Below are positions 1-64,000 of a stretch of DNA of 64,000 nucleotides, one piece after another; the first letter of the stretch is position 1; each line of letters opens with the position of its first letter. Origin of the DNA: Gemmatimonadota bacterium (lineage in GTDB: Bacteria; ARS69); NCBI GenBank assembly GCA_030747075.1, contig JASLLL010000002.1, positions 101,821 to 165,820 on the forward strand. The letters are read 5' to 3'. Made by a program: the position numbers and the translations under genes. The notes beneath the pieces were generated by a model that had not been told where the DNA came from, ran no database searches, and worked only from the letters and a program-made list of their open reading frames with translations.

Positions 1-776
1 GGAACGCGTCCCGGGACAGTGCCGCCGTGGACGCCTACCGCGCGGCGGCCCCGGGCTACGATGTCCGCGCCCACTACTACTCCGGGTTCATCACCGACGA
101 CGCGCTTCACTGCCGCGCCAAGGGCGTCATGGACCGGGGGATGCTTCGCGTGGAGCACATTCCCGTCCGTGAGACGACCGCCGCACCCGTGCTGATTTCG
201 GCCGTGGTGGACGATCGCAGCGGCGCGGGGATCGCGGCGGTGGAACTGCACTACCGGTACGCCGGAGACATCTGGAGATCCGACCCGATGACCGCTGTCG
301 GCGGGGACTCCTACGAAGCGTTTCTCGGCGTCGGGACCGGTCTCCCCCTGGCTGCGGACACGACGCTCGTGGAGTACTACATCCACGCGACGGACCTCAC
401 CGGGCGAAGCGCCGGCATGCCGAGAGTGGAGCCGGCACACTGGTACACCTTCCCGATGGTCGGAGGATCTCCGGTGGGCGTGGAGTCGATGGGGACGGAA
501 TCGGCCCTGGCACCGCGCGTCGCGCCGAACCCGGTGCGCGGATCGACAACATTTTCGTTCGAACTCCGAACCGCCGATGAAGTGCAGCTCTCGGTATACG
601 ACATCACCGGACGGCGCGTGGCGACGCTTGTGGAAGGAGTGCGTCCCGCCGGGGAAAACCGCATCCACTGGGACACCAGGGATGACCAGGGACGGAGTGT
701 GGCGTCCGGCGTCTACTTCTTCCGGCTTCGCACCGCGGGGATCCGGTACTCCCGGCCGGTGCAGGTGGTGCGTTAG
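1..776 (+). CDS. Secreted protein, C-terminal part, with FlgD/Por-like sorting domain
   Basis: The reading frame is open from the left edge, so this is the 3' end of a longer gene. Residues from about 50 to 140 look like a beta-rich domain of unknown role. The last ~85 residues form a FlgD-like or T9SS-like C-terminal domain: APNPVRGSTTF, then VYDITGRRVATL, WDTRDDQGR and SGVYFFRL. Such domains end large exported proteins (peptidases, adhesins) in FCB-type bacteria and mediate surface sorting or anchoring. The catalytic part lies outside the window, so the enzyme class cannot be given. The same domain type ends the genes at 32094, 33573 and 33940. Confidence 0.8.
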   Translation, partial: NASRDSAAVDAYRAAAPGYDVRAHYYSGFITDDALHCRAKGVMDRGMLRVEHIPVRETTAAPVLISAVVDDRSGAGIAAVELHYRYAGDIWRSDPMTAVGGDSYEAFLGVGTGLPLAADTTLVEYYIHATDLTGRSAGMPRVEPAHWYTFPMVGGSPVGVESMGTESALAPRVAPNPVRGSTTFSFELRTADEVQLSVYDITGRRVATLVEGVRPAGENRIHWDTRDDQGRSVASGVYFFRLRTAGIRYSRPVQVVR

Positions 777-785
777 CGCGGCGGC

Positions 786-2345
786 CTACTTCGCTTCCGG
801 CACGGCCCACCCCCGGCGCCGGAAGCGGGCCATCGCCAGGAGAATGACGGACCCCGCGATACCCACCCACGACCAGAGCCCGGGGGCCAGCGAGTAGATC
901 GTGCGGCCCTCGCGAAGCGGCACATCCACGACCGACACCGTTCGTTCAAAGAGCGCCGTCTCTCCGAAGGTGCGCCCGAACGGGTCGATCCCCATGGAAA
1001 TCCCGGAGTTCGCGGCGCGCGCCATCCCGCATCCGGTCTCGACACATCGAACGGTCGCCATCCGGGCATGCTGCTCCGCACCGGAGCCTGCGCCGAACCA
1101 CGAGTCGTTCGTGATGGCCACCAGCATCTCCGCGCCCTCCTCGACATACTTTGCCGAAAGGCCGGGAAAGATGGCCTCGAAGCAGACAAGTGCGCCGAAG
1201 CCCCAGTCGCCCGGATGGAAGACGATGGGAAAAGTTCCGGGAAGGAAGTCCGCTTCGCCGAAGTCCAGGCGATTCAGAAACGGAAGCACGGCGGTGAAGG
1301 GCAGCCGCTCTCCGAAAGGAACCAGCAGGATCTTGTCCATACGCCCGCCCAGGAACCCGCGCGAGTCCATGAACGCCCCCGAGTTCGTGTAGGTCACCCG
1401 GCCGCCGTCGCGTACCTGATAGTCCGGCGTACCCAGAAAGATCGGGACGCCTGTCTCCCGCGCGAGGTCTTCCACAAACGGACGCCACCTTGCGTCCTTG
1501 AGCAGGTAACAGGGTGCGGCAGTCTCCGGCCACACGACAAACTCCGCTCCCGCTTCGATCCCCTTTCGGGTCAGTTGCGCCAGCGTTTCGAAATGGATCG
1601 GGCGAAGGTCCGCGTTCCACTTCGTCTCGTTGGCGATATTGGGCTGCACCAGCGCGCACCGCACGGTTTTCCAGTCGCCACCGTGCTCGATTCGTTCACG
1701 CCCCGCCGCAAGTGGCAGTGCGATGACCAGAAGAGTCGTGGCCAGACGAAACACCGGACGGCGGCCGGGGAACCCGGCAAGGATCCCGTTCACCAGCACA
1801 ATCCACGCGGTCAATCCACCCACACCCACGACGGACGCGGCCTGGAGCGCGGGCAGGAAGGGAACCTGCGAATACCCCGCTTCGCCCCACGGAAAGCCCA
1901 TCTCTCCGGTGCCGCGCAGCACCTCCGCCGCCGTCCACAGAAGGGGCGCCACCACAAACGCCGGGATGCGCGTCCGGCTTCTCACGCGGACATAGGCCAG
2001 CGAGAAGAGGGCCGGATAGACCCCCAGGTAGAGCGGGACGGCGAGAGTCGCCGGGTATCGAACCCAGGGGATCGTGAGAGTCGGCGCGTCGAGAAGCGCA
2101 ATCCACCAAAGGAGCGGCAGGAAGAATGCGAACCCGAAGAGGAACCCCGCGCGAACCGCGGACACGCCGGTGCGCGGCGCGCCGGTGCGAGCTTCGGCCG
2201 CCAGCGATTCGAGCGCGCGCAGGAAGGGAATCAGCGCGACCCACGCGACGGGAAACGCGGAGAAGGGTGGAAACGCGAACGCGAGCAGAAGCCCCGACAC
2301 AAGGCTCCGGGCCGCGTAGGACCCCCGCACGGTAGGACGGGTCAC
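786..2345 (-). CDS. lnt: Apolipoprotein N-acyltransferase
   Basis: This inner-membrane enzyme adds the third acyl chain to the N-terminal cysteine of lipoproteins. The 519 residues match the family length: several hydrophobic helices in the first ~200 residues, then a nitrilase-like periplasmic domain. The Glu-Lys-Cys catalytic set is visible as VVWPETAAP, DKILLVPFGE and ALVCFEAIFP. The GTG start overlaps the TGA stop of the upstream apgM-type gene (GTGA), so the two are translationally coupled. It fits the many lipoproteins encoded in the window. Confidence 0.95.
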   Translation of the reverse strand: MTRPTVRGSYAARSLVSGLLLAFAFPPFSAFPVAWVALIPFLRALESLAAEARTGAPRTGVSAVRAGFLFGFAFFLPLLWWIALLDAPTLTIPWVRYPATLAVPLYLGVYPALFSLAYVRVRSRTRIPAFVVAPLLWTAAEVLRGTGEMGFPWGEAGYSQVPFLPALQAASVVGVGGLTAWIVLVNGILAGFPGRRPVFRLATTLLVIALPLAAGRERIEHGGDWKTVRCALVQPNIANETKWNADLRPIHFETLAQLTRKGIEAGAEFVVWPETAAPCYLLKDARWRPFVEDLARETGVPIFLGTPDYQVRDGGRVTYTNSGAFMDSRGFLGGRMDKILLVPFGERLPFTAVLPFLNRLDFGEADFLPGTFPIVFHPGDWGFGALVCFEAIFPGLSAKYVEEGAEMLVAITNDSWFGAGSGAEQHARMATVRCVETGCGMARAANSGISMGIDPFGRTFGETALFERTVSVVDVPLREGRTIYSLAPGLWSWVGIAGSVILLAMARFRRRGWAVPEAK

Positions 2346-3553
2346 GCGCCGAACTTCTGGAGGCGGCCGGCGGCGGCAAGCGCTTCGGCCATGATCTCAC
2401 GCGCGGGGAACCTCCCCAGCGAACCGGTGCGGCAGACGGTCTCGCCGAAGGCGCGCGTCTCGTCCACGAATGCGTGCCCGCCGCGCAGGAGAATCGGCAC
2501 CGGATGCGAAGAGTGCGACCCCATGAGTGCGGGTGTGGAGTGATCTCCCGTCACGATCATGATATCCGGTGCGGCCGCCTCCACCTTCGGCAGGAGTGCG
2601 TCCACCTCCTCGATGACGCTCACCTTGCGGTCGAAGTCGGCGTCCTCTCCGGCGGAGTCGGTCTGCTTGATGTGCAGGTAGACAAAGTCCGAGTTGCCGA
2701 GCGCATCGGGGAGCAGGTCAAACCCCTCTTCGATCGACGCGGGGGTCGGGGCCACGCCCATGCCGACCAGCCGCGCCAGACCGCGGTACATGGGGTACTG
2801 GGCGATGGCAATGCCGCGCAGTCCGTACCGTTCGTGGAAGGACCGGGGCGGATCCCACCCCGCGAATCCGCGGAGGAGGACATCGTTCGCTGCGGGTTCG
2901 CCCGCCAGAATCTCACGCGCCCGGGTGACGAACTCGCCCGCCACGGCAGCGGTCCGCGCCGCGCACGGATCGTCGGCGGTGGGCGCGGGATCTCTCGCGG
3001 GAACTCCGGTACACTGCGGATCGGTATCCGCCACATCCCCGGAGAGCCCCTCCCCGCGGAAGACGACGACGGCGCGGTGCTCCTTCTCCGCACAGACCGT
3101 CACTTCCACGCCGGGAATCCGAATCCCCCCGGCAAGGAGCGCGGCGACACGCTCTCCGTCTTCCGACGAGATCCTCCCCGCGCGCCGATCCGCAATGTTC
3201 CCGTCCGGGCCGCGTGTCGCGAAGTTGATGCGTGCCGCCACATCCCGGGCAGTCAGCGACAGCTCCGCACCCAGCGCCGACAGGACGCCCCGGCCGACAT
3301 TGTCCGCCACCGGGTCGTATCCAAAGAGCCCCAGATGCGCCGGGCCGCTCCCCGGCGTGATTCCCCGCGCGATGGGATCATGGAGACCGGTGGCGCCCTC
3401 GGCCGCCCAGCGGTCCAGATTCGGCGACTCCGCCGACTCCAGCTCCGTGCGCCCGGTCTTCGGATGGGGAAGCCCGCCCAGCCCGTCGAGGACGAGCAAC
3501 AGGATCTTCGAGTCTGACGGCTGTGCCAATGAGGAGAGAATCCCCCGGTTCAT
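2342..3553 (-). CDS. apgM: 2,3-bisphosphoglycerate-independent phosphoglycerate mutase, archaeal type
   Basis: It interconverts 3- and 2-phosphoglycerate in glycolysis and is a member of the alkaline phosphatase superfamily. At 403 residues it has the ApgM length, not the ~510 of GpmI. The metal-binding start LLVLDGLGG, the nucleophile region PGSGPAHLGLFGYDP and a late GDHSTP metal motif are visible. The ATG is preceded by GGAGGTGAAGG, a strong ribosome site. It is first in a two-gene unit with lnt. A 400-base gap separates it from the next gene upstream, so it probably has its own promoter. Confidence 0.92.
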   Translation of the reverse strand: MNRGILSSLAQPSDSKILLLVLDGLGGLPHPKTGRTELESAESPNLDRWAAEGATGLHDPIARGITPGSGPAHLGLFGYDPVADNVGRGVLSALGAELSLTARDVAARINFATRGPDGNIADRRAGRISSEDGERVAALLAGGIRIPGVEVTVCAEKEHRAVVVFRGEGLSGDVADTDPQCTGVPARDPAPTADDPCAARTAAVAGEFVTRAREILAGEPAANDVLLRGFAGWDPPRSFHERYGLRGIAIAQYPMYRGLARLVGMGVAPTPASIEEGFDLLPDALGNSDFVYLHIKQTDSAGEDADFDRKVSVIEEVDALLPKVEAAAPDIMIVTGDHSTPALMGSHSSHPVPILLRGGHAFVDETRAFGETVCRTGSLGRFPAREIMAEALAAAGRLQKFGA

Positions 3554-3724
3554 CCTTCACCTCCAGAGTCGATCGGGGAGAGTATCATGCGGCGATGGAA
3601 GCGACCATGCCCGGTCCCACCGGAACCTCCGGTACCGCCTGACCGGAACCATTTGGGTCGCTTCCGGCCTTCGTGGGCCAGGCCACGCACGAGATTTCGG
3701 AAAAGCCCGGGGCCAGCAGGGACG

Positions 3725-3758
3725 CTAAGTTGCGGTGCGAACAGGAGTTGCAACTTAG
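3725..3758. repeat. Inverted repeat in 400-base gene-free gap
   Basis: CTAAGTTGC (3725-3733) pairs perfectly with GCAACTTAG (3750-3758) around a 16-base loop. It is AT-richer than its surroundings. It lies between two minus-strand genes, downstream of the asparaginase-like gene and upstream of apgM, so it could be an operator or part of a terminator; there is no clear T-run. I see no gene in 3554-3953. Confidence 0.5.
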
Positions 3759-3953
3759 TTCGGAAAATCTGCCCAGATCGCGGAGTATTGGCCCGCAACT
3801 TGCAGTATTCCCGGACGCAGCGCGGAAGGACCCCCTTCCGGGAATCAGCGTTTCGAATGGCTGCATTCGGACGGACCAGACGGCGATCGGGAAATGCGTG
3901 CAGGGGGGAGCCGCTTTCCGCAGGTCGCCGTCGGCCGCCGACTCCTCGGCTCA

Positions 3954-4976
3954 TCAAGGCGCCTCCCCACCCTCGGCGCGGATGAACCGCCCCACCTCCG
4001 TCCCGGCCCGGTTGACAAGCGGCGCCGAGTGAAACGGCGCGAGCGCGGCCAGTCCCGCGTCGTCCAGAACTCCCAGGCTCCGCAATGCTCCCGCCACGGC
4101 GAAGTACCGGCTTCGGTCGTCCCCCGCCTCCGCCTTCGCGACCAGCCCCCTCCCGCGGCCGTCGTCATCGGTCCAGGCGGCTGCGTAGAACCCCTCGGCC
4201 CCGGTCTTGGCCAGAAGGGGCCGGTTTGCGACACGCACCACTTCCGTGCAGAAGCGGCCGGTCCCCCCCACCATCTCCGGGTGGCTGGTCATCGCGCGGA
4301 AGATCCTGGCGGAAGCGCCCCGCCAGCGGTCCGGCCCTTTCCCGGCCGCGAACTTCGCCAGCGCCCGGGCAAAGGACTCCACCGGCAGGCGGAAGGTGGG
4401 CAGGCCACATCCGTCTGTGGCGTGGGTCACCGAGTCCGGATCGACTCCCGCATACTCCGCGAGAAGCGTGCGAATCTCCCTCTGGAGCGGATGATCCGGC
4501 GAGAGGTACCCCTCCGTCTCCCAGCCGCGATGCCGACAGACTGCCAGCATCCCCGCGTGCTTTCCGGAGCAGTTGTTGTGGAGGGCGCCCGGAGTCTCCC
4601 CCGCGCGGATCATGCGGTACCAGGTGGGTTCGTGAACCGGCTCGTGGGGGCCGCACTGCAGGTCCGCTTCAAGAAGCCCCGCCCGCGAGAGAATCTCCTC
4701 CACGGCGCGCAGGTGGAAAGGCTCGGAACTGTGCGACGCACAGCAGACGGCCAGCTGGCGGTCGTCCAGCCCGAGAGCGTCCGCCGTCCCGGATTCGACC
4801 AGCGGAAGCGCCTGAAACATCTTCGCGCTGCTGCGAAGGAAGGAGACCCACGATGGATCTCCGAGACTCGCAAGCACCCGCCCCGAATCGTCGATGACGG
4901 CCAGAATGCCCCGATGACGAGACTCCGGGAATCCGCCTCGCTCGACAATCATCCAGGGTTCAAAGATCCGTTTCAT
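3954..4976 (-). CDS. Asparaginase II family protein
   Basis: This matches the asparaginase II family (the L-asparaginase type first seen in Rhizobium etli), which hydrolyses L-asparagine and is unrelated to E. coli AnsB. The 340-residue length fits. Family motifs are clear: RSSAKMFQALPLVESG near residue 48, CCASHSSEPFH near 80, and HNNCSGKHAGMLAVC near 132, which holds the proposed catalytic serine-lysine pair. It starts 51 bases after sbcC on the same strand and may be the last gene of the sbcDC unit. Substrate preference cannot be judged from sequence. Confidence 0.85.
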   Translation of the reverse strand: MKRIFEPWMIVERGGFPESRHRGILAVIDDSGRVLASLGDPSWVSFLRSSAKMFQALPLVESGTADALGLDDRQLAVCCASHSSEPFHLRAVEEILSRAGLLEADLQCGPHEPVHEPTWYRMIRAGETPGALHNNCSGKHAGMLAVCRHRGWETEGYLSPDHPLQREIRTLLAEYAGVDPDSVTHATDGCGLPTFRLPVESFARALAKFAAGKGPDRWRGASARIFRAMTSHPEMVGGTGRFCTEVVRVANRPLLAKTGAEGFYAAAWTDDDGRGRGLVAKAEAGDDRSRYFAVAGALRSLGVLDDAGLAALAPFHSAPLVNRAGTEVGRFIRAEGGEAP

Positions 4977-5027
4977 AGGGCGGGATCGTGGCTCATTCGA
5001 AGCGCAATCGCCAGCGGGAAAAAGGCG

Positions 5028-8000
5028 TCAGACGACGAAGCGGGCCGAACTGCCGCGCCGTCCGCGAGTGATCTCCAGCCGGGCCGGAACCTGCGTCCTC
5101 AGTTCGGAGACATGGGAGATGATTCCGACCAGCCGTCCCGTGGCCTGAATCTCTGAAAGCGCCTTCATTGCGAGTTCCAGCGACTCCGTGTCCAGCGTGC
5201 CGAATCCTTCGTCGACAAAGAGGGTCTCCAGGCGCACGCCGCCCGAGTACGACTGCACGACCTCCGCCAGGCCCAGTGCCAGCGACAGCGCCGCGAGGAA
5301 GCTCTCGCCGCCGGAAAGCGTGGCGACCGGACGCTCGACGCCCGTGTAGGTGTCGTTGACCGCAAGATCCAGCCCCCCCGCGCGGCGGCCGTCAACGCGC
5401 TCTGAAGCGCGGCGCAGCTCGAACCGGCCGGAACTCATCACGCGGAGACGATCCGTGGCAACCCGAAGCGCGTGGTCAAGAAAGGCTCCGAGAACAAACC
5501 GCTGGAAGGCAATGCCCGGCGCGTTCGCGCCTTTTCCGTTGGCGATCTCTGCGACACGCCCGACGACGCCGTGGCGTTCCTCGCGGTCGGTGAGCTTCTC
5601 CGCGGTCTTCGCGAGGTCGGCGAGCCATGCACCCATCTGCTCCCGATTCGCCCGCATCCCGCCCGCCGCTTCGTTCGCGTCGTCGTGGGCGGCCCCCGCG
5701 CGATCGGCGACCTCCCGCAGCGCGGGGATGTCCGGCGCGGCGATCCCGTCGGCTGCCTCTTTCGCAAGCCGGACACGCTCCCGGGCCGCCGTGAGCGCCC
5801 GGTCGTGTTCGCGAATCCGTCCGTCGAGCGCATCGACCACCGCTTCCGAGCGGACCGCCGCGCCCTGTTCGCTTTCGCTCGCAAACCCCGCTTCGGCGAG
5901 CTTCTCTCCGGCCGCGCTCGCCTGCTTCTCGTGCTGCTTCCGGGCCGCCTTGTCCGCCCCAAGCGCGGACGCGCGCTCCGCCTTCGCTCCCGCGGTGGCT
6001 TCCTTCGCGTCCTCGGCCTCTTTCCGCGCATCGGTCAGCGCGCACTCCAGCGCGTCCGCTTCCTCGCGCGCGGCAGCGAGCCCGGCCTCCAGCGCGCCTT
6101 CGGGGCGAAGCTCCTCCGGGATGGCCTCCTGCTTCTCCGCGGACACCGCGTCGGCCGCGGCGGCCGCTTCCGCGAGGCTTCGGCCCTCCTTCTCCAGCTC
6201 GGCATGATCCGAGCCGAGACCCTCCCGCGCTTTCTCCGCCGTCTTCACATCCTCCAGAAGAGACTCCACCCGCGTCCGGGCAAGGTCCGCCTCTTCCGCG
6301 GAATCCTCCAGCACTTTCCGTTCCTCCGCCAGCGCACCCGGTTCCCGCGATGCGGCGTCACCCAATCCCCCGGCAAGCGTGCTTCGCGTGGAATCCAGCG
6401 AGGCCACGGCCAGACCCGCCTCCGCTGCCTCGTCGCGAAGGTCGGCCAGCGCGTCGGAAGCCGCCGCTTCCGCGTCACGGGCGTCGGTCACGCCCGCCTC
6501 TGTCGGGAGATCCTTCGCCGCACGCGCGGGGTCCGGGTGCTCCTGTGATCCGCACACGGGACACGCTTCCCCGTCCGCCAGCCCCCTCGCGAGGTGCGCC
6601 GCCTGCCCCTTCTGCCACGCGGCCTCCCGCTTCTCCCGAAGAGCCTTCGCCGAGGTGAGTTCCTTCTCCGCGCACTCCAGACTTGTGGCGAACCCCTCCT
6701 GCTCTTTCCGCGCGGTCGTGAGTGCCTTATCCAGTTTCTCAAGCCTCACGCGATCCTCGTGCGCACGACGCGCCGCCACGACACGCACGGACAGGCCCTC
6801 GGCTCCGGAGGCCGTCTTCCGCACACGGTCCAGTTCCTCGCGCAGTTCTTTCAGCCGGGTGTCCGCCCTGGTGATCCGAGCCGCCAGTGTCTCTTTCTTC
6901 TCCGCCGCCTCGGTGGCCTTGCCCCTCGCCTTCCGCGATGCTTCCCGCGCGGCCTCGATCCCGGCGACCTTCCCGGTGAGCGCGTCGAGTTCCGTCACAC
7001 GCGCGGCCGCCTTCCTGCGGTCGGGATCCCGCTTCCGCTCCCGCGCAAGGCGGTCCTCAGTCTCCTTCTTCTCGCCCTCGGCCTTCGTCAGGGCTGATTC
7101 CGCGTCGGCGAATCTCCGGGCCGCGTCCCCGGCTTCTTCCGCACGCTTCGCGAGACTCGCCAGCACCGGAACCAGCGGCTCCGCCTTCCGTGCCCGGGCC
7201 AGATCCCGTCGGTCCGCATCGATCTTCTCCCCGCGGTCCGCCACGGCCTTCCGCGCCGTCCCGGCCGCCACCACTTCCTCCAGTTTCTTCGCGTCCTCAT
7301 GCCCCGCGGACAGCCGCTTCTCCGCTTCGGCCGCCAGTTTCCCCAGTTTCTCAACCTGGAGGGCGTGCCTGTTCATCTCCGCGAGAAGCGCCTCTTCCTG
7401 CGTGCGAAGCGCGTCCCCGGAATCCGCCCCCGCCTGCTCCAGCACGGTGCTCCGCCGGTCTCTCAGGCTGCCCACTTCCTTCTTGAGCACGGCCGCCTTC
7501 TCCTTCAGCGCCACTTCGATCCGACGGTAGAGCCCCGTGTGGAAGAGCCGCTGGAGGATCTCCTCGCGACCCTTCGAGTCCGCAAGGAGGAGCCTCCGGA
7601 ACTGACCCTGCGGCAGGAGGATGACCTGCCGGAACTGCCGCTCCTCGAGCCCGAGCAACTCCTCCGCATGCGTGGTGACCTTCCGCGCCCCGTCCGCAAG
7701 CACGCGACCTTCCGGATTCTCCGGCCCTGCGTCGGTGATCTCCCAGAGTGTCGCGGAATCGGGAGCGGTGGTCGTTCCGGCGCCGCGCTTTCTGGGACGC
7801 TCCTGCCGGGGTGCCCGCATCACGCGATAGCTTCTTGCACCCAGCGAAAACTCGAACTCCACCTCCGTCGCGGTCTCCGGGTCCGCCCAGTCGCTTCGCA
7901 TGTCCGCGCCTTTTCGCTCGTCCCGCCCGCCGGACGCCACTCCGTAAAGCGCGAAGCAGATGGCGTCGAGCAGCGTGGTCTTCCCCGAACCCGTCGGTCC

Positions 8001-8102
8001 GTGAATCAGGAAGAGCGACTGCCCCAACAGATCCGCGAAGTCCAGCGTCTCTGTGCCCGGGTACGGGCCGAAGGCCTGCATGCGGAGGCGAAGCGGCTTC
8101 AT
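5028..8102 (-). CDS. sbcC: Exonuclease subunit SbcC
   Basis: This is the ATPase subunit of the SbcCD (Mre11-Rad50-like) nuclease, which opens hairpins and trims blocked DNA ends. The 1024-residue protein has a Walker A motif GPTGSGKTT at residues 35-43, long Ala/Glu/Lys/Arg-rich coiled coils, a zinc hook CPVC at residues 514-517, then the ABC signature LSGGESF and Walker B LFVDEGFGTLD near the end. The ATG at 8102 was chosen because it overlaps the sbcD stop (ATGA) and begins the conserved MKPLRLRMQAFGPY. An upstream in-frame extension to 8477 lies inside sbcD and is not supported. Confidence 0.96.
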   Translation of the reverse strand: MKPLRLRMQAFGPYPGTETLDFADLLGQSLFLIHGPTGSGKTTLLDAICFALYGVASGGRDERKGADMRSDWADPETATEVEFEFSLGARSYRVMRAPRQERPRKRGAGTTTAPDSATLWEITDAGPENPEGRVLADGARKVTTHAEELLGLEERQFRQVILLPQGQFRRLLLADSKGREEILQRLFHTGLYRRIEVALKEKAAVLKKEVGSLRDRRSTVLEQAGADSGDALRTQEEALLAEMNRHALQVEKLGKLAAEAEKRLSAGHEDAKKLEEVVAAGTARKAVADRGEKIDADRRDLARARKAEPLVPVLASLAKRAEEAGDAARRFADAESALTKAEGEKKETEDRLARERKRDPDRRKAAARVTELDALTGKVAGIEAAREASRKARGKATEAAEKKETLAARITRADTRLKELREELDRVRKTASGAEGLSVRVVAARRAHEDRVRLEKLDKALTTARKEQEGFATSLECAEKELTSAKALREKREAAWQKGQAAHLARGLADGEACPVCGSQEHPDPARAAKDLPTEAGVTDARDAEAAASDALADLRDEAAEAGLAVASLDSTRSTLAGGLGDAASREPGALAEERKVLEDSAEEADLARTRVESLLEDVKTAEKAREGLGSDHAELEKEGRSLAEAAAAADAVSAEKQEAIPEELRPEGALEAGLAAAREEADALECALTDARKEAEDAKEATAGAKAERASALGADKAARKQHEKQASAAGEKLAEAGFASESEQGAAVRSEAVVDALDGRIREHDRALTAARERVRLAKEAADGIAAPDIPALREVADRAGAAHDDANEAAGGMRANREQMGAWLADLAKTAEKLTDREERHGVVGRVAEIANGKGANAPGIAFQRFVLGAFLDHALRVATDRLRVMSSGRFELRRASERVDGRRAGGLDLAVNDTYTGVERPVATLSGGESFLAALSLALGLAEVVQSYSGGVRLETLFVDEGFGTLDTESLELAMKALSEIQATGRLVGIISHVSELRTQVPARLEITRGRRGSSARFVV

Positions 8103-9256
8103 GCGTCCACCTCGCGATCCCGGCGGTCCATCTCCTCCACGACTTCGACGAGGGCGGCGCGTTCCGCTTCGGTGAGGTCCTGACCGGTCACTTCCGCGTG
8201 GAAGGCGGTGAAGAGTTCCTCCGGACTCATCTTCCGCGCACCGGGACCGATGACCAGCCCGCTGCCGCCCGGCACTTCTTCCAGAGGCCGCTCCACATGA
8301 AGGATGTTCGGATAGACCTCGCGAAGCTGACCCATGGGATCCAGGATCGCGCCGCGGTCGGCCAGTCGCACGCAGAGGTAGTCGTCCCGGGCGGGGTCGG
8401 CACGGGCATCGCGCAGGATGTCCTTCAGCGAACCTTCCACGCGACGAACCGCCCGCCGCGCGGGCAACGGAAGGCACTCCACGCGGCAGGCGCCGGTGGC
8501 GTCCATCTCCACCAGCGCGACCGACTTCCCGTGCGCCGCTTCATCAAACGAGTAGGGATAGAGGGACCCCGAGTAGCGAGCCGAGTCCCGGCCTGCCGTC
8601 TGCGGACGGTGGAGGTGCCCGAGGGCGACATAGTCGAATCCGTCAAAGCGAGACGCCTCCACCAGCGCACTCCCGCCGACCACGAGCTTCCGCTCGGACT
8701 CGGTCTCCTCTCCGCCCGCCACAAACGCGTGGGCGACGGCCACCTGCCGCTCTCCGGCAGATGCTCCCGCCCGTGCCCGATCGAGAAGCGCACCGAGCGC
8801 GGCGTCGTGGTCCATGAGGGAGTCGTCGGCCAGCGCTTCGCGAGCGAGAGGCGGGTCCGCGTACGGAATCAGGTGGAAGCGCACCGGGCCGTCAGCGTCG
8901 GCGAAGACGGGCGACGGCACGGGATGGCGCACATCCCCGGCGAGATGCAGCCCCTGCTCCCGCAGCATCCCCGAGAGAAAGCGGAGGCGCGTTCCTCCGT
9001 CGTGGTTTCCGGCGATGGCCAGCACGGGAACCTTCTCTTCGCGCACGAGGCGGTCCAGCACATCGCCCAGAAGCTCAACCGCGGACGGAGGAGGGACGGC
9101 GCGATCGTAGATGTCCCCCGCGATCACGACGACATCCGGGCGGGTATCTCGAACGATCTCCACGAAACCGTCCAGAATGTGCGCCTGGTCTTCCGTCAGG
9201 TGGATGCCGTGGAAGAGGCGTCCAATGTGCCAGTCGGCTGTGTGCAGGATACGCAT
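8099..9256 (-). CDS. sbcD: Exonuclease subunit SbcD
   Basis: This is the Mre11-like metallophosphoesterase partner of SbcC. The 385 residues contain the expected metal motifs in order: HTADWHIGR at the N-terminus, VVIAGDIYDRAVPP, LAIAGNHDGGTRLRF, and later GHLHRPQ. It is coupled to sbcC by a 4-nt overlap. It is divergent from the RND cassette, with about 400 bases between the start codons. Confidence 0.96.
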   Translation of the reverse strand: MRILHTADWHIGRLFHGIHLTEDQAHILDGFVEIVRDTRPDVVVIAGDIYDRAVPPPSAVELLGDVLDRLVREEKVPVLAIAGNHDGGTRLRFLSGMLREQGLHLAGDVRHPVPSPVFADADGPVRFHLIPYADPPLAREALADDSLMDHDAALGALLDRARAGASAGERQVAVAHAFVAGGEETESERKLVVGGSALVEASRFDGFDYVALGHLHRPQTAGRDSARYSGSLYPYSFDEAAHGKSVALVEMDATGACRVECLPLPARRAVRRVEGSLKDILRDARADPARDDYLCVRLADRGAILDPMGQLREVYPNILHVERPLEEVPGGSGLVIGPGARKMSPEELFTAFHAEVTGQDLTEAERAALVEVVEEMDRRDREVDA

Positions 9257-9358
9257 GAGGCATTCCGTTTACATTGCATTGTAGTCAGGTGGTCACTCCC
9301 TCTCTCTGTATACCGGGCCGGGAGTGGCGTGGCAAGTGCGTTCCGTGGATCGCGTGAT

Positions 9359-9499
9359 TCACTCCACGCCGAGGTTCCGCATGCGTCGCCAGAGAGTGGT
9401 CCGGTGGACCCCGAGAATCCGCGCGGCTTCCTCGCGCTGATCCAGCAGGCGACTCGCCGTCACCAGCACGAGGAGCTCGCCGCCATCATTGCGGACCAC
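9359..9499 (-). CDS. Orphan Fis-type helix-turn-helix fragment
   Basis: Forty-six codons from a GTG at 9499 to a TGA encode a classic Fis/NtrC-type DNA-binding tail (REEAARILGVHRTTLWRR). Such helices normally end sigma-54 activators. No AAA+ domain precedes it: upstream sequence on this strand is the promoter region and body of the divergent RND gene. It may be a free-standing mini-regulator or the 3' stump of an activator cut by a rearrangement. The ribosome site is weak (GGGCGGG 8 bases upstream of the GTG). A complete activator with its own Fis-type tail lies on the same strand at 14045-15097, beyond the cassette. Confidence 0.45.
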   Translation of the reverse strand: MVRNDGGELLVLVTASRLLDQREEAARILGVHRTTLWRRMRNLGVE

Positions 9500-9599
9500 T
9501 GTCGTTTCCCGCCCACGCACGGGTGGTCGAAAACGGGGGTGTGCCCTATCTTCTCTCAAATGCGCGACTTCCGGCCGCCTCTCTGCGCCCCTGCCCTCT

Positions 9600-9615
9600 C
9601 GGCCCGATCGTTGCG
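9600..9615 (+). promoter_or_regulatory. Possible sigma-54 (-24/-12) promoter of the RND cassette
   Basis: The sequence CGGCCCGATCGTTGCG has GG at 9601-9602 and GC at 9613-9614 separated by exactly 10 bases, with TTGC at the -12 position and C and G matches in the -24 half. It lies 53 bases before the RND start. A sigma-54 activator gene lies just beyond the cassette, which makes the site more credible, but two short boxes arise easily by chance in G+C-rich DNA. Confidence 0.35.
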
Positions 9616-9667
9616 TGACAGCCCCGCAGACGGATGGACAAGAACCTCGCCACCCGGGAGACACCGG

Positions 9668-11977
9668 ATGAAAAAGCTGCTGGTCGGATTCTCGCTGGAC
9701 CACCCGAAGTGGGTGATCGGGATCACGCTCGCGTTCACCCTGGCGCTGGGCCTTCAGATTCCGCGCATCCACATCGACACCGACCCGGAGAACATGCTCC
9801 CGGCGGACGAGTCCGTGCGCCTGTTCCACGACGAAGTGAAAGAGGTCTTCGGGCTGCACGACCTGATCGTTCTGGGGATCGTCCGCGAGGAAGGCGTCTT
9901 CCGGCCGGAAACGCTGGAGAGGGTGGCGCGGATTACGGAAGGGATTCTGGATCTTGAAGGAGTGATCGAGGACGACCTTCTCGCGCCCACGGAAGTGGAC
10001 GACATCTTCACGACCGCCGACGGGATTCTCCGCGTGGACACGCTGATGGACGAAGTCCCGGAGTCCCCGGAGGAAGCGCGGCGAATCCTCGCGCAGATCG
10101 GGAAGAACCCCGTGCTTCGCGGCAAGCTGGCCTCGGACGACGGGAAGACGATGGCCGTCTTCATTCCGCTGGAGTCGAAGGACCGTGCGCGGGAAGTGGC
10201 GGCGGGAATCCGGGAACTGATCGCGGCGGAGGGCGGCGACGAGGAATACCACCTCGCCGGAATCCCGCTGGCCGAGGACACCTTCGGAGCGGAGATGTTC
10301 ATTCAGATGGCTGTCTCCGCCCCTGCGGCGATGCTCCTGATCTTCCTGCTCATGCTCTACTTCTTCCGCAAGCCCATGATCATCGCGGCGCCCATGATCG
10401 TCGCGATGATGAGCGTCATCTGGACGATGGGACTGCTCATCGGGCTGGGCTTCACGGTCCACATCATGAGTTCGATGATCCCGATCTTCCTGATGCCGAT
10501 CGCGGTCCTGGACTCCATTCACATGATCACCGAGTTCCACGAACGCTATCCGTCTTCGCGGAGCATGCGCCAGACCATCTCGGACACCATGGACGAACTC
10601 TTCGTCCCGATGATCTTCACCTCGCTGACGACCGTGGTGGGCTTCGTCTCGCTGATCCTGACGCCGATCCCGCCCGTTCAGGTGTTCGGCGCGTTCGTCG
10701 CATTCGGGATTGCGGTCGCGTGGTTCCTGTCGATGACCTTCGCCGTGTCCTTCGCCGCGCTCATCCCGGAGAAGAGGCTGAAGAACTTCGGCGAGCTGCC
10801 GGAGAGCCGCGACTGGATGCGCCATGCCATGCACGCCGTGCGGCGGGTCTCCACTTCACGCGCAAAGCCGATCGTGGCCGTCGGGGCGCTTCTCTTCGTG
10901 GTGGCGCTTGTCGGGTTGACGCGGATCGAGGTCAACGACAACCCGGTGAAGTGGTTCAAGCCGGGACACTCGCTGCGCGTGGCGGACGCGGTACTGAACG
11001 AACACCTTGCGGGGACCTACATGGCGTACCTGTCGGTGGAGTCGGAGGAAGACGGCGGGTTCACCAACCCCGACGCCCTGCGCTTCGTCCAGAATCTGCA
11101 GGCGCACCTCGGGGAGCACCCGAATGTCGGGGGCACCACTTCCATTGCGGACATCGTGGAAAAGGTCCGGCTGGAGATGACGGGCGAGCGTGCCGCGGGC
11201 ATTCCGGACACCCGGGAGGAGATCGCGCAGTACCTCTTCCTCTACGAGATCTCCGGCGGCGACCCGGACGATCTCTTCAAGTTCATCACGCCTGAAAGCG
11301 ACCGCACCGTAGTGTGGGTACAGATGCGCCGGGGTGAGAACCGCGAGGTCGCCAGCGTGCTCGCCGCGGCAGACGAGTTCCTGTCGGCGAACCCTCACCC
11401 GGGGCTCACGACGCACTGGGCCGGACTTCCCTACATCAATGTCATCTGGCAACAGAAGATGGTGGCGGGCATGGGAAAGGCGCTCGCGGGGAGCTTCGCG
11501 ATCGTCCTGGTCATGATGTCACTGCTCTTCCGGTCGATCCGGATCGGCATCCTGTCGATGATCCCGCTGACTGCCACGATCGCCGCCGTATATGGCTTCA
11601 TCGGATTCGCGGGCAAGCCGTACGACATGCCGATCGCGGTCCTGTCTTCGCTGACGCTGGGCCTGTCGATCGACTTCGCCATCCACTTCCTGCAGCGGGC
11701 ACGGGAGATCCTGCGTGAGACCGGCGACCTTGCCGAGACCATGCGGCAACTCTTCGAAGCCCCGTCCCACGCGATTGCCCGGAACATCCTGGTGATCGCG
11801 CTGGGGTTCGTCCCGATGTTCTTTTCGAACCTCGTGCCCTACATCACCGTGAGCGCGTTCTTCTTCGCGATCATGGTGGTGAGCGGCGCCACGACCATGT
11901 TCTCACTCCCGGCCATCATCTCGCTGACCGGCGGACGCGTGCTGGGTGTGGGACAACGCAAAGGGAGATCCGTATGA
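9668..11977 (+). CDS. MMPL/RND-family transporter
   Basis: This inner-membrane exporter has 769 residues and the MMPL layout: one N-terminal helix (residues ~12-30), a periplasmic loop starting IHIDTDPENMLPAD, five to six helices, a second loop, and a second helix bundle near the C-terminus. The duplicated sterol-sensing-like halves are visible. The ATG at 9668 was chosen because it starts a typical MKKLLVGFSLDHPKW leader and follows GGGAG; the frame is open upstream but not conserved-looking. The next gene overlaps by four bases. Relatives act with LolA-like and outer-membrane partners in moving lipids or lipophilic compounds; the cargo here is unknown. Confidence 0.9.
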   Translation: MKKLLVGFSLDHPKWVIGITLAFTLALGLQIPRIHIDTDPENMLPADESVRLFHDEVKEVFGLHDLIVLGIVREEGVFRPETLERVARITEGILDLEGVIEDDLLAPTEVDDIFTTADGILRVDTLMDEVPESPEEARRILAQIGKNPVLRGKLASDDGKTMAVFIPLESKDRAREVAAGIRELIAAEGGDEEYHLAGIPLAEDTFGAEMFIQMAVSAPAAMLLIFLLMLYFFRKPMIIAAPMIVAMMSVIWTMGLLIGLGFTVHIMSSMIPIFLMPIAVLDSIHMITEFHERYPSSRSMRQTISDTMDELFVPMIFTSLTTVVGFVSLILTPIPPVQVFGAFVAFGIAVAWFLSMTFAVSFAALIPEKRLKNFGELPESRDWMRHAMHAVRRVSTSRAKPIVAVGALLFVVALVGLTRIEVNDNPVKWFKPGHSLRVADAVLNEHLAGTYMAYLSVESEEDGGFTNPDALRFVQNLQAHLGEHPNVGGTTSIADIVEKVRLEMTGERAAGIPDTREEIAQYLFLYEISGGDPDDLFKFITPESDRTVVWVQMRRGENREVASVLAAADEFLSANPHPGLTTHWAGLPYINVIWQQKMVAGMGKALAGSFAIVLVMMSLLFRSIRIGILSMIPLTATIAAVYGFIGFAGKPYDMPIAVLSSLTLGLSIDFAIHFLQRAREILRETGDLAETMRQLFEAPSHAIARNILVIALGFVPMFFSNLVPYITVSAFFFAIMVVSGATTMFSLPAIISLTGGRVLGVGQRKGRSV

Positions 11978-12777
11978 AGGGCATCGCTCTGGCGGGGGCC
12001 GTCCTGGCGGCGACCGCCTTCCCCGGGGGCACCGGGGCGGCGGACACGCCGCAAGCCGAGGACATCATGAAGAGCGCGCACATGAACCTCTACTATCCGG
12101 GAGACGACGGGCGGGCGTTCGTGCGCATGACCATGACGGACAAGCGCGGAAAGACACGCGAGCGCGAGTTCGTCATGGTACGCCGCGATCTGGAGGACGG
12201 CGGAGCGCAGAAGTACTTCGTGTACTTCCTCAAACCGGCCGATGTGCGGCGGACCGCGTTCATGGTCTGGAAGGATCCGCAGAAGGACGACTCACGGTGG
12301 ATCTATGTCCCGGCCATCGACCTTGTGAAGAGAATCTCGGCGAAGGACAAGGGTTCGTCGTTTGTCGGCAGCGACTTCTCCTACGAGGATGTCTCCGGAC
12401 GACACTGGACTGATGACGACCACGCCATTACCGGTGAGGAGGAAATCGACGGGACCGCGTGCTGGATCGTCGAGAGCACGCCGCGGGGGAAGGACTCCTT
12501 TTCGAGAAAGGTGAGCTGGGTGTCGAAGGAGGACGCGATCGCGGTGCGGGAAGAGTACTACGATCGCAAGGACCGACGGGTGCGCGTGCTGACCGCCGGA
12601 GAGATCCGCGTCGTGGACGGGCACCGAACCGTCACAAAGCGGACGGCCCGGAACGAGAAGAAGAACCATACGACCACGGTGGAGTTCTTCGATATCGCGT
12701 ACGACCTCGGGGTCGACGAGAAGGTCTTTACGGAACGATACCTCAAGAACCCACCCGGAGATCTTGTCTCCCGGTAG
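11974..12777 (+). CDS. LolA-like outer membrane lipoprotein-sorting protein
   Basis: This 267-residue exported protein has a signal peptide (cleavage near residue 22, TGAADTPQ). It matches the 'outer membrane lipoprotein-sorting' family of LolA-fold periplasmic carriers: ADVRRTAFMVWKD, WIYVPAIDLVKRISAKDKGSSFVGSDFSYEDV and a C-terminal FDIAYDLGVDEKVFTERYL. These soluble half-barrels bind lipid or acyl chains. The start overlaps the transporter stop (ATGA), and the gene sits between the RND pump and an outer-membrane barrel, which suggests it shuttles cargo between them. Confidence 0.88.
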   Translation: MKGIALAGAVLAATAFPGGTGAADTPQAEDIMKSAHMNLYYPGDDGRAFVRMTMTDKRGKTREREFVMVRRDLEDGGAQKYFVYFLKPADVRRTAFMVWKDPQKDDSRWIYVPAIDLVKRISAKDKGSSFVGSDFSYEDVSGRHWTDDDHAITGEEEIDGTACWIVESTPRGKDSFSRKVSWVSKEDAIAVREEYYDRKDRRVRVLTAGEIRVVDGHRTVTKRTARNEKKNHTTTVEFFDIAYDLGVDEKVFTERYLKNPPGDLVSR

Positions 12778-12796
12778 CGTGGAAAGGAGCCTTTGG

Positions 12797-14026
12797 ATGA
12801 ATCGCTCAATCCTGGCCGCCCTGGGCGCGGCGCTTCTCCTGAGTCCGGGAGTGGCTGTCGCTCTGGAGGAGTTCCACGGGTTTGTGGAGACCGCGTGGGG
12901 CATCCGGACGACCGAAGTCCCCGCCGCCCCTTCGGACTATGTCCTGGACGAGACGCGGGGACAGCTTCGCCTGAACGCATTCGGGGAGCAGGGCGAAGCG
13001 TTCCTGCGGCTCGACTTTCTGCATGACCGGGTCCAAGGGGGCGCGGCGGAACTGGAGATGCGCGAAGGCTTCCTGCGCTTCACGACGCTCGGCGACCATC
13101 TGGATGTGAAGGCGGGCCGCCAGGCGCTGACATGGGGCACGGGAGACCTGATCTTCATCAACGATCTCTTCCCGAAGGACTGGGTGTCGTTCTTCGCGGG
13201 TCGCGAGGACCAGTACCTCAAGGCTCCGTCGGACGCCGTGCGGCTGGGGATCTTCGGGCTTCCGGTCGATCTGGATGTGGTGGTCGCGTCGGGGTTCACG
13301 CCCGACCGGATGCCGGACGGAACGAGGCTCGTCTTTGCCTCACCGGTAGCGGGCGGCGTGCCGACCCTGCCCAACGCCGCGCTCGGGAATGCGGAGATCG
13401 CGGCGCGGGCATCGCGGTATGTGGGCGACTTCACGGCCGCGCTCTACACCTACCACGGCTTCTTCCCGACGCCCGCGTGTGTGTCTCCGGGGGGCAGCGT
13501 CCCCACGCTGACCTACCCGGCGCTCTCGGCCCACGGCGCCAGCCTGCGCGGTCCGCTCGGGCCGGGGATCGCCTGGGCGGAGACGGGGCTGTACGATTCG
13601 CGGGACGACCGCGACGGGACAGATCCCTTCGTGCCGAACTCTTCCGCGCGGTGGCTGGCCGGGTACGAGGTGCCGCTTTCCACCGACTTCAACCTGACGC
13701 TGCAGTACTACGGGGAGCGGCAGCTCGACTACGACGCGTATCTCGCCCACCTGGACGGAGCGGTCCCCGACGACGAGGACTACACGCTTCTCACGGCACG
13801 CGCGGAGAAGTGGCTGCGGTATCAGACGGTGCGGCTGTCGCTCTTCGCGTTCCATTCGCCGACGGTGGAGGAGACGCACATTCGCGCGCTTGCCAGCGTC
13901 AAACTGAGCGACGAGATCGAAGCCGCGCTCGGCGCGGGCCTCTTCGCCGGGGACTACGCGAGGGGCCGGTTCAGCCGGTTCGACGACAACGACCATGTGT
14001 TCCTGAGATTCCGGTACGGGTTCTAG
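12797..14026 (+). CDS. Outer-membrane beta-barrel protein of the RND/LolA cassette
   Basis: The 409-residue protein has a signal peptide (cleavage near VAVALEE) and then alternating amphipathic strands, ending in an aromatic terminal strand (VFLRFRYGF) as expected for an outer-membrane barrel. The segment KAGRQALTWGTGDLIFINDLFP resembles DUF1302-type porin-like proteins that travel with RND pumps and LolA-like proteins. The ATG at 12797 follows AAAGGAG with good spacing. It is the last gene of the cassette and converges on the sigma-54 activator gene 18 bases away. Confidence 0.8.
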   Translation: MNRSILAALGAALLLSPGVAVALEEFHGFVETAWGIRTTEVPAAPSDYVLDETRGQLRLNAFGEQGEAFLRLDFLHDRVQGGAAELEMREGFLRFTTLGDHLDVKAGRQALTWGTGDLIFINDLFPKDWVSFFAGREDQYLKAPSDAVRLGIFGLPVDLDVVVASGFTPDRMPDGTRLVFASPVAGGVPTLPNAALGNAEIAARASRYVGDFTAALYTYHGFFPTPACVSPGGSVPTLTYPALSAHGASLRGPLGPGIAWAETGLYDSRDDRDGTDPFVPNSSARWLAGYEVPLSTDFNLTLQYYGERQLDYDAYLAHLDGAVPDDEDYTLLTARAEKWLRYQTVRLSLFAFHSPTVEETHIRALASVKLSDEIEAALGAGLFAGDYARGRFSRFDDNDHVFLRFRYGF

Positions 14027-14044
14027 GCACTGCGCGGCGGGGTG

Positions 14045-15097
14045 TTATGCAGCCCCGCTTCCCCCTTCTCCTGCCGGGTCCGAAGGCAACCCCAGCCTGC
14101 GGATCATCTTGATCAGCCCCTGCCGCGAAATCCCGAGACTCCGCGCGGTCTGCGCCTTGTTCCAACGGTTCCGCCGAAGGCTGCCCAGGAGGATCTCCCG
14201 CTGCGCGCCGTTCACCCTTTCGCGGAAGGACCCGCCTGCCGGCACGGGAGGAGGCCCGGCACGGCCCGCCAGAACCTCCGGCGAGAGCGACGCCGGGGTC
14301 GCCGGCCCCCGTCCGCGCGTCACGATGGCCACGCGCTGGACTTCGTTCGCGAGCTGCCGCAGATTCCCCGGCCAGTCACACGCGACCAGCGCCTCCAGGA
14401 CTTCCGGCCCCAGGACATCCTCCAGCGGCTCCCCCCCACGGACGGAGCACTCCACAAAGTGCCGGACGAACAGCGGAATGTCCCCCCGCCTTTCGCGAAG
14501 CGCGGGGACACGCACGGTGATCCCGTTCAGCCGGTAAAACAGATCCTCGCGGAACTTCCCCGCGCGCACCTCGGCCGCCAGATTCCGGTTGGTCGCGGCG
14601 ATCACCCGCACGCTCACCCGGCGCGGCGTGGATTCCCCCACGCGCTTGATCTCCCCTTCCTGAAGCGCACGCAGAAGACGAACCTGCACGCCCGGCGCGA
14701 TCTCCCCGATCTCGTCCAGGAAGAGGGTGCCGCCATCCGCCTCTTCGAAGAGGCCGCGCCGATTCCCGGCAGCCCCCGTGAACGCTCCGGCGACATGCCC
14801 GAAGAGGTCGCTCTCCAGCGTCCCCTCCGCGAGCGCGGCACAGTTGTGAGCCAGATAGCGACCGGGGCGTTCCCCCGTCTCATGAAGAAGCCGCGCCACC
14901 AGTTCCTTCCCGGAGCCGCTCTCGCCCGTCACCAGAACATTGGCGCTCGTCCCCGCGAGCGATTCCACAAGACCCAGCAGTTCCAGGGATGCGCGACTGC
15001 GGCCGACAACGGGCAGGACTCGCCGCGCGGCCTCGGAGAAGGGGGCGGGGCGGGCGGCGGGGATGGACAACGGCATGGCGGCACGAGCGAGGGACAT
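14045..15097 (-). CDS. Sigma-54-dependent transcriptional activator, short form
   Basis: The 350-residue AAA+ bacterial enhancer-binding protein has Walker A GESGSGKE, the sigma-54 contact loop GAFTGA, Walker [12 protein letters not shown] and an arginine-finger region, then a Fis-type helix-turn-helix ([19 protein letters not shown]). There is no receiver, GAF or PAS domain: the AAA+ part begins by residue ~28. Activity is therefore likely to be controlled by expression or a partner protein. It converges on the RND cassette and is a candidate regulator of the -24/-12-like site at 9600. Its GGAGG ribosome site lies just before the ATG. Confidence 0.92.
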
Positions 15098-15250
15098 GAC
15101 AAGCCTCCGGGAGGGGGGGTGGAGCCGCCCTTCCTTGCAGGAGGCGTGCCGGTTCGCGCACGGGGCTGGAGGCGATTCAGCCGCGCTTCGCAGGGCGAAC
15201 AGGCTTCCGGGGACCTCGCTACCGGCCTCCCTGTTCCAGGCGGAACCGGA

Positions 15251-16300
15251 TCAGCGGCTCTCGGGGGCAGGCCGGGAAGGCCCGAAGCGCACTTCTCCAC
15301 CCCCGGCGACGATGCTCCCCACGGGAAGCCCCGCGCCGGTCTCTCCGCCCGCCACGGCCACGAGACCGAGTCCCAGGTTGAAGGCGCGGCGCATGTCGTC
15401 TTCCGGCACGCCGCCCGCCTCACGCAGCAGATCGAAGATGGCCGGTTCCTCCCAGGAACCCGGATTCAGCACGGCATCCACGCCCGCCGGGAGAATGCGC
15501 CGGAGGTTGCCGGGGATCCCGCCACCGGTAATGTGCGCGAAGCCTTTCACGCGCGCCGAATCATCCGCCATCAGCGCCCGCATCTCCTTCGTGTAGGAGA
15601 GGTGGGGGGCGAGAAGCGCATCGGCAACGGTCTCCCCGCCGAGACACGCGGGCGTGGCCTCCAGCGACAGCGACGCCGTGTCCTCCACGATCTTCCGGGC
15701 CAGGCTGTAGCCGTTGGTATGCAGCCCGGACGACGGGAAGCCGACCAGCCGGTCTCCCGGCAGGATCCCGGAGCCGTCCAGAAGCCGCGCACGATCCGCG
15801 ATCCCCACGATGAACGCCGCCGCATCGTATTCGCCATCCGCGTAGAACCCAGGCATCTCCGCCGTCTCTCCGCCGAGGAGCGCAATCCCCTCCTCGCGGC
15901 AGGCACCCGCCATGCCTTCGACCAGCGCGGCCATCACATCGTCCGAGAGTCTTCCGGTCGCCAGGTAGTCCAGGAAGAAGAGCGGGCGCGCACCAAGCAC
16001 CGCGATGTCATTCGCGCAGTGCCGAACAAGATCTCCCCCGACCCGCGCGTGCTCTCCGGTCGCGAACGCCAGCTTGAGCTTCGTCCCGACGCCGTCGGCG
16101 GACGACACCAGAACCGGTTCCGCCATGCCGGAAAGATCCGGCGCGAAGAGCCCGCCGAAGCCGCCGATCTCCCCCAGTACTCCGGGTGTCTTTGTGGACT
16201 GCACGGCCGATCGGATCCGATCGACGAACCGTTCCCCGGCCTCGACATCCACACCGGCGTCCTTGTACTGGATGGACCGGGGAGATTCCTCCACAAGCAC
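15251..16300 (-). CDS. purM: Phosphoribosylformylglycinamidine cyclo-ligase (AIR synthetase)
   Basis: It catalyses the fifth step of purine synthesis, closing the imidazole ring with ATP. The family landmarks are SIQYKDAGVDVEAGERFVDRI, GGFGGLF, VSSADGVGTKLKLAF and HITGGGIPGNLRRILP. The start is placed at GTG 16300, giving 349 residues, the usual length, with a CGGAGAGG ribosome site; a second GTG lies two codons later. Twenty-six bases separate it from the HD-GYP gene upstream, so the two are probably co-transcribed. The longer frame to 16567 overlaps that gene and is rejected. Confidence 0.94.
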   Translation of the reverse strand: MLVEESPRSIQYKDAGVDVEAGERFVDRIRSAVQSTKTPGVLGEIGGFGGLFAPDLSGMAEPVLVSSADGVGTKLKLAFATGEHARVGGDLVRHCANDIAVLGARPLFFLDYLATGRLSDDVMAALVEGMAGACREEGIALLGGETAEMPGFYADGEYDAAAFIVGIADRARLLDGSGILPGDRLVGFPSSGLHTNGYSLARKIVEDTASLSLEATPACLGGETVADALLAPHLSYTKEMRALMADDSARVKGFAHITGGGIPGNLRRILPAGVDAVLNPGSWEEPAIFDLLREAGGVPEDDMRRAFNLGLGLVAVAGGETGAGLPVGSIVAGGGEVRFGPSRPAPESR

Positions 16301-16326
16301 CCGCCTCTCCGTACTCGCGCTGCGCG

Positions 16327-17757
16327 TCAGTCCTCGGCCGGGACCTCTTCGGTGAGTGCGCTGAGTTTCGCAAGGTAGACTTCGCGCTCCGGACCGCTGG
16401 CCGTCTCGAGGCGCATCTCCACGAACTCCTTCAGAACGCGCGAATTGTAGCGATCCGAAGTGTACATCTCCAGTTCGTCCACATCGATCTCGTCGAAGAG
16501 ACCGCCGCTCTTGTGCAACTCGACGAGGGCGTCCGTGGCGTCGGAGAAGAACTGCGTCCCGCTGCATCGACGAAGTTCCTCGTAAGCCTTCTCATGCGGG
16601 AGGCCCGCGCGGTAGGGGCGGTCGGAGGTCATCGCGTCAAATGCGTCCACCACCATGATGATCCGACTTCCCATCGGGATATCGTCTCCGGTGAGCCCGC
16701 GCGGGTAGCCGCCGCCGTCGGGTTGCTCATGGTGGCAGTACACGATCTCCGCCGCGTTCTCCAGGAACTTGAGTCCCTTCAGAATATCGTACCCCACCTT
16801 CGGATGGGTTCGCATGAGGCGGGTTTCCTTTTCGTCCAGGCGGCCGGGCTTCAGCAGAATGTCGTGCTGGATGGCGATCTTCCCGATGTCGTGCAGGAGC
16901 GCGCCGTATTCGATCTCCTCAACTTCCCGCTCTCCCACCCCGAGAGAGCGCGCAATCCGCACGGCATACTTCGAGATCCGGTAGGAGTGCCCGCGAGTGA
17001 AAGGGTCGCTCGCGTCGATCGCCGAAGCCAGCGCCTGCACGGTCGCGATGTGCGCTTCCTTCGTGTCGATCCACAGCTTGAACGAGTACCTTGCCAGAAA
17101 CAGCGGGATCAGGAAGAGCGCCACGCCGACCGGCCCGATGCGCAGATGAACCAGTGCCAGGAGAATCCCGAACGGCAGGAAGAAGAACACATGGAGGATT
17201 TCCCACTGGAAGTTCATCTGCCAGACCCGGAAGGCGGAGATCTGGTCCTTCATGCCGATGGCGATGGCGATGAGTCCGGTGTTCACCAGGAAGTAGGTCA
17301 GGGGTGCCAGGACCAGCGGGAGCGCATGATGGGCATCGAGGACGAACGCCTGCCCGACCTCTCCTCCGGACTGCTGGTACACCCACCCCGCCAGCCCGAT
17401 GGACAGAATGATCTGCCCCAGATTGAAGACGACCTTGTAGAGCGGATTCCGCTTCACGAGAACATTCGTCATCAGATCGGAGACGATCCCGAACCAGCAC
17501 GCGAGAGCCGGCCCGAAGATGAGGATGGCCGCGAAGTCCAGCGCGGAGGTGACGGTGACGGTGGCGCCGCCGCGCGGAAGCGGAATGGGCGACATGGCCG
17601 CCACGGAGACCATGGCGGTCCACAGGAGAAGGCTGGTGACGGTGCCCGGCCCCCAGTCCAGCTCCATCAGCTGAATACTGGTTCGTGACAGAAGCGTGAG
17701 CCCCAGCCCGATCACCACCAGGATGTACAATCTTAGCGCTGGTTTCAGTTCCTTCAC
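16327..17757 (-). CDS. Membrane-anchored HD-GYP phosphodiesterase
   Basis: A predicted cyclic-di-nucleotide phosphodiesterase of 476 residues. The first ~225 residues form six or seven transmembrane helices of a MASE-like sensor. The cytoplasmic HD-GYP domain follows: FTRGHSYRISKYA, the metal motif LLHDIGKIAI, CHHEQPDGGGYPRGL and VDAFDAMTSDRPYR. All key residues appear intact, so it should be active, probably degrading c-di-GMP. It is the first gene of a unit with purM, an association that looks incidental. Confidence 0.9.
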   Translation of the reverse strand: MKELKPALRLYILVVIGLGLTLLSRTSIQLMELDWGPGTVTSLLLWTAMVSVAAMSPIPLPRGGATVTVTSALDFAAILIFGPALACWFGIVSDLMTNVLVKRNPLYKVVFNLGQIILSIGLAGWVYQQSGGEVGQAFVLDAHHALPLVLAPLTYFLVNTGLIAIAIGMKDQISAFRVWQMNFQWEILHVFFFLPFGILLALVHLRIGPVGVALFLIPLFLARYSFKLWIDTKEAHIATVQALASAIDASDPFTRGHSYRISKYAVRIARSLGVGEREVEEIEYGALLHDIGKIAIQHDILLKPGRLDEKETRLMRTHPKVGYDILKGLKFLENAAEIVYCHHEQPDGGGYPRGLTGDDIPMGSRIIMVVDAFDAMTSDRPYRAGLPHEKAYEELRRCSGTQFFSDATDALVELHKSGGLFDEIDVDELEMYTSDRYNSRVLKEFVEMRLETASGPEREVYLAKLSALTEEVPAED

Positions 17758-17977
17758 GCGAACCCGCTCCGGATCACCTCATCGAACCGGCCGACACCTC
17801 TCCAGTCCTCTTCAATCTACCAGTCGTTTCGACCGCCGGACGCCATCAGTACGCTGAGAATCAGCGCAGGCAAGAGGGCCATCATGGAGATAGTCTCCCT
17901 TCCACGAAAGTCTCACCCGAATCCGCTCGGACGGGTGGCATTCGCTACGCTCGGGAGCCGCTCTTCTCCTTCAATAC

Positions 17978-18664
17978 TCAGGCGAGAGGTGCCGGACCGA
18001 TTTCGTATTCCACGGCTTCCCGGGGAGGAAGCCTCTCCAGAAGCCGGTTCACCGCGTCAAGGACCGCGAAAATCACGGCCCGGGTGGGATCATAGCCGAT
18101 CTCACTGCATCCGAAGAGACTGTTTTCCGATCGCCCCTCCGCATGGTTCACACATACAACCAGGAGCTTGCGCCCCCCCAGTTCCTTCTCCTCCATTTCG
18201 CCCAGGGAGAATGGAGGCGCACCCTCCACCAGCCGGGAAATGGCGTCCAGCGTCGCCAGCGCCACGATTCTCCGGGTCTGGTAGCGGGTATTCGGCCCGG
18301 ACGCACGGCCCGTGGCCTGAATGGGATCCGCGTGGAGCAGGACCTCCGCCTCGTAGCCGCCATTGACCTGATGCAGGCTCAATCCGCCCACCGCAACGCG
18401 GCCCAGTGCCTCCACCGATGCGGAATCCTCTTCGCCGTACTGAGCGATGGAGATCTTCCGGTGATCGAGATGAACGCCTTCCTCGGCGGCCAGGATGGCC
18501 TCGACATCGCGCGCAATCTGTTTCGGGGACCGCCCGGGCAGAGCGGTCACATGGACGGCGGAGATGGCGCCGTCCGTGCCCAGCTGGATCTCACAAGAGG
18601 ATACATCGCGGAGCATGCAGATCAGGCGTTCCGCGGTCGCAAAGCTCTCGGCCGGTCTCTCCAT
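17978..18664 (-). CDS. Conserved protein of unknown function
   Basis: I do not recognise a named family. The 228-residue cytoplasmic-looking protein has two parts. Residues ~1-80 include CMLRDVSSCEIQLG and an HVTALPGRSPKQIARDVEA stretch followed by HLDHRKISIAQYG. The second part (VALATLDAISRLVEG and VIFAVLDAVNRLLERL) looks like two related alpha/beta repeats. It has no signal peptide or membrane segment. The ATG at 18664 is used; an in-frame ATG at 18739 would add 25 low-complexity residues. It stands alone, about 220 bases below the HD-GYP gene start and 121 bases past the kinase stop. Confidence 0.6.
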   Translation of the reverse strand: MERPAESFATAERLICMLRDVSSCEIQLGTDGAISAVHVTALPGRSPKQIARDVEAILAAEEGVHLDHRKISIAQYGEEDSASVEALGRVAVGGLSLHQVNGGYEAEVLLHADPIQATGRASGPNTRYQTRRIVALATLDAISRLVEGAPPFSLGEMEEKELGGRKLLVVCVNHAEGRSENSLFGCSEIGYDPTRAVIFAVLDAVNRLLERLPPREAVEYEIGPAPLA

Positions 18665-18785
18665 CCCAATGTCCCCCCCCACCCCCACCGGGGCCTGTCG
18701 CCCACCACCTGAACTACATAGCACAACCGCAGGCAGCATGGGAAGTTCTCCCTTCCGGGAGATTTCCTCCTTCCGCGCCCCCCGA

Positions 18786-19691
18786 TCAGCCGTCCCAGCC
18801 GCCGATTCTCCGAAGCGTCGCGTACCGGGCGTCGATCTCCGCGCGGTTCAGCCCCACGAGCCGCTCCATCGAGAAGGCCTCCACCGCAAACGACGCCGTC
18901 ACCGCCCCGTACAGAAGCGCGCGCTTCACGCCGCCCGGCGAAAAATCTCCGCTCTCGGCCAGACTCCCCACAAACCCGCCCGCGAAAGTGTCTCCCGCGC
19001 CGGTCGGATCCCGGACCTCTTCCAGCGGATAGGCCGGGAGCCGGAGGAGGCGATCCCCTTCCGCAAAGAGAACCCCGTGTTCGCCCATCTTCACCACCAC
19101 TCGGGACGGCCCCATGCCGCCGATCGCCCGCGCGGCGCGCACCACATTCCGCTCTCCGGCGAGGCTCTTCGCCTCCGTCTCGTTCAGGAGCAACACATCC
19201 ACGCGCTGGAGAAGGCGCAGCAGTGCGTCCCGCTTTCCGTCGATCCAGAAGTTCATCGTGTCGCACACGACCATCTTCGGCCGGGACATCTGCTCCAGCA
19301 CCGACAGCTGAAGCTCGGGGTCGATGTTCGCCAGGAAGACGAAGTCCTCCCCGCGGCTCGCCTCGGGAACGGCCGGACGGAAGTTCTCGAAGACATTCAA
19401 GTGGGTCGCCAGCGTCTCGGCATCGCCCAGTTCCTGTCCGTAGGAACCCGACCATCGGAAGGTCTTTCCCGACTCGACGGAGATCCCGGAAGTATCGACT
19501 CCCTGCGTGCGCAGGAACTCCAGCTCCGCCGCGTCAAAATCCTCGCCGACGACCGCGACCATCTTCACCGGCGAAAAAAACCGCGCCGCCGACGCGAAGA
19601 ATGTCGCCGAGCCACCCAGTGCGTCCTCCACCTGTCCGGAAGGCGTGGCCACGGTGTCGTACGCGATCGACCCCACCACCAGAATGCTCAT
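18786..19691 (-). CDS. PfkB-family sugar or nucleoside kinase
   Basis: A ribokinase-like kinase of 301 residues. It shows the N-terminal GSIAYDTVATPSG, the substrate-side GGSATFFASAARFF, and the C-terminal PfkB signature DPTGAGDTFAGGF with the catalytic aspartate. The start MSILVVGS at 19691 has an AGAGGGG ribosome site and is preferred to the in-frame ATG at 19751, which falls in the argS 3' end. The substrate is not evident; relatives include adenosine and ribose kinases. It lies 56 bases after argS. Confidence 0.88.
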   Translation of the reverse strand: MSILVVGSIAYDTVATPSGQVEDALGGSATFFASAARFFSPVKMVAVVGEDFDAAELEFLRTQGVDTSGISVESGKTFRWSGSYGQELGDAETLATHLNVFENFRPAVPEASRGEDFVFLANIDPELQLSVLEQMSRPKMVVCDTMNFWIDGKRDALLRLLQRVDVLLLNETEAKSLAGERNVVRAARAIGGMGPSRVVVKMGEHGVLFAEGDRLLRLPAYPLEEVRDPTGAGDTFAGGFVGSLAESGDFSPGGVKRALLYGAVTASFAVEAFSMERLVGLNRAEIDARYATLRRIGGWDG

Positions 19692-19747
19692 CGTCCCCTC
19701 TTTCTCCAAAGGCGCCGCGTGATCGGCCTGAGTCCGCGTCGAGCGCA

Positions 19748-21568
19748 TCACATTTCATCCATGGCGTGAATCCCCAACAGCCCCAGCGCGTCGCGGAGCA
19801 CATCCGCCAGCACGCCCACCAGGAAGAGTCGAGCGCGCGAACAGGGCTCATCTTCCGTCAGTACACGGAACTTCGGCTCCTGCTTCCCGCGCGTGTAGAA
19901 CCGGTGGTAGGTCCCCGCCAGTTCGCGAATGTAGGTCACCAGCCGGTGCGGCTCCATGCTCCGCGCCGCCTCCCGGACGATCTCCGGATAGCGCAGAAGC
20001 GACCGCATGATGGCGACCTCCTCCTCGGCTCGCAACACCGAGAGATCCGGCGTCTTCCCGGGCTCCGGAAGAAGATCCTGCGCCATCGGCTGGCGGAAGA
20101 TACTGCGCGAGCGCGCGTGCGCGTACTGCACATAGAACACGGGATTGTCCATGGACTCCCGCTTCGCCAGTTCCAGATCGAAATCCAGATGCGACGACGC
20201 CTTTCGCATCAGGAAGAAGAACCGCGAGACATCCGTCCCCACTTCCTCCACCAGTTCATCCAGCGTGACGAACTCTCCCTCGCGCTTCGACATCCGCACG
20301 GGCTCCCCGTCGCGAAGGAGGTTCACCTGCTGCACGATGTGAATGCGCAGCCACTCCTTGCCCAGCCCGAGCGCCTCCGCCGCCGCTTCCATCCGCCGTA
20401 TGTAGCCGTGGTGATCCGGACCGAGAATGTCCACGACCCGGTCGAACCCCCGGCGTGCCTTGTCGAGATGGTAGGCGATGTCCGCGAGAAGATAGGTGGG
20501 CGTTCCGTCGGAGCGGCGCACGACGCGGTCCTTGTCGTCGCCGAACGCGGTGGAGAGGAACCAGCTGGCCCCGTCCCGCTCCGCAAGGTGCTCCCGTTCG
20601 CGAAGAACGCGCTCCGCCTCACACACGCGGCTCTCCCCGCCCTCGCCCGGCGCATGGAGACTGCTCTCCGGGAACCACCGGTCGAAGTCCACGCCGAAGC
20701 GACCCAGCGACTCCCCGGCCGCCGCGACCATCGAACGCAGCCCGAGCGCCGCGAAGTCGAATCCGTCCGCGAGCGCATCCACCGCCTCCCGGGATGGCGA
20801 CGCTCCCTCCGGCGCTTCTCCCGCCAGGTGCGCCACCTTCTCGATGGTCGCCCCGCCGGAAGCCGCACGCCGCACGAACTCCGCGGCCGCGTCCGGGGTG
20901 TCGCCCGCCGCTTCCCGCGCGGCCAGCGCGCTGGCCAGCGACTCGCCGAGCGCGGCCACATACGCTCCCCGGTAGCCGTCTTCCGGGAAGGGCGCGTCGT
21001 CGCGCCCGCCTGCGGCCAGAAACCGCGCCCGGAGCGACTCACCGAAGAGCCGCGCCTGATTCCCTTCGTCGTTCACATAGTACTCGGAGGCGGCCTCCAC
21101 CCCGGCGGCCCGATACAGCCGGACGCACGCATCTCCGTACGCGGCGGCCCGCGCCGAAACGACATTCATGGGGCCGGTGGGGTTTGCGCTGACGAACTCC
21201 AGCTGAATGCGCCCCGTCTCGTGCGCAAGATCCTCGTCCCGCAGCATCTTTGCGCGCTTGGCCGGATCCGCCAGTTCGGCAAGGAACGCACGGATGCCGC
21301 CCGGAGCCACCCGGAGGTTGATGAACCCCGGCCCCGCGACTTCGGCCTCTCCGAGCGGGCCTTCGAAGCACTCCACAATGCGCTGCGCGATCGCGCGGGG
21401 ATGGTCGCCGAGAGCGCCCTTCAGGAGGAACGCGGCGTTCGATGAAAAGTCCCCGTGCGATGCGTCGCGCGGATTCTCCAGCGAAAGCCCCTCCAGCAGG
21501 GCTTCGTCCACGGCCGGGTAGGCCGTTCGGATGGAGCGGCGCACTTCCTCGATCAGGAGATGTCGCAT
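19748..21568 (-). CDS. argS: Arginyl-tRNA synthetase with altered HIGH motif
   Basis: It charges tRNA-Arg. The 606-residue protein has the N-terminal Add-1 domain, the Rossmann domain, the MSKR loop (RMSKREGEFVTLDELV) and a C-terminal anticodon-binding domain ending YTRGKQEPKFRVL. The ATP-binding HIGH signature, normally HVGH after ANPTGP, reads NVVS here (SANPTGPMNVVSARAAAYGD), while the downstream YYVNDEGNQ is normal. It is the only argS in the window and otherwise full length, so it is probably functional and belongs to a divergent subfamily. Confidence 0.93.
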   Translation of the reverse strand: MRHLLIEEVRRSIRTAYPAVDEALLEGLSLENPRDASHGDFSSNAAFLLKGALGDHPRAIAQRIVECFEGPLGEAEVAGPGFINLRVAPGGIRAFLAELADPAKRAKMLRDEDLAHETGRIQLEFVSANPTGPMNVVSARAAAYGDACVRLYRAAGVEAASEYYVNDEGNQARLFGESLRARFLAAGGRDDAPFPEDGYRGAYVAALGESLASALAAREAAGDTPDAAAEFVRRAASGGATIEKVAHLAGEAPEGASPSREAVDALADGFDFAALGLRSMVAAAGESLGRFGVDFDRWFPESSLHAPGEGGESRVCEAERVLREREHLAERDGASWFLSTAFGDDKDRVVRRSDGTPTYLLADIAYHLDKARRGFDRVVDILGPDHHGYIRRMEAAAEALGLGKEWLRIHIVQQVNLLRDGEPVRMSKREGEFVTLDELVEEVGTDVSRFFFLMRKASSHLDFDLELAKRESMDNPVFYVQYAHARSRSIFRQPMAQDLLPEPGKTPDLSVLRAEEEVAIMRSLLRYPEIVREAARSMEPHRLVTYIRELAGTYHRFYTRGKQEPKFRVLTEDEPCSRARLFLVGVLADVLRDALGLLGIHAMDEM

Positions 21569-21617
21569 GGGTCATCGGGCGCGACCCGGAGTCCAGTCCC
21601 GCAATGGCGGGGTGCCG

Positions 21618-22064
21618 TCAGGCGGACTCGCGCGTTTCGCCCTCCTCCTCCACCTCGATGGTCTTCGCATCTCCCCAGAGCGTTTCCAGGGAGTAGAAAT
21701 CTCGCGTGTCCGTATAGAACACATGGACGACGACATCCACATAGTCCAGAAGAACCCAGCGGCCCGCGTCGTAGCCTTCGATCTGCCAGACGCGGCTGCC
21801 CTCCTGCTTCATTGTCTCCTGGATGTGGGTGGCGATCGCCTTGACCTGAACATCGGAATCCGCGCTGCAGATCACGAAGTGGTCGACGACGGAAGTGAGT
21901 TCCTGAAGGTCGAGAACGCGGACATCGCGGGCTTTCTTCTCCAGAGCAAGCCGCGCGGCCCTTCTCGCAAGCCGGGTGGGGTCCAACGGGAAGCCGATCT
22001 CCTGGGAAAGTGGACTGAGGTCTCGGGCGGAGTCGCTCTCCGACGAGGGCGAACACTCTACCAC
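21618..22064 (-). CDS. rsfS: Ribosomal silencing factor RsfS (Iojap family)
   Basis: It binds ribosomal protein L14 and blocks subunit joining in stationary phase. The 148-residue form has the family core LTSVVDHFVICSADSD, an IATHIQETMK helix and WVLLDYVDVVVHVF. The start is set at GTG 22064, which has GGAGG eight bases upstream; the in-frame extension to 22208 reads as Arg/Pro-rich noise over the upstream gene. It overlaps the Gx transporter gene by seven bases. Confidence 0.93.
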   Translation of the reverse strand: MVECSPSSESDSARDLSPLSQEIGFPLDPTRLARRAARLALEKKARDVRVLDLQELTSVVDHFVICSADSDVQVKAIATHIQETMKQEGSRVWQIEGYDAGRWVLLDYVDVVVHVFYTDTRDFYSLETLWGDAKTIEVEEEGETRESA

Positions 22065-22567
22065 GCCGGGAGCCTCCGGTGGAGCGAAGAGACGAGTCCG
22101 CCGGTCACGAGCCCCAGCGGGACGGCGGGGCCCACGAGCATCGGCAGAAGGAAGAGCGCGCCGGCGCCCGGATCGAGCAGCAGGACGAGGACGGCGAGTT
22201 GGGCGCATCCGTGGGCGGCGGCTCCGGCAGCACTGACGCCAAGAAGCGAGAGCGGCGGCGAGGCGAAGCGAAGCGACGCGGCCATCACGACGAGCGCCGC
22301 CAGCGCCCCCGCCAGCGACAGGAGGAACGACGGCCCGCCGAGCGTCCCGAGAAGCAGCCCGGCGAGGGTCGTCCGGACGAGCGCCACTGCGGCCGCGCTT
22401 GCAAAGCCCAGCCGTGACAATGCCAGGAGCGTCACCGCGTTCGCCAGCCCCAGACGAAACCAGGGAACGGGCCGGGGGAAGAGGCTCTCGGCGATCTGAA
22501 GCGTCGCGGCCGCCACCACGAGAAGCGCCAGCCGCGCCACCGTCCGCGCGGGGATGCGCGGCGTCAC
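22058..22567 (-). CDS. Gx-type (HepS-like) membrane transporter component
   Basis: A 169-residue integral membrane protein with about five helices, matching the 'Gx transporter / heptaprenyl diphosphate synthase component I' family: LQIAESLFPRPVPWFRLGLAN and a following LGTLGGPSFLLSLAGALAA. The role of the family is debated; it resembles ECF transporter S components. The GTG start overlaps the NusG-II gene stop (GTGA), and it sits in the usual neighbourhood of a NusG domain II gene and a polyprenyl synthase. Confidence 0.88.
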   Translation of the reverse strand: MTPRIPARTVARLALLVVAAATLQIAESLFPRPVPWFRLGLANAVTLLALSRLGFASAAAVALVRTTLAGLLLGTLGGPSFLLSLAGALAALVVMAASLRFASPPLSLLGVSAAGAAAHGCAQLAVLVLLLDPGAGALFLLPMLVGPAVPLGLVTGGLVSSLHRRLPAW

Positions 22568-22926
22568 TCCGTCACCGCATCGGGAGCGTCCGGGTCCGGC
22601 GTTCCGCCCGAGAGACGCACGATCACCCCGTTCGGCACGCACGCGATGAGATCGCCCGAACGCCTCTTCCAGCCCATGGAGACGCACACCTGCCCCGGGC
22701 ATCCGCTCCGAACGACCCGCACGGCGCCGTGGCGCACTTCCACTTCCACCGGCCCCAGCGCTCCCGCAACGGGAATGCGCGCATCCTCCGCGAGCGGAAT
22801 CCGCGCCACAGGAGTACGCCCCACCTCCACAATCGCTTCCGAGGGAACCGCCCGCCCCCCCGCAAACCACGGCGCGAAGGACGCCAGCACCAGCGCCGCC
22901 GCCAGCGCGCGGTCCGCGCCGGTCAT
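22564..22926 (-). CDS. NusG domain II-containing membrane protein
   Basis: A short protein with one N-terminal helix (ALAAALVLASFAPWF) and an exported NusG domain II-like beta domain carrying the family cysteines in GCPGQVCVSMGW followed by DLIACVPNGVIVRL. Function is unknown. The family is often found beside Gx transporters, polyprenyl synthases and electron-transfer flavoproteins. The ATG at 22926 gives 120 residues; a GTG at 22968 is also in frame, and neither has a strong ribosome site. Confidence 0.82.
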   Translation of the reverse strand: MTGADRALAAALVLASFAPWFAGGRAVPSEAIVEVGRTPVARIPLAEDARIPVAGALGPVEVEVRHGAVRVVRSGCPGQVCVSMGWKRRSGDLIACVPNGVIVRLSGGTPDPDAPDAVTE

Positions 22927-23064
22927 GGCACGCCAGAGCCCGCGCGGACTCCACCACGACGATGTCACGAAACGCTCGGCATGACTTGGGGGGCGAAGGA
23001 AGGCCGGGGCCGCGCGCCCGTCCGCGGAAAGAGGACCGACGGACGAGCCCGCCGGAGCGCCATG

Positions 23065-24042
23065 TCAGCTCCCCCGGGCGATCACGAACTCCACGGTAGC
23101 GCGAAGCGGCGCCGCCACTTCCCCGAGGTCCAGCGCCGCAAGCCGATCCCGCGCGGACTCCGCGCAGGCGACCGCCTTCTGCCGCGCAAACTCCACGCCG
23201 CCGGTCTCCAGCACGAATGCGCACACTTCGTCCCACTCTCCATCGGAGGGATCCCCCCGGAGGAAGAACTCGCGCACGCGCGCGGCGCGATCCACCGCCC
23301 CCTGTTCCAGCGCGTGAATGAGCGGAAGCGTGGCAAACCCGAGGCGGAAGTCACTGCCCACCGGCTTCCCGATTTCCTGCGGATCGCCCGTGAAGTCGAA
23401 GATGTCGTCAATAATCTGGAAGGCGAACCCCAGATCCCGGCCGAACCGGGAAAACTCCGCGATACTCTCTTCCGGAAGGTCCGCGAGCGTTCCGCCGATT
23501 TCACATGACGCCGCAAAGAGTGCCGCCGTCTTCTCGTCGATCACCTGGAAATAGTCCTCTGCCGAAAGGTCCGCATTGCGGCGCTGGGCATATTCGCGGT
23601 TCATCCCGCAGCTCATCCGGTGGGTATGGTGGCTCAGGATGCCGATCGCCGAGTAAGCGCGGTATTCGCAGAGGATCTCGTAGGAGCGCGTGAACAGGTA
23701 ATCGCCCATGAGGATGGCGGCCTGCTGATCCCACCGGTGGTTCACCGTGGGAAGTCCTCGCCGGACCGTCGTGCCGTCCAGGCAGTCGTCGTGGAGCAGC
23801 GTGGCCGTGTGAATGAGTTCCACGACCGCCGCGGACCACAGGAGCGCCTCGCGGTCGCGGACCTCTCCCAGACGCGCCGTCAAGAACAGCAGAATGGGAC
23901 GGACCCTCTTCCCGCGAAGGGCGAGCACATGGTCCAGAATCTCACGGACCATGGGAACATCCGGCCGCGCAAGGGAGCCCAGACGCGATTCCAGCCCGTC
24001 GAGGTCCGGACGCACGAGTTCCACAACCTGCGGAAGAGTCAT
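23065..24042 (-). CDS. Polyprenyl diphosphate synthase
   Basis: A trans-prenyltransferase making the isoprenoid tail of quinones. The 325-residue protein has the chain-length region, the first aspartate-rich motif HDDCLDGTTVRRG, and the second IIDDIFDFTGD, plus KPVGSDFRLGFATLP. The start at 24042 has a perfect AGGAGG ribosome site with good spacing; the in-frame codons up to 24198 lack support. It is the first gene of a likely unit with the NusG-II, Gx and rsfS genes, though a 138-base gap follows it. It is divergent from the YfhO-like gene. Confidence 0.93.
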   Translation of the reverse strand: MTLPQVVELVRPDLDGLESRLGSLARPDVPMVREILDHVLALRGKRVRPILLFLTARLGEVRDREALLWSAAVVELIHTATLLHDDCLDGTTVRRGLPTVNHRWDQQAAILMGDYLFTRSYEILCEYRAYSAIGILSHHTHRMSCGMNREYAQRRNADLSAEDYFQVIDEKTAALFAASCEIGGTLADLPEESIAEFSRFGRDLGFAFQIIDDIFDFTGDPQEIGKPVGSDFRLGFATLPLIHALEQGAVDRAARVREFFLRGDPSDGEWDEVCAFVLETGGVEFARQKAVACAESARDRLAALDLGEVAAPLRATVEFVIARGS

Positions 24043-24231
24043 CACGGCCTCCTGATCGGACGCGCGTCTGGCCATCGACTCAGGCAACCGGGGACCACCT
24101 TCCAGGCCGGAATCCACAGGACAGGCTCCCGGCATCGCGGACATGACGAAACGGAACCGGGCGAAGGTATCAGGACGCGCCGGGGCAGTCAACGCCACCC
24201 GGCAGGCAGGCTTGTCCGCCCCGGGGAGAGC

Positions 24232-26751
24232 GTGATACGGTCCGGGCGCTCGGTTCCCACCCTACCGGAGAGGCCCAAGATCCCGCGATTCCCCACGAAT
24301 CCTCGCGCCACCCGCCCCACGCGGGCGGATCTGGTCGCGCTCGCCGGGCTGGTGATCGCCGTCACGATCTTCTTCGCGCCTGCTCTCTTTGGCGACCGGG
24401 CCGTCTTCACCTGGAACATGGATCTCTGGTCACCATGGACCGCTTCCGCGGATGCGGAGGATCTGGCGCGACCCACACGCCTTGCCGACTGCGCCCGGCA
24501 GTTCGCCGTGATGCGCCACATTGCCACAGACGCCTTCTCCGAGGGTCGAGCGCCGCTGTGGAACCCGTGGATCTTCGCGGGGACACCATTCCTCGCGAAC
24601 TTCCAGCCCGGGGTCTTCTACCCGCCCAATGTCGTGTTGTCGCTCTCGGGGATGTCGGTGCCCGACCAGATGTCGTGGTACCTGTGGTTCCATCTGCTCG
24701 TCGCCGTGACCGGCCTGTACGCGCTGCTCCGCAGATTCGCGTTGTCGGCAGGGGCCGCCGCCGTCGGCGCAGTGGTCTTCGGCTGGAGCGGATACATGGC
24801 CGCGCGCACCGGCGTCCCTACGATGGTCGCCAGCGCCGCATGGCTGCCGTGGGCACTGCGCGCGTCTCGCGGGTGGTTCGACCGGCGGGGAGGCGCATCC
24901 TGGGCGGGGATGGCCGCTTCTCTCGGCATGTCTGGGCTGGCGGGCTTCGCGCAGATCTTCGTGTTCACCGCCTACACATGGGCCGCGTACGGAATCGTGG
25001 AGGGTGCCCTCCGGCGCCCGCATCCCCGCGCGAAAACCTGGATCGGCTGGGCACTCGCCGGGGCGGTCGGGCTCCTGCTGGTCTCGGTCCACCTGCTGCC
25101 CGCCGCAGAGTTCATGGGGCGCGCTCAAGACGCGAATCAGGACACGGAGATGCTCGCATCCGGGACGCTCCATCCGGTCGCCGCCGGGAAGTTCCTCGTG
25201 CCGGGCCTTCTCGGAAACCCGGTGGAGGGAAGCAACGCCACCCACGCGCTGACAGTCCGGAACGGCTACTACCACCAGACCGAACGCAGCACGGCGGTGT
25301 ATGCGGGGCTTCTCCCGCTGCTTCTGGCGTGCATGGTCCTCCTCTCACCGGGTGACCATCGCCGAGAGGCGTTTTTCGGGGCACTCCTCGCGGCGGGCGG
25401 GCTTCTCTGGTGCTTCGACACGCCGCTTCTCGCCATCGGGAAGCATCTGCCGGGCCTGGGGTTCTCGCGACCCGACCGGGCCGCGTTCCTGTGGTGCGCC
25501 GGGGTGTCCGTACTCGCCGGGTTGGGCGCGCAGCGACTCGCCGGTCCGGAAGGAACCGGCACGACCCGCCTGAGCCACCAGCTTGCCACGGGGATCGCTC
25601 TGGTCGGTATGCTCTTCGCGGCGGCAGTGACCGTATCTCCGGGAGTGATGGTCCCGCAGCGTGTCCTGGAGATCGCGGGGGAAGCCACCATCGGGCGGGC
25701 AGGCGTCTGGAGCCTCTGCGCGGCGGCGGCGGCTCTGGCCCTCGTCACGCTTCGCACCTCCGCGCGGATCGGCGGCGGGGCGTTTCTGATCCTTGCGCTC
25801 CTGCTCACGGGCGCCGACCTGGGGCGCGTCGCCTGGAAGATGAATGTGATGCAGCCCGAATCCGCCATCTTCCGGGACGCCACACCCGGCGGGAGTCTCG
25901 AGTTTCTTGCGAAGCGGCGGGAAGCCGAAGGCCCGTTCCGGGTCATCCGGTACGAGACGGTACGCGGACAGTTCCGTGGAGTCCTGCCGCCGTCCACCGG
26001 CGCCCCGTATGGAATCGAGGACGCGCTCGGGTTCGACTCCATCAACACCCGGCGGTACCGGAGTGCCATGCACGCGCTGGATCCCGCCACGGTCGTCAAG
26101 CGCGGGAACTTCCGGGGTGTCCGAAACGCCGCCGCACTCTCCTCCCCACTGCTCGACGCGATGAATGTGCGGTTCGTGCTGGCCGCGCCGGGAACAAGAC
26201 TCCCCGGCTTCGCCACGGTGCACGACACGGACATGGCCATCCTGGAGAATGCCGGGGCGGTCCCGCGCGTACGACTCGTCGGCGGCGTTCGCGTGTTCCC
26301 GAACGAAGACGCCGTCCTCCGCGCCATGTCGCACCCGTCATTCGATCCCTCCGCTTCCGCCGCTTCCGAATCCCCGATTCCCGGGCTCACCGACGCGCCG
26401 GGCGGCGAGGCGGGAGCCGCACGCGTGGAGTCCTATGCCGCGGAGGCGGTCCGGGTGAGCGTGAACGCCCGCAGGCCGGCGCTTCTCGTGCTCGCCGACA
26501 GCCACGATCCGGGGTGGAAAGCCTCGATCGACGGGAAGGTCGTGCCGATTCACCGGGTGGACCATCTCTTTCGCGGAGTTCGCGTAGACCCCGGTGACCG
26601 GGAAGTGATCTTCCGCTACGATCCCCCCGAGTATCGCAAGGGGGCCATCCTGAGCCTGGGTGCGCTGCTCGCGCTGATCGCGGGAACTCTGGCGTGGGGA
26701 CGGGGAACGGGGCGGGCATCATCGCCTTCGGAAAGGAGTGCACCATCCTGA
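24232..26751 (+). CDS. YfhO-family large membrane protein
   Basis: An 839-residue polytopic protein of the YfhO type (GT-C-like fold), linked in other bacteria to glycosylation of lipid-linked polymers. Motifs include NMDLWSPW, GRAPLWNPWIFAGTPFLANFQPGVFYP and more than ten helices to about residue 560. A periplasmic beta domain follows, ending in the family signature DSHDPGWKASIDG and a last helix. The GTG at 24232 follows GGGGAG at good spacing; the much longer upstream frame crosses the divergent polyprenyl gene. It leads five overlapping genes; the other four encode phosphatase-superfamily lipoproteins. Confidence 0.85.
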   Translation: MIRSGRSVPTLPERPKIPRFPTNPRATRPTRADLVALAGLVIAVTIFFAPALFGDRAVFTWNMDLWSPWTASADAEDLARPTRLADCARQFAVMRHIATDAFSEGRAPLWNPWIFAGTPFLANFQPGVFYPPNVVLSLSGMSVPDQMSWYLWFHLLVAVTGLYALLRRFALSAGAAAVGAVVFGWSGYMAARTGVPTMVASAAWLPWALRASRGWFDRRGGASWAGMAASLGMSGLAGFAQIFVFTAYTWAAYGIVEGALRRPHPRAKTWIGWALAGAVGLLLVSVHLLPAAEFMGRAQDANQDTEMLASGTLHPVAAGKFLVPGLLGNPVEGSNATHALTVRNGYYHQTERSTAVYAGLLPLLLACMVLLSPGDHRREAFFGALLAAGGLLWCFDTPLLAIGKHLPGLGFSRPDRAAFLWCAGVSVLAGLGAQRLAGPEGTGTTRLSHQLATGIALVGMLFAAAVTVSPGVMVPQRVLEIAGEATIGRAGVWSLCAAAAALALVTLRTSARIGGGAFLILALLLTGADLGRVAWKMNVMQPESAIFRDATPGGSLEFLAKRREAEGPFRVIRYETVRGQFRGVLPPSTGAPYGIEDALGFDSINTRRYRSAMHALDPATVVKRGNFRGVRNAAALSSPLLDAMNVRFVLAAPGTRLPGFATVHDTDMAILENAGAVPRVRLVGGVRVFPNEDAVLRAMSHPSFDPSASAASESPIPGLTDAPGGEAGAARVESYAAEAVRVSVNARRPALLVLADSHDPGWKASIDGKVVPIHRVDHLFRGVRVDPGDREVIFRYDPPEYRKGAILSLGALLALIAGTLAWGRGTGRASSPSERSAPS

Positions 26752-28100
26752 GACGATTCGCACGCGCCGCGGGAGCGGCTGCGCTGCTTGCCCTGCTTGC
26801 GGGAGTTCTCTCCTGCGGCACTCCCCCCGCCGGGAAACGGCGCGTCTTCCTCATCGGAATCGACGGAGCCACCTGGGATCGCATCGACCCGCTTCTCGCG
26901 GAGGACAGGCTCCCGAACCTCGCCGCGCTCATCGACGAGGGCACGCGCGCGCCGCTCGCTTCGCTGACGCCGTGCCGGAGCCCGGCGCTCTGGACGACGG
27001 TCGCCACGGGGAAGAGCTTCGAGAAGCACGGGATCAATGACTTCACGGTCGTCGAAACGAAATACCGCCCCATGCGCGGAACCGGGAAGAAGAAGTCGGA
27101 GAAGAGTAAGACCAAGGGGAAGAAGGTCACGAGGACATCCCGCGTCATGCACATGACCTCAAACCTCCGGAAGACGAAAGCGTTGTGGAACATCGTGGGC
27201 GACCAGGGAGGCCGCTCCGCCTTCGTCGGGTGGTGGGTGACCTGGCCCGCGGAAGAGGTGGAGGGGTACATGGTGTCGAGCCATATCCCCCTTTCCCAGA
27301 CAGGCACTCCCGACAAGCCCACCAAGGGCACGCTTCACGAGAATGTCGGAAACCAGACCTGGCCGGCGGACCTGTTCGACAAGCTTCGCCCCGGCATTGT
27401 CTCCGCGGAGGATGTCGTCCGCGAAGACATGCTGCCGTTCATGGATGTCCTTCCCGGCGAGATGGAGATGGATCTCGTCAAAGGGTTCCAGTGGGCATGG
27501 GCCGCGGATGAGACCTACCGCAACGCCGCCGTGCATCTGCTGGAGACCGACCCGGATCTCGATCTCGTGGCGGTCTACTTCAACGGCGTGGATGTGGTGG
27601 GGCATCGTTACTGGAAGTACTTCGAACCGGCGGCCTACCCGCCGTTCCCGCCGGAGGAGATCCCGCGGTACGGGCAGGTAATCGAGCGCTACTACGAATA
27701 CACGGACGGACTCCTCGGCGAAGTCCTGCGCTACCGGCGGCCCGGGGACACGATCATCATCGTCTCCGACCATGGCTTCCATGCGCACGGACACAAGGAC
27801 GGGCCGGATGGAATCCTGATCGCGGCGGGAGATCGCATTCGCCCGGGATCCAGTCCGGAGAAGAAGACGCAACTCGCCGACATCACCCCCACGGTGCTGG
27901 CGCTTCTGGGGTATCCCGTCGGGCTGGACATGGACGGGCGCGTGCTGGAGGAGCTGTTCACAAGTGCGTGGAAGCGGGACCGTCCGCGAGACACCGTGGA
28001 GACCCACGACACGGAAGAGTGGAAGGAACAGGAGGCCATCCCCTCCGACGCCGATGAGGAGCTCCTCCGCAGGTTGCGGGCGCTGGGGTACATTCAGTGA
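26694..28100 (+). CDS. Alkaline phosphatase superfamily lipoprotein 1 (nucleotide pyrophosphatase type)
   Basis: A predicted exported type I phosphodiesterase. A lipoprotein signal (LLALLAGVLSCG) precedes FLIGIDGATWDRI, the nucleophile segment RSPALWTTVATGK, a Lys-rich insert near residue 125, VAVYFNGVDVVGHRYW and the metal motif SDHGFHAHGHKDG. It ends LRALGYIQ. The GTG at 26694 is the first ordinary start in frame but lacks a ribosome site. A GAAAGGAG at 26731-26738 points to initiation at CTG 26748 (or ATC 26745), where CTG overlaps the upstream TGA. The natural substrate may be a lipid or glycan phosphate group. Confidence 0.85.
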   Translation: MGTGNGAGIIAFGKECTILRRFARAAGAAALLALLAGVLSCGTPPAGKRRVFLIGIDGATWDRIDPLLAEDRLPNLAALIDEGTRAPLASLTPCRSPALWTTVATGKSFEKHGINDFTVVETKYRPMRGTGKKKSEKSKTKGKKVTRTSRVMHMTSNLRKTKALWNIVGDQGGRSAFVGWWVTWPAEEVEGYMVSSHIPLSQTGTPDKPTKGTLHENVGNQTWPADLFDKLRPGIVSAEDVVREDMLPFMDVLPGEMEMDLVKGFQWAWAADETYRNAAVHLLETDPDLDLVAVYFNGVDVVGHRYWKYFEPAAYPPFPPEEIPRYGQVIERYYEYTDGLLGEVLRYRRPGDTIIIVSDHGFHAHGHKDGPDGILIAAGDRIRPGSSPEKKTQLADITPTVLALLGYPVGLDMDGRVLEELFTSAWKRDRPRDTVETHDTEEWKEQEAIPSDADEELLRRLRALGYIQ

Positions 28101-29425
28101 GAGGGTCCGGGTTCGTTGCTTTCGCCGCGTGCGCCGTCGTGGTGGTGTCGGCGGCGTCCTGCTCGTCCCCGGAAGCGGAACGCCCGCCCCGGTCCACCGT
28201 CGTCGCGCTGGACGGAGCGGACTGGCGGCTCGCGCTCCCTCTCGTGCGGCAGGGCAAGTTGCCGGTGCTGTCGGCACTGCTGCGAGCGGGTGCGTCGGGC
28301 ATCATGCTCTCCAACCCCGATTACAGCTGGTCTCCGGTTCTCTGGACGACCATCGCCACGGGCCGCCTTCCCGAACGCCACGGCGTCACGGCGTTCATGA
28401 CGAGCGTCCCCGGAATGGACCGCAAGATCCCGACGCCTTCCACCTCCCGAACCTGCCGCGCCCTATGGAATCTCTTTTCGGAGAGCGGCAGGACTGCGGG
28501 CTTCGTGGGCTGGTGGGTAACCTGGCCTGCGGAGGAAATCCGGGGATTCATGGTGTCCGACCACTTCTCCGTGTCCCGATTCGATCTGGGCCGGGACTTC
28601 GAGCGAGAGGTGGAAGAGCCGGTCTTCCAGGCCCGACAGACCTGGCCCGAGGAACTGGCGGCGGAACTGGCTCCGCTTCGCGTCCCGCGCGACTCCATCG
28701 GGGTCGACGATCTCTCGCGCTTCGCCGATCTTCCCGATGGCTACCGGTTTCCCGACCGCTTCCGGAAGTTCGACAAGGTGAGCGAGTTCTCCATCGCGCA
28801 CTCCGTGGACCGCACGCATCACGCGGCAGGCATGCATCTGCTTCGCCGGGAGTCTCCCGAACTGTTCGGCGTCTTCTACGAAGGCGTCGATGTCCTTCAG
28901 CATTTCCTCTGGGAGGACATGGATCCGGAAGGAGCGGGCACGGCCCCTTCCGTCCGGGAGCGCGAGATATTCGGAGAGACGATCGAACGCTACTACGCCT
29001 TCGCGGACGGGATGATCGGTGAACTCGTGGAGGCCGGAGGGAGCGAGCGGGCGGTGATGATCGTGAGTGACCACGGCTTTCAGCCGTCCACGGAACGCTA
29101 CGAGAAGAAGGGGATCTCCGGGGAGCACCGGCGGCAGTCGTTCTTTCTGTTTGCGGGGCCGGGCGTGCGCCGGGGCGTGCGTGCGGACTCCGTGGACGCC
29201 ATCGACATCACTCCGACGATTCTGGTGTACCACGGACTTCCCTGGGGCGAGGACATGGACGGAGTGCCGGCCGCACGCCTTCTGCGCGACGACTGGCGTG
29301 CCGCGCACCCCGTTCGGTCCGTCCCCACCTGGGAGACCGGACCGTGGAAGCGTCCGGAACTGCCGGAGGATCCCGCGACGCGTGATCTCGAAGAGCGAAT
29401 CCGATCACTGGGGTACATCGAATGA
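28097..29425 (+). CDS. Alkaline phosphatase superfamily lipoprotein 2
   Basis: A 442-residue paralogue of the preceding protein, coupled to it by a GTGA overlap. It has a lipoprotein signal (VVVSAASC), VVALDGADWRLALPL, the nucleophile region SPVLWTTIATGRLPERHG, GWWVTWPAEEIRGFMVSDH (closely matching the previous protein), YEGVDVLQHFLW and IVSDHGFQPS. It ends IRSLGYIE. The near-identical motif order indicates tandem duplication followed by divergence. Confidence 0.87.
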   Translation: MRGSGFVAFAACAVVVVSAASCSSPEAERPPRSTVVALDGADWRLALPLVRQGKLPVLSALLRAGASGIMLSNPDYSWSPVLWTTIATGRLPERHGVTAFMTSVPGMDRKIPTPSTSRTCRALWNLFSESGRTAGFVGWWVTWPAEEIRGFMVSDHFSVSRFDLGRDFEREVEEPVFQARQTWPEELAAELAPLRVPRDSIGVDDLSRFADLPDGYRFPDRFRKFDKVSEFSIAHSVDRTHHAAGMHLLRRESPELFGVFYEGVDVLQHFLWEDMDPEGAGTAPSVREREIFGETIERYYAFADGMIGELVEAGGSERAVMIVSDHGFQPSTERYEKKGISGEHRRQSFFLFAGPGVRRGVRADSVDAIDITPTILVYHGLPWGEDMDGVPAARLLRDDWRAAHPVRSVPTWETGPWKRPELPEDPATRDLEERIRSLGYIE

Positions 29426-30771
29426 CAAGCGCGCGTGCCGTCCTTCTCGCCGCACTCCCGGCTGCGCTCCTCGCGGCCGGATGCACCGGCGGCAAAGAGC
29501 CACCCGTGGCGACGGACGCGCCACAGGTCATACTGATCACGCTCGACACATTCCGTGCGGACCACATGGGATGCGCCGGGAGCCCCACGGTGCGCACGCC
29601 CCGGCTGGACCAACTGGCGCGACGCGGCACGCAGTGGAGCGGGGCCGTCACCCCCATCCCGCTGACGACGCCCTCGCACGCGTCGATCCTGAGCGGCGCC
29701 CACCCGCGCGACCACGGACTGGTCGCCAACCGGATGCGCCTCAGGCCCTCCGTCGCGACGATCCCTTCGGTGCTCGGCGCGCGGGGCCTGAACTCCGCCG
29801 CGGTCGTGTCCAGCCCGATCGTTCTGGGCCGTGAACTCGGCCTCGACCGGGGCTTTGCGAAGTACCGGATCATCCCGGAGCAGTACCGCCTGGCCCCCGG
29901 GCAGGGCGTCTGGACCACAAACGCCGCGCTGGAACTCCTGTCCGGGAATCCGGACTTCCTGTGGGTCCACTACTTCGACGCCCACCTGCCCTATACACCG
30001 CCCGCGCCGATGGGACTCCTGTACGGCGTGCCGGGGCCGTACGGATCGGGCGAGGACCTTCACGAAGCCCAGACGCGCTTTCGGGAAGGCCCCGAACCCG
30101 CGCGCGAAGAGGTACAAGCCATGACCGCGCGCTATGCGGCGGAGGTGACCTTCCTCGATGCCTGCGTCGGGACGGTGGTGCGGGCCGCTCCCGGCGCCAC
30201 CATCCTTCTGACCGCGGACCACGGCGAAGGGCTCTTCGATCACGATCGCTACTTCGGACACGACATCCACCTCTATGAACCTTCCCTGCGCGTGCCCCTT
30301 CTCGCGGCCGGAGCCGGAGTCGATGCGGGGCGCCTTGTGCAGACGGGAGTTGCCACGACCGATGTCGCGCCGACGATCCTGGCGATGTTCGGGATGGACG
30401 CCCCTTCCGGCATGACCGGGCGGGACCTCCTGCGTGACCCCCCCGGCGAGGGCGACGCACCGCCGCTCTTCGCGGAGACGCACCCTCTTCCGGAGAAGGG
30501 CAGGCCGCTCTACGCGCTTCGCACGGAGAAGCACAAGGTCGTCTGGGAGCCGAGAGCGGGCCGGTGGCGCTACTACGATCTCGTCGCCGACCCGGCGGAG
30601 CAGACCGACCTGAGCGAGGAGCGGTCACAGTATCTGGAGATGCTGGAGTCCGACCTGCGACGGGATCTCACCAGCCGCCCACCGCTGGGCGCCCGGCCGA
30701 TCCGCGCGGAATCCGCCGAAGAGGAGGCGAATGTGCGCGACGCGCTCCGGAGCCTGGGGTACGTGAATTGA
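29422..30771 (+). CDS. Sulfatase-like lipoprotein 3
   Basis: A 449-residue sulfatase-fold protein with a lipoprotein signal (LLAAGCTG). It carries LITLDTFRADHMGCAG and the active-site segment TTPSHASILSG, where a true sulfatase would have Cys or Ser as formylglycine precursor; Thr is found here, as in phosphotransferases and phosphodiesterases of the superfamily. Later TADHGEGLFDHDRYFGHD completes the metal site. It ends LRSLGYVN and overlaps its upstream neighbour by ATGA. A phosphatase, phosphodiesterase or phosphoglycerol/phosphoethanolamine transferase role is more likely than sulfate removal. Confidence 0.85.
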   Translation: MTSARAVLLAALPAALLAAGCTGGKEPPVATDAPQVILITLDTFRADHMGCAGSPTVRTPRLDQLARRGTQWSGAVTPIPLTTPSHASILSGAHPRDHGLVANRMRLRPSVATIPSVLGARGLNSAAVVSSPIVLGRELGLDRGFAKYRIIPEQYRLAPGQGVWTTNAALELLSGNPDFLWVHYFDAHLPYTPPAPMGLLYGVPGPYGSGEDLHEAQTRFREGPEPAREEVQAMTARYAAEVTFLDACVGTVVRAAPGATILLTADHGEGLFDHDRYFGHDIHLYEPSLRVPLLAAGAGVDAGRLVQTGVATTDVAPTILAMFGMDAPSGMTGRDLLRDPPGEGDAPPLFAETHPLPEKGRPLYALRTEKHKVVWEPRAGRWRYYDLVADPAEQTDLSEERSQYLEMLESDLRRDLTSRPPLGARPIRAESAEEEANVRDALRSLGYVN

Positions 30772-32000
30772 CCGTGTGGCGGGCGCACCTCGCGCCACTT
30801 GCCGCGGCGGCGGTGGTGACGCTGTCCGGATGCGGCGGTCGCGCGGACGACGGGCGCATCTTCCTTCTGGTGACTGTGGACACGCTCCGCGCCGATCATC
30901 TGGGAGAGTGGGGGTACCCGCGCGGCACGACGCCCGTTCTCGATCGACTGGCCGCCGGGTCGGTGGTCTTCGCTGAGTGCGCGTCCGTATCCTCGTGGAC
31001 CATGCCCGCAATGGGCACGATCGCGACGGGACTGCGCCCTGCCGAGCACGGCCTGGTGTACTGGCACCTCCCGCTGGCCGATGTCCCTGCGACGCTGGCG
31101 GAGGTTCTGGAAGATGCCGGCATCGCCACGGCCTTCTTCGGCAATCCCATCCCGAGGCTCCGCGGGCTCCAGCGCGGCTTCGGAAGATGGGAGACTCGCG
31201 ACGGCGACGACCTCACCGCCTGCCGGGACGCCGCGCGCTGGCTTCAAGAGAACCGGGACCGCGATCGCTTCCTGTGGGTGCATCTGCTTGCGCCGCACGC
31301 CCCGTATGATCCACTCCCGCAGACCGTCCCTCCGCGCGGCGGCCACGGCATGACGGACCTCTACGACGGCGAGATTCGAACCGCCGACCTCTTTCTGAAG
31401 GAACTCCTGCGCGCGGCGGGCCCGGAAGCGGCGGTGCTCGTGACCGCGGATCACGGAGAGTCGCTGGAGGAGCGACGCGAATTCCGATACGACCACGGAC
31501 GGTTCCTCTACGAAGAACTCCTGCGCATTCCCCTGATCCTCCGCCTGCCCGGGGAGGCCGCGGCTCTTCGGCGGGATCGAGTCTCGCTGGCGGATGTTGC
31601 GCCGACCATCTGTGATTGGTTCGGCACCGCGCCGCCGGGCGGCTCCTTCGGAAAGTCATTGCTCGCGGGCACGCGTGAGCCGGACCGGGTGTCGTTCGCC
31701 TCGGTCGTGGAGGATGACCCCCCGCGACATCGCGACACGCGCTGGTCCGTTCGCGCGGGCCGATGGAAGTCGGTCTTCAACGAAACGCGCGGCACGGTCC
31801 GCCTCTTCGATCTGGACGCCGACCCGATGGAGACCGCCGACCTTTCCGCTGCCAATCCTTCGGAGACCGAGCGGGCCAGAGCTCTCCTCGACGAATGGAT
31901 CCACCGCGCGCCCATGCCCGACATCCCGTTTGAGCGGCGCTTCTCCCGCGAAGAGCTCGACCGCCTGAAAAGCCTGGGTTATCTGGGCGGCTCCCCGTAG
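30768..32000 (+). CDS. Sulfatase-like lipoprotein 4
   Basis: A 410-residue relative of the preceding protein: lipoprotein signal (VVTLSGCGG), VTVDTLRADHLGEWGYPRG, active-site segment SSWTMPAMGTIATGL with Thr at the nucleophile position, and TADHGESLEERREFRYDHG. It ends LKSLGYLGGSP. The start is placed at TTG 30768, which overlaps the previous stop as TTGA and fits the overlap pattern of the operon; GTG 30774 is possible. The frame continues upstream only as a shadow. It is the last gene of the YfhO operon. Confidence 0.83.
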   Translation: MTVWRAHLAPLAAAAVVTLSGCGGRADDGRIFLLVTVDTLRADHLGEWGYPRGTTPVLDRLAAGSVVFAECASVSSWTMPAMGTIATGLRPAEHGLVYWHLPLADVPATLAEVLEDAGIATAFFGNPIPRLRGLQRGFGRWETRDGDDLTACRDAARWLQENRDRDRFLWVHLLAPHAPYDPLPQTVPPRGGHGMTDLYDGEIRTADLFLKELLRAAGPEAAVLVTADHGESLEERREFRYDHGRFLYEELLRIPLILRLPGEAAALRRDRVSLADVAPTICDWFGTAPPGGSFGKSLLAGTREPDRVSFASVVEDDPPRHRDTRWSVRAGRWKSVFNETRGTVRLFDLDADPMETADLSAANPSETERARALLDEWIHRAPMPDIPFERRFSREELDRLKSLGYLGGSP

Positions 32001-32008
32001 CGGCCCTC

Positions 32009-32038
32009 TTGTTTCCCGGGGGGGGAACACGATACAAT
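32009..32038 (+). promoter_or_regulatory. Sigma-70-type promoter for the PNGase F-like gene
   Basis: TTGTTT (32009-32014) and TACAAT (32033-32038) are spaced by 18 bases and lie 55 bases before the start codon. The spacer holds TTCCC and GGGAA arms that might also end transcription from the operon upstream. Confidence 0.45.
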
Positions 32039-32093
32039 CGGGTTGTCGTCGTCGGCACTTCGGCGTGCCTCCTCCAGAATCCAGGAGAGCGTG

Positions 32094-33449
32094 ATGGAAC
32101 CCCGCCCCGCCCGATCCCGGTTTGCGTTGGCCCTTCTCGTCTGTCTGGTGGCCGTCCCTGCTGCGGCCGCACCGGGTGACACCACCTGGGTCCGTACTTT
32201 TCAGGAGGACTTCATCAACTGGGCCACCCCCCACGACAGCTCGTTCACCTTCCCCGACGATCCCTTCGCGTATTCGCAAGTGGTGCTCTTCTACACGATC
32301 GGCTGCCCGACCTCCCCGGGGGACTGCGACCCGTGGGACCGGCTCGGGTACCTGCAGGTGGTGGGAGACACCGAGATGACGGAGATCGCCCGCATCGTCA
32401 CACCGTATGACATCACCGGAGGCGGCGGTCCGGGCACATGCACCTGGGAGATCAATGTCTCGCCGTACAAGACCCTTCTCACGGGAGAAGTCACGCTCCG
32501 GAACTACATCGAAAGCTGGATCGGAGGAACGCGCGGGTGGCTTGCCACGCTGGACTTTGCGTTCATTGAAGGGGAACGCGAATACGAACCCTACCGTGTG
32601 GCCAACCTGTGGCAGGCGGGGCACGCCACCTACGGCGACCCGGACAACCCCGTGGATGCGGCCTTCCAGCCCATGACCATCCCCACCGATCCCGCCACCG
32701 CGAAGATCAAGGTGCGCGTGCTCGCAAGCGGACACGGACAGGGCAACACGGACAACTGCGCGGAGTTCTGCCGGAAAGAGCACTCTCTGATTGCGGGCGG
32801 CGACACCTACTCGCACAACCTCTGGCGTACGGACTGCTCGGTGAATCCGTGCAGCCCGCAGGGAGGCACCTGGACTTTCGCCCGCGCGGGATGGTGCCCG
32901 GGAGCGGATGTGAAGCCGTGGAATGTGGACATCACGTCTTCCTTCACCCCCGGCCAGCCGATCACGCTGGACTATGACATCGAGCCGTATGAGAACTTCT
33001 GCAGACCGTCGAATCCGGATTGCGTCAGCGGTTCCACCTGCGCCGACTGCGACTACAACTACACCGGGCACACGCAACCGCACTACACCATCCGCGCGCA
33101 GGCCATTCTCTATTACCTCCGAACCTCGGTCACCGGAGCGGGAGAGCAGGGGAACGCCGAAACGGCGTCCGGACGCTCCATGAATGTGAACGCATCTCCC
33201 AACCCCTTCTCAGGTTCCACCACGCTGACCGGTACCGTGAGCCGACCGGGCCGCGTCCGCGTGACCATCCACGACGCGTCGGGAAGGCTCGTCCGGGCGA
33301 TGTCCCGCTTCCAGGCCGTACCCGGCACCCTGGCGGTTCCATGGGACGGCCGCGACACGGAGGGGACACCCGTGGCCGCGGGGACTTACTTCGCGCGGAT
33401 GATCGCCGACGGCACCGGGTCGGTGGCGAAGGTGGTCGTGATTCGGTAA
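32094..33449 (+). CDS. Secreted PNGase F-like protein with sorting domain
   Basis: A 451-residue exported protein. After a signal peptide (cleavage near AAAAPGD) come two jelly-roll-like halves resembling peptide-N-glycosidase F: CPTSPGDCDPWDRLGYLQVV near residue 65 and RAGWCPGADVKPWNVDI near residue 265, rich in cysteine. The family cleaves N-glycans from asparagine of glycoproteins. The last ~85 residues are a FlgD/Por-like sorting domain (NASPNPFSGSTT to AAGTYFARM). The ATG at 32094 follows CAGGAG. The sequence does not settle whether it deglycosylates or only binds glycans. Confidence 0.8.
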   Translation: MEPRPARSRFALALLVCLVAVPAAAAPGDTTWVRTFQEDFINWATPHDSSFTFPDDPFAYSQVVLFYTIGCPTSPGDCDPWDRLGYLQVVGDTEMTEIARIVTPYDITGGGGPGTCTWEINVSPYKTLLTGEVTLRNYIESWIGGTRGWLATLDFAFIEGEREYEPYRVANLWQAGHATYGDPDNPVDAAFQPMTIPTDPATAKIKVRVLASGHGQGNTDNCAEFCRKEHSLIAGGDTYSHNLWRTDCSVNPCSPQGGTWTFARAGWCPGADVKPWNVDITSSFTPGQPITLDYDIEPYENFCRPSNPDCVSGSTCADCDYNYTGHTQPHYTIRAQAILYYLRTSVTGAGEQGNAETASGRSMNVNASPNPFSGSTTLTGTVSRPGRVRVTIHDASGRLVRAMSRFQAVPGTLAVPWDGRDTEGTPVAAGTYFARMIADGTGSVAKVVVIR

Positions 33450-33517
33450 TGGCGGCGGTGCACTCTGCGTGCAGGACGCGGAGCCGCACCAGAATATGCA
33501 AGGCGCCCCATTGTGCG

Positions 33518-33553
33518 GGCCGGCTTCGCGCCCGGCCGGACGCGAAGCCGGCC
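33518..33553. terminator. Strong hairpin between convergent genes
   Basis: GGCCGGCTTCGCG (33518-33530) and CGCGAAGCCGGCC (33541-33553) form a perfect 13-base-pair stem with a 10-base loop. It lies between the stop of the PNGase F-like gene (+) and the end of the remnant gene (-), so it can stop both transcripts. There is no T-run, so it may instead slow polymerase or protect 3' ends. Confidence 0.6.
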
Positions 33554-33572
33554 AGGCGCATCCGGTCTCTTC

Positions 33573-33788
33573 TCAGCGCAACATCAGCATCTTCTGCGCT
33601 CCGGAGATCTCGCCGTCGACGAGAATTCGGACGAAGTAGACGCCACTCGGCATGGCTTCATCCAGTGTGTCAATCGGGAGCCGCTCCCATCCCGGAGCGA
33701 CCGCCGATCCGGCCGCCAGCCATACCAGCATGACCGGCAGCAGGAGTGACCCGCATCGTTGAACCCAACCGGTGGGTTCGCCTTTCAT
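33573..33788 (-). pseudogene. Deleted secreted protein: signal peptide joined to sorting-domain tail
   Basis: Only 71 codons remain. They encode a signal peptide (LLLPVMLVWLAAGSAVA), a dozen linking residues, and the last strands of a FlgD-like sorting domain (MPSGVYFVRILVDGE then KMLMLR). The start has a perfect AGGAGG ribosome site, and the reading frame is intact across the join. All mature protein and the first half of the sorting domain are missing. This looks like an in-frame internal deletion of a larger exported protein rather than a designed small protein. Confidence 0.65.
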
Positions 33789-33881
33789 GAGCAACCTCCT
33801 CTGTGCACGGAAACTCCCGCCATGCGAAGCCATCGGCTACGCCCCGGGCGACGATACCCGGCTGAGAACCCCGGAACAAGC

Positions 33882-33913
33882 GCGGCCCCCGGGGAACCCC
33901 CCGGAGGCCGCGT
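33882..33913 (-). terminator. Hairpin downstream of the trypsin-like protease gene
   Basis: CGCGGCC (33882-33888) pairs with GGCCGCG (33907-33913), extended by inner C/G-rich pairing. It begins 26 bases after the protease stop on the minus strand and is followed by CTTGTTCC there, a weak T-rich tail. Confidence 0.5.
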
Positions 33914-33939
33914 CAAAGTCAAGAGGAAGTAGCCACGGC

Positions 33940-36498
33940 TTACCGAAGAACGCTCATCCTCTGCATCTCCGTCCGGCCCTCCGCTTCCAGCCGGTAGAAA
34001 TACACCCCCGCCGACACGAGACGGCCGGCTGAGTCCCGCCCGTCCCAGCGAGCCGTGTGGCTCCCGGCCTTGTGGACTCCATCCACAAGCGTCCGCACGA
34101 GGCGCCCGGACACATCAAACACATCCAGCCGTGCCGTGGAACTGCCGCTCAGGTGGAAAGAGATTTCCGTCACGCCGTCAAAGGGGTTCGGGCGGTTCGC
34201 GGAGAGAAACTCCCCGGAGGCCGCCTGGGAGACTTCGCCCACGCCGGTCTGCGTGTCTTCGCAGACGGTGCAGGCCCCCTGAAGGACCGGCGTCGTGTCG
34301 AGCGACCAGCTGGTCACGCTTCCGGTATCGCTGCCCGCATGATCCGACACCGTCAGCGTCCAGGTTCCGGAGACATTCTGACCGTTGAACGCACTCAATG
34401 ACGCAAAGGGTGCGCCCGTCCCCGAGTACCACGGCGTCGTACCGGAGCAGTGGCTCTCCAGATTCACGCCGGACGCGTCGTCAAAGGTGACGGCCATGTC
34501 GTTGTCGCTGCATCCGTATCCGGAAGTGGTTCGTCCCGGGCGATCCAGCAGCGTCACGGAAGTCCCGGAAGGGCTCTGCAACACGATCTTCAGGTCGCCG
34601 ACATAGCTGTGGTTGATCGAGACATTCACATTCACATCCGACAGCGTGAAGCTCGATCCCACATCCAGCGTTGTGGAAACACCGGCGGAGCTGTTGTCCG
34701 GAATCGACGCCGGAAGCCCGGACGGCATGAGCTGCTCTCCCACAGTGCCGCTGAAGGAGTGCGACCAGGGGCCGCCCTCGGCGCTGCTGACGGAAAGGTC
34801 CAGCGCGATGGTTGTCCCGCAGGCGATGGTCGGGTCCAACTCCAGCGTGAAGTGCGGCGATTGGCTGGTGGCCACCGTGCCATTCGCCATGTTCGACCAG
34901 GAAGCCGTTCCGTCCGTGACGCTCACCCCGGGTGTTGAAGAGGACAGAACTCCCTGAATGCCGGTGTGGTCTCCGCCGGATGCGCGAAGGTCCACACTCA
35001 CGGTGATCGTTTCGCCCGGTTCCCAGATCCCGTTCACATTGGCTGCGCTGGACGGGCAAGCGTCGGTGGATGCTTCGGCGACGAACTGCAGACTGCCGAT
35101 GCCGGACGGATACGATCCCGCAACACTCGATGCGCCGGTGTTGCCCGGATCCAGCCAGTCCTTCAGACGCGCCGACGACGAAGACCCGTTCCACGCCACG
35201 GAGAACTTCCCGTAGCAGTCGTAGTTGATGTTGCTGCACGACGCCAGACCCCCCGAAAGGAAACCGACCAGAGAGTGCGTGCCGGAATCCCACAGCCCGG
35301 AACCGGAAGACCCCGGCTCGGTGGTGCCGTCTTCCCAGTCATCGACATACCAGTGAGTGTTCGACCCCCCGCTCCCGATGCAGCTGTTCCCCGTGGAGAG
35401 AGAGTTCGTGTTGAAGCTGATGGCTTTCTCGTCCGTGTTCGGATGATGAATGCCGACGCTCCCGCCCGGGGTGGACCCGGAGTTGTCCCACCCGGCGTAG
35501 TACACCTGATAGGCCGGGTTTGGATCGGAGTTCAGCTCCACAAGGCAGAAGTCCACATCCGAACGCCGGGCACGGAAAGTGGCCCCCGACTGGTTCTGTG
35601 AAAGAGACCCCCCGGAAAGCGCCCCGCAACTGGGGGACTCGTAGTTCCAGTAGACCACCAGACTCGATGCGTTCCCGGAAGTCACGCCGCAGTGGTTCGC
35701 GGTCAGGAAGTAGTTCCGGAAGTCCCCGTTGGTGTTGTTCACCATGGACCCGGTACACATGAGGCTGCCGCCGGTCGAGTACACGGCCACGCTCTGGATT
35801 TCATCGCGCCAGGGATCTCCCTCGGGGCAGATCACATCGTTGTTGCACCAGCCCTGCCGCCCGCCGGGCACCTGAAGATGGAAGAGGTCCCGGTATCCGT
35901 ACCCGACATGAGTCAGTTCGAATCGCGGCTCGGCCTTGACCTTCTCCGGCACCAGCATTTCCAGCACGCACTCATCGCCGGGAACGACCGGCAACCAGAG
36001 TTCGCCGGTTTCCGTGACATCTTCCGCCGTATACGGCCCCTGATAGTAGTCCCGCACTCGGCTGCTCACATGAATGGTGGCGCCATACGGGAGATTGCAG
36101 GATGCGAAGCCCAGATTCAGATCCGTCGCGCCGGGCGCACGGATGGCAAGCCGCCAGAGGCGCTCGCCGGTGGGAAGCGTCTCCCGGGTGCCGTGGCTCG
36201 ACGGCGTCACGAAGACATCCATCGGTTCCGCATAGCGGATCGGGCCCGGGGAAGTCATCGAAGCGGCCTCGTCTTCCGAGAGAAGCGCCGACACATCCAA
36301 CCGAGGAAGCTCAAGAACCTCCACGCCGGAGGGGGCGGCCCCCATCCCGAGAAGAGATGCGGGAGGAGAACTCATTCCGGCCGAGGCGGGGAGTACCGAT
36401 GCCAGCAGGAACAGAAGGGCAAGAGAACACGAAGTCAGGGAAGCAGGCGAGAGCGGAGCGCTCTGGCGCACAGTCGCACGGGTGTTGCCCGGATGCAT
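33940..36498 (-). CDS. Secreted trypsin-like (lysyl endopeptidase-type) protease with P domain and sorting domain
   Basis: An 852-residue multidomain exported peptidase. After the signal peptide and a ~200-residue propeptide-like region comes a serine protease domain like Achromobacter lysyl endopeptidase: histidine in FLTANHCG, aspartate in SDVDFCLVEL, serine in EPGSSGSGLWD. A ~100-residue CARDB-like segment follows, then a proprotein convertase P domain (INHSYVGDLKIVLQSPSGT to GTWTLTVSDHAG) and a FlgD-like sorting domain (NRPNPFDGVTE to SAGVYFYRLEA). The ATG at 36498 follows AAGGAG. It is likely surface-anchored and used for protein digestion. Confidence 0.88.
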   Translation of the reverse strand: MHPGNTRATVRQSAPLSPASLTSCSLALLFLLASVLPASAGMSSPPASLLGMGAAPSGVEVLELPRLDVSALLSEDEAASMTSPGPIRYAEPMDVFVTPSSHGTRETLPTGERLWRLAIRAPGATDLNLGFASCNLPYGATIHVSSRVRDYYQGPYTAEDVTETGELWLPVVPGDECVLEMLVPEKVKAEPRFELTHVGYGYRDLFHLQVPGGRQGWCNNDVICPEGDPWRDEIQSVAVYSTGGSLMCTGSMVNNTNGDFRNYFLTANHCGVTSGNASSLVVYWNYESPSCGALSGGSLSQNQSGATFRARRSDVDFCLVELNSDPNPAYQVYYAGWDNSGSTPGGSVGIHHPNTDEKAISFNTNSLSTGNSCIGSGGSNTHWYVDDWEDGTTEPGSSGSGLWDSGTHSLVGFLSGGLASCSNINYDCYGKFSVAWNGSSSSARLKDWLDPGNTGASSVAGSYPSGIGSLQFVAEASTDACPSSAANVNGIWEPGETITVSVDLRASGGDHTGIQGVLSSSTPGVSVTDGTASWSNMANGTVATSQSPHFTLELDPTIACGTTIALDLSVSSAEGGPWSHSFSGTVGEQLMPSGLPASIPDNSSAGVSTTLDVGSSFTLSDVNVNVSINHSYVGDLKIVLQSPSGTSVTLLDRPGRTTSGYGCSDNDMAVTFDDASGVNLESHCSGTTPWYSGTGAPFASLSAFNGQNVSGTWTLTVSDHAGSDTGSVTSWSLDTTPVLQGACTVCEDTQTGVGEVSQAASGEFLSANRPNPFDGVTEISFHLSGSSTARLDVFDVSGRLVRTLVDGVHKAGSHTARWDGRDSAGRLVSAGVYFYRLEAEGRTEMQRMSVLR

Positions 36499-36571
36499 CC
36501 GGTATCTCCTTGGTGGCAGGTCCGTGGGGGGGGTACGCAAGGGTACCACAGATGGCCGCCCGGATGAAACA

Positions 36572-36601
36572 CGCCCGCCCCTCCATGTGAAGAGACGGGC
36601 G
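36572..36601 (-). terminator. Possible terminator of the cytochrome operon
   Basis: CGCCCG (36572-36577) and CGGGCG (36596-36601) can pair about 37 bases after the cytochrome c stop on the minus strand; TGTTTC follows. The stem is short and the loop long, so it may be weak. Confidence 0.35.
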
Positions 36602-36637
36602 CAGTCGTCTGAGGTCAGTCTCCGTCCGGGGAAAGAA

Positions 36638-37906
36638 CTATTCGTCCAGTGAGCGAATCCGGAAGGAGAGGGAGATTCCCAGCACCGTGATGAGAAGCGT
36701 TGCGATCAGAAGTCCCTTCCGACGGAATCGGAACTCCTCCAGCGACTCCGTACCCCCGGCACGAACGCTGTCGGCCAGCGCCAGGCCGTCGGAGACGAGC
36801 ACGCCCAGCGAATCCGGATCGAACATGTGGATCCCGGTCCGCGCGTGGAATTGCTTCTGCCGGACATCGTTCCAGAGGAACTCCAGGTCCGTGACATACA
36901 TTCCCTTCTGTTCCGCCTCCTCGATCAGCCCGTGCGTTTCTTCCACCGCGTGATTCAGAGTGTCCAGAAGGGCGCGCATGGAGAGGATCTTCTCCGACTC
37001 GTCCGAACCGTCATCCTCATGGCACTCCACGCAGAAGGCGCCTTCGGCAAGCCCGATGCAGAAGTCCCCGGTCGTCTGAACTCCGTGATTGCCGTGGCAG
37101 GTGACGCACCCGTGCTCCTCGATGTCCTCGAAGATGGAGCGCTTCACGCTGCTGGCGTAGAGATCCCGATTGAAGACATGGCAGTTGCCGCAGATCGCGT
37201 GGATGGAGGCCACATTCGGAGGCAACGCTCCGTGGTCTCCGTGGCAGTCGTTGCAGGTCGGCGCAGAGAGATCCTTGCCCTCCACGACCAGTCTCCCGTG
37301 AACGCTGCCTTCGTAGAGTTCCACCTGATCCGCCGGCAGGGCGTAGCGATCCATCAGCTTCGCGTCCGAGTGGCACTCTCCACAGGTCGACGCAATCCTC
37401 TGCGGATGCACCCGCGACTTGGGCTCCGAAGGCGCACGCATCTCATGGACGCCGTGACAGTCCGCGCAGGTCGCCACACGCGGATCCCCCTCCCGGTTCC
37501 GCAAGCCGTGGCCGCTCGACAGGTACTGCGAAAGCTGGTCCACGGGAATCGCGGGATTGAAGGTGCGCATGTACTCCGGGTCCGCATGACACCTGCCGCA
37601 AAACTCCGGCGTATCCAGCGCTCCGGGCGCCCCGACAAACCCGGCGTCTTCGTCCATGGCGGCGTCTTCGTCGTCCGTGGTGGAGTCTCCACCGTGGCAG
37701 TCCACGCACGAGAGTCCGGCCCGCGCGTGCACATCCACCGCATGGAACTGGCCGACATCCACTTCGCCGTCCTCTTCTTCCGCATGGCACACCGAGCACC
37801 GGTCTTCCGCGGGAATCTCCGCGGCAGCCCAACCAGCCGGAAGCAGCGCGAAGAGCGCCACGAGAAACGCCGCGCCGAATCGGGTCATCATGGAATCTGC
37901 TTTCAT
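36638..37906 (-). CDS. Nine-haem membrane-anchored cytochrome c
   Basis: A 422-residue periplasmic multihaem cytochrome. After a signal peptide (cleavage near GWAAAE) there are nine CXXCH sites: CSVCH, CVDCH, CGRCH, CADCH, CGECH, CNDCH, CGNCH, CVTCH and CVECH, the first at residue 37. Then comes a ~100-residue helical stretch without haem and one C-terminal helix ([17 protein letters not shown]) anchoring it. Its ATG overlaps the cytochrome b stop. It takes the place of cytochrome c1 or f in this bc-type operon and probably passes electrons from the Rieske centre to soluble carriers or a terminal enzyme. Confidence 0.93.
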
Positions 37907-39027
37907 GTGAGATACCCCCACACGGTCATGACGACGATGAAGATCACCACGCACCATCCGATCCCCTGAACGACGCGCGCGCCCACCGAACCCGGCTTCG
38001 ACCGGTCCAAGAAGGGAATGAGTATCCAGAGAAGCCCGGCCAGACCGAAGGCCAGCACTCCGAGAAGCTCCCCTTCGATCGGACCGACATGCGCGGGAAG
38101 CAGCTTGAGCGTCTGAAACATGAACATGAAGTACCACTCCGGGCGGATGCCCTCCGGAGCGGGCAGGAATGGATCCGCCTTCTCCCCCAGCGGCCACTCA
38201 AAGGGGCCGATCCCAAACGGCGCAACCACCGCCAATACGGCCAGCACATTGAGAACGATGAGCCAGAGCAGTGCGTCGCGCAGCAGGAAACTGGGGAAGA
38301 ACGAGATGGACTTCCGCTCCCGCGGAGGCTTCGACTCCCATGACTGCGGAGCGCTCATCCCCTGTCGCTGAACGCACATCAGGTGGACGAACAGCATCAT
38401 GACCATGAGCCCGGGAAGAACCGCCACATGAATTCCGTAGAAGCGGAAGAGCGTGGCGCCCGTGACATCTTCTCCGCCACGAAGCAGCGAGAGCATGGCC
38501 GTCCCCACGACGGGAAGCACGCCCATGATGTCCGTGCCGACTTTGGTGGCGAAGAACGCGAGTTCATTCCACGGGAGGAGGTATCCGCTGAACCCGAACC
38601 CGAGGCCGAGCAGAAGCAGGACCATCCCCGTCACCCAGGTCAACTCGCGCGGTTTCTGATACGCCCGGGTGAAGAACACGCTGAACATATGGATGAATGC
38701 GGCCAGAATCATGAGGTTGGCGGACCAGGAGTGAATGGCCCGCACGAGCCACCCGAACTCCACTTCCGAGAGAATGAACCGCACGCTTTCAAACGCGGTC
38801 TCCGCGCCCGGCTTGTAGTAGAGCATCAGGAGGATGCCTGTCGCGACCTGGATCATGAACAGGAAGAGCGTGACACCGCCGAAGTAGTACCAGAGCGACT
38901 CATGATGGACGGGCACCGTCTTGTGGGCCGCGAACTCCACCAGTTTCCCGATCTGAAAGCGCTCGTCGATCCAGCCGTAGAGTCTGGAAGGCTTGCCGTT
39001 CCCGCGCGACGGCTCCCCGCCGCTCAT
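37903..39027 (-). CDS. Cytochrome b of a Rieske/cytochrome b complex (b6-type haem spacing)
   Basis: The quinol-oxidising membrane subunit, 374 residues with about eight helices. Haem-ligand histidine pairs are [16 protein letters not shown] (13 residues between) and [17 protein letters not shown] (14 between); 13/14 is the cytochrome b6 pattern, while mitochondrial-type b has 13/13. The quinone-site PEWY motif is in the second part, so the b6-like and subunit IV-like halves are fused. No cysteine is visible near the N-terminus for an extra haem c. The ATG overlaps the Rieske stop. Confidence 0.93.
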
Positions 39028-39464
39028 GCCGGCCTCGATACATGGACCTCGCCATCGCGAAGATCCACACGAAGCGCATCCAGAGGCCGCGGCGGCGGAC
39101 CCGCGATGTTCCTGCCTTCCAGGTCGTACTTGCCGTTGTGGCAGGCGCACCAGATCACGCCCAGGTCCTGCTTGTACTGCACCGTGCAATCCAGGTGGGT
39201 GCAGGTGGCTTTGTACGCCTTGAAGTCTCCGTCCGGCGTTCGAACCAGAAGCCCGGGCTTGCGCCCAAAACGGAAAATACGGCCGGAATCCGGCGCGAAG
39301 TCCGCCGCCTTCCCCACGATGACGGAAGCCACGGCCTCCTCCGCCAGCGGGGGCGGCACCAGATACCGGGCGACCGGATACAGGATGGCGCCAAGCCACC
39401 CCAGAAGGCCGGTTCCCAGGAGAATGTCCAGGAACCTGCGGCGGCTGTGTTTCGTCTGATCCAC
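39024..39464 (-). CDS. Rieske iron-sulfur protein with Tat signal
   Basis: The 146-residue high-potential [2Fe-2S] subunit of the quinol-oxidising complex. The N-terminus has a twin-arginine motif ([11 protein letters not shown]) and one helix, so it is exported folded and stays membrane-anchored. Cluster ligands are in CTHLDC and CACHNG, the canonical C-X-H and C-X2-H boxes with the extra disulfide cysteines. It starts at GTG with AGAGGTGAAG upstream and is first of a three-gene operon. tatC is the gene just upstream, which fits the Tat requirement. Confidence 0.94.
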
Positions 39465-39511
39465 GCTTCACCTCTCGTGCGGTGTCTTCAGGAGACATTC
39501 TGGCCGCACAC

Positions 39512-39539
39512 AGTATACTGGACTCCCGGGTCCTGAAAA
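39512..39539 (-). promoter_or_regulatory. Sigma-70-type promoter of the cytochrome operon
   Basis: On the minus strand TTTTCA (39539-39534) and TATACT (39517-39512) are spaced by 16 bases, and the -10 box lies about 48 bases before the Rieske start. It falls in the 90-base gap after tatC, so the respiratory operon can be expressed apart from the genes upstream. Confidence 0.5.
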
Positions 39540-39554
39540 GGGTCTATCCAAGGC

Positions 39555-40349
39555 TCAGTCCTGTTTCTTCTCCTCGTCCCGCGCTCGCCCGCGGTTCCGT
39601 GCGATCATCGCCGCGATCCCCATCGAAATCCCGTACAGCAGGAGAACCGGTCCCGCCATCAGGAGCTGGGACGCGACATCCGGCGGCGTGATCATCGCGG
39701 ACATCGCGAACACGACCACGACGCCGTACCTCCAGTACTTCTTCAGGAAGCCGGGATCCATCACCCCCCAGAGCGTCAGGAGCGTCACCACCAGCGGAAA
39801 CTGAAACACGCCGCCAAAGGCCACGGCAAGTCGCACCGCGAAGGCGAAGTAGTTCTCACCGGAGATCATCGCCTGAAGGTGCTCCGTCCCGAACCCGACC
39901 AGGAACGACATCGACACCGGGAGAATCACGAAGTACGCAAAGGCCACGCCCAGATAGAAGAGCACGACCGAAGTGGCGACGACCGGCAGAAGGAAGCGGC
40001 GCTCCTTCCGAAGCAGCCCCGGGACGACGAAGGACCAGAGCCGCTCCATGAGGACGGGAGCCGCCAGCAGGACGCCCAGCCCCACGGACATCTTCAGTCG
40101 CATCAGGAAAGCGCCGGTGGGAGAAAGGAACACCAGCCGGTCCGAGCCGCCGAACTGAACCGCCGGACGAATCAGGATTTCGAGTGCTCTCTCCGAGACG
40201 AACCAGGTCCCGACGGACACGAGGGCCAGAATCGCCGCCGACTGGAAGAGGACTTTGCGCAAGTCCTCCAGATGCTCGACGAGCGTCATCTCGCCGGGAC
40301 CGCCCCCGGCTTCCGCCGCCGGCTTCCGCGGAGCGTCGTCAGGAGCCAT
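39555..40349 (-). CDS. tatC: Sec-independent protein translocase TatC
   Basis: The core receptor of the twin-arginine translocase, 264 residues with six helices. It shows MTLVEHLEDLRKVLF, the conserved SPTGAFLMRLKMSVGLG region, and a helix 4-5 segment ending MSAMITPPDVASQLLMAGPVLLLY. The ATG at 40349 overlaps the M16 peptidase stop by 11 bases and has GGAGG ten bases upstream. The Rieske protein encoded next is a predicted client. No tatA or tatB is seen in the window. Confidence 0.94.
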   Translation of the reverse strand: MAPDDAPRKPAAEAGGGPGEMTLVEHLEDLRKVLFQSAAILALVSVGTWFVSERALEILIRPAVQFGGSDRLVFLSPTGAFLMRLKMSVGLGVLLAAPVLMERLWSFVVPGLLRKERRFLLPVVATSVVLFYLGVAFAYFVILPVSMSFLVGFGTEHLQAMISGENYFAFAVRLAVAFGGVFQFPLVVTLLTLWGVMDPGFLKKYWRYGVVVVFAMSAMITPPDVASQLLMAGPVLLLYGISMGIAAMIARNRGRARDEEKKQD

Positions 40350-42969
40350 CGTGGGCCACACCTCCGACCGGCGCCAGTCCCTCGTCCACGGGGCCCGCCA
40401 CCGCAAGAACCTTCGCGCCGCGCGCGAGTCGCTTCGCCACGCGCTCCAGATCGGCCTTGGTCAGTGCGCGAATGCGACCCCGGTACTCGCCCAGATAGTC
40501 TTCCGGCCACTCGTTGACGGAACTCATCGCCCAGAACCGCGACAGGCGGCCGTAGGTCGTGAACAGCAAAGGAAAGGAACCCGTCAGGAAGCTCTGGGCA
40601 TCCTCCAGCTCCGTATCGGTCACGCCGTCTGAGACCAGCCGGTCCAGTTGCTCGCGAACCGCCTCCACCGCGGCCAGCACATTCTCCGGTCTCGTTCCCA
40701 GACAGACCGTGAAGAATCCGCCGGAAGAACACTCGTAGTTCCTGCTGTAGACCGTATAGGCCAGCCCCCGGTCATCCCGGATGGTGTCGCCCAGTCGGGA
40801 GCGAATGGCACTGCCGCCCAGGATGAGATTCAGCGTCACGCCCGCGAACCGGTCCGGGTCGTTCACGCCAAACCCCTTGCCGCCCAGGTAGATCTTCGCC
40901 TGGCCCTTTTCCGGTCGGCTCTCAACCCATGTACGAGCCGCATCCGACGGGCGAAACGGCGGCAGCGATTCTCGTGGAGAGTCCGGCAGCGCAATCGAAC
41001 CGAACTCTCGCGCCAGCGCACGCTCCATTCGCTCCGGGTCGAAATCTCCCACGAGCGCGAGGTGCGCCCCGTCGGGGCGGTAGTGCGCCGCAAAGAACGC
41101 GCGCAGATCCTCCGGCGTAACCGCCTCCACCCCGGTCTTCGTCCCGTGGGGGAGGCGGCTGAACGGGTGATCTCCGGCAACACCCCGGATGAACAGGTCC
41201 TCGGCGACATCCGACAGATCCTCCGCCCGCGACTCCAGATCCGAAAGAGCGAGCGCACGGATGACCTCCAGATCCCCGGCGCGAAGAGCGGGCGTTCTCA
41301 GCGCCCCGCCGATCCACTCCAGCACGGTTTCGGCATGCCGGGAAAGGAAGCGGCAGCTCACATGCACGAGTTCCCGGCCCGCGACGATGGTGAGGTGGCT
41401 TCCGATCGACTCGAAGCGTCGCATGAACTGCACATGCGATTCTCCCTCGGGGCCGCGCTCCAGCATGGCCGCGGTGAGCCCGGCAAGACCCTCCCGCCCG
41501 GGAGGATCGAATGCTGCTCCTCCGTGAAGAACCATCGAGAGCGACACGAACGGGTCCGAGGAATCCGGCTGGAGAAGAACGCGCACGCCATTCCTGAGGA
41601 CGGAACGCCGCGCGGCAGGGACCGCCCCGAGTCCGGTGGCGAAACGCCTGCGCGGACAGAAGACGCCGTGGAGGGATACTCCCTGTTCCGCCGGAGGCGG
41701 GGGCGCACTCCCGGGGCCTCCACGCGAATCTTGAGTGAGAACGCGTCCGCGCGCACATCCGCTACGCCGAAGAAGCCGACGGGCCAGATCACGGACCTCC
41801 CCCGCTTCCAGAGACCGCAACTGATCGACGAGACGATCCGTGTACCCCACATCACCGTGAGCCTCGTGCCACGCAAGAGTGAATCCACGCGTGGAGGGCG
41901 ACTGCATCGCGTAGACCTGCGCCGCTTCCACACAGGTGCGCGCGCGTTCCAGTTCCTCCTGGGGGATGCTCTCATGCGCCACCCGGTCGATCTCCTGCCA
42001 CAGGATCTCCTCGACCTGTTCGATGGCCGTGCCGGGCGTCGGTTCCGCGCCGATCAAGAGCGAACCCGGGTCTGCTTTCGCGTGGTACTGGAAGTAGACA
42101 TCACCCGCGAGCCCCGTTTCGAGAAGCGCAAGATCCAGTCGCGCCGTCCGGCTCCCCGAGAGGACGCACCCCAGGAGAAGAAGCGCCTCCGACTCCCGTG
42201 AGTGAATCCGTGGCGCGCGGAACAACAGCTGAAGCTGCGACTGCCGGCCGCTCCGCGCAAGATCGACACCCGGGGGATCGGTCCACTCCGGCTCCTCGGG
42301 AATAGACCGCGCGGGACTCTCTCCGGGGGGGATCGCGCCGAAGTGACATTCCGCACTTCGGAACACTTCGTCCGCGGTCACATCTCCGCACACCACGAGC
42401 GCCGCATTGGCTGGCGAGTAGTAACGCCGATAGTGACGGAGAACCGCATCGTGATCCATGGAGCGAATGTCCTCCTCGCTCCCGATGATCGGCCAGCGAT
42501 ACGGGCTGGAGCGGAAGGCGGTGCCCATCAGTTCCTCGTTCAACTCCACGGAGGGAATGTCCCGGTAGGAGAGCCGTTCCTCCAGGACGACCTGTCGCTC
42601 CGACTCCAGTTCCTCCGGGTCGATCCGGAGGTTCACCATGCGCTCCGCCTCAATCTCCAGCGCAAGTTCCCAGCGATCGCTTGCGAAGACCTCGTGGTAC
42701 ATCGTCACATCTTCGGTCGTGAAGGCGTTCAGTTCCCCGCCGTTTCGCTCGACAAGCGCGGCGATCTCCCCCTTCCCGAACCGCTGCGTGCCCTTGAACA
42801 TCATGTGTTCCAGAAGATGGCTGATCCCGGTGATCCCCGGCTCCTCGTCGCGCGACCCCACGCGATACACGACCCCGCTGAACACGGCAGGTCCCAGCCC
42901 GCGCTGCTCGACAATGACCGTGAGCCCGTTGTCCAGCACACGACGATGAATCTCCCGCGCACTTGTCAC
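40339..42969 (-). CDS. M16 family zinc metallopeptidase, two-domain
   Basis: An insulinase/pitrilysin-type peptidase of 876 residues, made of two tandem ~430-residue M16 halves. The N-terminal half is catalytic: inverted zinc motif HLLEH at residues 51-55 with the distal glutamate in LALEIEAERM. The second half (starting LRNGVRVLLQPDSSDPFV) lacks the zinc ligands and should shape the chamber. No signal peptide is visible, so it may act in the cytoplasm or be exported in an unrecognised way. The GTG start overlaps the nrdR stop. Confidence 0.92.
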   Translation of the reverse strand: MTSAREIHRRVLDNGLTVIVEQRGLGPAVFSGVVYRVGSRDEEPGITGISHLLEHMMFKGTQRFGKGEIAALVERNGGELNAFTTEDVTMYHEVFASDRWELALEIEAERMVNLRIDPEELESERQVVLEERLSYRDIPSVELNEELMGTAFRSSPYRWPIIGSEEDIRSMDHDAVLRHYRRYYSPANAALVVCGDVTADEVFRSAECHFGAIPPGESPARSIPEEPEWTDPPGVDLARSGRQSQLQLLFRAPRIHSRESEALLLLGCVLSGSRTARLDLALLETGLAGDVYFQYHAKADPGSLLIGAEPTPGTAIEQVEEILWQEIDRVAHESIPQEELERARTCVEAAQVYAMQSPSTRGFTLAWHEAHGDVGYTDRLVDQLRSLEAGEVRDLARRLLRRSGCARGRVLTQDSRGGPGSAPPPPAEQGVSLHGVFCPRRRFATGLGAVPAARRSVLRNGVRVLLQPDSSDPFVSLSMVLHGGAAFDPPGREGLAGLTAAMLERGPEGESHVQFMRRFESIGSHLTIVAGRELVHVSCRFLSRHAETVLEWIGGALRTPALRAGDLEVIRALALSDLESRAEDLSDVAEDLFIRGVAGDHPFSRLPHGTKTGVEAVTPEDLRAFFAAHYRPDGAHLALVGDFDPERMERALAREFGSIALPDSPRESLPPFRPSDAARTWVESRPEKGQAKIYLGGKGFGVNDPDRFAGVTLNLILGGSAIRSRLGDTIRDDRGLAYTVYSRNYECSSGGFFTVCLGTRPENVLAAVEAVREQLDRLVSDGVTDTELEDAQSFLTGSFPLLFTTYGRLSRFWAMSSVNEWPEDYLGEYRGRIRALTKADLERVAKRLARGAKVLAVAGPVDEGLAPVGGVAHDGS

Positions 42970-43436
42970 GATGCGTTTCCCTTTCGGCTGTCCAACACGC
43001 GCCTCATCTCTTCCATGAAGTGGTCCACATCGCGAAACTCCCGATAAACGCTGGCAAACCGGACATAGGCGATCTGGTCCAGATTCGCCATCTCCTCCAT
43101 CACCATCTCGCCAATCCGGCGGCTCTCCACTTCGCTCTGCCCCAGCGCCTGCACCGCGCCCTCCACACGATCCAGAAGACCCTCCACCTCTTCACGGGGG
43201 ATCGGACGCTTGCCGCACGCCTTCGTGACGCCCTCGTCCAGTTTCTCCCGGCGGAAGGGTTCCCGGCGCCCGTCCTTCTTGATGACGAGAACATTCGTGC
43301 GCTCGACATACTCGTAGGTCGTGAAGCGCGTCTCACACGCCAGGCACTCGCGGCGACGGCGAATCGCGTGGCCGTCGCGCGTCGTTCGGGAATCCACGAC
43401 CTTGTTCTCCATGCTGGAACAGGAGGGGCATCTCAT
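42966..43436 (-). CDS. nrdR: Transcriptional repressor NrdR
   Basis: It senses (d)ATP and represses ribonucleotide reductase genes. The 156-residue protein has the N-terminal zinc ribbon (CPSC, then CLAC at residues ~31-34), RFTTYEYVE, and an ATP-cone domain (VIKKDGRREPFRREKL). No nrd gene or clear NrdR box pair was noticed nearby. It is coupled to the M16 gene and separated from the MBL gene by three bases. Confidence 0.95.
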   Translation of the reverse strand: MRCPSCSSMENKVVDSRTTRDGHAIRRRRECLACETRFTTYEYVERTNVLVIKKDGRREPFRREKLDEGVTKACGKRPIPREEVEGLLDRVEGAVQALGQSEVESRRIGEMVMEEMANLDQIAYVRFASVYREFRDVDHFMEEMRRVLDSRKGNAS

Positions 43437-43439
43437 GCG

Positions 43440-44297
43440 TCAGCGCGCCTTCCCGGGAGCGCGAAGGAGTTCCTCCACGGCCCAGCGCTTTCCGTCGCGG
43501 AGGATTCTGGCCGCGCCGACGCGGGGATCATGCTCGAAGAACACGACGCACTCCTCGTCGACGGCGCGCGGAAGGAACGACTCCTTGAACGACAAGGTGT
43601 CCAGCGGGTAGAGATCGTACCCCATCACCCATGGAGCGGGGATGTGCGCCGCGGTCGGCATGTTGTCCGTCGGATAGAACGCGCACTCGTCTCCCGATTC
43701 CACGCGCACGCCGGTCAGTGACCGAACATGCCCTTTCATCAGAACCGTGCGCACGCCGGACGCTACCTCTACTTCCCCCTCCACCACATCGAGAAGGCCG
43801 GCTTCGCGAACCGGGACCCAGTTCTCGGGAAGGTAGCTGGCGCGGGACCGGGAGGTGGGATGCTCCGCGTCGTCGAGTTCCGCACGCTGCACGATGTGGC
43901 GCGCCTTCGGGAAGACGGGAACGACCTCGCCATCTCCGGCGCGTCGCGTGATCCCCCCCGCATGATCGAAGTGCAGGTGCGTCAGGACGACGGTATCGAT
44001 GTCCTGTGGCGCAAGCCCCTGCTCCGAAAGAGAGGTGACGATGTCCGTCTCTCCGCCCAGCGCGAACATCTCCCGGAACGCCTCCGGCTCCTTTCGCCCG
44101 ACCCCCGCATCCACGAGAATGTTCCGGCCCTCGACCCGGATGAGCAGGGCGTTGGTGCCGAGCGTGATCCGATTCCGACTGTCCGGCGGGGTCTTCCGCT
44201 CCCAGAGGGAACGCGGGACAACCCCGAACATGGCACCGCCATCCAGACGGAAGGTGCCGTCGGAAACCAGATCGCACCGGATGGAGCCGATGTTCAT
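43440..44297 (-). CDS. MBL-fold metallohydrolase
   Basis: A 285-residue metallo-beta-lactamase-fold hydrolase with the binuclear zinc motif THLHFDHAGG and further ligands in LMKGHVRSLTGV and FYPTDNMPTAAHI. It resembles the lactonase/quorum-quenching-like and glyoxalase II-like groups, but I cannot assign a substrate. No signal peptide is visible. The ATG at 44297 overlaps the pepA stop (ATGA); the ten extra codons to 44327 lie inside pepA. Confidence 0.87.
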   Translation of the reverse strand: MNIGSIRCDLVSDGTFRLDGGAMFGVVPRSLWERKTPPDSRNRITLGTNALLIRVEGRNILVDAGVGRKEPEAFREMFALGGETDIVTSLSEQGLAPQDIDTVVLTHLHFDHAGGITRRAGDGEVVPVFPKARHIVQRAELDDAEHPTSRSRASYLPENWVPVREAGLLDVVEGEVEVASGVRTVLMKGHVRSLTGVRVESGDECAFYPTDNMPTAAHIPAPWVMGYDLYPLDTLSFKESFLPRAVDEECVVFFEHDPRVGAARILRDGKRWAVEELLRAPGKAR

Positions 44298-45799
44298 TTT
44301 CGGGCCGCCCGCTTTCCGCCCGGCCATGACGCGAGCGCTTTCGTGAGAAGCCGCACACCGAAGCCGGTCGCGCCACGATGAGGACCCCGGCGCGCACGCC
44401 CGACCGACGCGATGTCCAGATGCGCCCAGGATGCGTCACGAGTGAACTCGCGCAGGAACGCGGCACCGGCAATCGTGCCCGCGCCATGCTTGCCCGTGTT
44501 GCGGACATCCGCGTTGGGTGTCTCCACATCCTGCCGGTGCCCGTCCTCCAGTGGAAGCTGCCAGAGATTCTCACCCACCGCGGTCCCCGCATCGCGGAGC
44601 CGCTGGATCAGCGCCGAGTCCGTCCCGAGGATGGCGGCGGCCCGATCTCCCAGCGCGCCAAACACCGCACCGGTCAGCGTGGCCAGATCCACGACGGCGG
44701 CGGGATCGTACCGGGTCACCGCATAGTCCAGCGCGTCCGCCAGAACGATCCGGCCCTCTGCGTCCGTGTTGAGAACTTCGATCGTTTTGCCGCTTCGCGA
44801 TCCAATGACATCCCCCGGCCGGTAAGCCGTCCCTGAGATCATGTTCTCTACAGCCGGGACCAGTCCGATCACGCGGCGACGGACACCCCGCGACGCCACC
44901 GCCTGCATGGCGCCAATCACGGCGCATCCGCCACACTTGTCGTACTTCATCTCCGCCATGCTCAAGCTGGGCTTGATCGAAAGTCCGCCGGAATCGAAGA
45001 CCAGCCCCTTGCCCACAAGAACGATCGGAGCCCCCCCGTCGCCTTCATGCTCCATCACGATGAACCGGGGTTCCGTTGCGGCGGCGCTCCCGACCGCGAG
45101 CAGCGCTTCCATGTTTTCCTTCGCGATCCCCGCTGGCCCGAGAACACGCACGGCAAAGGAATGCTGCTTTCCGAGGCTGCGGGCTTCCTCTGCAAGAGCC
45201 GCAGGGGACATTCGGTTTGCGGGTTCATCCGCAAGGCGACGCGCCGAGAGCACGGCTTCGCCCAGAGAACGACCCGCGCGGATCCCCTGCTCAACGCCCG
45301 TCACGCCGCGTGCTGTCCTGGCCAGAAACACCCAGCGTCCCGGCCGATGCGGCGCGGGCTTCGTCGACGCGCTCCAGCGGTAGGTTCCCTCCAGAATGCC
45401 GTCGACGGCCGCGGCAACCAGATCGCGAAGTCTCGCTCCGGTACCCAGCGCACCGCACTCCACCGCGACTGAGTCCACACGATCGATCACGCGCGCGCGG
45501 GCCGCGTTCGCGAATGCGGTGCGAACGGACGCGGGCGTGATGCCGTCGTCCTCCCCCAGACCGACCAGCAGGATGCGCGGGAAGCGCACGACTCCCGGGA
45601 CCACCAGCGAAAGAGTGTCCCTCGGCTTCCCCTGGAAGTCCCCGAGATCGACAGCGCGAGCCACCACCTGCGCTCCCCCTCGCGTGATCCGATCCAGGCG
45701 GGGAGCCAGTCCCTGCGCGGGCGAGGGGTTCGGAACAAGAAGCAGATCCGCGCCGAGAGACGGATCCGACGCGGGGCCGTGGGCGAGAAAAACCGGCAT
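44294..45799 (-). CDS. pepA: Leucyl aminopeptidase (M17)
   Basis: A cytoplasmic dizinc aminopeptidase of 501 residues. The N-terminal regulatory domain is followed by the catalytic domain with VGKGLVFDSGGLSIKPS, MKYDKCGGCAVIG and the family signature NTDAEGRIVLADAL, which carries metal ligands and the bicarbonate-site arginine. It takes part in peptide turnover and in some bacteria doubles as a DNA-binding recombination factor or regulator. It lies 51 bases after trxB. Confidence 0.94.
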   Translation of the reverse strand: MPVFLAHGPASDPSLGADLLLVPNPSPAQGLAPRLDRITRGGAQVVARAVDLGDFQGKPRDTLSLVVPGVVRFPRILLVGLGEDDGITPASVRTAFANAARARVIDRVDSVAVECGALGTGARLRDLVAAAVDGILEGTYRWSASTKPAPHRPGRWVFLARTARGVTGVEQGIRAGRSLGEAVLSARRLADEPANRMSPAALAEEARSLGKQHSFAVRVLGPAGIAKENMEALLAVGSAAATEPRFIVMEHEGDGGAPIVLVGKGLVFDSGGLSIKPSLSMAEMKYDKCGGCAVIGAMQAVASRGVRRRVIGLVPAVENMISGTAYRPGDVIGSRSGKTIEVLNTDAEGRIVLADALDYAVTRYDPAAVVDLATLTGAVFGALGDRAAAILGTDSALIQRLRDAGTAVGENLWQLPLEDGHRQDVETPNADVRNTGKHGAGTIAGAAFLREFTRDASWAHLDIASVGRARRGPHRGATGFGVRLLTKALASWPGGKRAARK

Positions 45800-45850
45800 G
45801 AGTTCCCCTCCGGCTGAAGAAACGGCGCTGGGGGCGACTCCCTCTCGGGG

Positions 45851-46783
45851 CTACCCGGCCCGGGCTTCGAGCCAGCGCTCGGTGGAGATGGCCGCCTGAC
45901 AACCGCTTCCAGAGGCGGTGATCGCCTGGCGGAATGTGTGGTCCGCGACATCTCCCGCGGCGAACACGCCGTCCACGCTCGTGCCGCAGGGACCGTTGTG
46001 CAGCTGAATGTACCCGTTGTCGTCCAGGTCCAGACCGCCCTCGAAGATCGTCGTGTTGGGCAGGTGCCCGATGGCAATGAACAGCCCCTTGACGGGAAGT
46101 TCCGACTGTTCCCCGCTCTTCACATTCTTCAAGGCCACCGCGCGCACCAATCCGTCTTCACCCGCCAGAACATCCGTCGGCACGCTGTCCCAGTGAATGC
46201 GGACCTTGTCGTTCGCGAGAGTTCTATCGCTCATGATGCGCGACGCGCGGAACTCGTCCCGCCGGTGAATGACATGAACGGTAGAGGCGAACCGCGTCAG
46301 GAAGTTCGCCTCTTCCAGCGCGGAGTCTCCCCCGCCGACCACCGCAATCTCTTCTCCGCGATAGAAGAACCCGTCGCAGGTGGCGCAAGTGGAGACGCCG
46401 CGTCCGATGAGCGCGCGTTCATTCGCCAGACCCAGCATCCGGGCTCGGGCTCCGGTGGCGACGATCAGCGCATCGGCCGCAATCTCTCCGTCGTCGAAGC
46501 GCAGTGTGAACGGCGACCCCGACAGATCCACCGAGGTGACATTCCCCCGATGAAACCTGGTGCCGAACCGCTCCGCCTGAGCACGAAACGCCGCCATGAG
46601 TTCCGGCCCCTGCACTCCCTCCGGGAACCCCGGGAAGTTCTCTACATCCGTCGTCGTCGTGAGCTGACCACCGGCCTGCGATCCCTCGATGACGACGGGT
46701 GACAGATTCGCGCGTGCCGTGTAGATGGCCGCTGTCAGGCCCGCAGGGCCCGATCCGACGATGACAACCTGTTCCCGATTCAT
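45851..46783 (-). CDS. trxB: Thioredoxin reductase
   Basis: An NADPH-dependent FAD enzyme of 310 residues that keeps thioredoxin reduced. FAD site IVGSGPAGLTAAIYTARA, redox pair CATCDGFFY, NADPH site VVGGGDSALEEANFL and C-terminal FAD motif VFAAGDVAD are all present, at the expected length. It stands between the PHP gene (37 bases upstream) and pepA. Confidence 0.96.
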   Translation of the reverse strand: MNREQVVIVGSGPAGLTAAIYTARANLSPVVIEGSQAGGQLTTTTDVENFPGFPEGVQGPELMAAFRAQAERFGTRFHRGNVTSVDLSGSPFTLRFDDGEIAADALIVATGARARMLGLANERALIGRGVSTCATCDGFFYRGEEIAVVGGGDSALEEANFLTRFASTVHVIHRRDEFRASRIMSDRTLANDKVRIHWDSVPTDVLAGEDGLVRAVALKNVKSGEQSELPVKGLFIAIGHLPNTTIFEGGLDLDDNGYIQLHNGPCGTSVDGVFAAGDVADHTFRQAITASGSGCQAAISTERWLEARAG

Positions 46784-46820
46784 GGCGAAACTCCTCGAAA
46801 GAGAGAACCCGGGGAGGCTA

Positions 46821-47690
46821 TCACTTCGTCTGTGCTTTCGGGGAGGTTTCTGCCTCGCCGGCGTCTGAACGCCAGCGTCGGATCCGCTCCTTCAACGCGT
46901 CCAGCCACTCCTGCGGGACCGTGACCGCCCCCACCGTCGAGTGGGCGCCGCGCGGGCCGTGGAAGTCGCTGCCGCCGGTCATCACCAGGTCGTTCTCCGC
47001 CGCGTACTCGGCAAACGCGCGCTCCGCGTCTTCATCATGGAGCGAGTGGCGCACCTCCACGCCGTCGAGGCCCGCCTCCACCAGGAAGTCCAGCCACTCC
47101 GGGGGACCATACACACCCGGATGCGCCGAAACCGCCGCCCCCCCCGCCCGATGCACCATGGCGATGGCGTCTACGGGAGCCGGGGAGTCCTTCGGAATGC
47201 AGGCCGGGCGGCCGTCGCCCAGATAGCGGTCGAACGCCTCGCGGTAGGTGTACACCCAGCCCGACTCCACCAGCGCACGCGCGAGATGAGGCCGGCCGAC
47301 GCCGCCTTCTCCGGCATACTCCAGCACCGCGTCCAGGCTCACCGGAACGCCAAGCTCCCCCAGACGCTCGACGATCTCTTCCGCACGCCGAAGGCGCACG
47401 GTGCGCAAGCGCTTCTGGAGTTCCGCGATCTCCGGGTGCGCGGGGTCGAACCCGTATCCCAGAATATGAACATCGACCTCTCCCTCCAGCGTGGAGATCT
47501 CGATGCCCGAGAGCACTTCCACACCGCAGTCCCTCCCGCAAGCCATGGCCCGGGGGACACCCGCCACCGAGTCGTGGTCGGTGAGCGCGATCGCCTTGAG
47601 CCCCGCATGGGCCGCCGCGCTGACTACCTTCTCCGGCGGCCAGTCGCCATCCGACTGGTTGGAGTGAATGTGCAGGTCCGCAATGCCCAT
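46821..47690 (-). CDS. PHP-domain phosphoesterase (YciV/RNase AM-like)
   Basis: A metal-dependent phosphoesterase of 289 residues. Motifs are DLHIHSNQSDG at residue 5, ALTDHDSV, SGIEISTLEGEVDVHILGYG, AVSAHPGVYG and MTGGSDFHG. Relatives hydrolyse 3',5'-bisphosphates or trim RNA 5' ends. The ATG at 47690 has GGGGAG upstream; the frame up to 48146 is antisense to queG and rejected. It is the first gene of the long minus-strand block and is divergent from queG. Confidence 0.9.
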   Translation of the reverse strand: MGIADLHIHSNQSDGDWPPEKVVSAAAHAGLKAIALTDHDSVAGVPRAMACGRDCGVEVLSGIEISTLEGEVDVHILGYGFDPAHPEIAELQKRLRTVRLRRAEEIVERLGELGVPVSLDAVLEYAGEGGVGRPHLARALVESGWVYTYREAFDRYLGDGRPACIPKDSPAPVDAIAMVHRAGGAAVSAHPGVYGPPEWLDFLVEAGLDGVEVRHSLHDEDAERAFAEYAAENDLVMTGGSDFHGPRGAHSTVGAVTVPQEWLDALKERIRRWRSDAGEAETSPKAQTK

Positions 47691-47803
47691 CGGTCCGCTC
47701 CCCGGTTGCGCGACGCAAGCGTGGCATTCTCCTACCTTCGGGAGCAAAGCGCCAGCGGGGAAGCACCCGAACGCGCGCCGCCGCTCCGTGGTAATGTCCG
47801 CCC

Positions 47804-48958
47804 ATGAAACGAGATGAGAGGCGGGACGCCGTGGCCCGCGAGGCCGAAGCGCTGGGGTTTGCGCGCGCCGGGTTCGCGCCGGCGGAGCCGTGCCGGGATC
47901 GCGACCGGCTGGAGGCATGGCTGGCGGACGGGTTCCACGCCGAAATGCAGTGGATCGCCCGGCGAGTGGACCGGCGCACTGACCCCACGGTGCTCCTTCC
48001 CGGCGCGAAGACGGTGATCTCGCTCCTGACGCGCTACCTGCCGCCACCCGGGGCAGGCGCGGCGTCTCCTGTCGGGCGGGTGTCCCGATACGCCCGCGGC
48101 CGCGACTACCACAATGTGATCGCGCGGCGCATGAAGAAGCTCGCACGCGCGGTGAAGGCGGCGGACCCCGAATCCGTCACGCGGGCGCTGGTGGACTCAG
48201 GGCCAGTGCTGGAGAAGGAGTGGGCGGAGCGGGCGGGACTGGGCTGGATCGGCAAGCACACGAATCTGGTCACCGAGAGTGAGGGGTCGTGGTTCTTCGT
48301 GTCGGAACTGGTGACCACGGCGGACCTCGCCCCCTCCGGACCCGGGCACGACAACCGGTGCGAACGCTGTATCGCGTGCATCCGTGCGTGCCCGACCGGC
48401 GCCATCGTCGCTCCGTACCGCGTGGATGCGCGCCGGTGCATCTCCTACCTGACGATCGAACTCCGCGGCGCGATCCCCCGGGAACTGCGCCCGCTCGTCG
48501 GGGACTGGATCTTCGGGTGCGATCTCTGCCAGGAGGTATGCCCGTGGAACCGGTTCGCGGTGGAGACGAGCGACCCGGCGTTCGCGGCGGGAGACCGGCG
48601 TTTCCCGGAGGACATCGCGGGACTGCTGTCGCTGGCCGAAGAGGAGTTCCGTCGCCGATTCTCGGGAAGCCCCATTCGCCGGGCAGGCCGCGACGGGCTT
48701 CTTCGGAATGCATGCGTCGCGCTGGGAAACCTGGGGGACGCTTCGACACTGCCCGCGCTGGAGCGGGCGCTTCGGGACCGGGCGGCGCTGGTGCGTGCGC
48801 ACGCCGCCTGGGCCATCGGACGGATCGGGGGCACGGGGTGCCGGATTCTGGCGGAGGCGAGTGAGAGCGAAGAGGACGCCGAAGTCCGGCGGGAAATCAC
48901 GTTCGCAATCGGGGAGTGCCGGGGAGAGGCGGTCGCCCCCCCTCCTCCGGCGGAATGA
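47804..48958 (+). CDS. queG: Epoxyqueuosine reductase
   Basis: The last enzyme of queuosine synthesis in tRNA, using cobalamin and two [4Fe-4S] clusters. The 384-residue protein has LGWIGKHTNLV, cluster motifs CERCIACIRACPTGA and CDLCQEVCPWN, then HEAT-like repeats (ALGNLGDASTLPALERAL, HAAWAIGRIGG) that bind tRNA. It is the only plus-strand gene between 33450 and 57123 and has no partner operon gene. Confidence 0.95.
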   Translation: MKRDERRDAVAREAEALGFARAGFAPAEPCRDRDRLEAWLADGFHAEMQWIARRVDRRTDPTVLLPGAKTVISLLTRYLPPPGAGAASPVGRVSRYARGRDYHNVIARRMKKLARAVKAADPESVTRALVDSGPVLEKEWAERAGLGWIGKHTNLVTESEGSWFFVSELVTTADLAPSGPGHDNRCERCIACIRACPTGAIVAPYRVDARRCISYLTIELRGAIPRELRPLVGDWIFGCDLCQEVCPWNRFAVETSDPAFAAGDRRFPEDIAGLLSLAEEEFRRRFSGSPIRRAGRDGLLRNACVALGNLGDASTLPALERALRDRAALVRAHAAWAIGRIGGTGCRILAEASESEEDAEVRREITFAIGECRGEAVAPPPPAE

Positions 48959-48974
48959 CCATGGGCACAGCGGG

Positions 48975-49472
48975 CTACTTGGGCGACACCATCGACCAGA
49001 CGCCGCCCTTTTCGACCCATCCGTACCGCGCGACGCCTTCCTCCTTGTGGACGGTGACCTGCGTCGTCTCCAGTGCTTCCCCGTTGTCTTTCATGAAGAT
49101 GTCGAGGTCGTAGATCTTCCCGTTTGTGGCGCGAAAGTCCGCGCAGGCGAAGTAGACATCATCACCGAGAGAGGCCAGCCGCTCCCGGTGGACCTTCACG
49201 AGTTCGAGAGCGAGCGCCTCTTTTGCCTGCGTGTCCCAGACGAGGAAGAAGCCGCCGAGGAGCGCTGACTGCGCGGCGACATACGCTTCGATGGAGTCGC
49301 CCAGTTCCTCCAGAGAGACTTCGCGGGGCGACCCGGGGTGCTCGGGGTGCTCGCCGGGGTGTTCCGGGTGCTCGCCGGGATGCTCGGGGTGCTCGGCAAG
49401 GGCGGGAAGTCCCCAGAGGCTGATCGAGAACAGGCAGGCGGAGAGGAGCAGGATACGCGGCGAGATCTTCAT
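48975..49472 (-). CDS. Small secreted protein with His/Pro repeats
   Basis: A 165-residue exported protein. A signal peptide (residues 1-26, ending LPALA) is followed by three exact EHPEHPG repeats (residues 27-47) that could bind metal. A ~115-residue mature domain then contains ALALELVKVHRERL, VYFACADFRATNGKIYDLDIFMK and a C-terminal ARYGWVEKGGVWS. I do not recognise the domain; its layout suggests a small alpha/beta fold. It converges on queG 16 bases away and follows the subtilisin gene, but a terminator separates them. Confidence 0.7.
   Translation of the reverse strand: MKISPRILLLSACLFSISLWGLPALAEHPEHPGEHPEHPGEHPEHPGSPREVSLEELGDSIEAYVAAQSALLGGFFLVWDTQAKEALALELVKVHRERLASLGDDVYFACADFRATNGKIYDLDIFMKDNGEALETTQVTVHKEEGVARYGWVEKGGVWSMVSPK
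49332..49394. repeat. Three 21-base tandem repeats encoding EHPEHPG
   Basis: The repeat units are near-identical in DNA and exact in protein, in the N-terminal region of the small secreted protein. Copy number may vary between strains. Confidence 0.75.
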
Positions 49473-49603
49473 CGCAAGTTCTCCAGGACGAAAGGTGCGG
49501 TCGGAAAAGCGGGATGACGCACGGTGCCCGCCACGCAGGGGAGCAAGCGCCGAACGGATGGGAAGAGTAGTCCGAACGGACGGATTGCGAAAGGTCCGGC
49601 ACG

Positions 49604-49638
49604 AAAAAGGGACCGGACGCCCGAAGGCAGCCGGTCCC
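49604..49638 (-). terminator. Rho-independent terminator of the subtilisin gene
   Basis: On the minus strand GGGACCGG and CCGGTCCC (plus coordinates 49631-49638 and 49609-49616) form an 8-base-pair stem with a 14-base loop, followed at once by TTTTT. It begins about 21 bases after the stop codon. This is the clearest intrinsic terminator in the window. Confidence 0.85.
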
Positions 49639-49659
49639 CGATTCCAGGCGAAAGACCGC

Positions 49660-50952
49660 CTACTTCTCCGTGAGAGCGTTCAGCGGCGAGATGCGCCCGT
49701 GCAACACTCCCGATCCCGGGAAGACGGGGTCCGTTGTTCCCGCCACCCGGTGCGCCGCCGTGATCGGCGCAAGCCCCAGTCCCTCAACGAGAATCGCCAC
49801 CGACCCGACCGTTGCGGGAGTGGCCATGGAAGTGCCGCTGGCGGACGCCATGCCCTGCCCGGGATAGCAACTGAGAATACGGACGCCGGGCGCGGCCACA
49901 TGGATCTCCGGCCCCCCGCCCGAGAACTCCGCAAGCGCGTCCACCGAGTCCACCGCGGCGGCACCCAGCGTCATCGGCGAGGTGCCGGGATATGCGGCCG
50001 TTCCCCAGCCTGCGTTTCCGGCTGCGGCCACCACGGGAACCCCGCGAGACACACAGTCCGACAGGATCCGGTCGAACATCTCGACCGGCTCCGAAAGCGA
50101 GAGGCTCAGGTTCACGATGTCGGCCCCCAGCTTCCGCGTGATCTCCATGGCGCGAACGAGGTCCCAGAAGCTGCCCATGCCTTCATCGTTCAGCACCTTG
50201 ATGGGGATGATGGTGATCCCAGGCGCCACCTGAAGCGCGATCCCGGAGACATGCGTCCCGTGCCCGTAGGCTTCGTCCACATATCCGTCTCCGTCGTCGT
50301 CGATCCCGTTCTTCGTTTCCAGAGACCCCATCGTGCTTCCACCGGGAAGAAGCTCCAGGTTCGCCTTGAGAAACCGGTGGTCTGCGTCGACGCCTGTATC
50401 GAGAACCGCGACGCGAACGCCTGCGCCGGTCGCGAGCGCGTGAACCCGCGGCAGCTCCAGTCGGGCGAGCGCGTCTTGGTCTCCCGCAGTGCCGTCATCC
50501 CATTCGCCTTCGTAGAACCCGATGACGAGAGAGGCCCCTTCCAGCAGGTAGACCTCGCGGTTCGTTGCCGCCTCCTCCACTCCCGCATAGTCATCGAGTT
50601 GAGAGATGTCGACCCCCGCAGGGTTGTTGTAGAGCACCGCCACCCCGCCGTCGCACGCCTCCGTGTAGACAATCTCCAGCCCGAACATGTCCACAAGAGC
50701 CTCCGGATCCGCGCCGGGCCGCATCTTGACGACAAACTGCGTACTGTCGGGGACGACCATCTGGGGACTGGTGATTCCCATGGAACCGCCCCCAAGGTCG
50801 CCGCCCCCGCCACCATGAGACCCTCCGGTCGAGCTGCTAATGCGAGAGCGCGCCGGGTCATCGGGTGCGGTAGGGAGGCCTTGGTCCACCCCGCAGCCCG
50901 CCGCAAGCGCGGCGATCCACAGTGCGGCCAGAACTCTGGCGGAATGCTTCAT
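49660..50952 (-). CDS. Subtilisin-family (S8) serine protease lipoprotein
   Basis: A 430-residue exported subtilase. The lipoprotein signal LWIAALAAGCG is followed by a Gly/Ser-rich linker and an inhibitor-I9-like propeptide (FVVKMRPGADPEALVDMFG). The catalytic triad is in VAVLDTGVD, GHGTHVSG and SGTSMATPA, with oxyanion asparagine in AAAGNAGWG. A GIDDDGDGYVDEAYG loop may bind calcium. The ribosome site GAGGAGG is strong. A GTGTATCA element lies ~190 bases upstream in the same orientation. It is the first gene after the TPR-CHAT operon and could act in the same response. Confidence 0.92.
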   Translation of the reverse strand: MKHSARVLAALWIAALAAGCGVDQGLPTAPDDPARSRISSSTGGSHGGGGGDLGGGSMGITSPQMVVPDSTQFVVKMRPGADPEALVDMFGLEIVYTEACDGGVAVLYNNPAGVDISQLDDYAGVEEAATNREVYLLEGASLVIGFYEGEWDDGTAGDQDALARLELPRVHALATGAGVRVAVLDTGVDADHRFLKANLELLPGGSTMGSLETKNGIDDDGDGYVDEAYGHGTHVSGIALQVAPGITIIPIKVLNDEGMGSFWDLVRAMEITRKLGADIVNLSLSLSEPVEMFDRILSDCVSRGVPVVAAAGNAGWGTAAYPGTSPMTLGAAAVDSVDALAEFSGGGPEIHVAAPGVRILSCYPGQGMASASGTSMATPATVGSVAILVEGLGLAPITAAHRVAGTTDPVFPGSGVLHGRISPLNALTEK

Positions 50953-51144
50953 GATGGCGTCCTCCTCGTTCGCGGTGGGGCATTTCTCCCTGGGGGGAGA
51001 GGACTCGCCGGGGCGACCACCTGAACAGATCTATCGTACCGCAGGAGCAACCCCGACTCACGAGAATACCGGCGCACCGCGCTCCGGGCCCATCGACCCC
51101 GAGGCGCCCGCATCCTCACACAGAAGGGCCACAAGGCCACCTTC

Positions 51145-51152
51145 TGATACAC
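51145..51152 (-). promoter_or_regulatory. GTGTATCA element, copy A (upstream of S8 protease)
   Basis: GTGTATCA on the minus strand, 192 bases before the subtilisin start, in the 416-base gap 50953-51368 that holds no recognisable gene. Context is AGAGGGTGTATCAGAAGG. See the other copies at 55487, 56077, 56942, 56989 and 57007. Confidence 0.5.
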
Positions 51153-51368
51153 CCTCTGGTCGCGAAAACCGTGCCGAACGGGCGGAGAGGGAGCAGCGGC
51201 GGGGAAAAACACGCCGAGGGGCCGTGGGAAGCCGGAAATCGGCAGAATCACGGACGAGGAGAAACCGCGGGCGAGGGGGATTCCGGACAGAAATGGACGA
51301 AAAGGGGCAAGTGTGTCCTGAGTCCGACGGCGGGAGCGGCTGGCGTGTGATCCGGCGACCGCCGCGGC

Positions 51369-54149
51369 CTATCCGGAAACGGCGGCAAAGGGGCCCCAGT
51401 GGAACGGATGCGGCATCGTCGCGCGGACCGCATCCCGGGCCAGAGCGGCGGCTTCCGCGGCGGGGGCACCCCCGACCCACGCGGGGTAGAACGCCGAGGC
51501 GAAAGCTCGCGACGATGCGTCATCCACTTTCCAGAGCGTAAGCACAAGCTCCCGCGCACCCGCCCCGAGCCCGGCGGTGATCCACCCGTCCATGTCGGAT
51601 CCGGGCATGTTCTCGGCAAGGCCGGATTCGCAGCTGGTGAAGTGCAGGAGCGAATCCTGAAGACGGCGTCGGTGAAGCTGCTCGAAGCCGAGCCAGCCGT
51701 CCGCCAGTCGCAGCCCGGAAAAGAGCCATCCCTGTCGGTGGAACACACCGTGCGCGGCGACATGCAGCACACCGAGACGACCGGACCCGTCACCCAGAGA
51801 GTCGCGGCGGCCGGAGACCGTCACATCGAATCCGCTGCGCCGGAGAATCGTGCCAACCTCGCGGACCTCTTTGCGGGTACCCGTTTCTCCACCGCCGAGA
51901 AGGAGCGCGCTCGGGCGAACCTTTCGGCGTCGGCTTCCGAGAAGCGCCGGGTGCGGAAGGCGGGACACACAGGGCGGCCCGTCTCCGTTCGAGACGGGCA
52001 GCGCCTGCACGGGAACGCTGTGCAGATCCCCGTGCGGGACCACGACGACATCTCGGGAAGCAAGCGACAGCGGCGTCCACAGAGCAGACCGCAGTTGCTC
52101 GACGGAACGCGTGCAGTCGTCCAGCGTCCGGTCGAGGAACTCGGCGCGTCGACGAACCGGCGCGTGAGCCGCCGTCTCCAGCGTGATGCGCAGGGGAATC
52201 CAGGTGCCGCGAAGCGCATCCTCGGCATCCGGGAGCGCGACATGCTCCACCCGCCCCCCCGACCGCACGACGAACGCGCGCCAACCGGAGGTGCCGCGAT
52301 CGTAGATCACGAGTTCGCGCCCGTGGAGGAGTCCCTTCCACTGACGGAAGGCCCGTTTCTCCCATGCGCGCCGAACGAGCGCCGGCGGACGAAGCGGCCC
52401 CTCGCCGAGTTCCACTTCCAGACGGGCCATCTCTCCGCGAAGCGCACGGAAGCGGGTGTCCTCGCCGCCGGGCGCCTCGCCTTCGGAGAGGCATTCGTCA
52501 CGAAGCCGGGCAATGGCCGTTCGCGTTTCCGGGCGAAGCTTGCGGGCGTCGCCGTGAAGCAGGTCTTCGATCAGGTTGGGGGAGCGCGCTTTCGCCACGA
52601 GATCTACGGCACGCGCAGCGGCGGAAGGCCCCCCGTGTTCGAGAACGACCTCCACCGCTTCCGCGTAGATGCGATCGCGCGCGCCGCCGGTGAGGATTCG
52701 AAGGCGGCGTGTGCCGAAACGCATGAGCAGCGTCTCGAGATCCTGCACGGAACGGCCCGCCCAGCGAACGGCTTCGCGGGAGCGCCCCAGAGCACCGAGC
52801 GCGCGGGCCGCGACTCCCGCCATGAGCGGCCGCTCCAGTCGGCCCGGGTGGTGGCGTGCGGCGCGGTGAGCTTTCTTCGCGAGAGTTGCGGCGATCCCGG
52901 GTCGGCCCGCGAGAAGATGCGCCTCCGCGGCGACCCCCCGGCAGAGCGCTCCGTCGCCAAGAGGATCTCTTCGGTCGAGGTAGCGCTGGATGCCGCGCAG
53001 GTGATGAAGCGCGCGCTCCGGGTGCCCGCCTTCCAGAAGAACCCGCGCGATCTCCAACTCCGCCCGGCGGCGGGACCACACATTCCCCACTTTCTTCCAG
53101 TAGAGGCGCGCGCGCTCCAGGTGAACCATCGCTTCCTGATGCGTGGCGGTCGTCGCAAGAAGCCGTCCGTGCAGGAACGCGGCCTGCGCGGCTTCCGACT
53201 CCATGCCCAGACCGTCGAACACGGAAAGCGCGGCGGCAGATTCCGGCTGCGCGGCCTCGGGCGCACCGACGGATGCGAAGAGCATCGCCAGTTCCCGATG
53301 GAGCCACGCGACGGCGCGCTCGTCTCCGAGCTTCGCAAAGCGTTGGCGCAGGCGGCCCACCGCTTTCACGCCGATGTCCCAGTTTCCTTCGGCGATGTCC
53401 AGTGCTGCGAGTCCCGTCTCCGCATAGGACTCCAGAAGCTGGACACCCGCCCCGCGGAACTGCTCGCGTGCGCGAAGGAACTCGCGGCGGGCGATGGAGA
53501 CACGCGCGGTCATCATGGCGATGATACCGAGATTGTACGCGCAGACGCCTGCGTCCCATGCGTTCCCGGAGCGGCGGAATATGGCCAGTGCGGCGCGGTA
53601 GCGTTCGGTGGCAAGGTCGTACTTGCCGGTGAAGAGCCACGCGTTCCCGACATTCGACTCCAGCCTGCCGCGAAGCTCCGGCGGCCCTCCGCGAAGATCC
53701 CCCACAGCCCCCCGGGCGACGGCGTGCGCGCGCTTCGGTTCGCCGCGAAGGGCCAGCGCGTGGACCCAGCCGATGGCTGCCTTTCCCGCCTCCAGCCGCT
53801 CCCCCGCCTTTCGGAAGGCAGCGTGCGCGGCGGCATACGCATCGCACGCTTCCGCCACACGACCGACCGCGGACAGCGCGTGCCCTTCCAGGCGCGCGAG
53901 CCGTGCGGCGTCTGCCGGATCCGGGTTGCGCCCTGCGACCCTTCGCATGTGGAGTACCGCATCGAGCGTCTGCGCGGGGTCCAGGCGCAGGTGCCGCAGC
54001 AGCGTGCGGTAGATCCGCTCCCAGGGCGAAAGCTCCGCTTCATCCGCCGGCACGCGCCCACCCTTCGCCCAGCGATCGGGGAGATCCCGATCGGGCGGGA
54101 GGGAAAGCAGGCGCGTGACGGCGCCACGAGTGGAGGGCTTGCGGGTCAC
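51369..54149 (-). CDS. TPR-CHAT caspase-like protease
   Basis: A 926-residue cytoplasmic protein. Residues ~80-480 are helical TPR-like repeats (ESNVGNAWLFTGKYDLATERY, VCAYNLGIIAMM and similar), a sensing or scaffold part. The C-terminal ~320 residues are a CHAT domain, clan CD of caspases and separase: catalytic histidine in HVAAHG near residue 800 and cysteine in FTSCESG near residue 840, both intact, plus LVLTLWKVDD. The GTG start at 54149 overlaps the anti-sigma stop (GTGA). Being third in an operon with an ECF sigma and anti-sigma, it probably acts in that switch, perhaps by proteolysis. Confidence 0.9.
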   Translation of the reverse strand: MTRKPSTRGAVTRLLSLPPDRDLPDRWAKGGRVPADEAELSPWERIYRTLLRHLRLDPAQTLDAVLHMRRVAGRNPDPADAARLARLEGHALSAVGRVAEACDAYAAAHAAFRKAGERLEAGKAAIGWVHALALRGEPKRAHAVARGAVGDLRGGPPELRGRLESNVGNAWLFTGKYDLATERYRAALAIFRRSGNAWDAGVCAYNLGIIAMMTARVSIARREFLRAREQFRGAGVQLLESYAETGLAALDIAEGNWDIGVKAVGRLRQRFAKLGDERAVAWLHRELAMLFASVGAPEAAQPESAAALSVFDGLGMESEAAQAAFLHGRLLATTATHQEAMVHLERARLYWKKVGNVWSRRRAELEIARVLLEGGHPERALHHLRGIQRYLDRRDPLGDGALCRGVAAEAHLLAGRPGIAATLAKKAHRAARHHPGRLERPLMAGVAARALGALGRSREAVRWAGRSVQDLETLLMRFGTRRLRILTGGARDRIYAEAVEVVLEHGGPSAAARAVDLVAKARSPNLIEDLLHGDARKLRPETRTAIARLRDECLSEGEAPGGEDTRFRALRGEMARLEVELGEGPLRPPALVRRAWEKRAFRQWKGLLHGRELVIYDRGTSGWRAFVVRSGGRVEHVALPDAEDALRGTWIPLRITLETAAHAPVRRRAEFLDRTLDDCTRSVEQLRSALWTPLSLASRDVVVVPHGDLHSVPVQALPVSNGDGPPCVSRLPHPALLGSRRRKVRPSALLLGGGETGTRKEVREVGTILRRSGFDVTVSGRRDSLGDGSGRLGVLHVAAHGVFHRQGWLFSGLRLADGWLGFEQLHRRRLQDSLLHFTSCESGLAENMPGSDMDGWITAGLGAGARELVLTLWKVDDASSRAFASAFYPAWVGGAPAAEAAALARDAVRATMPHPFHWGPFAAVSG

Positions 54150-54745
54150 TGCTTCGGATCCTCCAGCGTGAGAGTTTCCCCGTCCGGCAGATGGACCTCC
54201 AGCGTCCAGCCCGACCCCACGGCCTCGTCCAGCACGAAGTCGCCGCCGCTCGGCAGGTCCGCCCGGGCGATCACATGTTCCTGATGAATGAGCGCAATAC
54301 GGACCGCGTCGCCCGGCTTCTCCTTGCGCAGCCAGACCTTTCCCTGGATGCGCCAGCGACCGTCGCCCTTCGGGGGCGTCGCCATGATCCCGACTTCCGC
54401 CTCCGGCACCACCCGCGAGACCATACGAGTCTGCCCGGCGGCCCCCATCCCTCCACCACGAACATCGGCGGGAGCCCACGCAAGCGGGCGTGCGGCGGCG
54501 GTCAGGTCGGGCAGGAGCCTCCCGTCCGGCAGGCGTTCGACGAGTTTTCGCACGCGTTCCGGCGGCGCCACCCACTTCATCGCCTGCTTCGCCCGGAGAA
54601 GAACGCGAAGCGTCCCGACCTCGCGGCGGCAGCGAACGCAGGTGTCGTGGTGCTCCTCCAGTTCGGTTCGGCGGCGGGCCGTCCCCTTGCCCTCCAGCCA
54701 GGCGCGCCAGTCGTCCGGGGCGGGATGGTTGCGTCTTGCGGTCAC
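54146..54745 (-). CDS. Zinc-finger anti-sigma-like protein, soluble
   Basis: The N-terminal region carries a ZAS-type zinc site, HHDTCVRC at residues 32-39 (H-X3-C-X2-C), the fold by which many anti-sigma factors hold ECF sigmas. No membrane helix follows, unlike most such proteins. The last ~75 residues (WRIQGKVWLRKEKPGDAVRIAL to SGWTLEVHLPDGETLTLED) look like a beta-sandwich. At 199 residues it is coupled to the sigma gene before it and the CHAT gene after it by GTGA overlaps. It may be the regulatory target of the CHAT protease. Confidence 0.82.
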   Translation of the reverse strand: MTARRNHPAPDDWRAWLEGKGTARRRTELEEHHDTCVRCRREVGTLRVLLRAKQAMKWVAPPERVRKLVERLPDGRLLPDLTAAARPLAWAPADVRGGGMGAAGQTRMVSRVVPEAEVGIMATPPKGDGRWRIQGKVWLRKEKPGDAVRIALIHQEHVIARADLPSGGDFVLDEAVGSGWTLEVHLPDGETLTLEDPKQ

Positions 54746-55305
54746 GATGTCCCCTCCAGGATCTTTCTCATGCGAGCCAGACAGCGGCTTCGAATGGGGC
54801 CGATAGAACCGATGGCAAGGCCGGTCCTCCGCGAGATTTCGTCATACGGGAGCTTGCGCGCGTGCAGGAAGAGAAGCCGCAGGAGCTTCTCGCACTTCCC
54901 GCCCAGTTGTGTGAGGGCGTCCTCCAGCCGAAGGCGGCTCTCCGCGTCCTCGACGACCGTGTCGGGGAGTGCCGCGGGGTCCACCATGTCGGCGGAGATG
55001 TCCGGGAGCATCCGGCGCCTCCGAATGGCGACCTTGTAGGAGAGCCGTCTCGTGGCCACGATGAACCATCGGGGAAGCGCCTCGGCATTGCGAATGCGCG
55101 GAATCGAACGGTGGAGCTCCAGCCATACATCCTGAAACACATCGCCCGCGTCCTCTTCTCCGAGGCCCACTTCCAGGGCCGTCGAGTAGACGAGATTCTG
55201 ATAACGCAGGACCAGTCTCTTCCAGGCGGCCTCGTCGCCTTCGGCGCAAAGTCGGAGAAGCGTCTCATTGCTCTCCTTGTTCTGCGGGGGCGAGCTGTCG
55301 GCCAT
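54742..55305 (-). CDS. ECF-family RNA polymerase sigma factor
   Basis: A 187-residue two-domain sigma factor. Region 2 is visible as WKRLVLRYQNLVYSTAL and AGDVFQDVWLELHRSI, with RWFIVATRRLSYKV for -10 melting. Region 4 is LRLLFLHARKLPYDEISRRTGL, a helix-turn-helix for the -35 element. The ATG at 55305 lies just after GAGGAGAGG; a GTG at 55332 would add nine residues. It is first in the sigma / anti-sigma / TPR-CHAT operon. A GTGTATCA copy lies ~180 bases upstream, so it may control its own transcription. Confidence 0.92.
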   Translation of the reverse strand: MADSSPPQNKESNETLLRLCAEGDEAAWKRLVLRYQNLVYSTALEVGLGEEDAGDVFQDVWLELHRSIPRIRNAEALPRWFIVATRRLSYKVAIRRRRMLPDISADMVDPAALPDTVVEDAESRLRLEDALTQLGGKCEKLLRLLFLHARKLPYDEISRRTGLAIGSIGPIRSRCLARMRKILEGTS

Positions 55306-55486
55306 CCTCTCCTCGGGGATCCACGGGAGCACAAGAGTCTCAGGGAATCCTAGCGGATCGGATGATTCCTGGCAAAGACGCCGGGCGCCTGCCCCGAGAG
55401 GCGAGTGCCCGGCCGCAACAGGTCATCCCCGCCGCGCCGGCCCACTTGGGTCTCTCCCGGCAAGAAGGGCGCGGGAGCCGCGCTCC

Positions 55487-55494
55487 TGATACAC
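55487..55494 (-). promoter_or_regulatory. GTGTATCA element, copy B (upstream of the ECF sigma operon)
   Basis: GTGTATCA on the minus strand in the context CCTTCGGTGTATCAGGAGCG, 155 bases before the GTG and 182 before the ATG of the sigma gene. The orientation is toward the operon. Confidence 0.5.
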
Positions 55495-55502
55495 CGAAGG
55501 TT

Positions 55503-55875
55503 GTGTTCTGAAGAGGTTGTTTTTCTCCGCCCCCCCCTTCAGGTTCTGTCCATTGGGGTAACTTCCGTTTGGGCTAGAGGTTAGCAGACATGGCCGTGGC
55601 TGGCTCCGCGTGGAATCGGACGAAAGAGAGCCGGGGTGGGGAGTATTCGGGCAGATTGGGGACCGATGTCGCCGCCGATCCTCCGGCCGGTCCTCTCCCC
55701 GGGAGGGAGCGGTCAGGAGGCGTCTGACGCACGGAAGGCCCGCGCCCGGGGTTGCGAGAGCTCAATTCATTGGGTCGTCGTGAGATGCGCCGCCAAAGAG
55801 CCGAACCGTTGCCTCGAGGATCATGTCGGCCCCGGCAACCTGGACCCTACTTCTTCAACAACCTCTTCAGAACAC
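55503..55875. repeat. 19-base perfect inverted repeat around 335 bases in a gene-free gap
   Basis: GTGTTCTGAAGAGGTTGTT at 55503-55521 is exactly reverse-complemented at 55857-55875. The 890-base gap 55306-56223 has no ORF I can support; 72- to 139-codon frames exist on both strands but none resembles a protein or has a good ribosome site. Other small hairpins lie at 55944-55957 (GTGCC/GGCAC). The repeat could bound a small mobile element, form an RNA stem, or bind a regulator. No flanking target duplication is visible. Confidence 0.6.
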
Positions 55876-56076
55876 CGTCCAATGAGTGCGGGAGGGGAAC
55901 CAAGGTCTAGTGCCCCCCAGACCAGGCCCCCTCCCGGGTTTGCGTGCCTTGCGGCACAGCCGGATCCGGTTTCCGGCCGGCCATCGGAAGCCCGACGACC
56001 CGGTTCCTCCCCGTCCCCCTTGAGAGAGAGGCGCTCCATTGCCGAATCCGCCTAGAAGGGCGCGCTGATTCCGCCC

Positions 56077-56084
56077 TGATACAC
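56077..56084 (-). promoter_or_regulatory. GTGTATCA element, copy C (inside the gene-free gap)
   Basis: GTGTATCA on the minus strand in the context CATTGCGTGTATCAGGGCGG. No gene starts just after it; the next minus-strand start is the sigma gene ~770 bases on. It could drive an untranslated RNA across the gap. Confidence 0.4.
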
Positions 56085-56223
56085 GCAATGGGGAGATTTT
56101 TGCGGATTTTGCGAAGAATGTCGGCCCGCCCTGTGATCCGGGTGTCGACCGCGCAAGACCGGCCGCCCCCCGAAGGAGACGGCCGTATCCCGTCCATGCG
56201 CAAGTCTCAACACGCAGTGCCGG

Positions 56224-56850
56224 TCAGCAACCGTCGCTGCAGGCCGCGAGGGGGGTGGGGGTTCCGTTATTCCCCTCGTTCGTCTCATCAACGGTATTCA
56301 GCGGGTCCACGATCGCGTTGAAGAAGACCGGCCTCGCAGCAGAGGGCACGCAGTCGCACGGACCCATGTACCATGGGCGTGTAATGACCACTGACGCGCC
56401 TGGAGGAATCGCGGTGCCGATCAGCTGGTTCCACGAATCCCAGTTCCACGGGCCACCGGAGGATGATCCGGATCCCCACCGGATGTGCGTGATGTTCGCG
56501 GGAACAAACCCGGGACCGAGATTGGTCACGGTGACGGACAGGGTGAAGAACCGGTTGCCGCCGATGCAGCCGACATTCGGGAGAACCCCGCCGCACGAAG
56601 TTGTCATCGGGAAGCCCGGATCAAAAGTGATGTTCGAGAGCACAAGGTCCGGCTTCAGTTTGAACGGACCAATGGGCGTACCCACCGGAACGGGGATCGG
56701 CGGAGTGAGCGAGGGGCCGCCGGGCGCCTCCGGCGCCAACGGTGAGGCGGCATCGTCCAGTTCGCCGCACCCGGGCAGAAACGCAACAGCGATCCCCAGA
56801 ACGAGCAGGGCGGAAAGTGTCCGGCAAGTGGCAAGAAAGATGCGGGGCAT
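56224..56850 (-). CDS. CARDB-like lipoprotein
   Basis: A 208-residue exported protein with a lipoprotein signal (VAFLPGCGELDD). After a Pro-rich linker, residues ~65-195 resemble a CARDB adhesion/beta-sandwich domain: KPDLVLSNITFDPG, FTLSVTVTNLGPGFVP and the closing NTVDETNEGNNG. Six cysteines in the mature domain (CGG, VGCIGG, GPCDC, ACSDGC) may form disulfides. It lies behind two GTGTATC elements and is divergent from another lipoprotein gene. Function is unknown; surface binding is likely. Confidence 0.8.
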   Translation of the reverse strand: MPRIFLATCRTLSALLVLGIAVAFLPGCGELDDAASPLAPEAPGGPSLTPPIPVPVGTPIGPFKLKPDLVLSNITFDPGFPMTTSCGGVLPNVGCIGGNRFFTLSVTVTNLGPGFVPANITHIRWGSGSSSGGPWNWDSWNQLIGTAIPPGASVVITRPWYMGPCDCVPSAARPVFFNAIVDPLNTVDETNEGNNGTPTPLAACSDGC

Positions 56851-56941
56851 GGTTCATGTCCTCCGGTAAGGGCGAAGGCAGGGATGTGGCGAAGTCGTTC
56901 TCCCTGCCCGGTCGCTGAAGAAGGGCCGCCAACAGGTTTGC

Positions 56942-56949
56942 TGATACAG
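56942..56949 (-). promoter_or_regulatory. GTGTATCA-like element, copy D (upstream of the CARDB lipoprotein)
   Basis: CTGTATCA on the minus strand (one mismatch to the other copies), 92 bases before the lipoprotein start. Confidence 0.4.
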
Positions 56950-56988
56950 CGAAAACTCCCGCACTCAACGGGCCGCCCGCACTCTTCT

Positions 56989-57014
56989 TGATACACACAA
57001 TGTTTCGTGTATCA
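56989..57014. promoter_or_regulatory. Divergent GTGTATCA pair, copies E and E', forming a dyad
   Basis: TGATACAC (56989-56996) and GTGTATCA (57007-57014) are perfect inverted 8-mers with a 10-base spacer. Read outward, each half points to one of two divergent lipoprotein genes: CARDB-like (start 56850) and the one at 57124. On the plus strand TTGATA and TATCAC are 16 bases apart, so the pair could serve as -35/-10 boxes. It may equally be an operator for a dimeric regulator. Confidence 0.55.
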
Positions 57015-57123
57015 CGCACGGGAAGCCACGCCCCTCTTGTCGAACGCCCGACGGAAGCAGGCGTCGCGAAGGGTCCGGAAGGCGTTCACTCACTCCTTAC
57101 TGAAACGAAACGGGGGGACCATC

Positions 57124-57645
57124 ATGAGACGCACTTCGAAAGGACTGCTTGCACTGCTGGCACTGGTCGTCACCGGCGCGATGGCCGGGTGCCTGGGGAC
57201 GAGCGATGACAGCGGCGACTACGGAAACCTGCTGACACAACCCGCACTCTTCGACAACGACGAGATTCTCGGGGCGTCCGGCATCGGCGTCGGACCGGTG
57301 ACGCCGGGACAGCAGGTATCTCCGGTACCGCGGTACCGTGGACACAGCGTCCCTCTCGGTCCGCCAAGTGGCGGTTTCCGGGGAGACGAAGACTACGAGT
57401 ATGATCCCACCAACCCGCCGCGCGAACTCGACTTTCATGTGGCTTCCGGGGCGTCCAAGTCGTACCGCTGGCGCGGATCTCACAAGCGCACCGGCGCCAA
57501 GAAGAGTACATACATGGACACGGAGATCGGCACGAAGTCTCGCCACGAGCACATCACTTCGAGCGAAGCGGGACACTATTCTCTCTTCAAGCCGTACAAC
57601 ACAAGCCACATCGTGGAAGGGAACTTCGCGTCGCTGTACGAGTAG
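57124..57645 (+). CDS. Lipoprotein of unknown function
   Basis: A 173-residue protein with a lipoprotein signal (LLALLALVVTGAMAGC). The mature part is hydrophilic and rich in Gly, Ser, Tyr and His, with an acidic stretch (FRGDEDYEYDP) and basic SYRWRGSHKRTGAKKS. I recognise no domain. The ATG at 57124 follows GGGGGGACC. A GTGTATCA element lies 110 bases upstream in the same orientation, and a second exported protein gene follows 117 bases downstream. Confidence 0.7.
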   Translation: MRRTSKGLLALLALVVTGAMAGCLGTSDDSGDYGNLLTQPALFDNDEILGASGIGVGPVTPGQQVSPVPRYRGHSVPLGPPSGGFRGDEDYEYDPTNPPRELDFHVASGASKSYRWRGSHKRTGAKKSTYMDTEIGTKSRHEHITSSEAGHYSLFKPYNTSHIVEGNFASLYE

Positions 57646-57762
57646 GCGTGCGCCGGGACACCGGTGTTCGTGCGGGCACGGGCAGCCTCTTCGGGGGGAG
57701 AGGCGCCCGGCCCGGAACATATCAACCGCGGCCCCAACACGCCGCACTTCGGGAGGGTCCCC

Positions 57763-58896
57763 ATGAAGACGCACACTTCGCAGAAGCTCATCACCCGGAT
57801 CCCGGCGTGTCTCGTCGTTCTGCTCGTCCTTTCCGGGACCGCCGCATCCGCACCCGCGACCCCGCATGTCGTCGTCGGCGCACGCGATCTCCGCACCAAC
57901 GATTCGTACATTGCCGGGCTGTATACGAACCTGGACCTGGAGAACCCGAAGGAAGTGTTTGGATATGTCTTCGAACAACTGTCGGAAGAGGTCATGGTCT
58001 ACCCGTCGGAAGGCTACTTCTACTTTGAGTTCCCGTCGCGCGGGCTGACCGTGTCCGGCTGCATCACCTTCTATGTCCGCGATCGCGCGGAAGGGAAACT
58101 GGGCTTCGGCTATGTCGGCCGCATGGCAGGCACGGGGCCTGAGCCACCGTCGTTCCCGATCGGAGAATCGCACGACTTCACAAAGGCCGACGGAATGGAG
58201 ATGAAGGCGGAGACCGAGTTCCTCTACCGCGTACGGTACGAGGGCCGGACCGTCCGCTTCCGTCTCTATGACCCGGGGATGGACCCGCCCGTGAAGGCGA
58301 AACTCCGCGAAGACGAGATCTTTGTGGGACCGACATTCGACGAGTCAGGTCTGCGGTTCCATCTCGTCTTCAACGAGACCATGCAGCGGCTCTTCTGGGT
58401 GCTGAACGAAGACGGGTTCGTACCCGAAGTCATGACGGTTCATTCAGAACATGTCGCGCTGGGACAGAGAACCGGCTTCGCCTTCTATCTGGACGCCGAG
58501 AACCACCGGAAGATCCTCGTCGGAGTGCAGGGCGACAATGTCCGGCACAACAACTGGCACGATGGACCGTTCGATCAGCTTCCCGACTCTTATGTGAAGA
58601 CCGGGGAGACGGAAATCGAACCGTATCTGCGCGCGCACTACCATCTGGATCCCGGCGAAATCGACCGGTACGGGAACTACACGACCATCCCCGGCTCACG
58701 CGTTCCCGTGGCGCCGTACCGGGCGTACTACGACACGGCGGAACTGAGCTTCGTGGAGGAAGCGGTCACCGAAGGTCTCAAAGGCCCGGAACTCTACGCC
58801 CGCATCACGAAACAGGTGTACAACCGCCGTCCGGAGGCCCCCGGGGAAGCGGCTGGACACACGGTGGTTGCGTCCTTCGTCCAAGCCACAGAATAG
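57763..58896 (+). CDS. Secreted protein of unknown function
   Basis: A 377-residue exported protein with a signal peptide (VVLLVLSGTAASA). The mature part is a mix of beta strands and has no motif I can name; segments such as FEQLSEEVMVYPSEGYFYFEF and LHFHLVFNE-like strands (residues ~205-215) suggest a lipocalin-like or jelly-roll body. The last ~55 residues are helical (LSFVEEAVTEGLKG, ELYARITKQVYNRR). The ATG follows GGGAGGG. It may form a unit with the lipoprotein gene before it. Confidence 0.7.
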   Translation: MKTHTSQKLITRIPACLVVLLVLSGTAASAPATPHVVVGARDLRTNDSYIAGLYTNLDLENPKEVFGYVFEQLSEEVMVYPSEGYFYFEFPSRGLTVSGCITFYVRDRAEGKLGFGYVGRMAGTGPEPPSFPIGESHDFTKADGMEMKAETEFLYRVRYEGRTVRFRLYDPGMDPPVKAKLREDEIFVGPTFDESGLRFHLVFNETMQRLFWVLNEDGFVPEVMTVHSEHVALGQRTGFAFYLDAENHRKILVGVQGDNVRHNNWHDGPFDQLPDSYVKTGETEIEPYLRAHYHLDPGEIDRYGNYTTIPGSRVPVAPYRAYYDTAELSFVEEAVTEGLKGPELYARITKQVYNRRPEAPGEAAGHTVVASFVQATE

Positions 58897-58928
58897 GCCG
58901 CCGACAAGGGTCGTGGCCGAATAATCCT

Positions 58929-58956
58929 TGGCTTTCCCTCACTCTTGCCATATCTT
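58929..58956 (+). promoter_or_regulatory. Promoter of the Lrp operon
   Basis: TTGGCT (58929-58934) and TATCTT (58951-58956) are separated by 16 bases and lie 44 bases before the Lrp-family start codon. An inverted repeat overlaps the expected transcription start. Confidence 0.4.
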
Positions 58957-58990
58957 CGCAGGGTCTTGGCGCACCAACCCAAACCCTGCG
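58957..58990. promoter_or_regulatory. Inverted repeat before the Lrp gene, possible autoregulatory site
   Basis: CGCAGGGT (58957-58964) and ACCCTGCG (58983-58990) form a perfect 8-base inverted repeat with an 18-base spacer, between the -10 box and the start codon. Lrp/AsnC regulators commonly bind such sites upstream of their own gene. Confidence 0.5.
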
Positions 58991-59000
58991 AGGCCTGCCC

Positions 59001-59516
59001 GTGCCCTCCCGAAAGCCCGCTGCCCCGGCTGCCGCCCCGCTCGACGCGATTGACCGGCAGATCCTCGCGCATCTCCAGAAGGAGGGGCGCATCACCAATG
59101 CGGAACTCAGCCGTCGGGTGGGCCTGTCCACGGCATCGGTGCTCGAACGGGTGCGCAAGCTGGAGCGAACAGGAGTCGTGCGCGGCTATGCCGCCCTCGT
59201 GAGCCCCGCCAGCGTGGGTCTCCATTGCCTCGCCTATGTCGAAGTAACGCTCGACCGTCATGTGAAGGCCACCGTCCGGCGCTTCATGAACGAAATCACC
59301 GAACTGGAAGAAGTCCTGGAGTGCCATCACATCACCGGAGAGGCGGACTTTCTGGTGAAGGTGACCACGCGCGACATCCCGGCCTACGAGGACTTCATCC
59401 TCCACAAACTCACCGCGCTGCGCGATGTCCGCAATCTGAAGACGCTCATCGTGCTGTCCACGCTGAAGCAGGAGACCGCGCTTCCTCTGACGGAAGCGGG
59501 AGAGGAGCGACGATGA
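59001..59516 (+). CDS. Lrp/AsnC-family transcriptional regulator
   Basis: A 171-residue feast-famine regulator. After a Pro/Ala-rich tail come the helix-turn-helix (IDRQILAHLQKEGRITNAELSRRVGLS) and the RAM ligand-binding domain with VLECHHITGEADFLVKV. These proteins form octamers and respond to amino acids. The GTG at 59001 is used as the start. The gene overlaps the PLP enzyme gene by ATGA, so the regulator is made together with the amino-acid enzymes it probably controls. Confidence 0.93.
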   Translation: MPSRKPAAPAAAPLDAIDRQILAHLQKEGRITNAELSRRVGLSTASVLERVRKLERTGVVRGYAALVSPASVGLHCLAYVEVTLDRHVKATVRRFMNEITELEEVLECHHITGEADFLVKVTTRDIPAYEDFILHKLTALRDVRNLKTLIVLSTLKQETALPLTEAGEERR

Positions 59517-60955
59517 ATCCCCACGAGGATCACGAGAAGGGCGTGCGGCACTGGATCGCGGAAGGGAAACGGATCGCGTCCGATCGTGCCCGGAGAATCG
59601 CACGCACAAAGGACTGGAAGTTCGATACGGTCGCCACCCACGGGCTGTATGACTTCCAGCAGGCGTGCAACCTGAACAACGGTTCCATCATGGAGCCGGT
59701 GTACCTGAGCCCCGCCCAGGCCTTTCACGACTATGACGAAATGGAAGTCGCTCTGGCTTACCAGATGCCGTCATGGACCTATTCGCGGATTGCGAACCCC
59801 TCTACCTTCTTTCTGGAGGAAACGGTCGCGCTTCTGGAGAGCTACGGGACGGGCTTGAACGCCGGGTGCGTCGCGTGCTCCAGCGGCATGAGTGCCATCC
59901 GGTCGGCCATTGAGCCGTTCCTGGTGAAGGACGACTCCCTCCCGCCGCCGAATCTCGTCACGACGGCACGGCTCTACGGCGGGACATTCCAGCAGTTCTC
60001 CGAGCGGCAGATGCACGACCGTGGGATTGAGGTGCGCTGGGTCCGCAACAATATGGACATGGAAGAATGGGCGGAGAAGATCGACGCGGGTACGCGCCTC
60101 GTCTACGGAGAGATGCCGTCGAACCCGGCGGTCGCCCTGTTCGACATCGAGAAGGTCGCAGAGCTTGCGCATGCGCACGGAGTCCCGCTCATCGTGGACA
60201 GCACTTGCGCCTCCCCGGCTCTGCTTCGCCCGCTCGCGTTCGGGGCGGACATTGTGGTGCAATCGGTATCGAAGGTGATGGCCTCGCACGGCATGACCAT
60301 CGCGGGGACAATGACCGCAAGGCAGAACCTCCCCAGCCGAGTCGGACCCGACGAAATGCGCGAGGACTTCGCCACATGGGTCAAGCTCCTCCCCTATCGC
60401 GACAACGGCCCGTCGCTCAACCCCATGAGTGCCATCCTGGCGTTGAACGATCTCCGCTCGCTCCGGTCGCGTGTGGCGCAGATGAGCCGGTCGGCGCTCG
60501 CGGTGGCGCGCTTCCTTGAGAGCCAGCCGAAGGTGGCAAGCATTCACTACCCCGGACTGGAGAGCCACTCGCAGCGGGAGATCGCCGACAAGTACCTGAC
60601 GCTCGTGGACAGTGAGCACGACGCCGACGGGCCCGAACACCTTCACGGCTACATGATGACATTTGAGGTCCGCGAAGACGATCCGTGCGATCCCGTGAAC
60701 ACAAGGCTGTTCTACGATGCGCTCGATCTCTTCTGGAGAGCCACGGACCTCGGAAGAGTGAAATCCGTCGCCACGCTGCCTGCCATTTCCACGCATCAAC
60801 AACAGGGCGACGAGGGGCGTGCGCTGGCCTCCATTCAACCGAACTATGTCCGGGTCTCCGTCGGGATCGAGCATGTCGACGATGTCATCGCGGATCTGGA
60901 CCGGGCTCTTGATGCCATTCCGTCACGCGGAAACGCAGAGGGGAACAGGTCATGA
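59513..60955 (+). CDS. Cys/Met-metabolism PLP-dependent enzyme
   Basis: A 480-residue member of the cystathionine gamma-synthase / methionine gamma-lyase / O-acylhomoserine sulfhydrylase superfamily. SRIANPSTFFLEETVALLESYG, CSSGMSAIRSAIEPF and GEMPSNPAVALFDIE are typical. The PLP lysine is K254 in QSVSKVMASHG. The exact reaction is uncertain: gamma-elimination or gamma-replacement on a homoserine-derived substrate is likely. It is longer than usual (~400) because of an N-terminal extension and a ~30-residue insert near EHDADGPEHLHG. Confidence 0.87.
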   Translation: MNPHEDHEKGVRHWIAEGKRIASDRARRIARTKDWKFDTVATHGLYDFQQACNLNNGSIMEPVYLSPAQAFHDYDEMEVALAYQMPSWTYSRIANPSTFFLEETVALLESYGTGLNAGCVACSSGMSAIRSAIEPFLVKDDSLPPPNLVTTARLYGGTFQQFSERQMHDRGIEVRWVRNNMDMEEWAEKIDAGTRLVYGEMPSNPAVALFDIEKVAELAHAHGVPLIVDSTCASPALLRPLAFGADIVVQSVSKVMASHGMTIAGTMTARQNLPSRVGPDEMREDFATWVKLLPYRDNGPSLNPMSAILALNDLRSLRSRVAQMSRSALAVARFLESQPKVASIHYPGLESHSQREIADKYLTLVDSEHDADGPEHLHGYMMTFEVREDDPCDPVNTRLFYDALDLFWRATDLGRVKSVATLPAISTHQQQGDEGRALASIQPNYVRVSVGIEHVDDVIADLDRALDAIPSRGNAEGNRS

Positions 60956-62004
60956 CACACAAGCTCGCGCTGATCGGCTTCGGGACGGTCGGTCAGGGAC
61001 TGCTGGAGATCCTCCTCGCCAGGCGGGACGCGCTTCGTGAGGATTATGGCTTCGACTGGGAACTGGTCGCGGTGTCGGACTTCATGAAGGGGTCCGTCCG
61101 AAGCGCAGGCGGACTGGACGCGACGGAACTCCTCCGTCTCGCGGCGGGCGGCACATCGCTGGAGGAATACTCCGGCGACGGGTCGCTCGTCAGGGGCGAT
61201 GACGCACTTGCCACGATCCGTGAGTGCGGCGCGGACACCGTCTGCGAACTCTCCTACACCGATGTGAAGACCGGCGAACCCGCCACCTCTCACTGCCGCG
61301 CCGCACTCTCCGCCGGGATGAATGTGGTCACGAGCAACAAAGGCCCCGCCGCGCTCGCGTACCCGGAACTGGCGGGGATTGCCGCATCACAAGGCGTGCG
61401 TTTCCTGATCGAAGGCACGGTCATGTCGGGAACGCCCGTACTGAACCTCGCCGACGGCCCGCTGGCGGGTTGCCGGATCGACGCAATCCGCGGGATCTTG
61501 AACGGAACCACCAACTACATCCTCTCGGAGATGGAAGCGGGAGCCCCTTACGGTGATGTCCTGACCCGCGCGCAGGAGTTGGGATATGCGGAGGCGGACC
61601 CCACCGGTGATGTCGAAGGGTTCGACGCCATGGCAAAGGTCATCATCCTGGCGAATGTCGTGATGGGCGCGTCCATCGGCGCAGACGATGTGGTTCGCGA
61701 GGGGATCACCGGCATCACGCCGGACATGATCGCCGAGGCCACCGGGGAAGGCGCTCGCTGGAAGCTCATCGGCTCGGTCGAGCGCGACGGCGACGGGGTG
61801 CGCGCGTCCGTCACCCCGGAAAAGGTCCCGTTCTCGCATCCGCTCGCAGGGGTCATGGGCGCGACGAACGCGCTCACCTTCACGACCGATCATCTGGGTG
61901 ATGTGACCATCGTCGGCCCGGGCGCGGGTCGCGCGGAGACGGGATACTCCATCCTCACCGACATCCTCGCGATTCTTCGCGAGCAGGGAGGCGCGTCGTC
62001 ATGA
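60952..62004 (+). CDS. Homoserine dehydrogenase, short form
   Basis: It interconverts homoserine and aspartate semialdehyde with NAD(P). The 350-residue protein has the Rossmann motif ALIGFGTVGQGLLE, the substrate region VTSNKGPAAL, GILNGTTNYILSEM and ELGYAEADPTGDVEGFDAMAK with the catalytic lysine. No C-terminal ACT domain is present, so feedback by threonine is not expected. It is coupled by ATGA to the PLP gene before and by the same overlap to the aldehyde dehydrogenase after. Confidence 0.92.
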   Translation: MTHKLALIGFGTVGQGLLEILLARRDALREDYGFDWELVAVSDFMKGSVRSAGGLDATELLRLAAGGTSLEEYSGDGSLVRGDDALATIRECGADTVCELSYTDVKTGEPATSHCRAALSAGMNVVTSNKGPAALAYPELAGIAASQGVRFLIEGTVMSGTPVLNLADGPLAGCRIDAIRGILNGTTNYILSEMEAGAPYGDVLTRAQELGYAEADPTGDVEGFDAMAKVIILANVVMGASIGADDVVREGITGITPDMIAEATGEGARWKLIGSVERDGDGVRASVTPEKVPFSHPLAGVMGATNALTFTTDHLGDVTIVGPGAGRAETGYSILTDILAILREQGGASS

Positions 62005-63413
62005 AAATGCTGATCGGAGGAGAGTGGGTCTCCCGGGAAGACACCATCGATGTGCGGAATCCCTTCGACGGATCCGTCGTGGACACGGTCCCTCGCGGAA
62101 CCGCGGAAGATGTCCGGGCTGCCGTAGCCGGAGCGGTAAGCGGGTACAAGACAAACCGCGACCTCCCGGCCCATCGCCGGATCTCCATACTGATGCGCGC
62201 GGCGGAGATCATGCAGTCCCGCCATGAAGAGCTGGCGGAGACGATCGCAATGGAAGGATCCAAGACAATCACGGAGGCGCGCAAGGAGGTCGGGCGCGCG
62301 ATCAACACCATCACGATCTCCGCCGAGGAAGCGCGCCGCATTACGGGGGAGACGCTCCCCTTCGACAGCGCGGAGGGGTCGGAGAATCGAGTGGGGTACT
62401 ACTTCCGATTCCCCATCGGAGTGATTGCCGCCATCACGCCTTTCAACGACCCGCTGAACCTCGTCGCGCACAAGGTCGGCCCGGCGATCGCCGGGGGGAA
62501 CTCCGTGGTCGTGAAACCCGCGACCGTCACCCCGCTCTCCGCGCTGAAGCTCGCGGAGATCCTCCTGGAGGCCGGGTTGCCGCCGGAAGTGATCTCGGTC
62601 GTGACCGGACCCGGGGGTGAGGTCGGCGAAGCGCTGGTCACCGATGAGCGCGTTCGCATGGTGTCGTTCACGGGCGGAGTGGAAGCCGGAAAGCGAATCG
62701 CGGCGCTCGCGGGGCTGAAGAAAATGGGCATGGAACTGGGCGGGAATGCGCCTGTGCTCGTCGCCGAAGACTGTGACTTGGCGGAAGCCGTGGAGTCCTG
62801 CGTTTCCGGAGCATTCTGGGCCGTGGGGCAGAACTGCATCGGCGTGCAACGAATCTTCGCGCAGGATTCCGTATACGACGCCTTCCGGGATGCCTTCGTC
62901 GCGCGGACCAGGCAGTACCGGACCGGGTTCCAGATGGACGAGAGAACCGACATGGGGCCCATGATCACGGAATCCGAAGCGGCACGAGTCATCGCGTGGG
63001 TGGAAGAAGCCGTCGCGGAGGGCGCGACCCTTCTCACCGGAGGAACGCGCGAGGGAACCCTCGTGCAGCCGACTGTTCTGGAGGGCGTGCGGGACAGCGC
63101 GAAGCTCGCATGCAGCGAGGTCTTCGGCCCGGTGGTTTCGCTCTTTCGGTATGCTGAACTCGATGACGCGCTGGAACGCGCCAACGCCGTGGATGTGGGC
63201 CTGCACGGGGCCATCTTCACAAAAGACCTGGCGAAGGCATTCCACGCCATCCGCCATCTGGATGTCGGGGGCATCATGGTGAACGACTCCAGCGACTATC
63301 GGGTGGACCTGATGCCGTTCGGCGGCGTGAAGAACAGCGGACTCGGCCGGGAGGGAATCCGGTTCGCGCTCCAGGAGATGACAGAACCGAAAGTGGTCTG
63401 TTTCAACCTGTAG
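62001..63413 (+). CDS. NAD(P)-dependent aldehyde dehydrogenase
   Basis: A 470-residue ALDH-superfamily enzyme similar to lactaldehyde/succinate-semialdehyde dehydrogenases. It has the cofactor region IAAITPFNDPLNLVAHK and VVKPATVTPLSALKL, the general-base glutamate in MELGGNAP, the nucleophile cysteine in VGQNCIGVQRIF and the C-terminal PFGGVKNSGLGREGI. The aldehyde substrate is not certain; as last gene after homoserine dehydrogenase it could oxidise aspartate semialdehyde or a related four-carbon aldehyde. Confidence 0.92.
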   Translation: MKMLIGGEWVSREDTIDVRNPFDGSVVDTVPRGTAEDVRAAVAGAVSGYKTNRDLPAHRRISILMRAAEIMQSRHEELAETIAMEGSKTITEARKEVGRAINTITISAEEARRITGETLPFDSAEGSENRVGYYFRFPIGVIAAITPFNDPLNLVAHKVGPAIAGGNSVVVKPATVTPLSALKLAEILLEAGLPPEVISVVTGPGGEVGEALVTDERVRMVSFTGGVEAGKRIAALAGLKKMGMELGGNAPVLVAEDCDLAEAVESCVSGAFWAVGQNCIGVQRIFAQDSVYDAFRDAFVARTRQYRTGFQMDERTDMGPMITESEAARVIAWVEEAVAEGATLLTGGTREGTLVQPTVLEGVRDSAKLACSEVFGPVVSLFRYAELDDALERANAVDVGLHGAIFTKDLAKAFHAIRHLDVGGIMVNDSSDYRVDLMPFGGVKNSGLGREGIRFALQEMTEPKVVCFNL

Positions 63414-63560
63414 AGGGCCTCGGGAAGGGGTTTGAACACGAGCCTTCGGATCCGCTTCCCCGGGGAGAGCGGTCGGAACCGCCCCTCACGGCGATCCTGA
63501 GGTCCGTCATGGAGGTTCCGCGCCCGGGCGCGCCGTCGCGGCGGCGGCCCCCTCTTCGCG

Positions 63561-63785
63561 ATGCTCTCCCTTCCGTCCGCATCTCATGCCGCGCTTGGTG
63601 ATGTTCTGGGGTCGTTTCCGGCCCCGGGCTTCTACTGCAATGGTCTTACATGGGACGGAACACACCTCTGGGCCGCGAATATCGCGGCCGCTCACCACCC
63701 CGGGAACAGCGGGTACAAGCTCTACCGAATCGAGACGGCCGGCCCGACGGCGACGGACTCCATCGATCAATTCCCGCGAGGCGGG
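63561..63785 (+). pseudogene. N-terminal fragment of a secreted repeat protein
   Basis: About 75 codons are protein-like: a signal-peptide end (LSLPSASHAALGD), then PGFYCNGLTWDGTHLWAANIA and YKLYRIETAGPTATDSI, the 'GLTWDG-LW-A' type of beta-propeller repeat seen in exported proteins. After ~63785 the frame runs antisense into the next gene and stops making sense. The likely signal-peptide start lies in another frame (ATG 63509), so a frameshift is also possible. The 147-base stretch 63414-63560 shows nothing else. Confidence 0.55.
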
Positions 63786-64000
63786 TCACGCAGACCGCCC
63801 GTCGATCCAGCCGCGCAGGAACTCCTCTGCCGCATCGAGGTTCTCCGCAGCCGCGGGCGTGAGTCCTTCCTCCATGCTCCGAATGTCCTCCGCCCGGACG
63901 GCCATCGTGAATAGACGCCCTTTCGCGTGGAAGAACTCCCGGGCGATCGCCAGAACCGACCCCGGAAGAACCAGATGCGTCGAGAACTCCGCCTCTCGGT
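63786..64000 (-). CDS. 3' end of an unrecognised gene, cut by the window edge
   Basis: The minus strand is open from the edge to a TGA at 63786-63788 and encodes 70 residues. It reads LVLPGSVLAIAREFFHAKGR, then MAVRAEDIRSMEEGLTP, and ends AAEEFLRGWIDGRSA. The codon pattern is protein-like, with an amphipathic helix at the end. I cannot name the family from this fragment. Confidence 0.65.
   Translation of the reverse strand, partial: REAEFSTHLVLPGSVLAIAREFFHAKGRLFTMAVRAEDIRSMEEGLTPAAAENLDAAEEFLRGWIDGRSA

Follow-up and report, generated by a model that had tools for sequence, protein, structure and literature searches.

A conserved four-gene module of ECF sigma factor, anti-sigma-like protein, TPR-CHAT protease and exported subtilase as a candidate proteolytic transcription switch

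In the type III-E CRISPR system Craspase (Csx29, Csx30, CASP-sigma), CASP-sigma is inhibited by Csx30, which is cleaved by the TPR-CHAT protease Csx29 (PMC10028731). The ECF54 section of PMC8999054 (citing Casas-Pastor 2021 and Huang 2015) describes sigma factors adjoined by genes for CHAT, subtilase and carboxypeptidase-type proteins, and proposes proteolytic control with no anti-sigma factor. In Myxococcus xanthus the ECF sigma factor DdvS is controlled by DdvA (PDB 8rot, 8rw5), a single transmembrane polypeptide in which an anti-sigma domain of zinc type is united with a CHAT domain. DdvS is switched on through inactivation of DdvA. Separase, a eukaryotic protease with cohesin as its substrate, combines a long helical-repeat arm with a caspase-like domain and cuts after arginine; acidic residues are modelled to bind the P1 arginine.

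The locus reported here lies in a 64-kb window (the whole stretch of DNA analysed, 64,000 nucleotides) of a host genome of 61 contigs and 2.67 Mb, probably metagenome-derived and estimated to be 100% complete; no experimental study of its four-gene set was found in the literature. As in Craspase, a TPR-CHAT protease stands beside an ECF sigma factor and a two-part putative inhibitor, and Csx29 is the nearest solved structure to the protease both by sequence and by fold. The TPR arm is longer than in Csx29, and the module is without Cas7-11 or a CRISPR array: no RAMP (PF03787) match was obtained in the whole host genome and no array of regularly spaced repeats in the window, where an earlier note on this DNA had likewise reported neither. 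Membership of type III-E CRISPR was rejected on these grounds. Compared by sequence, no Csx30 chain was matched by the profile of the middle protein (E up to 10). The best model is a module that would work like Craspase outside type III-E CRISPR. The gene setting itself, as that ECF54 section describes it, is already known: the sigma gene is adjoined by CHAT, subtilase and carboxypeptidase-type domain genes, a likeness of gene context; the difference is that the carboxypeptidase-regulatory-like protein of the window, like most of its relatives, has an anti-sigma domain in front. From DdvA it differs in consisting of two soluble proteins, to which an exported subtilase is added.

Gene layout, protease and subtilase

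Features of the locus (window positions; all on the minus strand):
54742–55332 (−): ECF sigma factor gene, 196 aa from GTG (NCBIfam sigma70-ECF, 8.5e-19; Pfam Sigma70_r2, 9.6e-8)
54146–54745 (−): gene of the soluble anti-sigma-like (middle) protein, 199 aa (zf-HC2, 0.0087, weak; anti-sigma profile matches)
54521–54745 (−): anti-sigma domain, residues 1–75 (H32-x3-C36-x2-C39; helices 10–17, 23–35, 37–55 and 63–70)
54458–54460 (−): R96 codon, candidate P1 of a CHAT cleavage site (invariant; inside stretch 79–101 of pLDDT < 50)
54161–54427 (−): beta-sandwich domain, residues 107–195 (AF2 strands; CarboxypepD_reg relatives; Ig-like folds by structure)
51369–54149 (−): TPR-CHAT protease gene, 926 aa (Pfam CHAT, 1.4e-24, residues 681–924; TPR_12)
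52635–54026 (−): TPR superhelix, about residues 42–505, presumed sensor arm (AF2 helical hairpins; LGN/Pins and Rap TPR matches)
51378–52109 (−): CHAT (caspase-like) domain, residues 681–924 (Pfam; Csx29 and separase folds)
51750–51752 (−): codon of catalytic His800 (invariant)
51630–51632 (−): codon of catalytic Cys840 (invariant)
49660–50952 (−): S8 subtilase lipoprotein gene, 430 aa (Pfam Peptidase_S8, 1.7e-31)

The earlier note had described three genes coupled through GTGA, the first encoding an ECF sigma factor and the last a 926-residue TPR-CHAT protein with intact His near 800 and Cys near 840. The ORF coordinates bear out the coupling by two 4-base overlaps (sigma stop/middle start and middle stop/CHAT start), the NCBIfam match the identity of the sigma factor, and the catalytic residues are exactly H800 and C840. 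The trio is present as described and is conserved, but the unit has four genes: the S8 subtilase gene, which follows the CHAT gene at a distance of 416 bases, had been overlooked. Shine-Dalgarno-like sequences precede the middle, CHAT and subtilase genes and an ATG of the sigma gene at 55305; because GAGGAGAGG lies immediately 5' of this ATG, it is the more likely sigma start, giving 187 aa instead of the 196 aa read from GTG. A sigma ortholog of 65% identity was found in a genome of the same family. The gap that precedes the sigma gene holds a perfect 19-base inverted repeat, GTGTTCTGAAGAGGTTGTT (window 55503–55521 and 55857–55875, arms 335 bases apart), which might mark the termini of a small mobile element or form a long RNA hairpin.

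The AF2 model of the TPR-CHAT protein (pLDDT 86.7, pTM 0.83) has a long TPR superhelix leading into a caspase-like domain, in which the loop directly following Cys840 is disordered. The nearest solved proteins were Csx29/TPR-CHAT (CHAT profile, E 2e-15 to 2e-11; structure, Z 30), then separase, which shares the fold and has only marginal sequence similarity to the window protein (E 0.09). H800 and C840 were invariant in 47/47 aligned relatives covering the site, and in further aligned sequences wherever these were covered; judged by sequence and model, the protein is a caspase-like protease with an intact catalytic dyad, and its substrate is probably the middle protein. E761 (helix alpha-1) and D877 (start of the helix after beta-5), invariant among module CHAT domains, occupy the positions of the acidic residues by which separase is modelled to hold the P1 arginine; at the position of Asp877, found in all CHAT proteins of the quartet, the Scalindua TPR-CHAT chain has Ser. 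The pair was rejected as a mark of arginine specificity, both residues occurring in other CHAT domains as well, and is only compatible with it.

The subtilase has a lipobox (LAAGC) and intact catalytic motifs and is 42% identical over 257 aa to that of a related module; an export or lipoprotein signal was found on the subtilase in nearly all loci. Because an exported protein cannot reach cytoplasmic partners, the subtilase is read as probably belonging to the output of the switch. When the upstream regions of the sigma and subtilase genes were searched for a shared ECF promoter motif, no candidate exceeded the level of shuffled sequences. Near the subtilase gene, ORF 48975–49472 encodes a small exported protein in which 21-base tandem repeats (49320–49395) give repeats of HPEHPGE type.

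The middle protein and its linker arginine

In the AF2 model of the window middle protein (pLDDT 79.9) four helices are followed by a linker (residues 79–101, pLDDT < 50) and an eight-stranded sandwich. The N-terminal profile matched solved anti-sigma structures (RslA, 2.5e-6; ChrR, 5e-5; RsiW, 2e-4; DdvA, 2e-3), and the whole-family profile matched both CarboxypepD_reg-like sandwiches and anti-sigma factors; a CarboxypepD_reg match was given by 14 of the 48 family members. Fold searches returned the beta-sandwich (Ig-like) only, the anti-sigma part being recovered by sequence profile and not by structure. On these profile matches the N-terminal part is regarded as a genuine anti-sigma domain, and the protein as the probable inhibitor of the ECF sigma factor. 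What appears to be new is its architecture, in which a disordered linker joins the anti-sigma domain to a beta-sandwich, together with an invariant arginine in that linker.

The earlier note had called the protein a soluble one of ZAS type. That description holds for the window protein, which has H32, C36 and C39 (motif H-x3-C-x2-C) within the four-helix region and is free of transmembrane or hydrophobic helices; solubility extended to every lineage checked. Family-wide the label is not universal: the zinc cysteines are kept in about three quarters of the members and missing in about one quarter, and the anti-sigma helix bundle itself is absent in some (L081, L086, L094, L105, L107, L153 and L154). 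The zinc-less N-termini (Chloroflexota and Rubrobacter members) gave no direct match to solved anti-sigma factors; profile to profile they aligned with the zinc form (hhalign, 97.5%).

Two columns only of the middle-protein alignment were invariant, F170 in the sandwich and R96 in the linker, and they remained the sole ones when the set was thinned to 32 sequences sharing less than 40% identity. R96 was kept in 48/48 aligned members and in 20/21 held-out members (10/11 and 10/10); it stands in a disordered linker between two predicted domains, within otherwise poorly conserved proteins, and in most members it ends a G-V-R motif whose next residue is Ser, Gly, Ala, Thr or Asn. R96 is a candidate cleavage site of the CHAT protease; its invariance may come instead from a structural or binding role.

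Distribution of the module

Genomes of the same family contain related gene sets. One genome per species was scanned, giving 80 loci over which profiles of the sigma factor, middle protein, CHAT protein and subtilase were run. In the tree of CHAT domains (67 rows) those of module-bearing loci, the window's included, were set apart by a branch supported at 100/100; the place of the window CHAT within this clade is unsure because its own branch is long. Co-occurrence was counted at CHAT loci with enough flanking DNA: among 39 in-clade loci the sigma gene was present at 35, the middle gene at 38, the subtilase gene at 37 and all three at 33; at 9 loci outside the clade the corresponding counts were 0, 0, 1 and 0. 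Conserved co-occurrence in related genomes, which the earlier note had proposed as a check on the trio, was thus observed for the sigma factor (35/39) and the middle protein (38/39). A second sample, not selected via CHAT, consisted of 198 Actinomycetota genomes searched with the middle-protein profile only; the protein was detected in 11, and the 10 middle genes with flanks adjoined a sigma gene (10/10), a CHAT gene (9/10) and a subtilase gene (8/10), one CHAT gene among these loci being cut by a contig end. As a yardstick of chance, the 2.67-Mb genome of the window holds 9 subtilases and 8 sigma-70 region 2 matches. The arrangement is conserved far above chance level, and sigma factor, middle protein, CHAT protein and subtilase form one conserved module.

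The module was found in Acidobacteriota, Chloroflexota, Actinomycetota (Rubrobacter), Armatimonadota and unclassified relatives of the window; no quartet was found in the plasmid records examined. Its build varies: in many Acidobacteriota the middle gene is placed after the CHAT gene, not after the sigma gene; Planctomycetota loci are without sigma and often repeat the subtilase; in Krumholzibacteriota (L056) sigma and middle genes lie beside the CHAT-subtilase genes on the opposite strand. At L056 (5515–12266) the CHAT-subtilase pair is flanked by two such opposite-strand sigma/middle-protein pairs. In Planctomycetota, L089 and L092 have three or four tandem subtilase genes after the CHAT gene, again with no sigma gene.

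The proposed switch, its alternatives and CHAT loci of other build

The module is read as a cytoplasmic proteolytic transcription switch in which the anti-sigma protein would be cut and the sigma factor freed, a reading that is given an even chance. The ECF sigma factor would be kept inactive by the N-terminal anti-sigma domain of the middle protein, whose C-terminal sandwich would present it to the TPR-CHAT protease; a signal sensed by the TPR superhelix would activate the CHAT domain, which would cut the linker, probably after R96 (G-V-R | small residue); the anti-sigma fragment would thereby be inactivated and the sigma factor released, to whose regulon the operon and the exported S8 subtilase may belong. 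Support comes from the conservation of the four-gene set in one CHAT clade and its absence from the loci outside, with which the second sample agrees; from the anti-sigma profile matches, the solubility of the middle protein, R96 in its disordered linker and the invariant His and Cys; from the acidic E761 and D877 at the positions modelled in separase to hold the P1 arginine; from the closest folds, one cleaving a sigma inhibitor (Csx29) and the other cutting after arginine (separase); and from DdvA, which unites anti-sigma and CHAT domains. Counted against it are the bundle-less middle proteins, the sigma-less Planctomycetota, the gene order in Acidobacteriota, the promoter result, the generality of E761 and D877 among CHAT domains and the possible structural or binding role of R96.

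Control might be non-catalytic, the TPR-CHAT protein binding the middle protein so that a conformational change releases or traps the sigma factor uncut, with the caspase-like site serving another substrate or rarely used. Conformational change is the usual mode of soluble ZAS anti-sigma factors (PMC8999054), and the single-chain DdvA, whose inactivation turns DdvS on, would be a parallel; in a mere binding platform, however, His and Cys would not be expected to persist in every quartet CHAT protein covering the site, and an invariant R96 in a disordered linker better fits cleavage. This explanation is thought unlikely. Less probable still is degradation of the sigma factor, in which CHAT and/or subtilase would hold its level low with the middle protein as adaptor. 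It follows the published ECF54 proposal of proteolytic control without an anti-sigma (PMC8999054) and would suit the middle proteins that are without anti-sigma helices; yet the anti-sigma domain, where present, matches known anti-sigma factors, and a subtilase exported or lipid-anchored in nearly all loci cannot reach a cytoplasmic sigma factor.

A defence or cell-death device, with CHAT protein and exported subtilase as effectors and the sigma/anti-sigma pair controlling their expression only, ranks lowest and is held improbable. CHAT proteases are known in defence systems, a weak PADLOC match to BovA was obtained, and the tandem subtilases of Planctomycetota would be in keeping with an effector role; PADLOC, however, has no family of its own for the module, the distribution is wide and apparently chromosomal, and middle protein and sigma factor stand together even at L153, with no CHAT gene nearby.

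Beyond the proteolytic switch itself, a wider proposal is put forward tentatively, as possible more than probable: a CRISPR-independent pathway of caspase type in many phyla, in which a TPR-CHAT sensor-protease would cut a soluble anti-sigma factor after R96 and the ECF sigma factor would control an exported subtilase, with Craspase as one recruited form of a far older sigma-release switch. If true, caspase-like proteolysis would be a common control of bacterial transcription beyond CRISPR, and the literature on ECF54-type sigma factors would come to speak of an anti-sigma that is cut instead of one that is missing. What is added here to the known gene setting is the anti-sigma domain on a carboxypeptidase-like protein in many lineages, the joint travel of four genes across several phyla and one invariant linker arginine, which narrows a vague genomic association to one testable residue, a candidate for the exact cut site.

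CHAT genes in other settings were also noted. Two of the host genome's other three CHAT proteins are encoded at L035 (G000:C44, 251–4158) and L036 (G000:C6, 5807–9455), where the CHAT gene adjoins an ECF-like sigma gene without a middle protein; the L035 protein has an apparent N-terminal export signal. L048 (G002:C253, 7867–12932) is of different build, a sigma gene being followed by a zf-HC2 protein fused to TPRs and then by a TPR-CHAT protein; from its domain content this fusion is recognized as a zinc anti-sigma factor with a TPR arm of its own.
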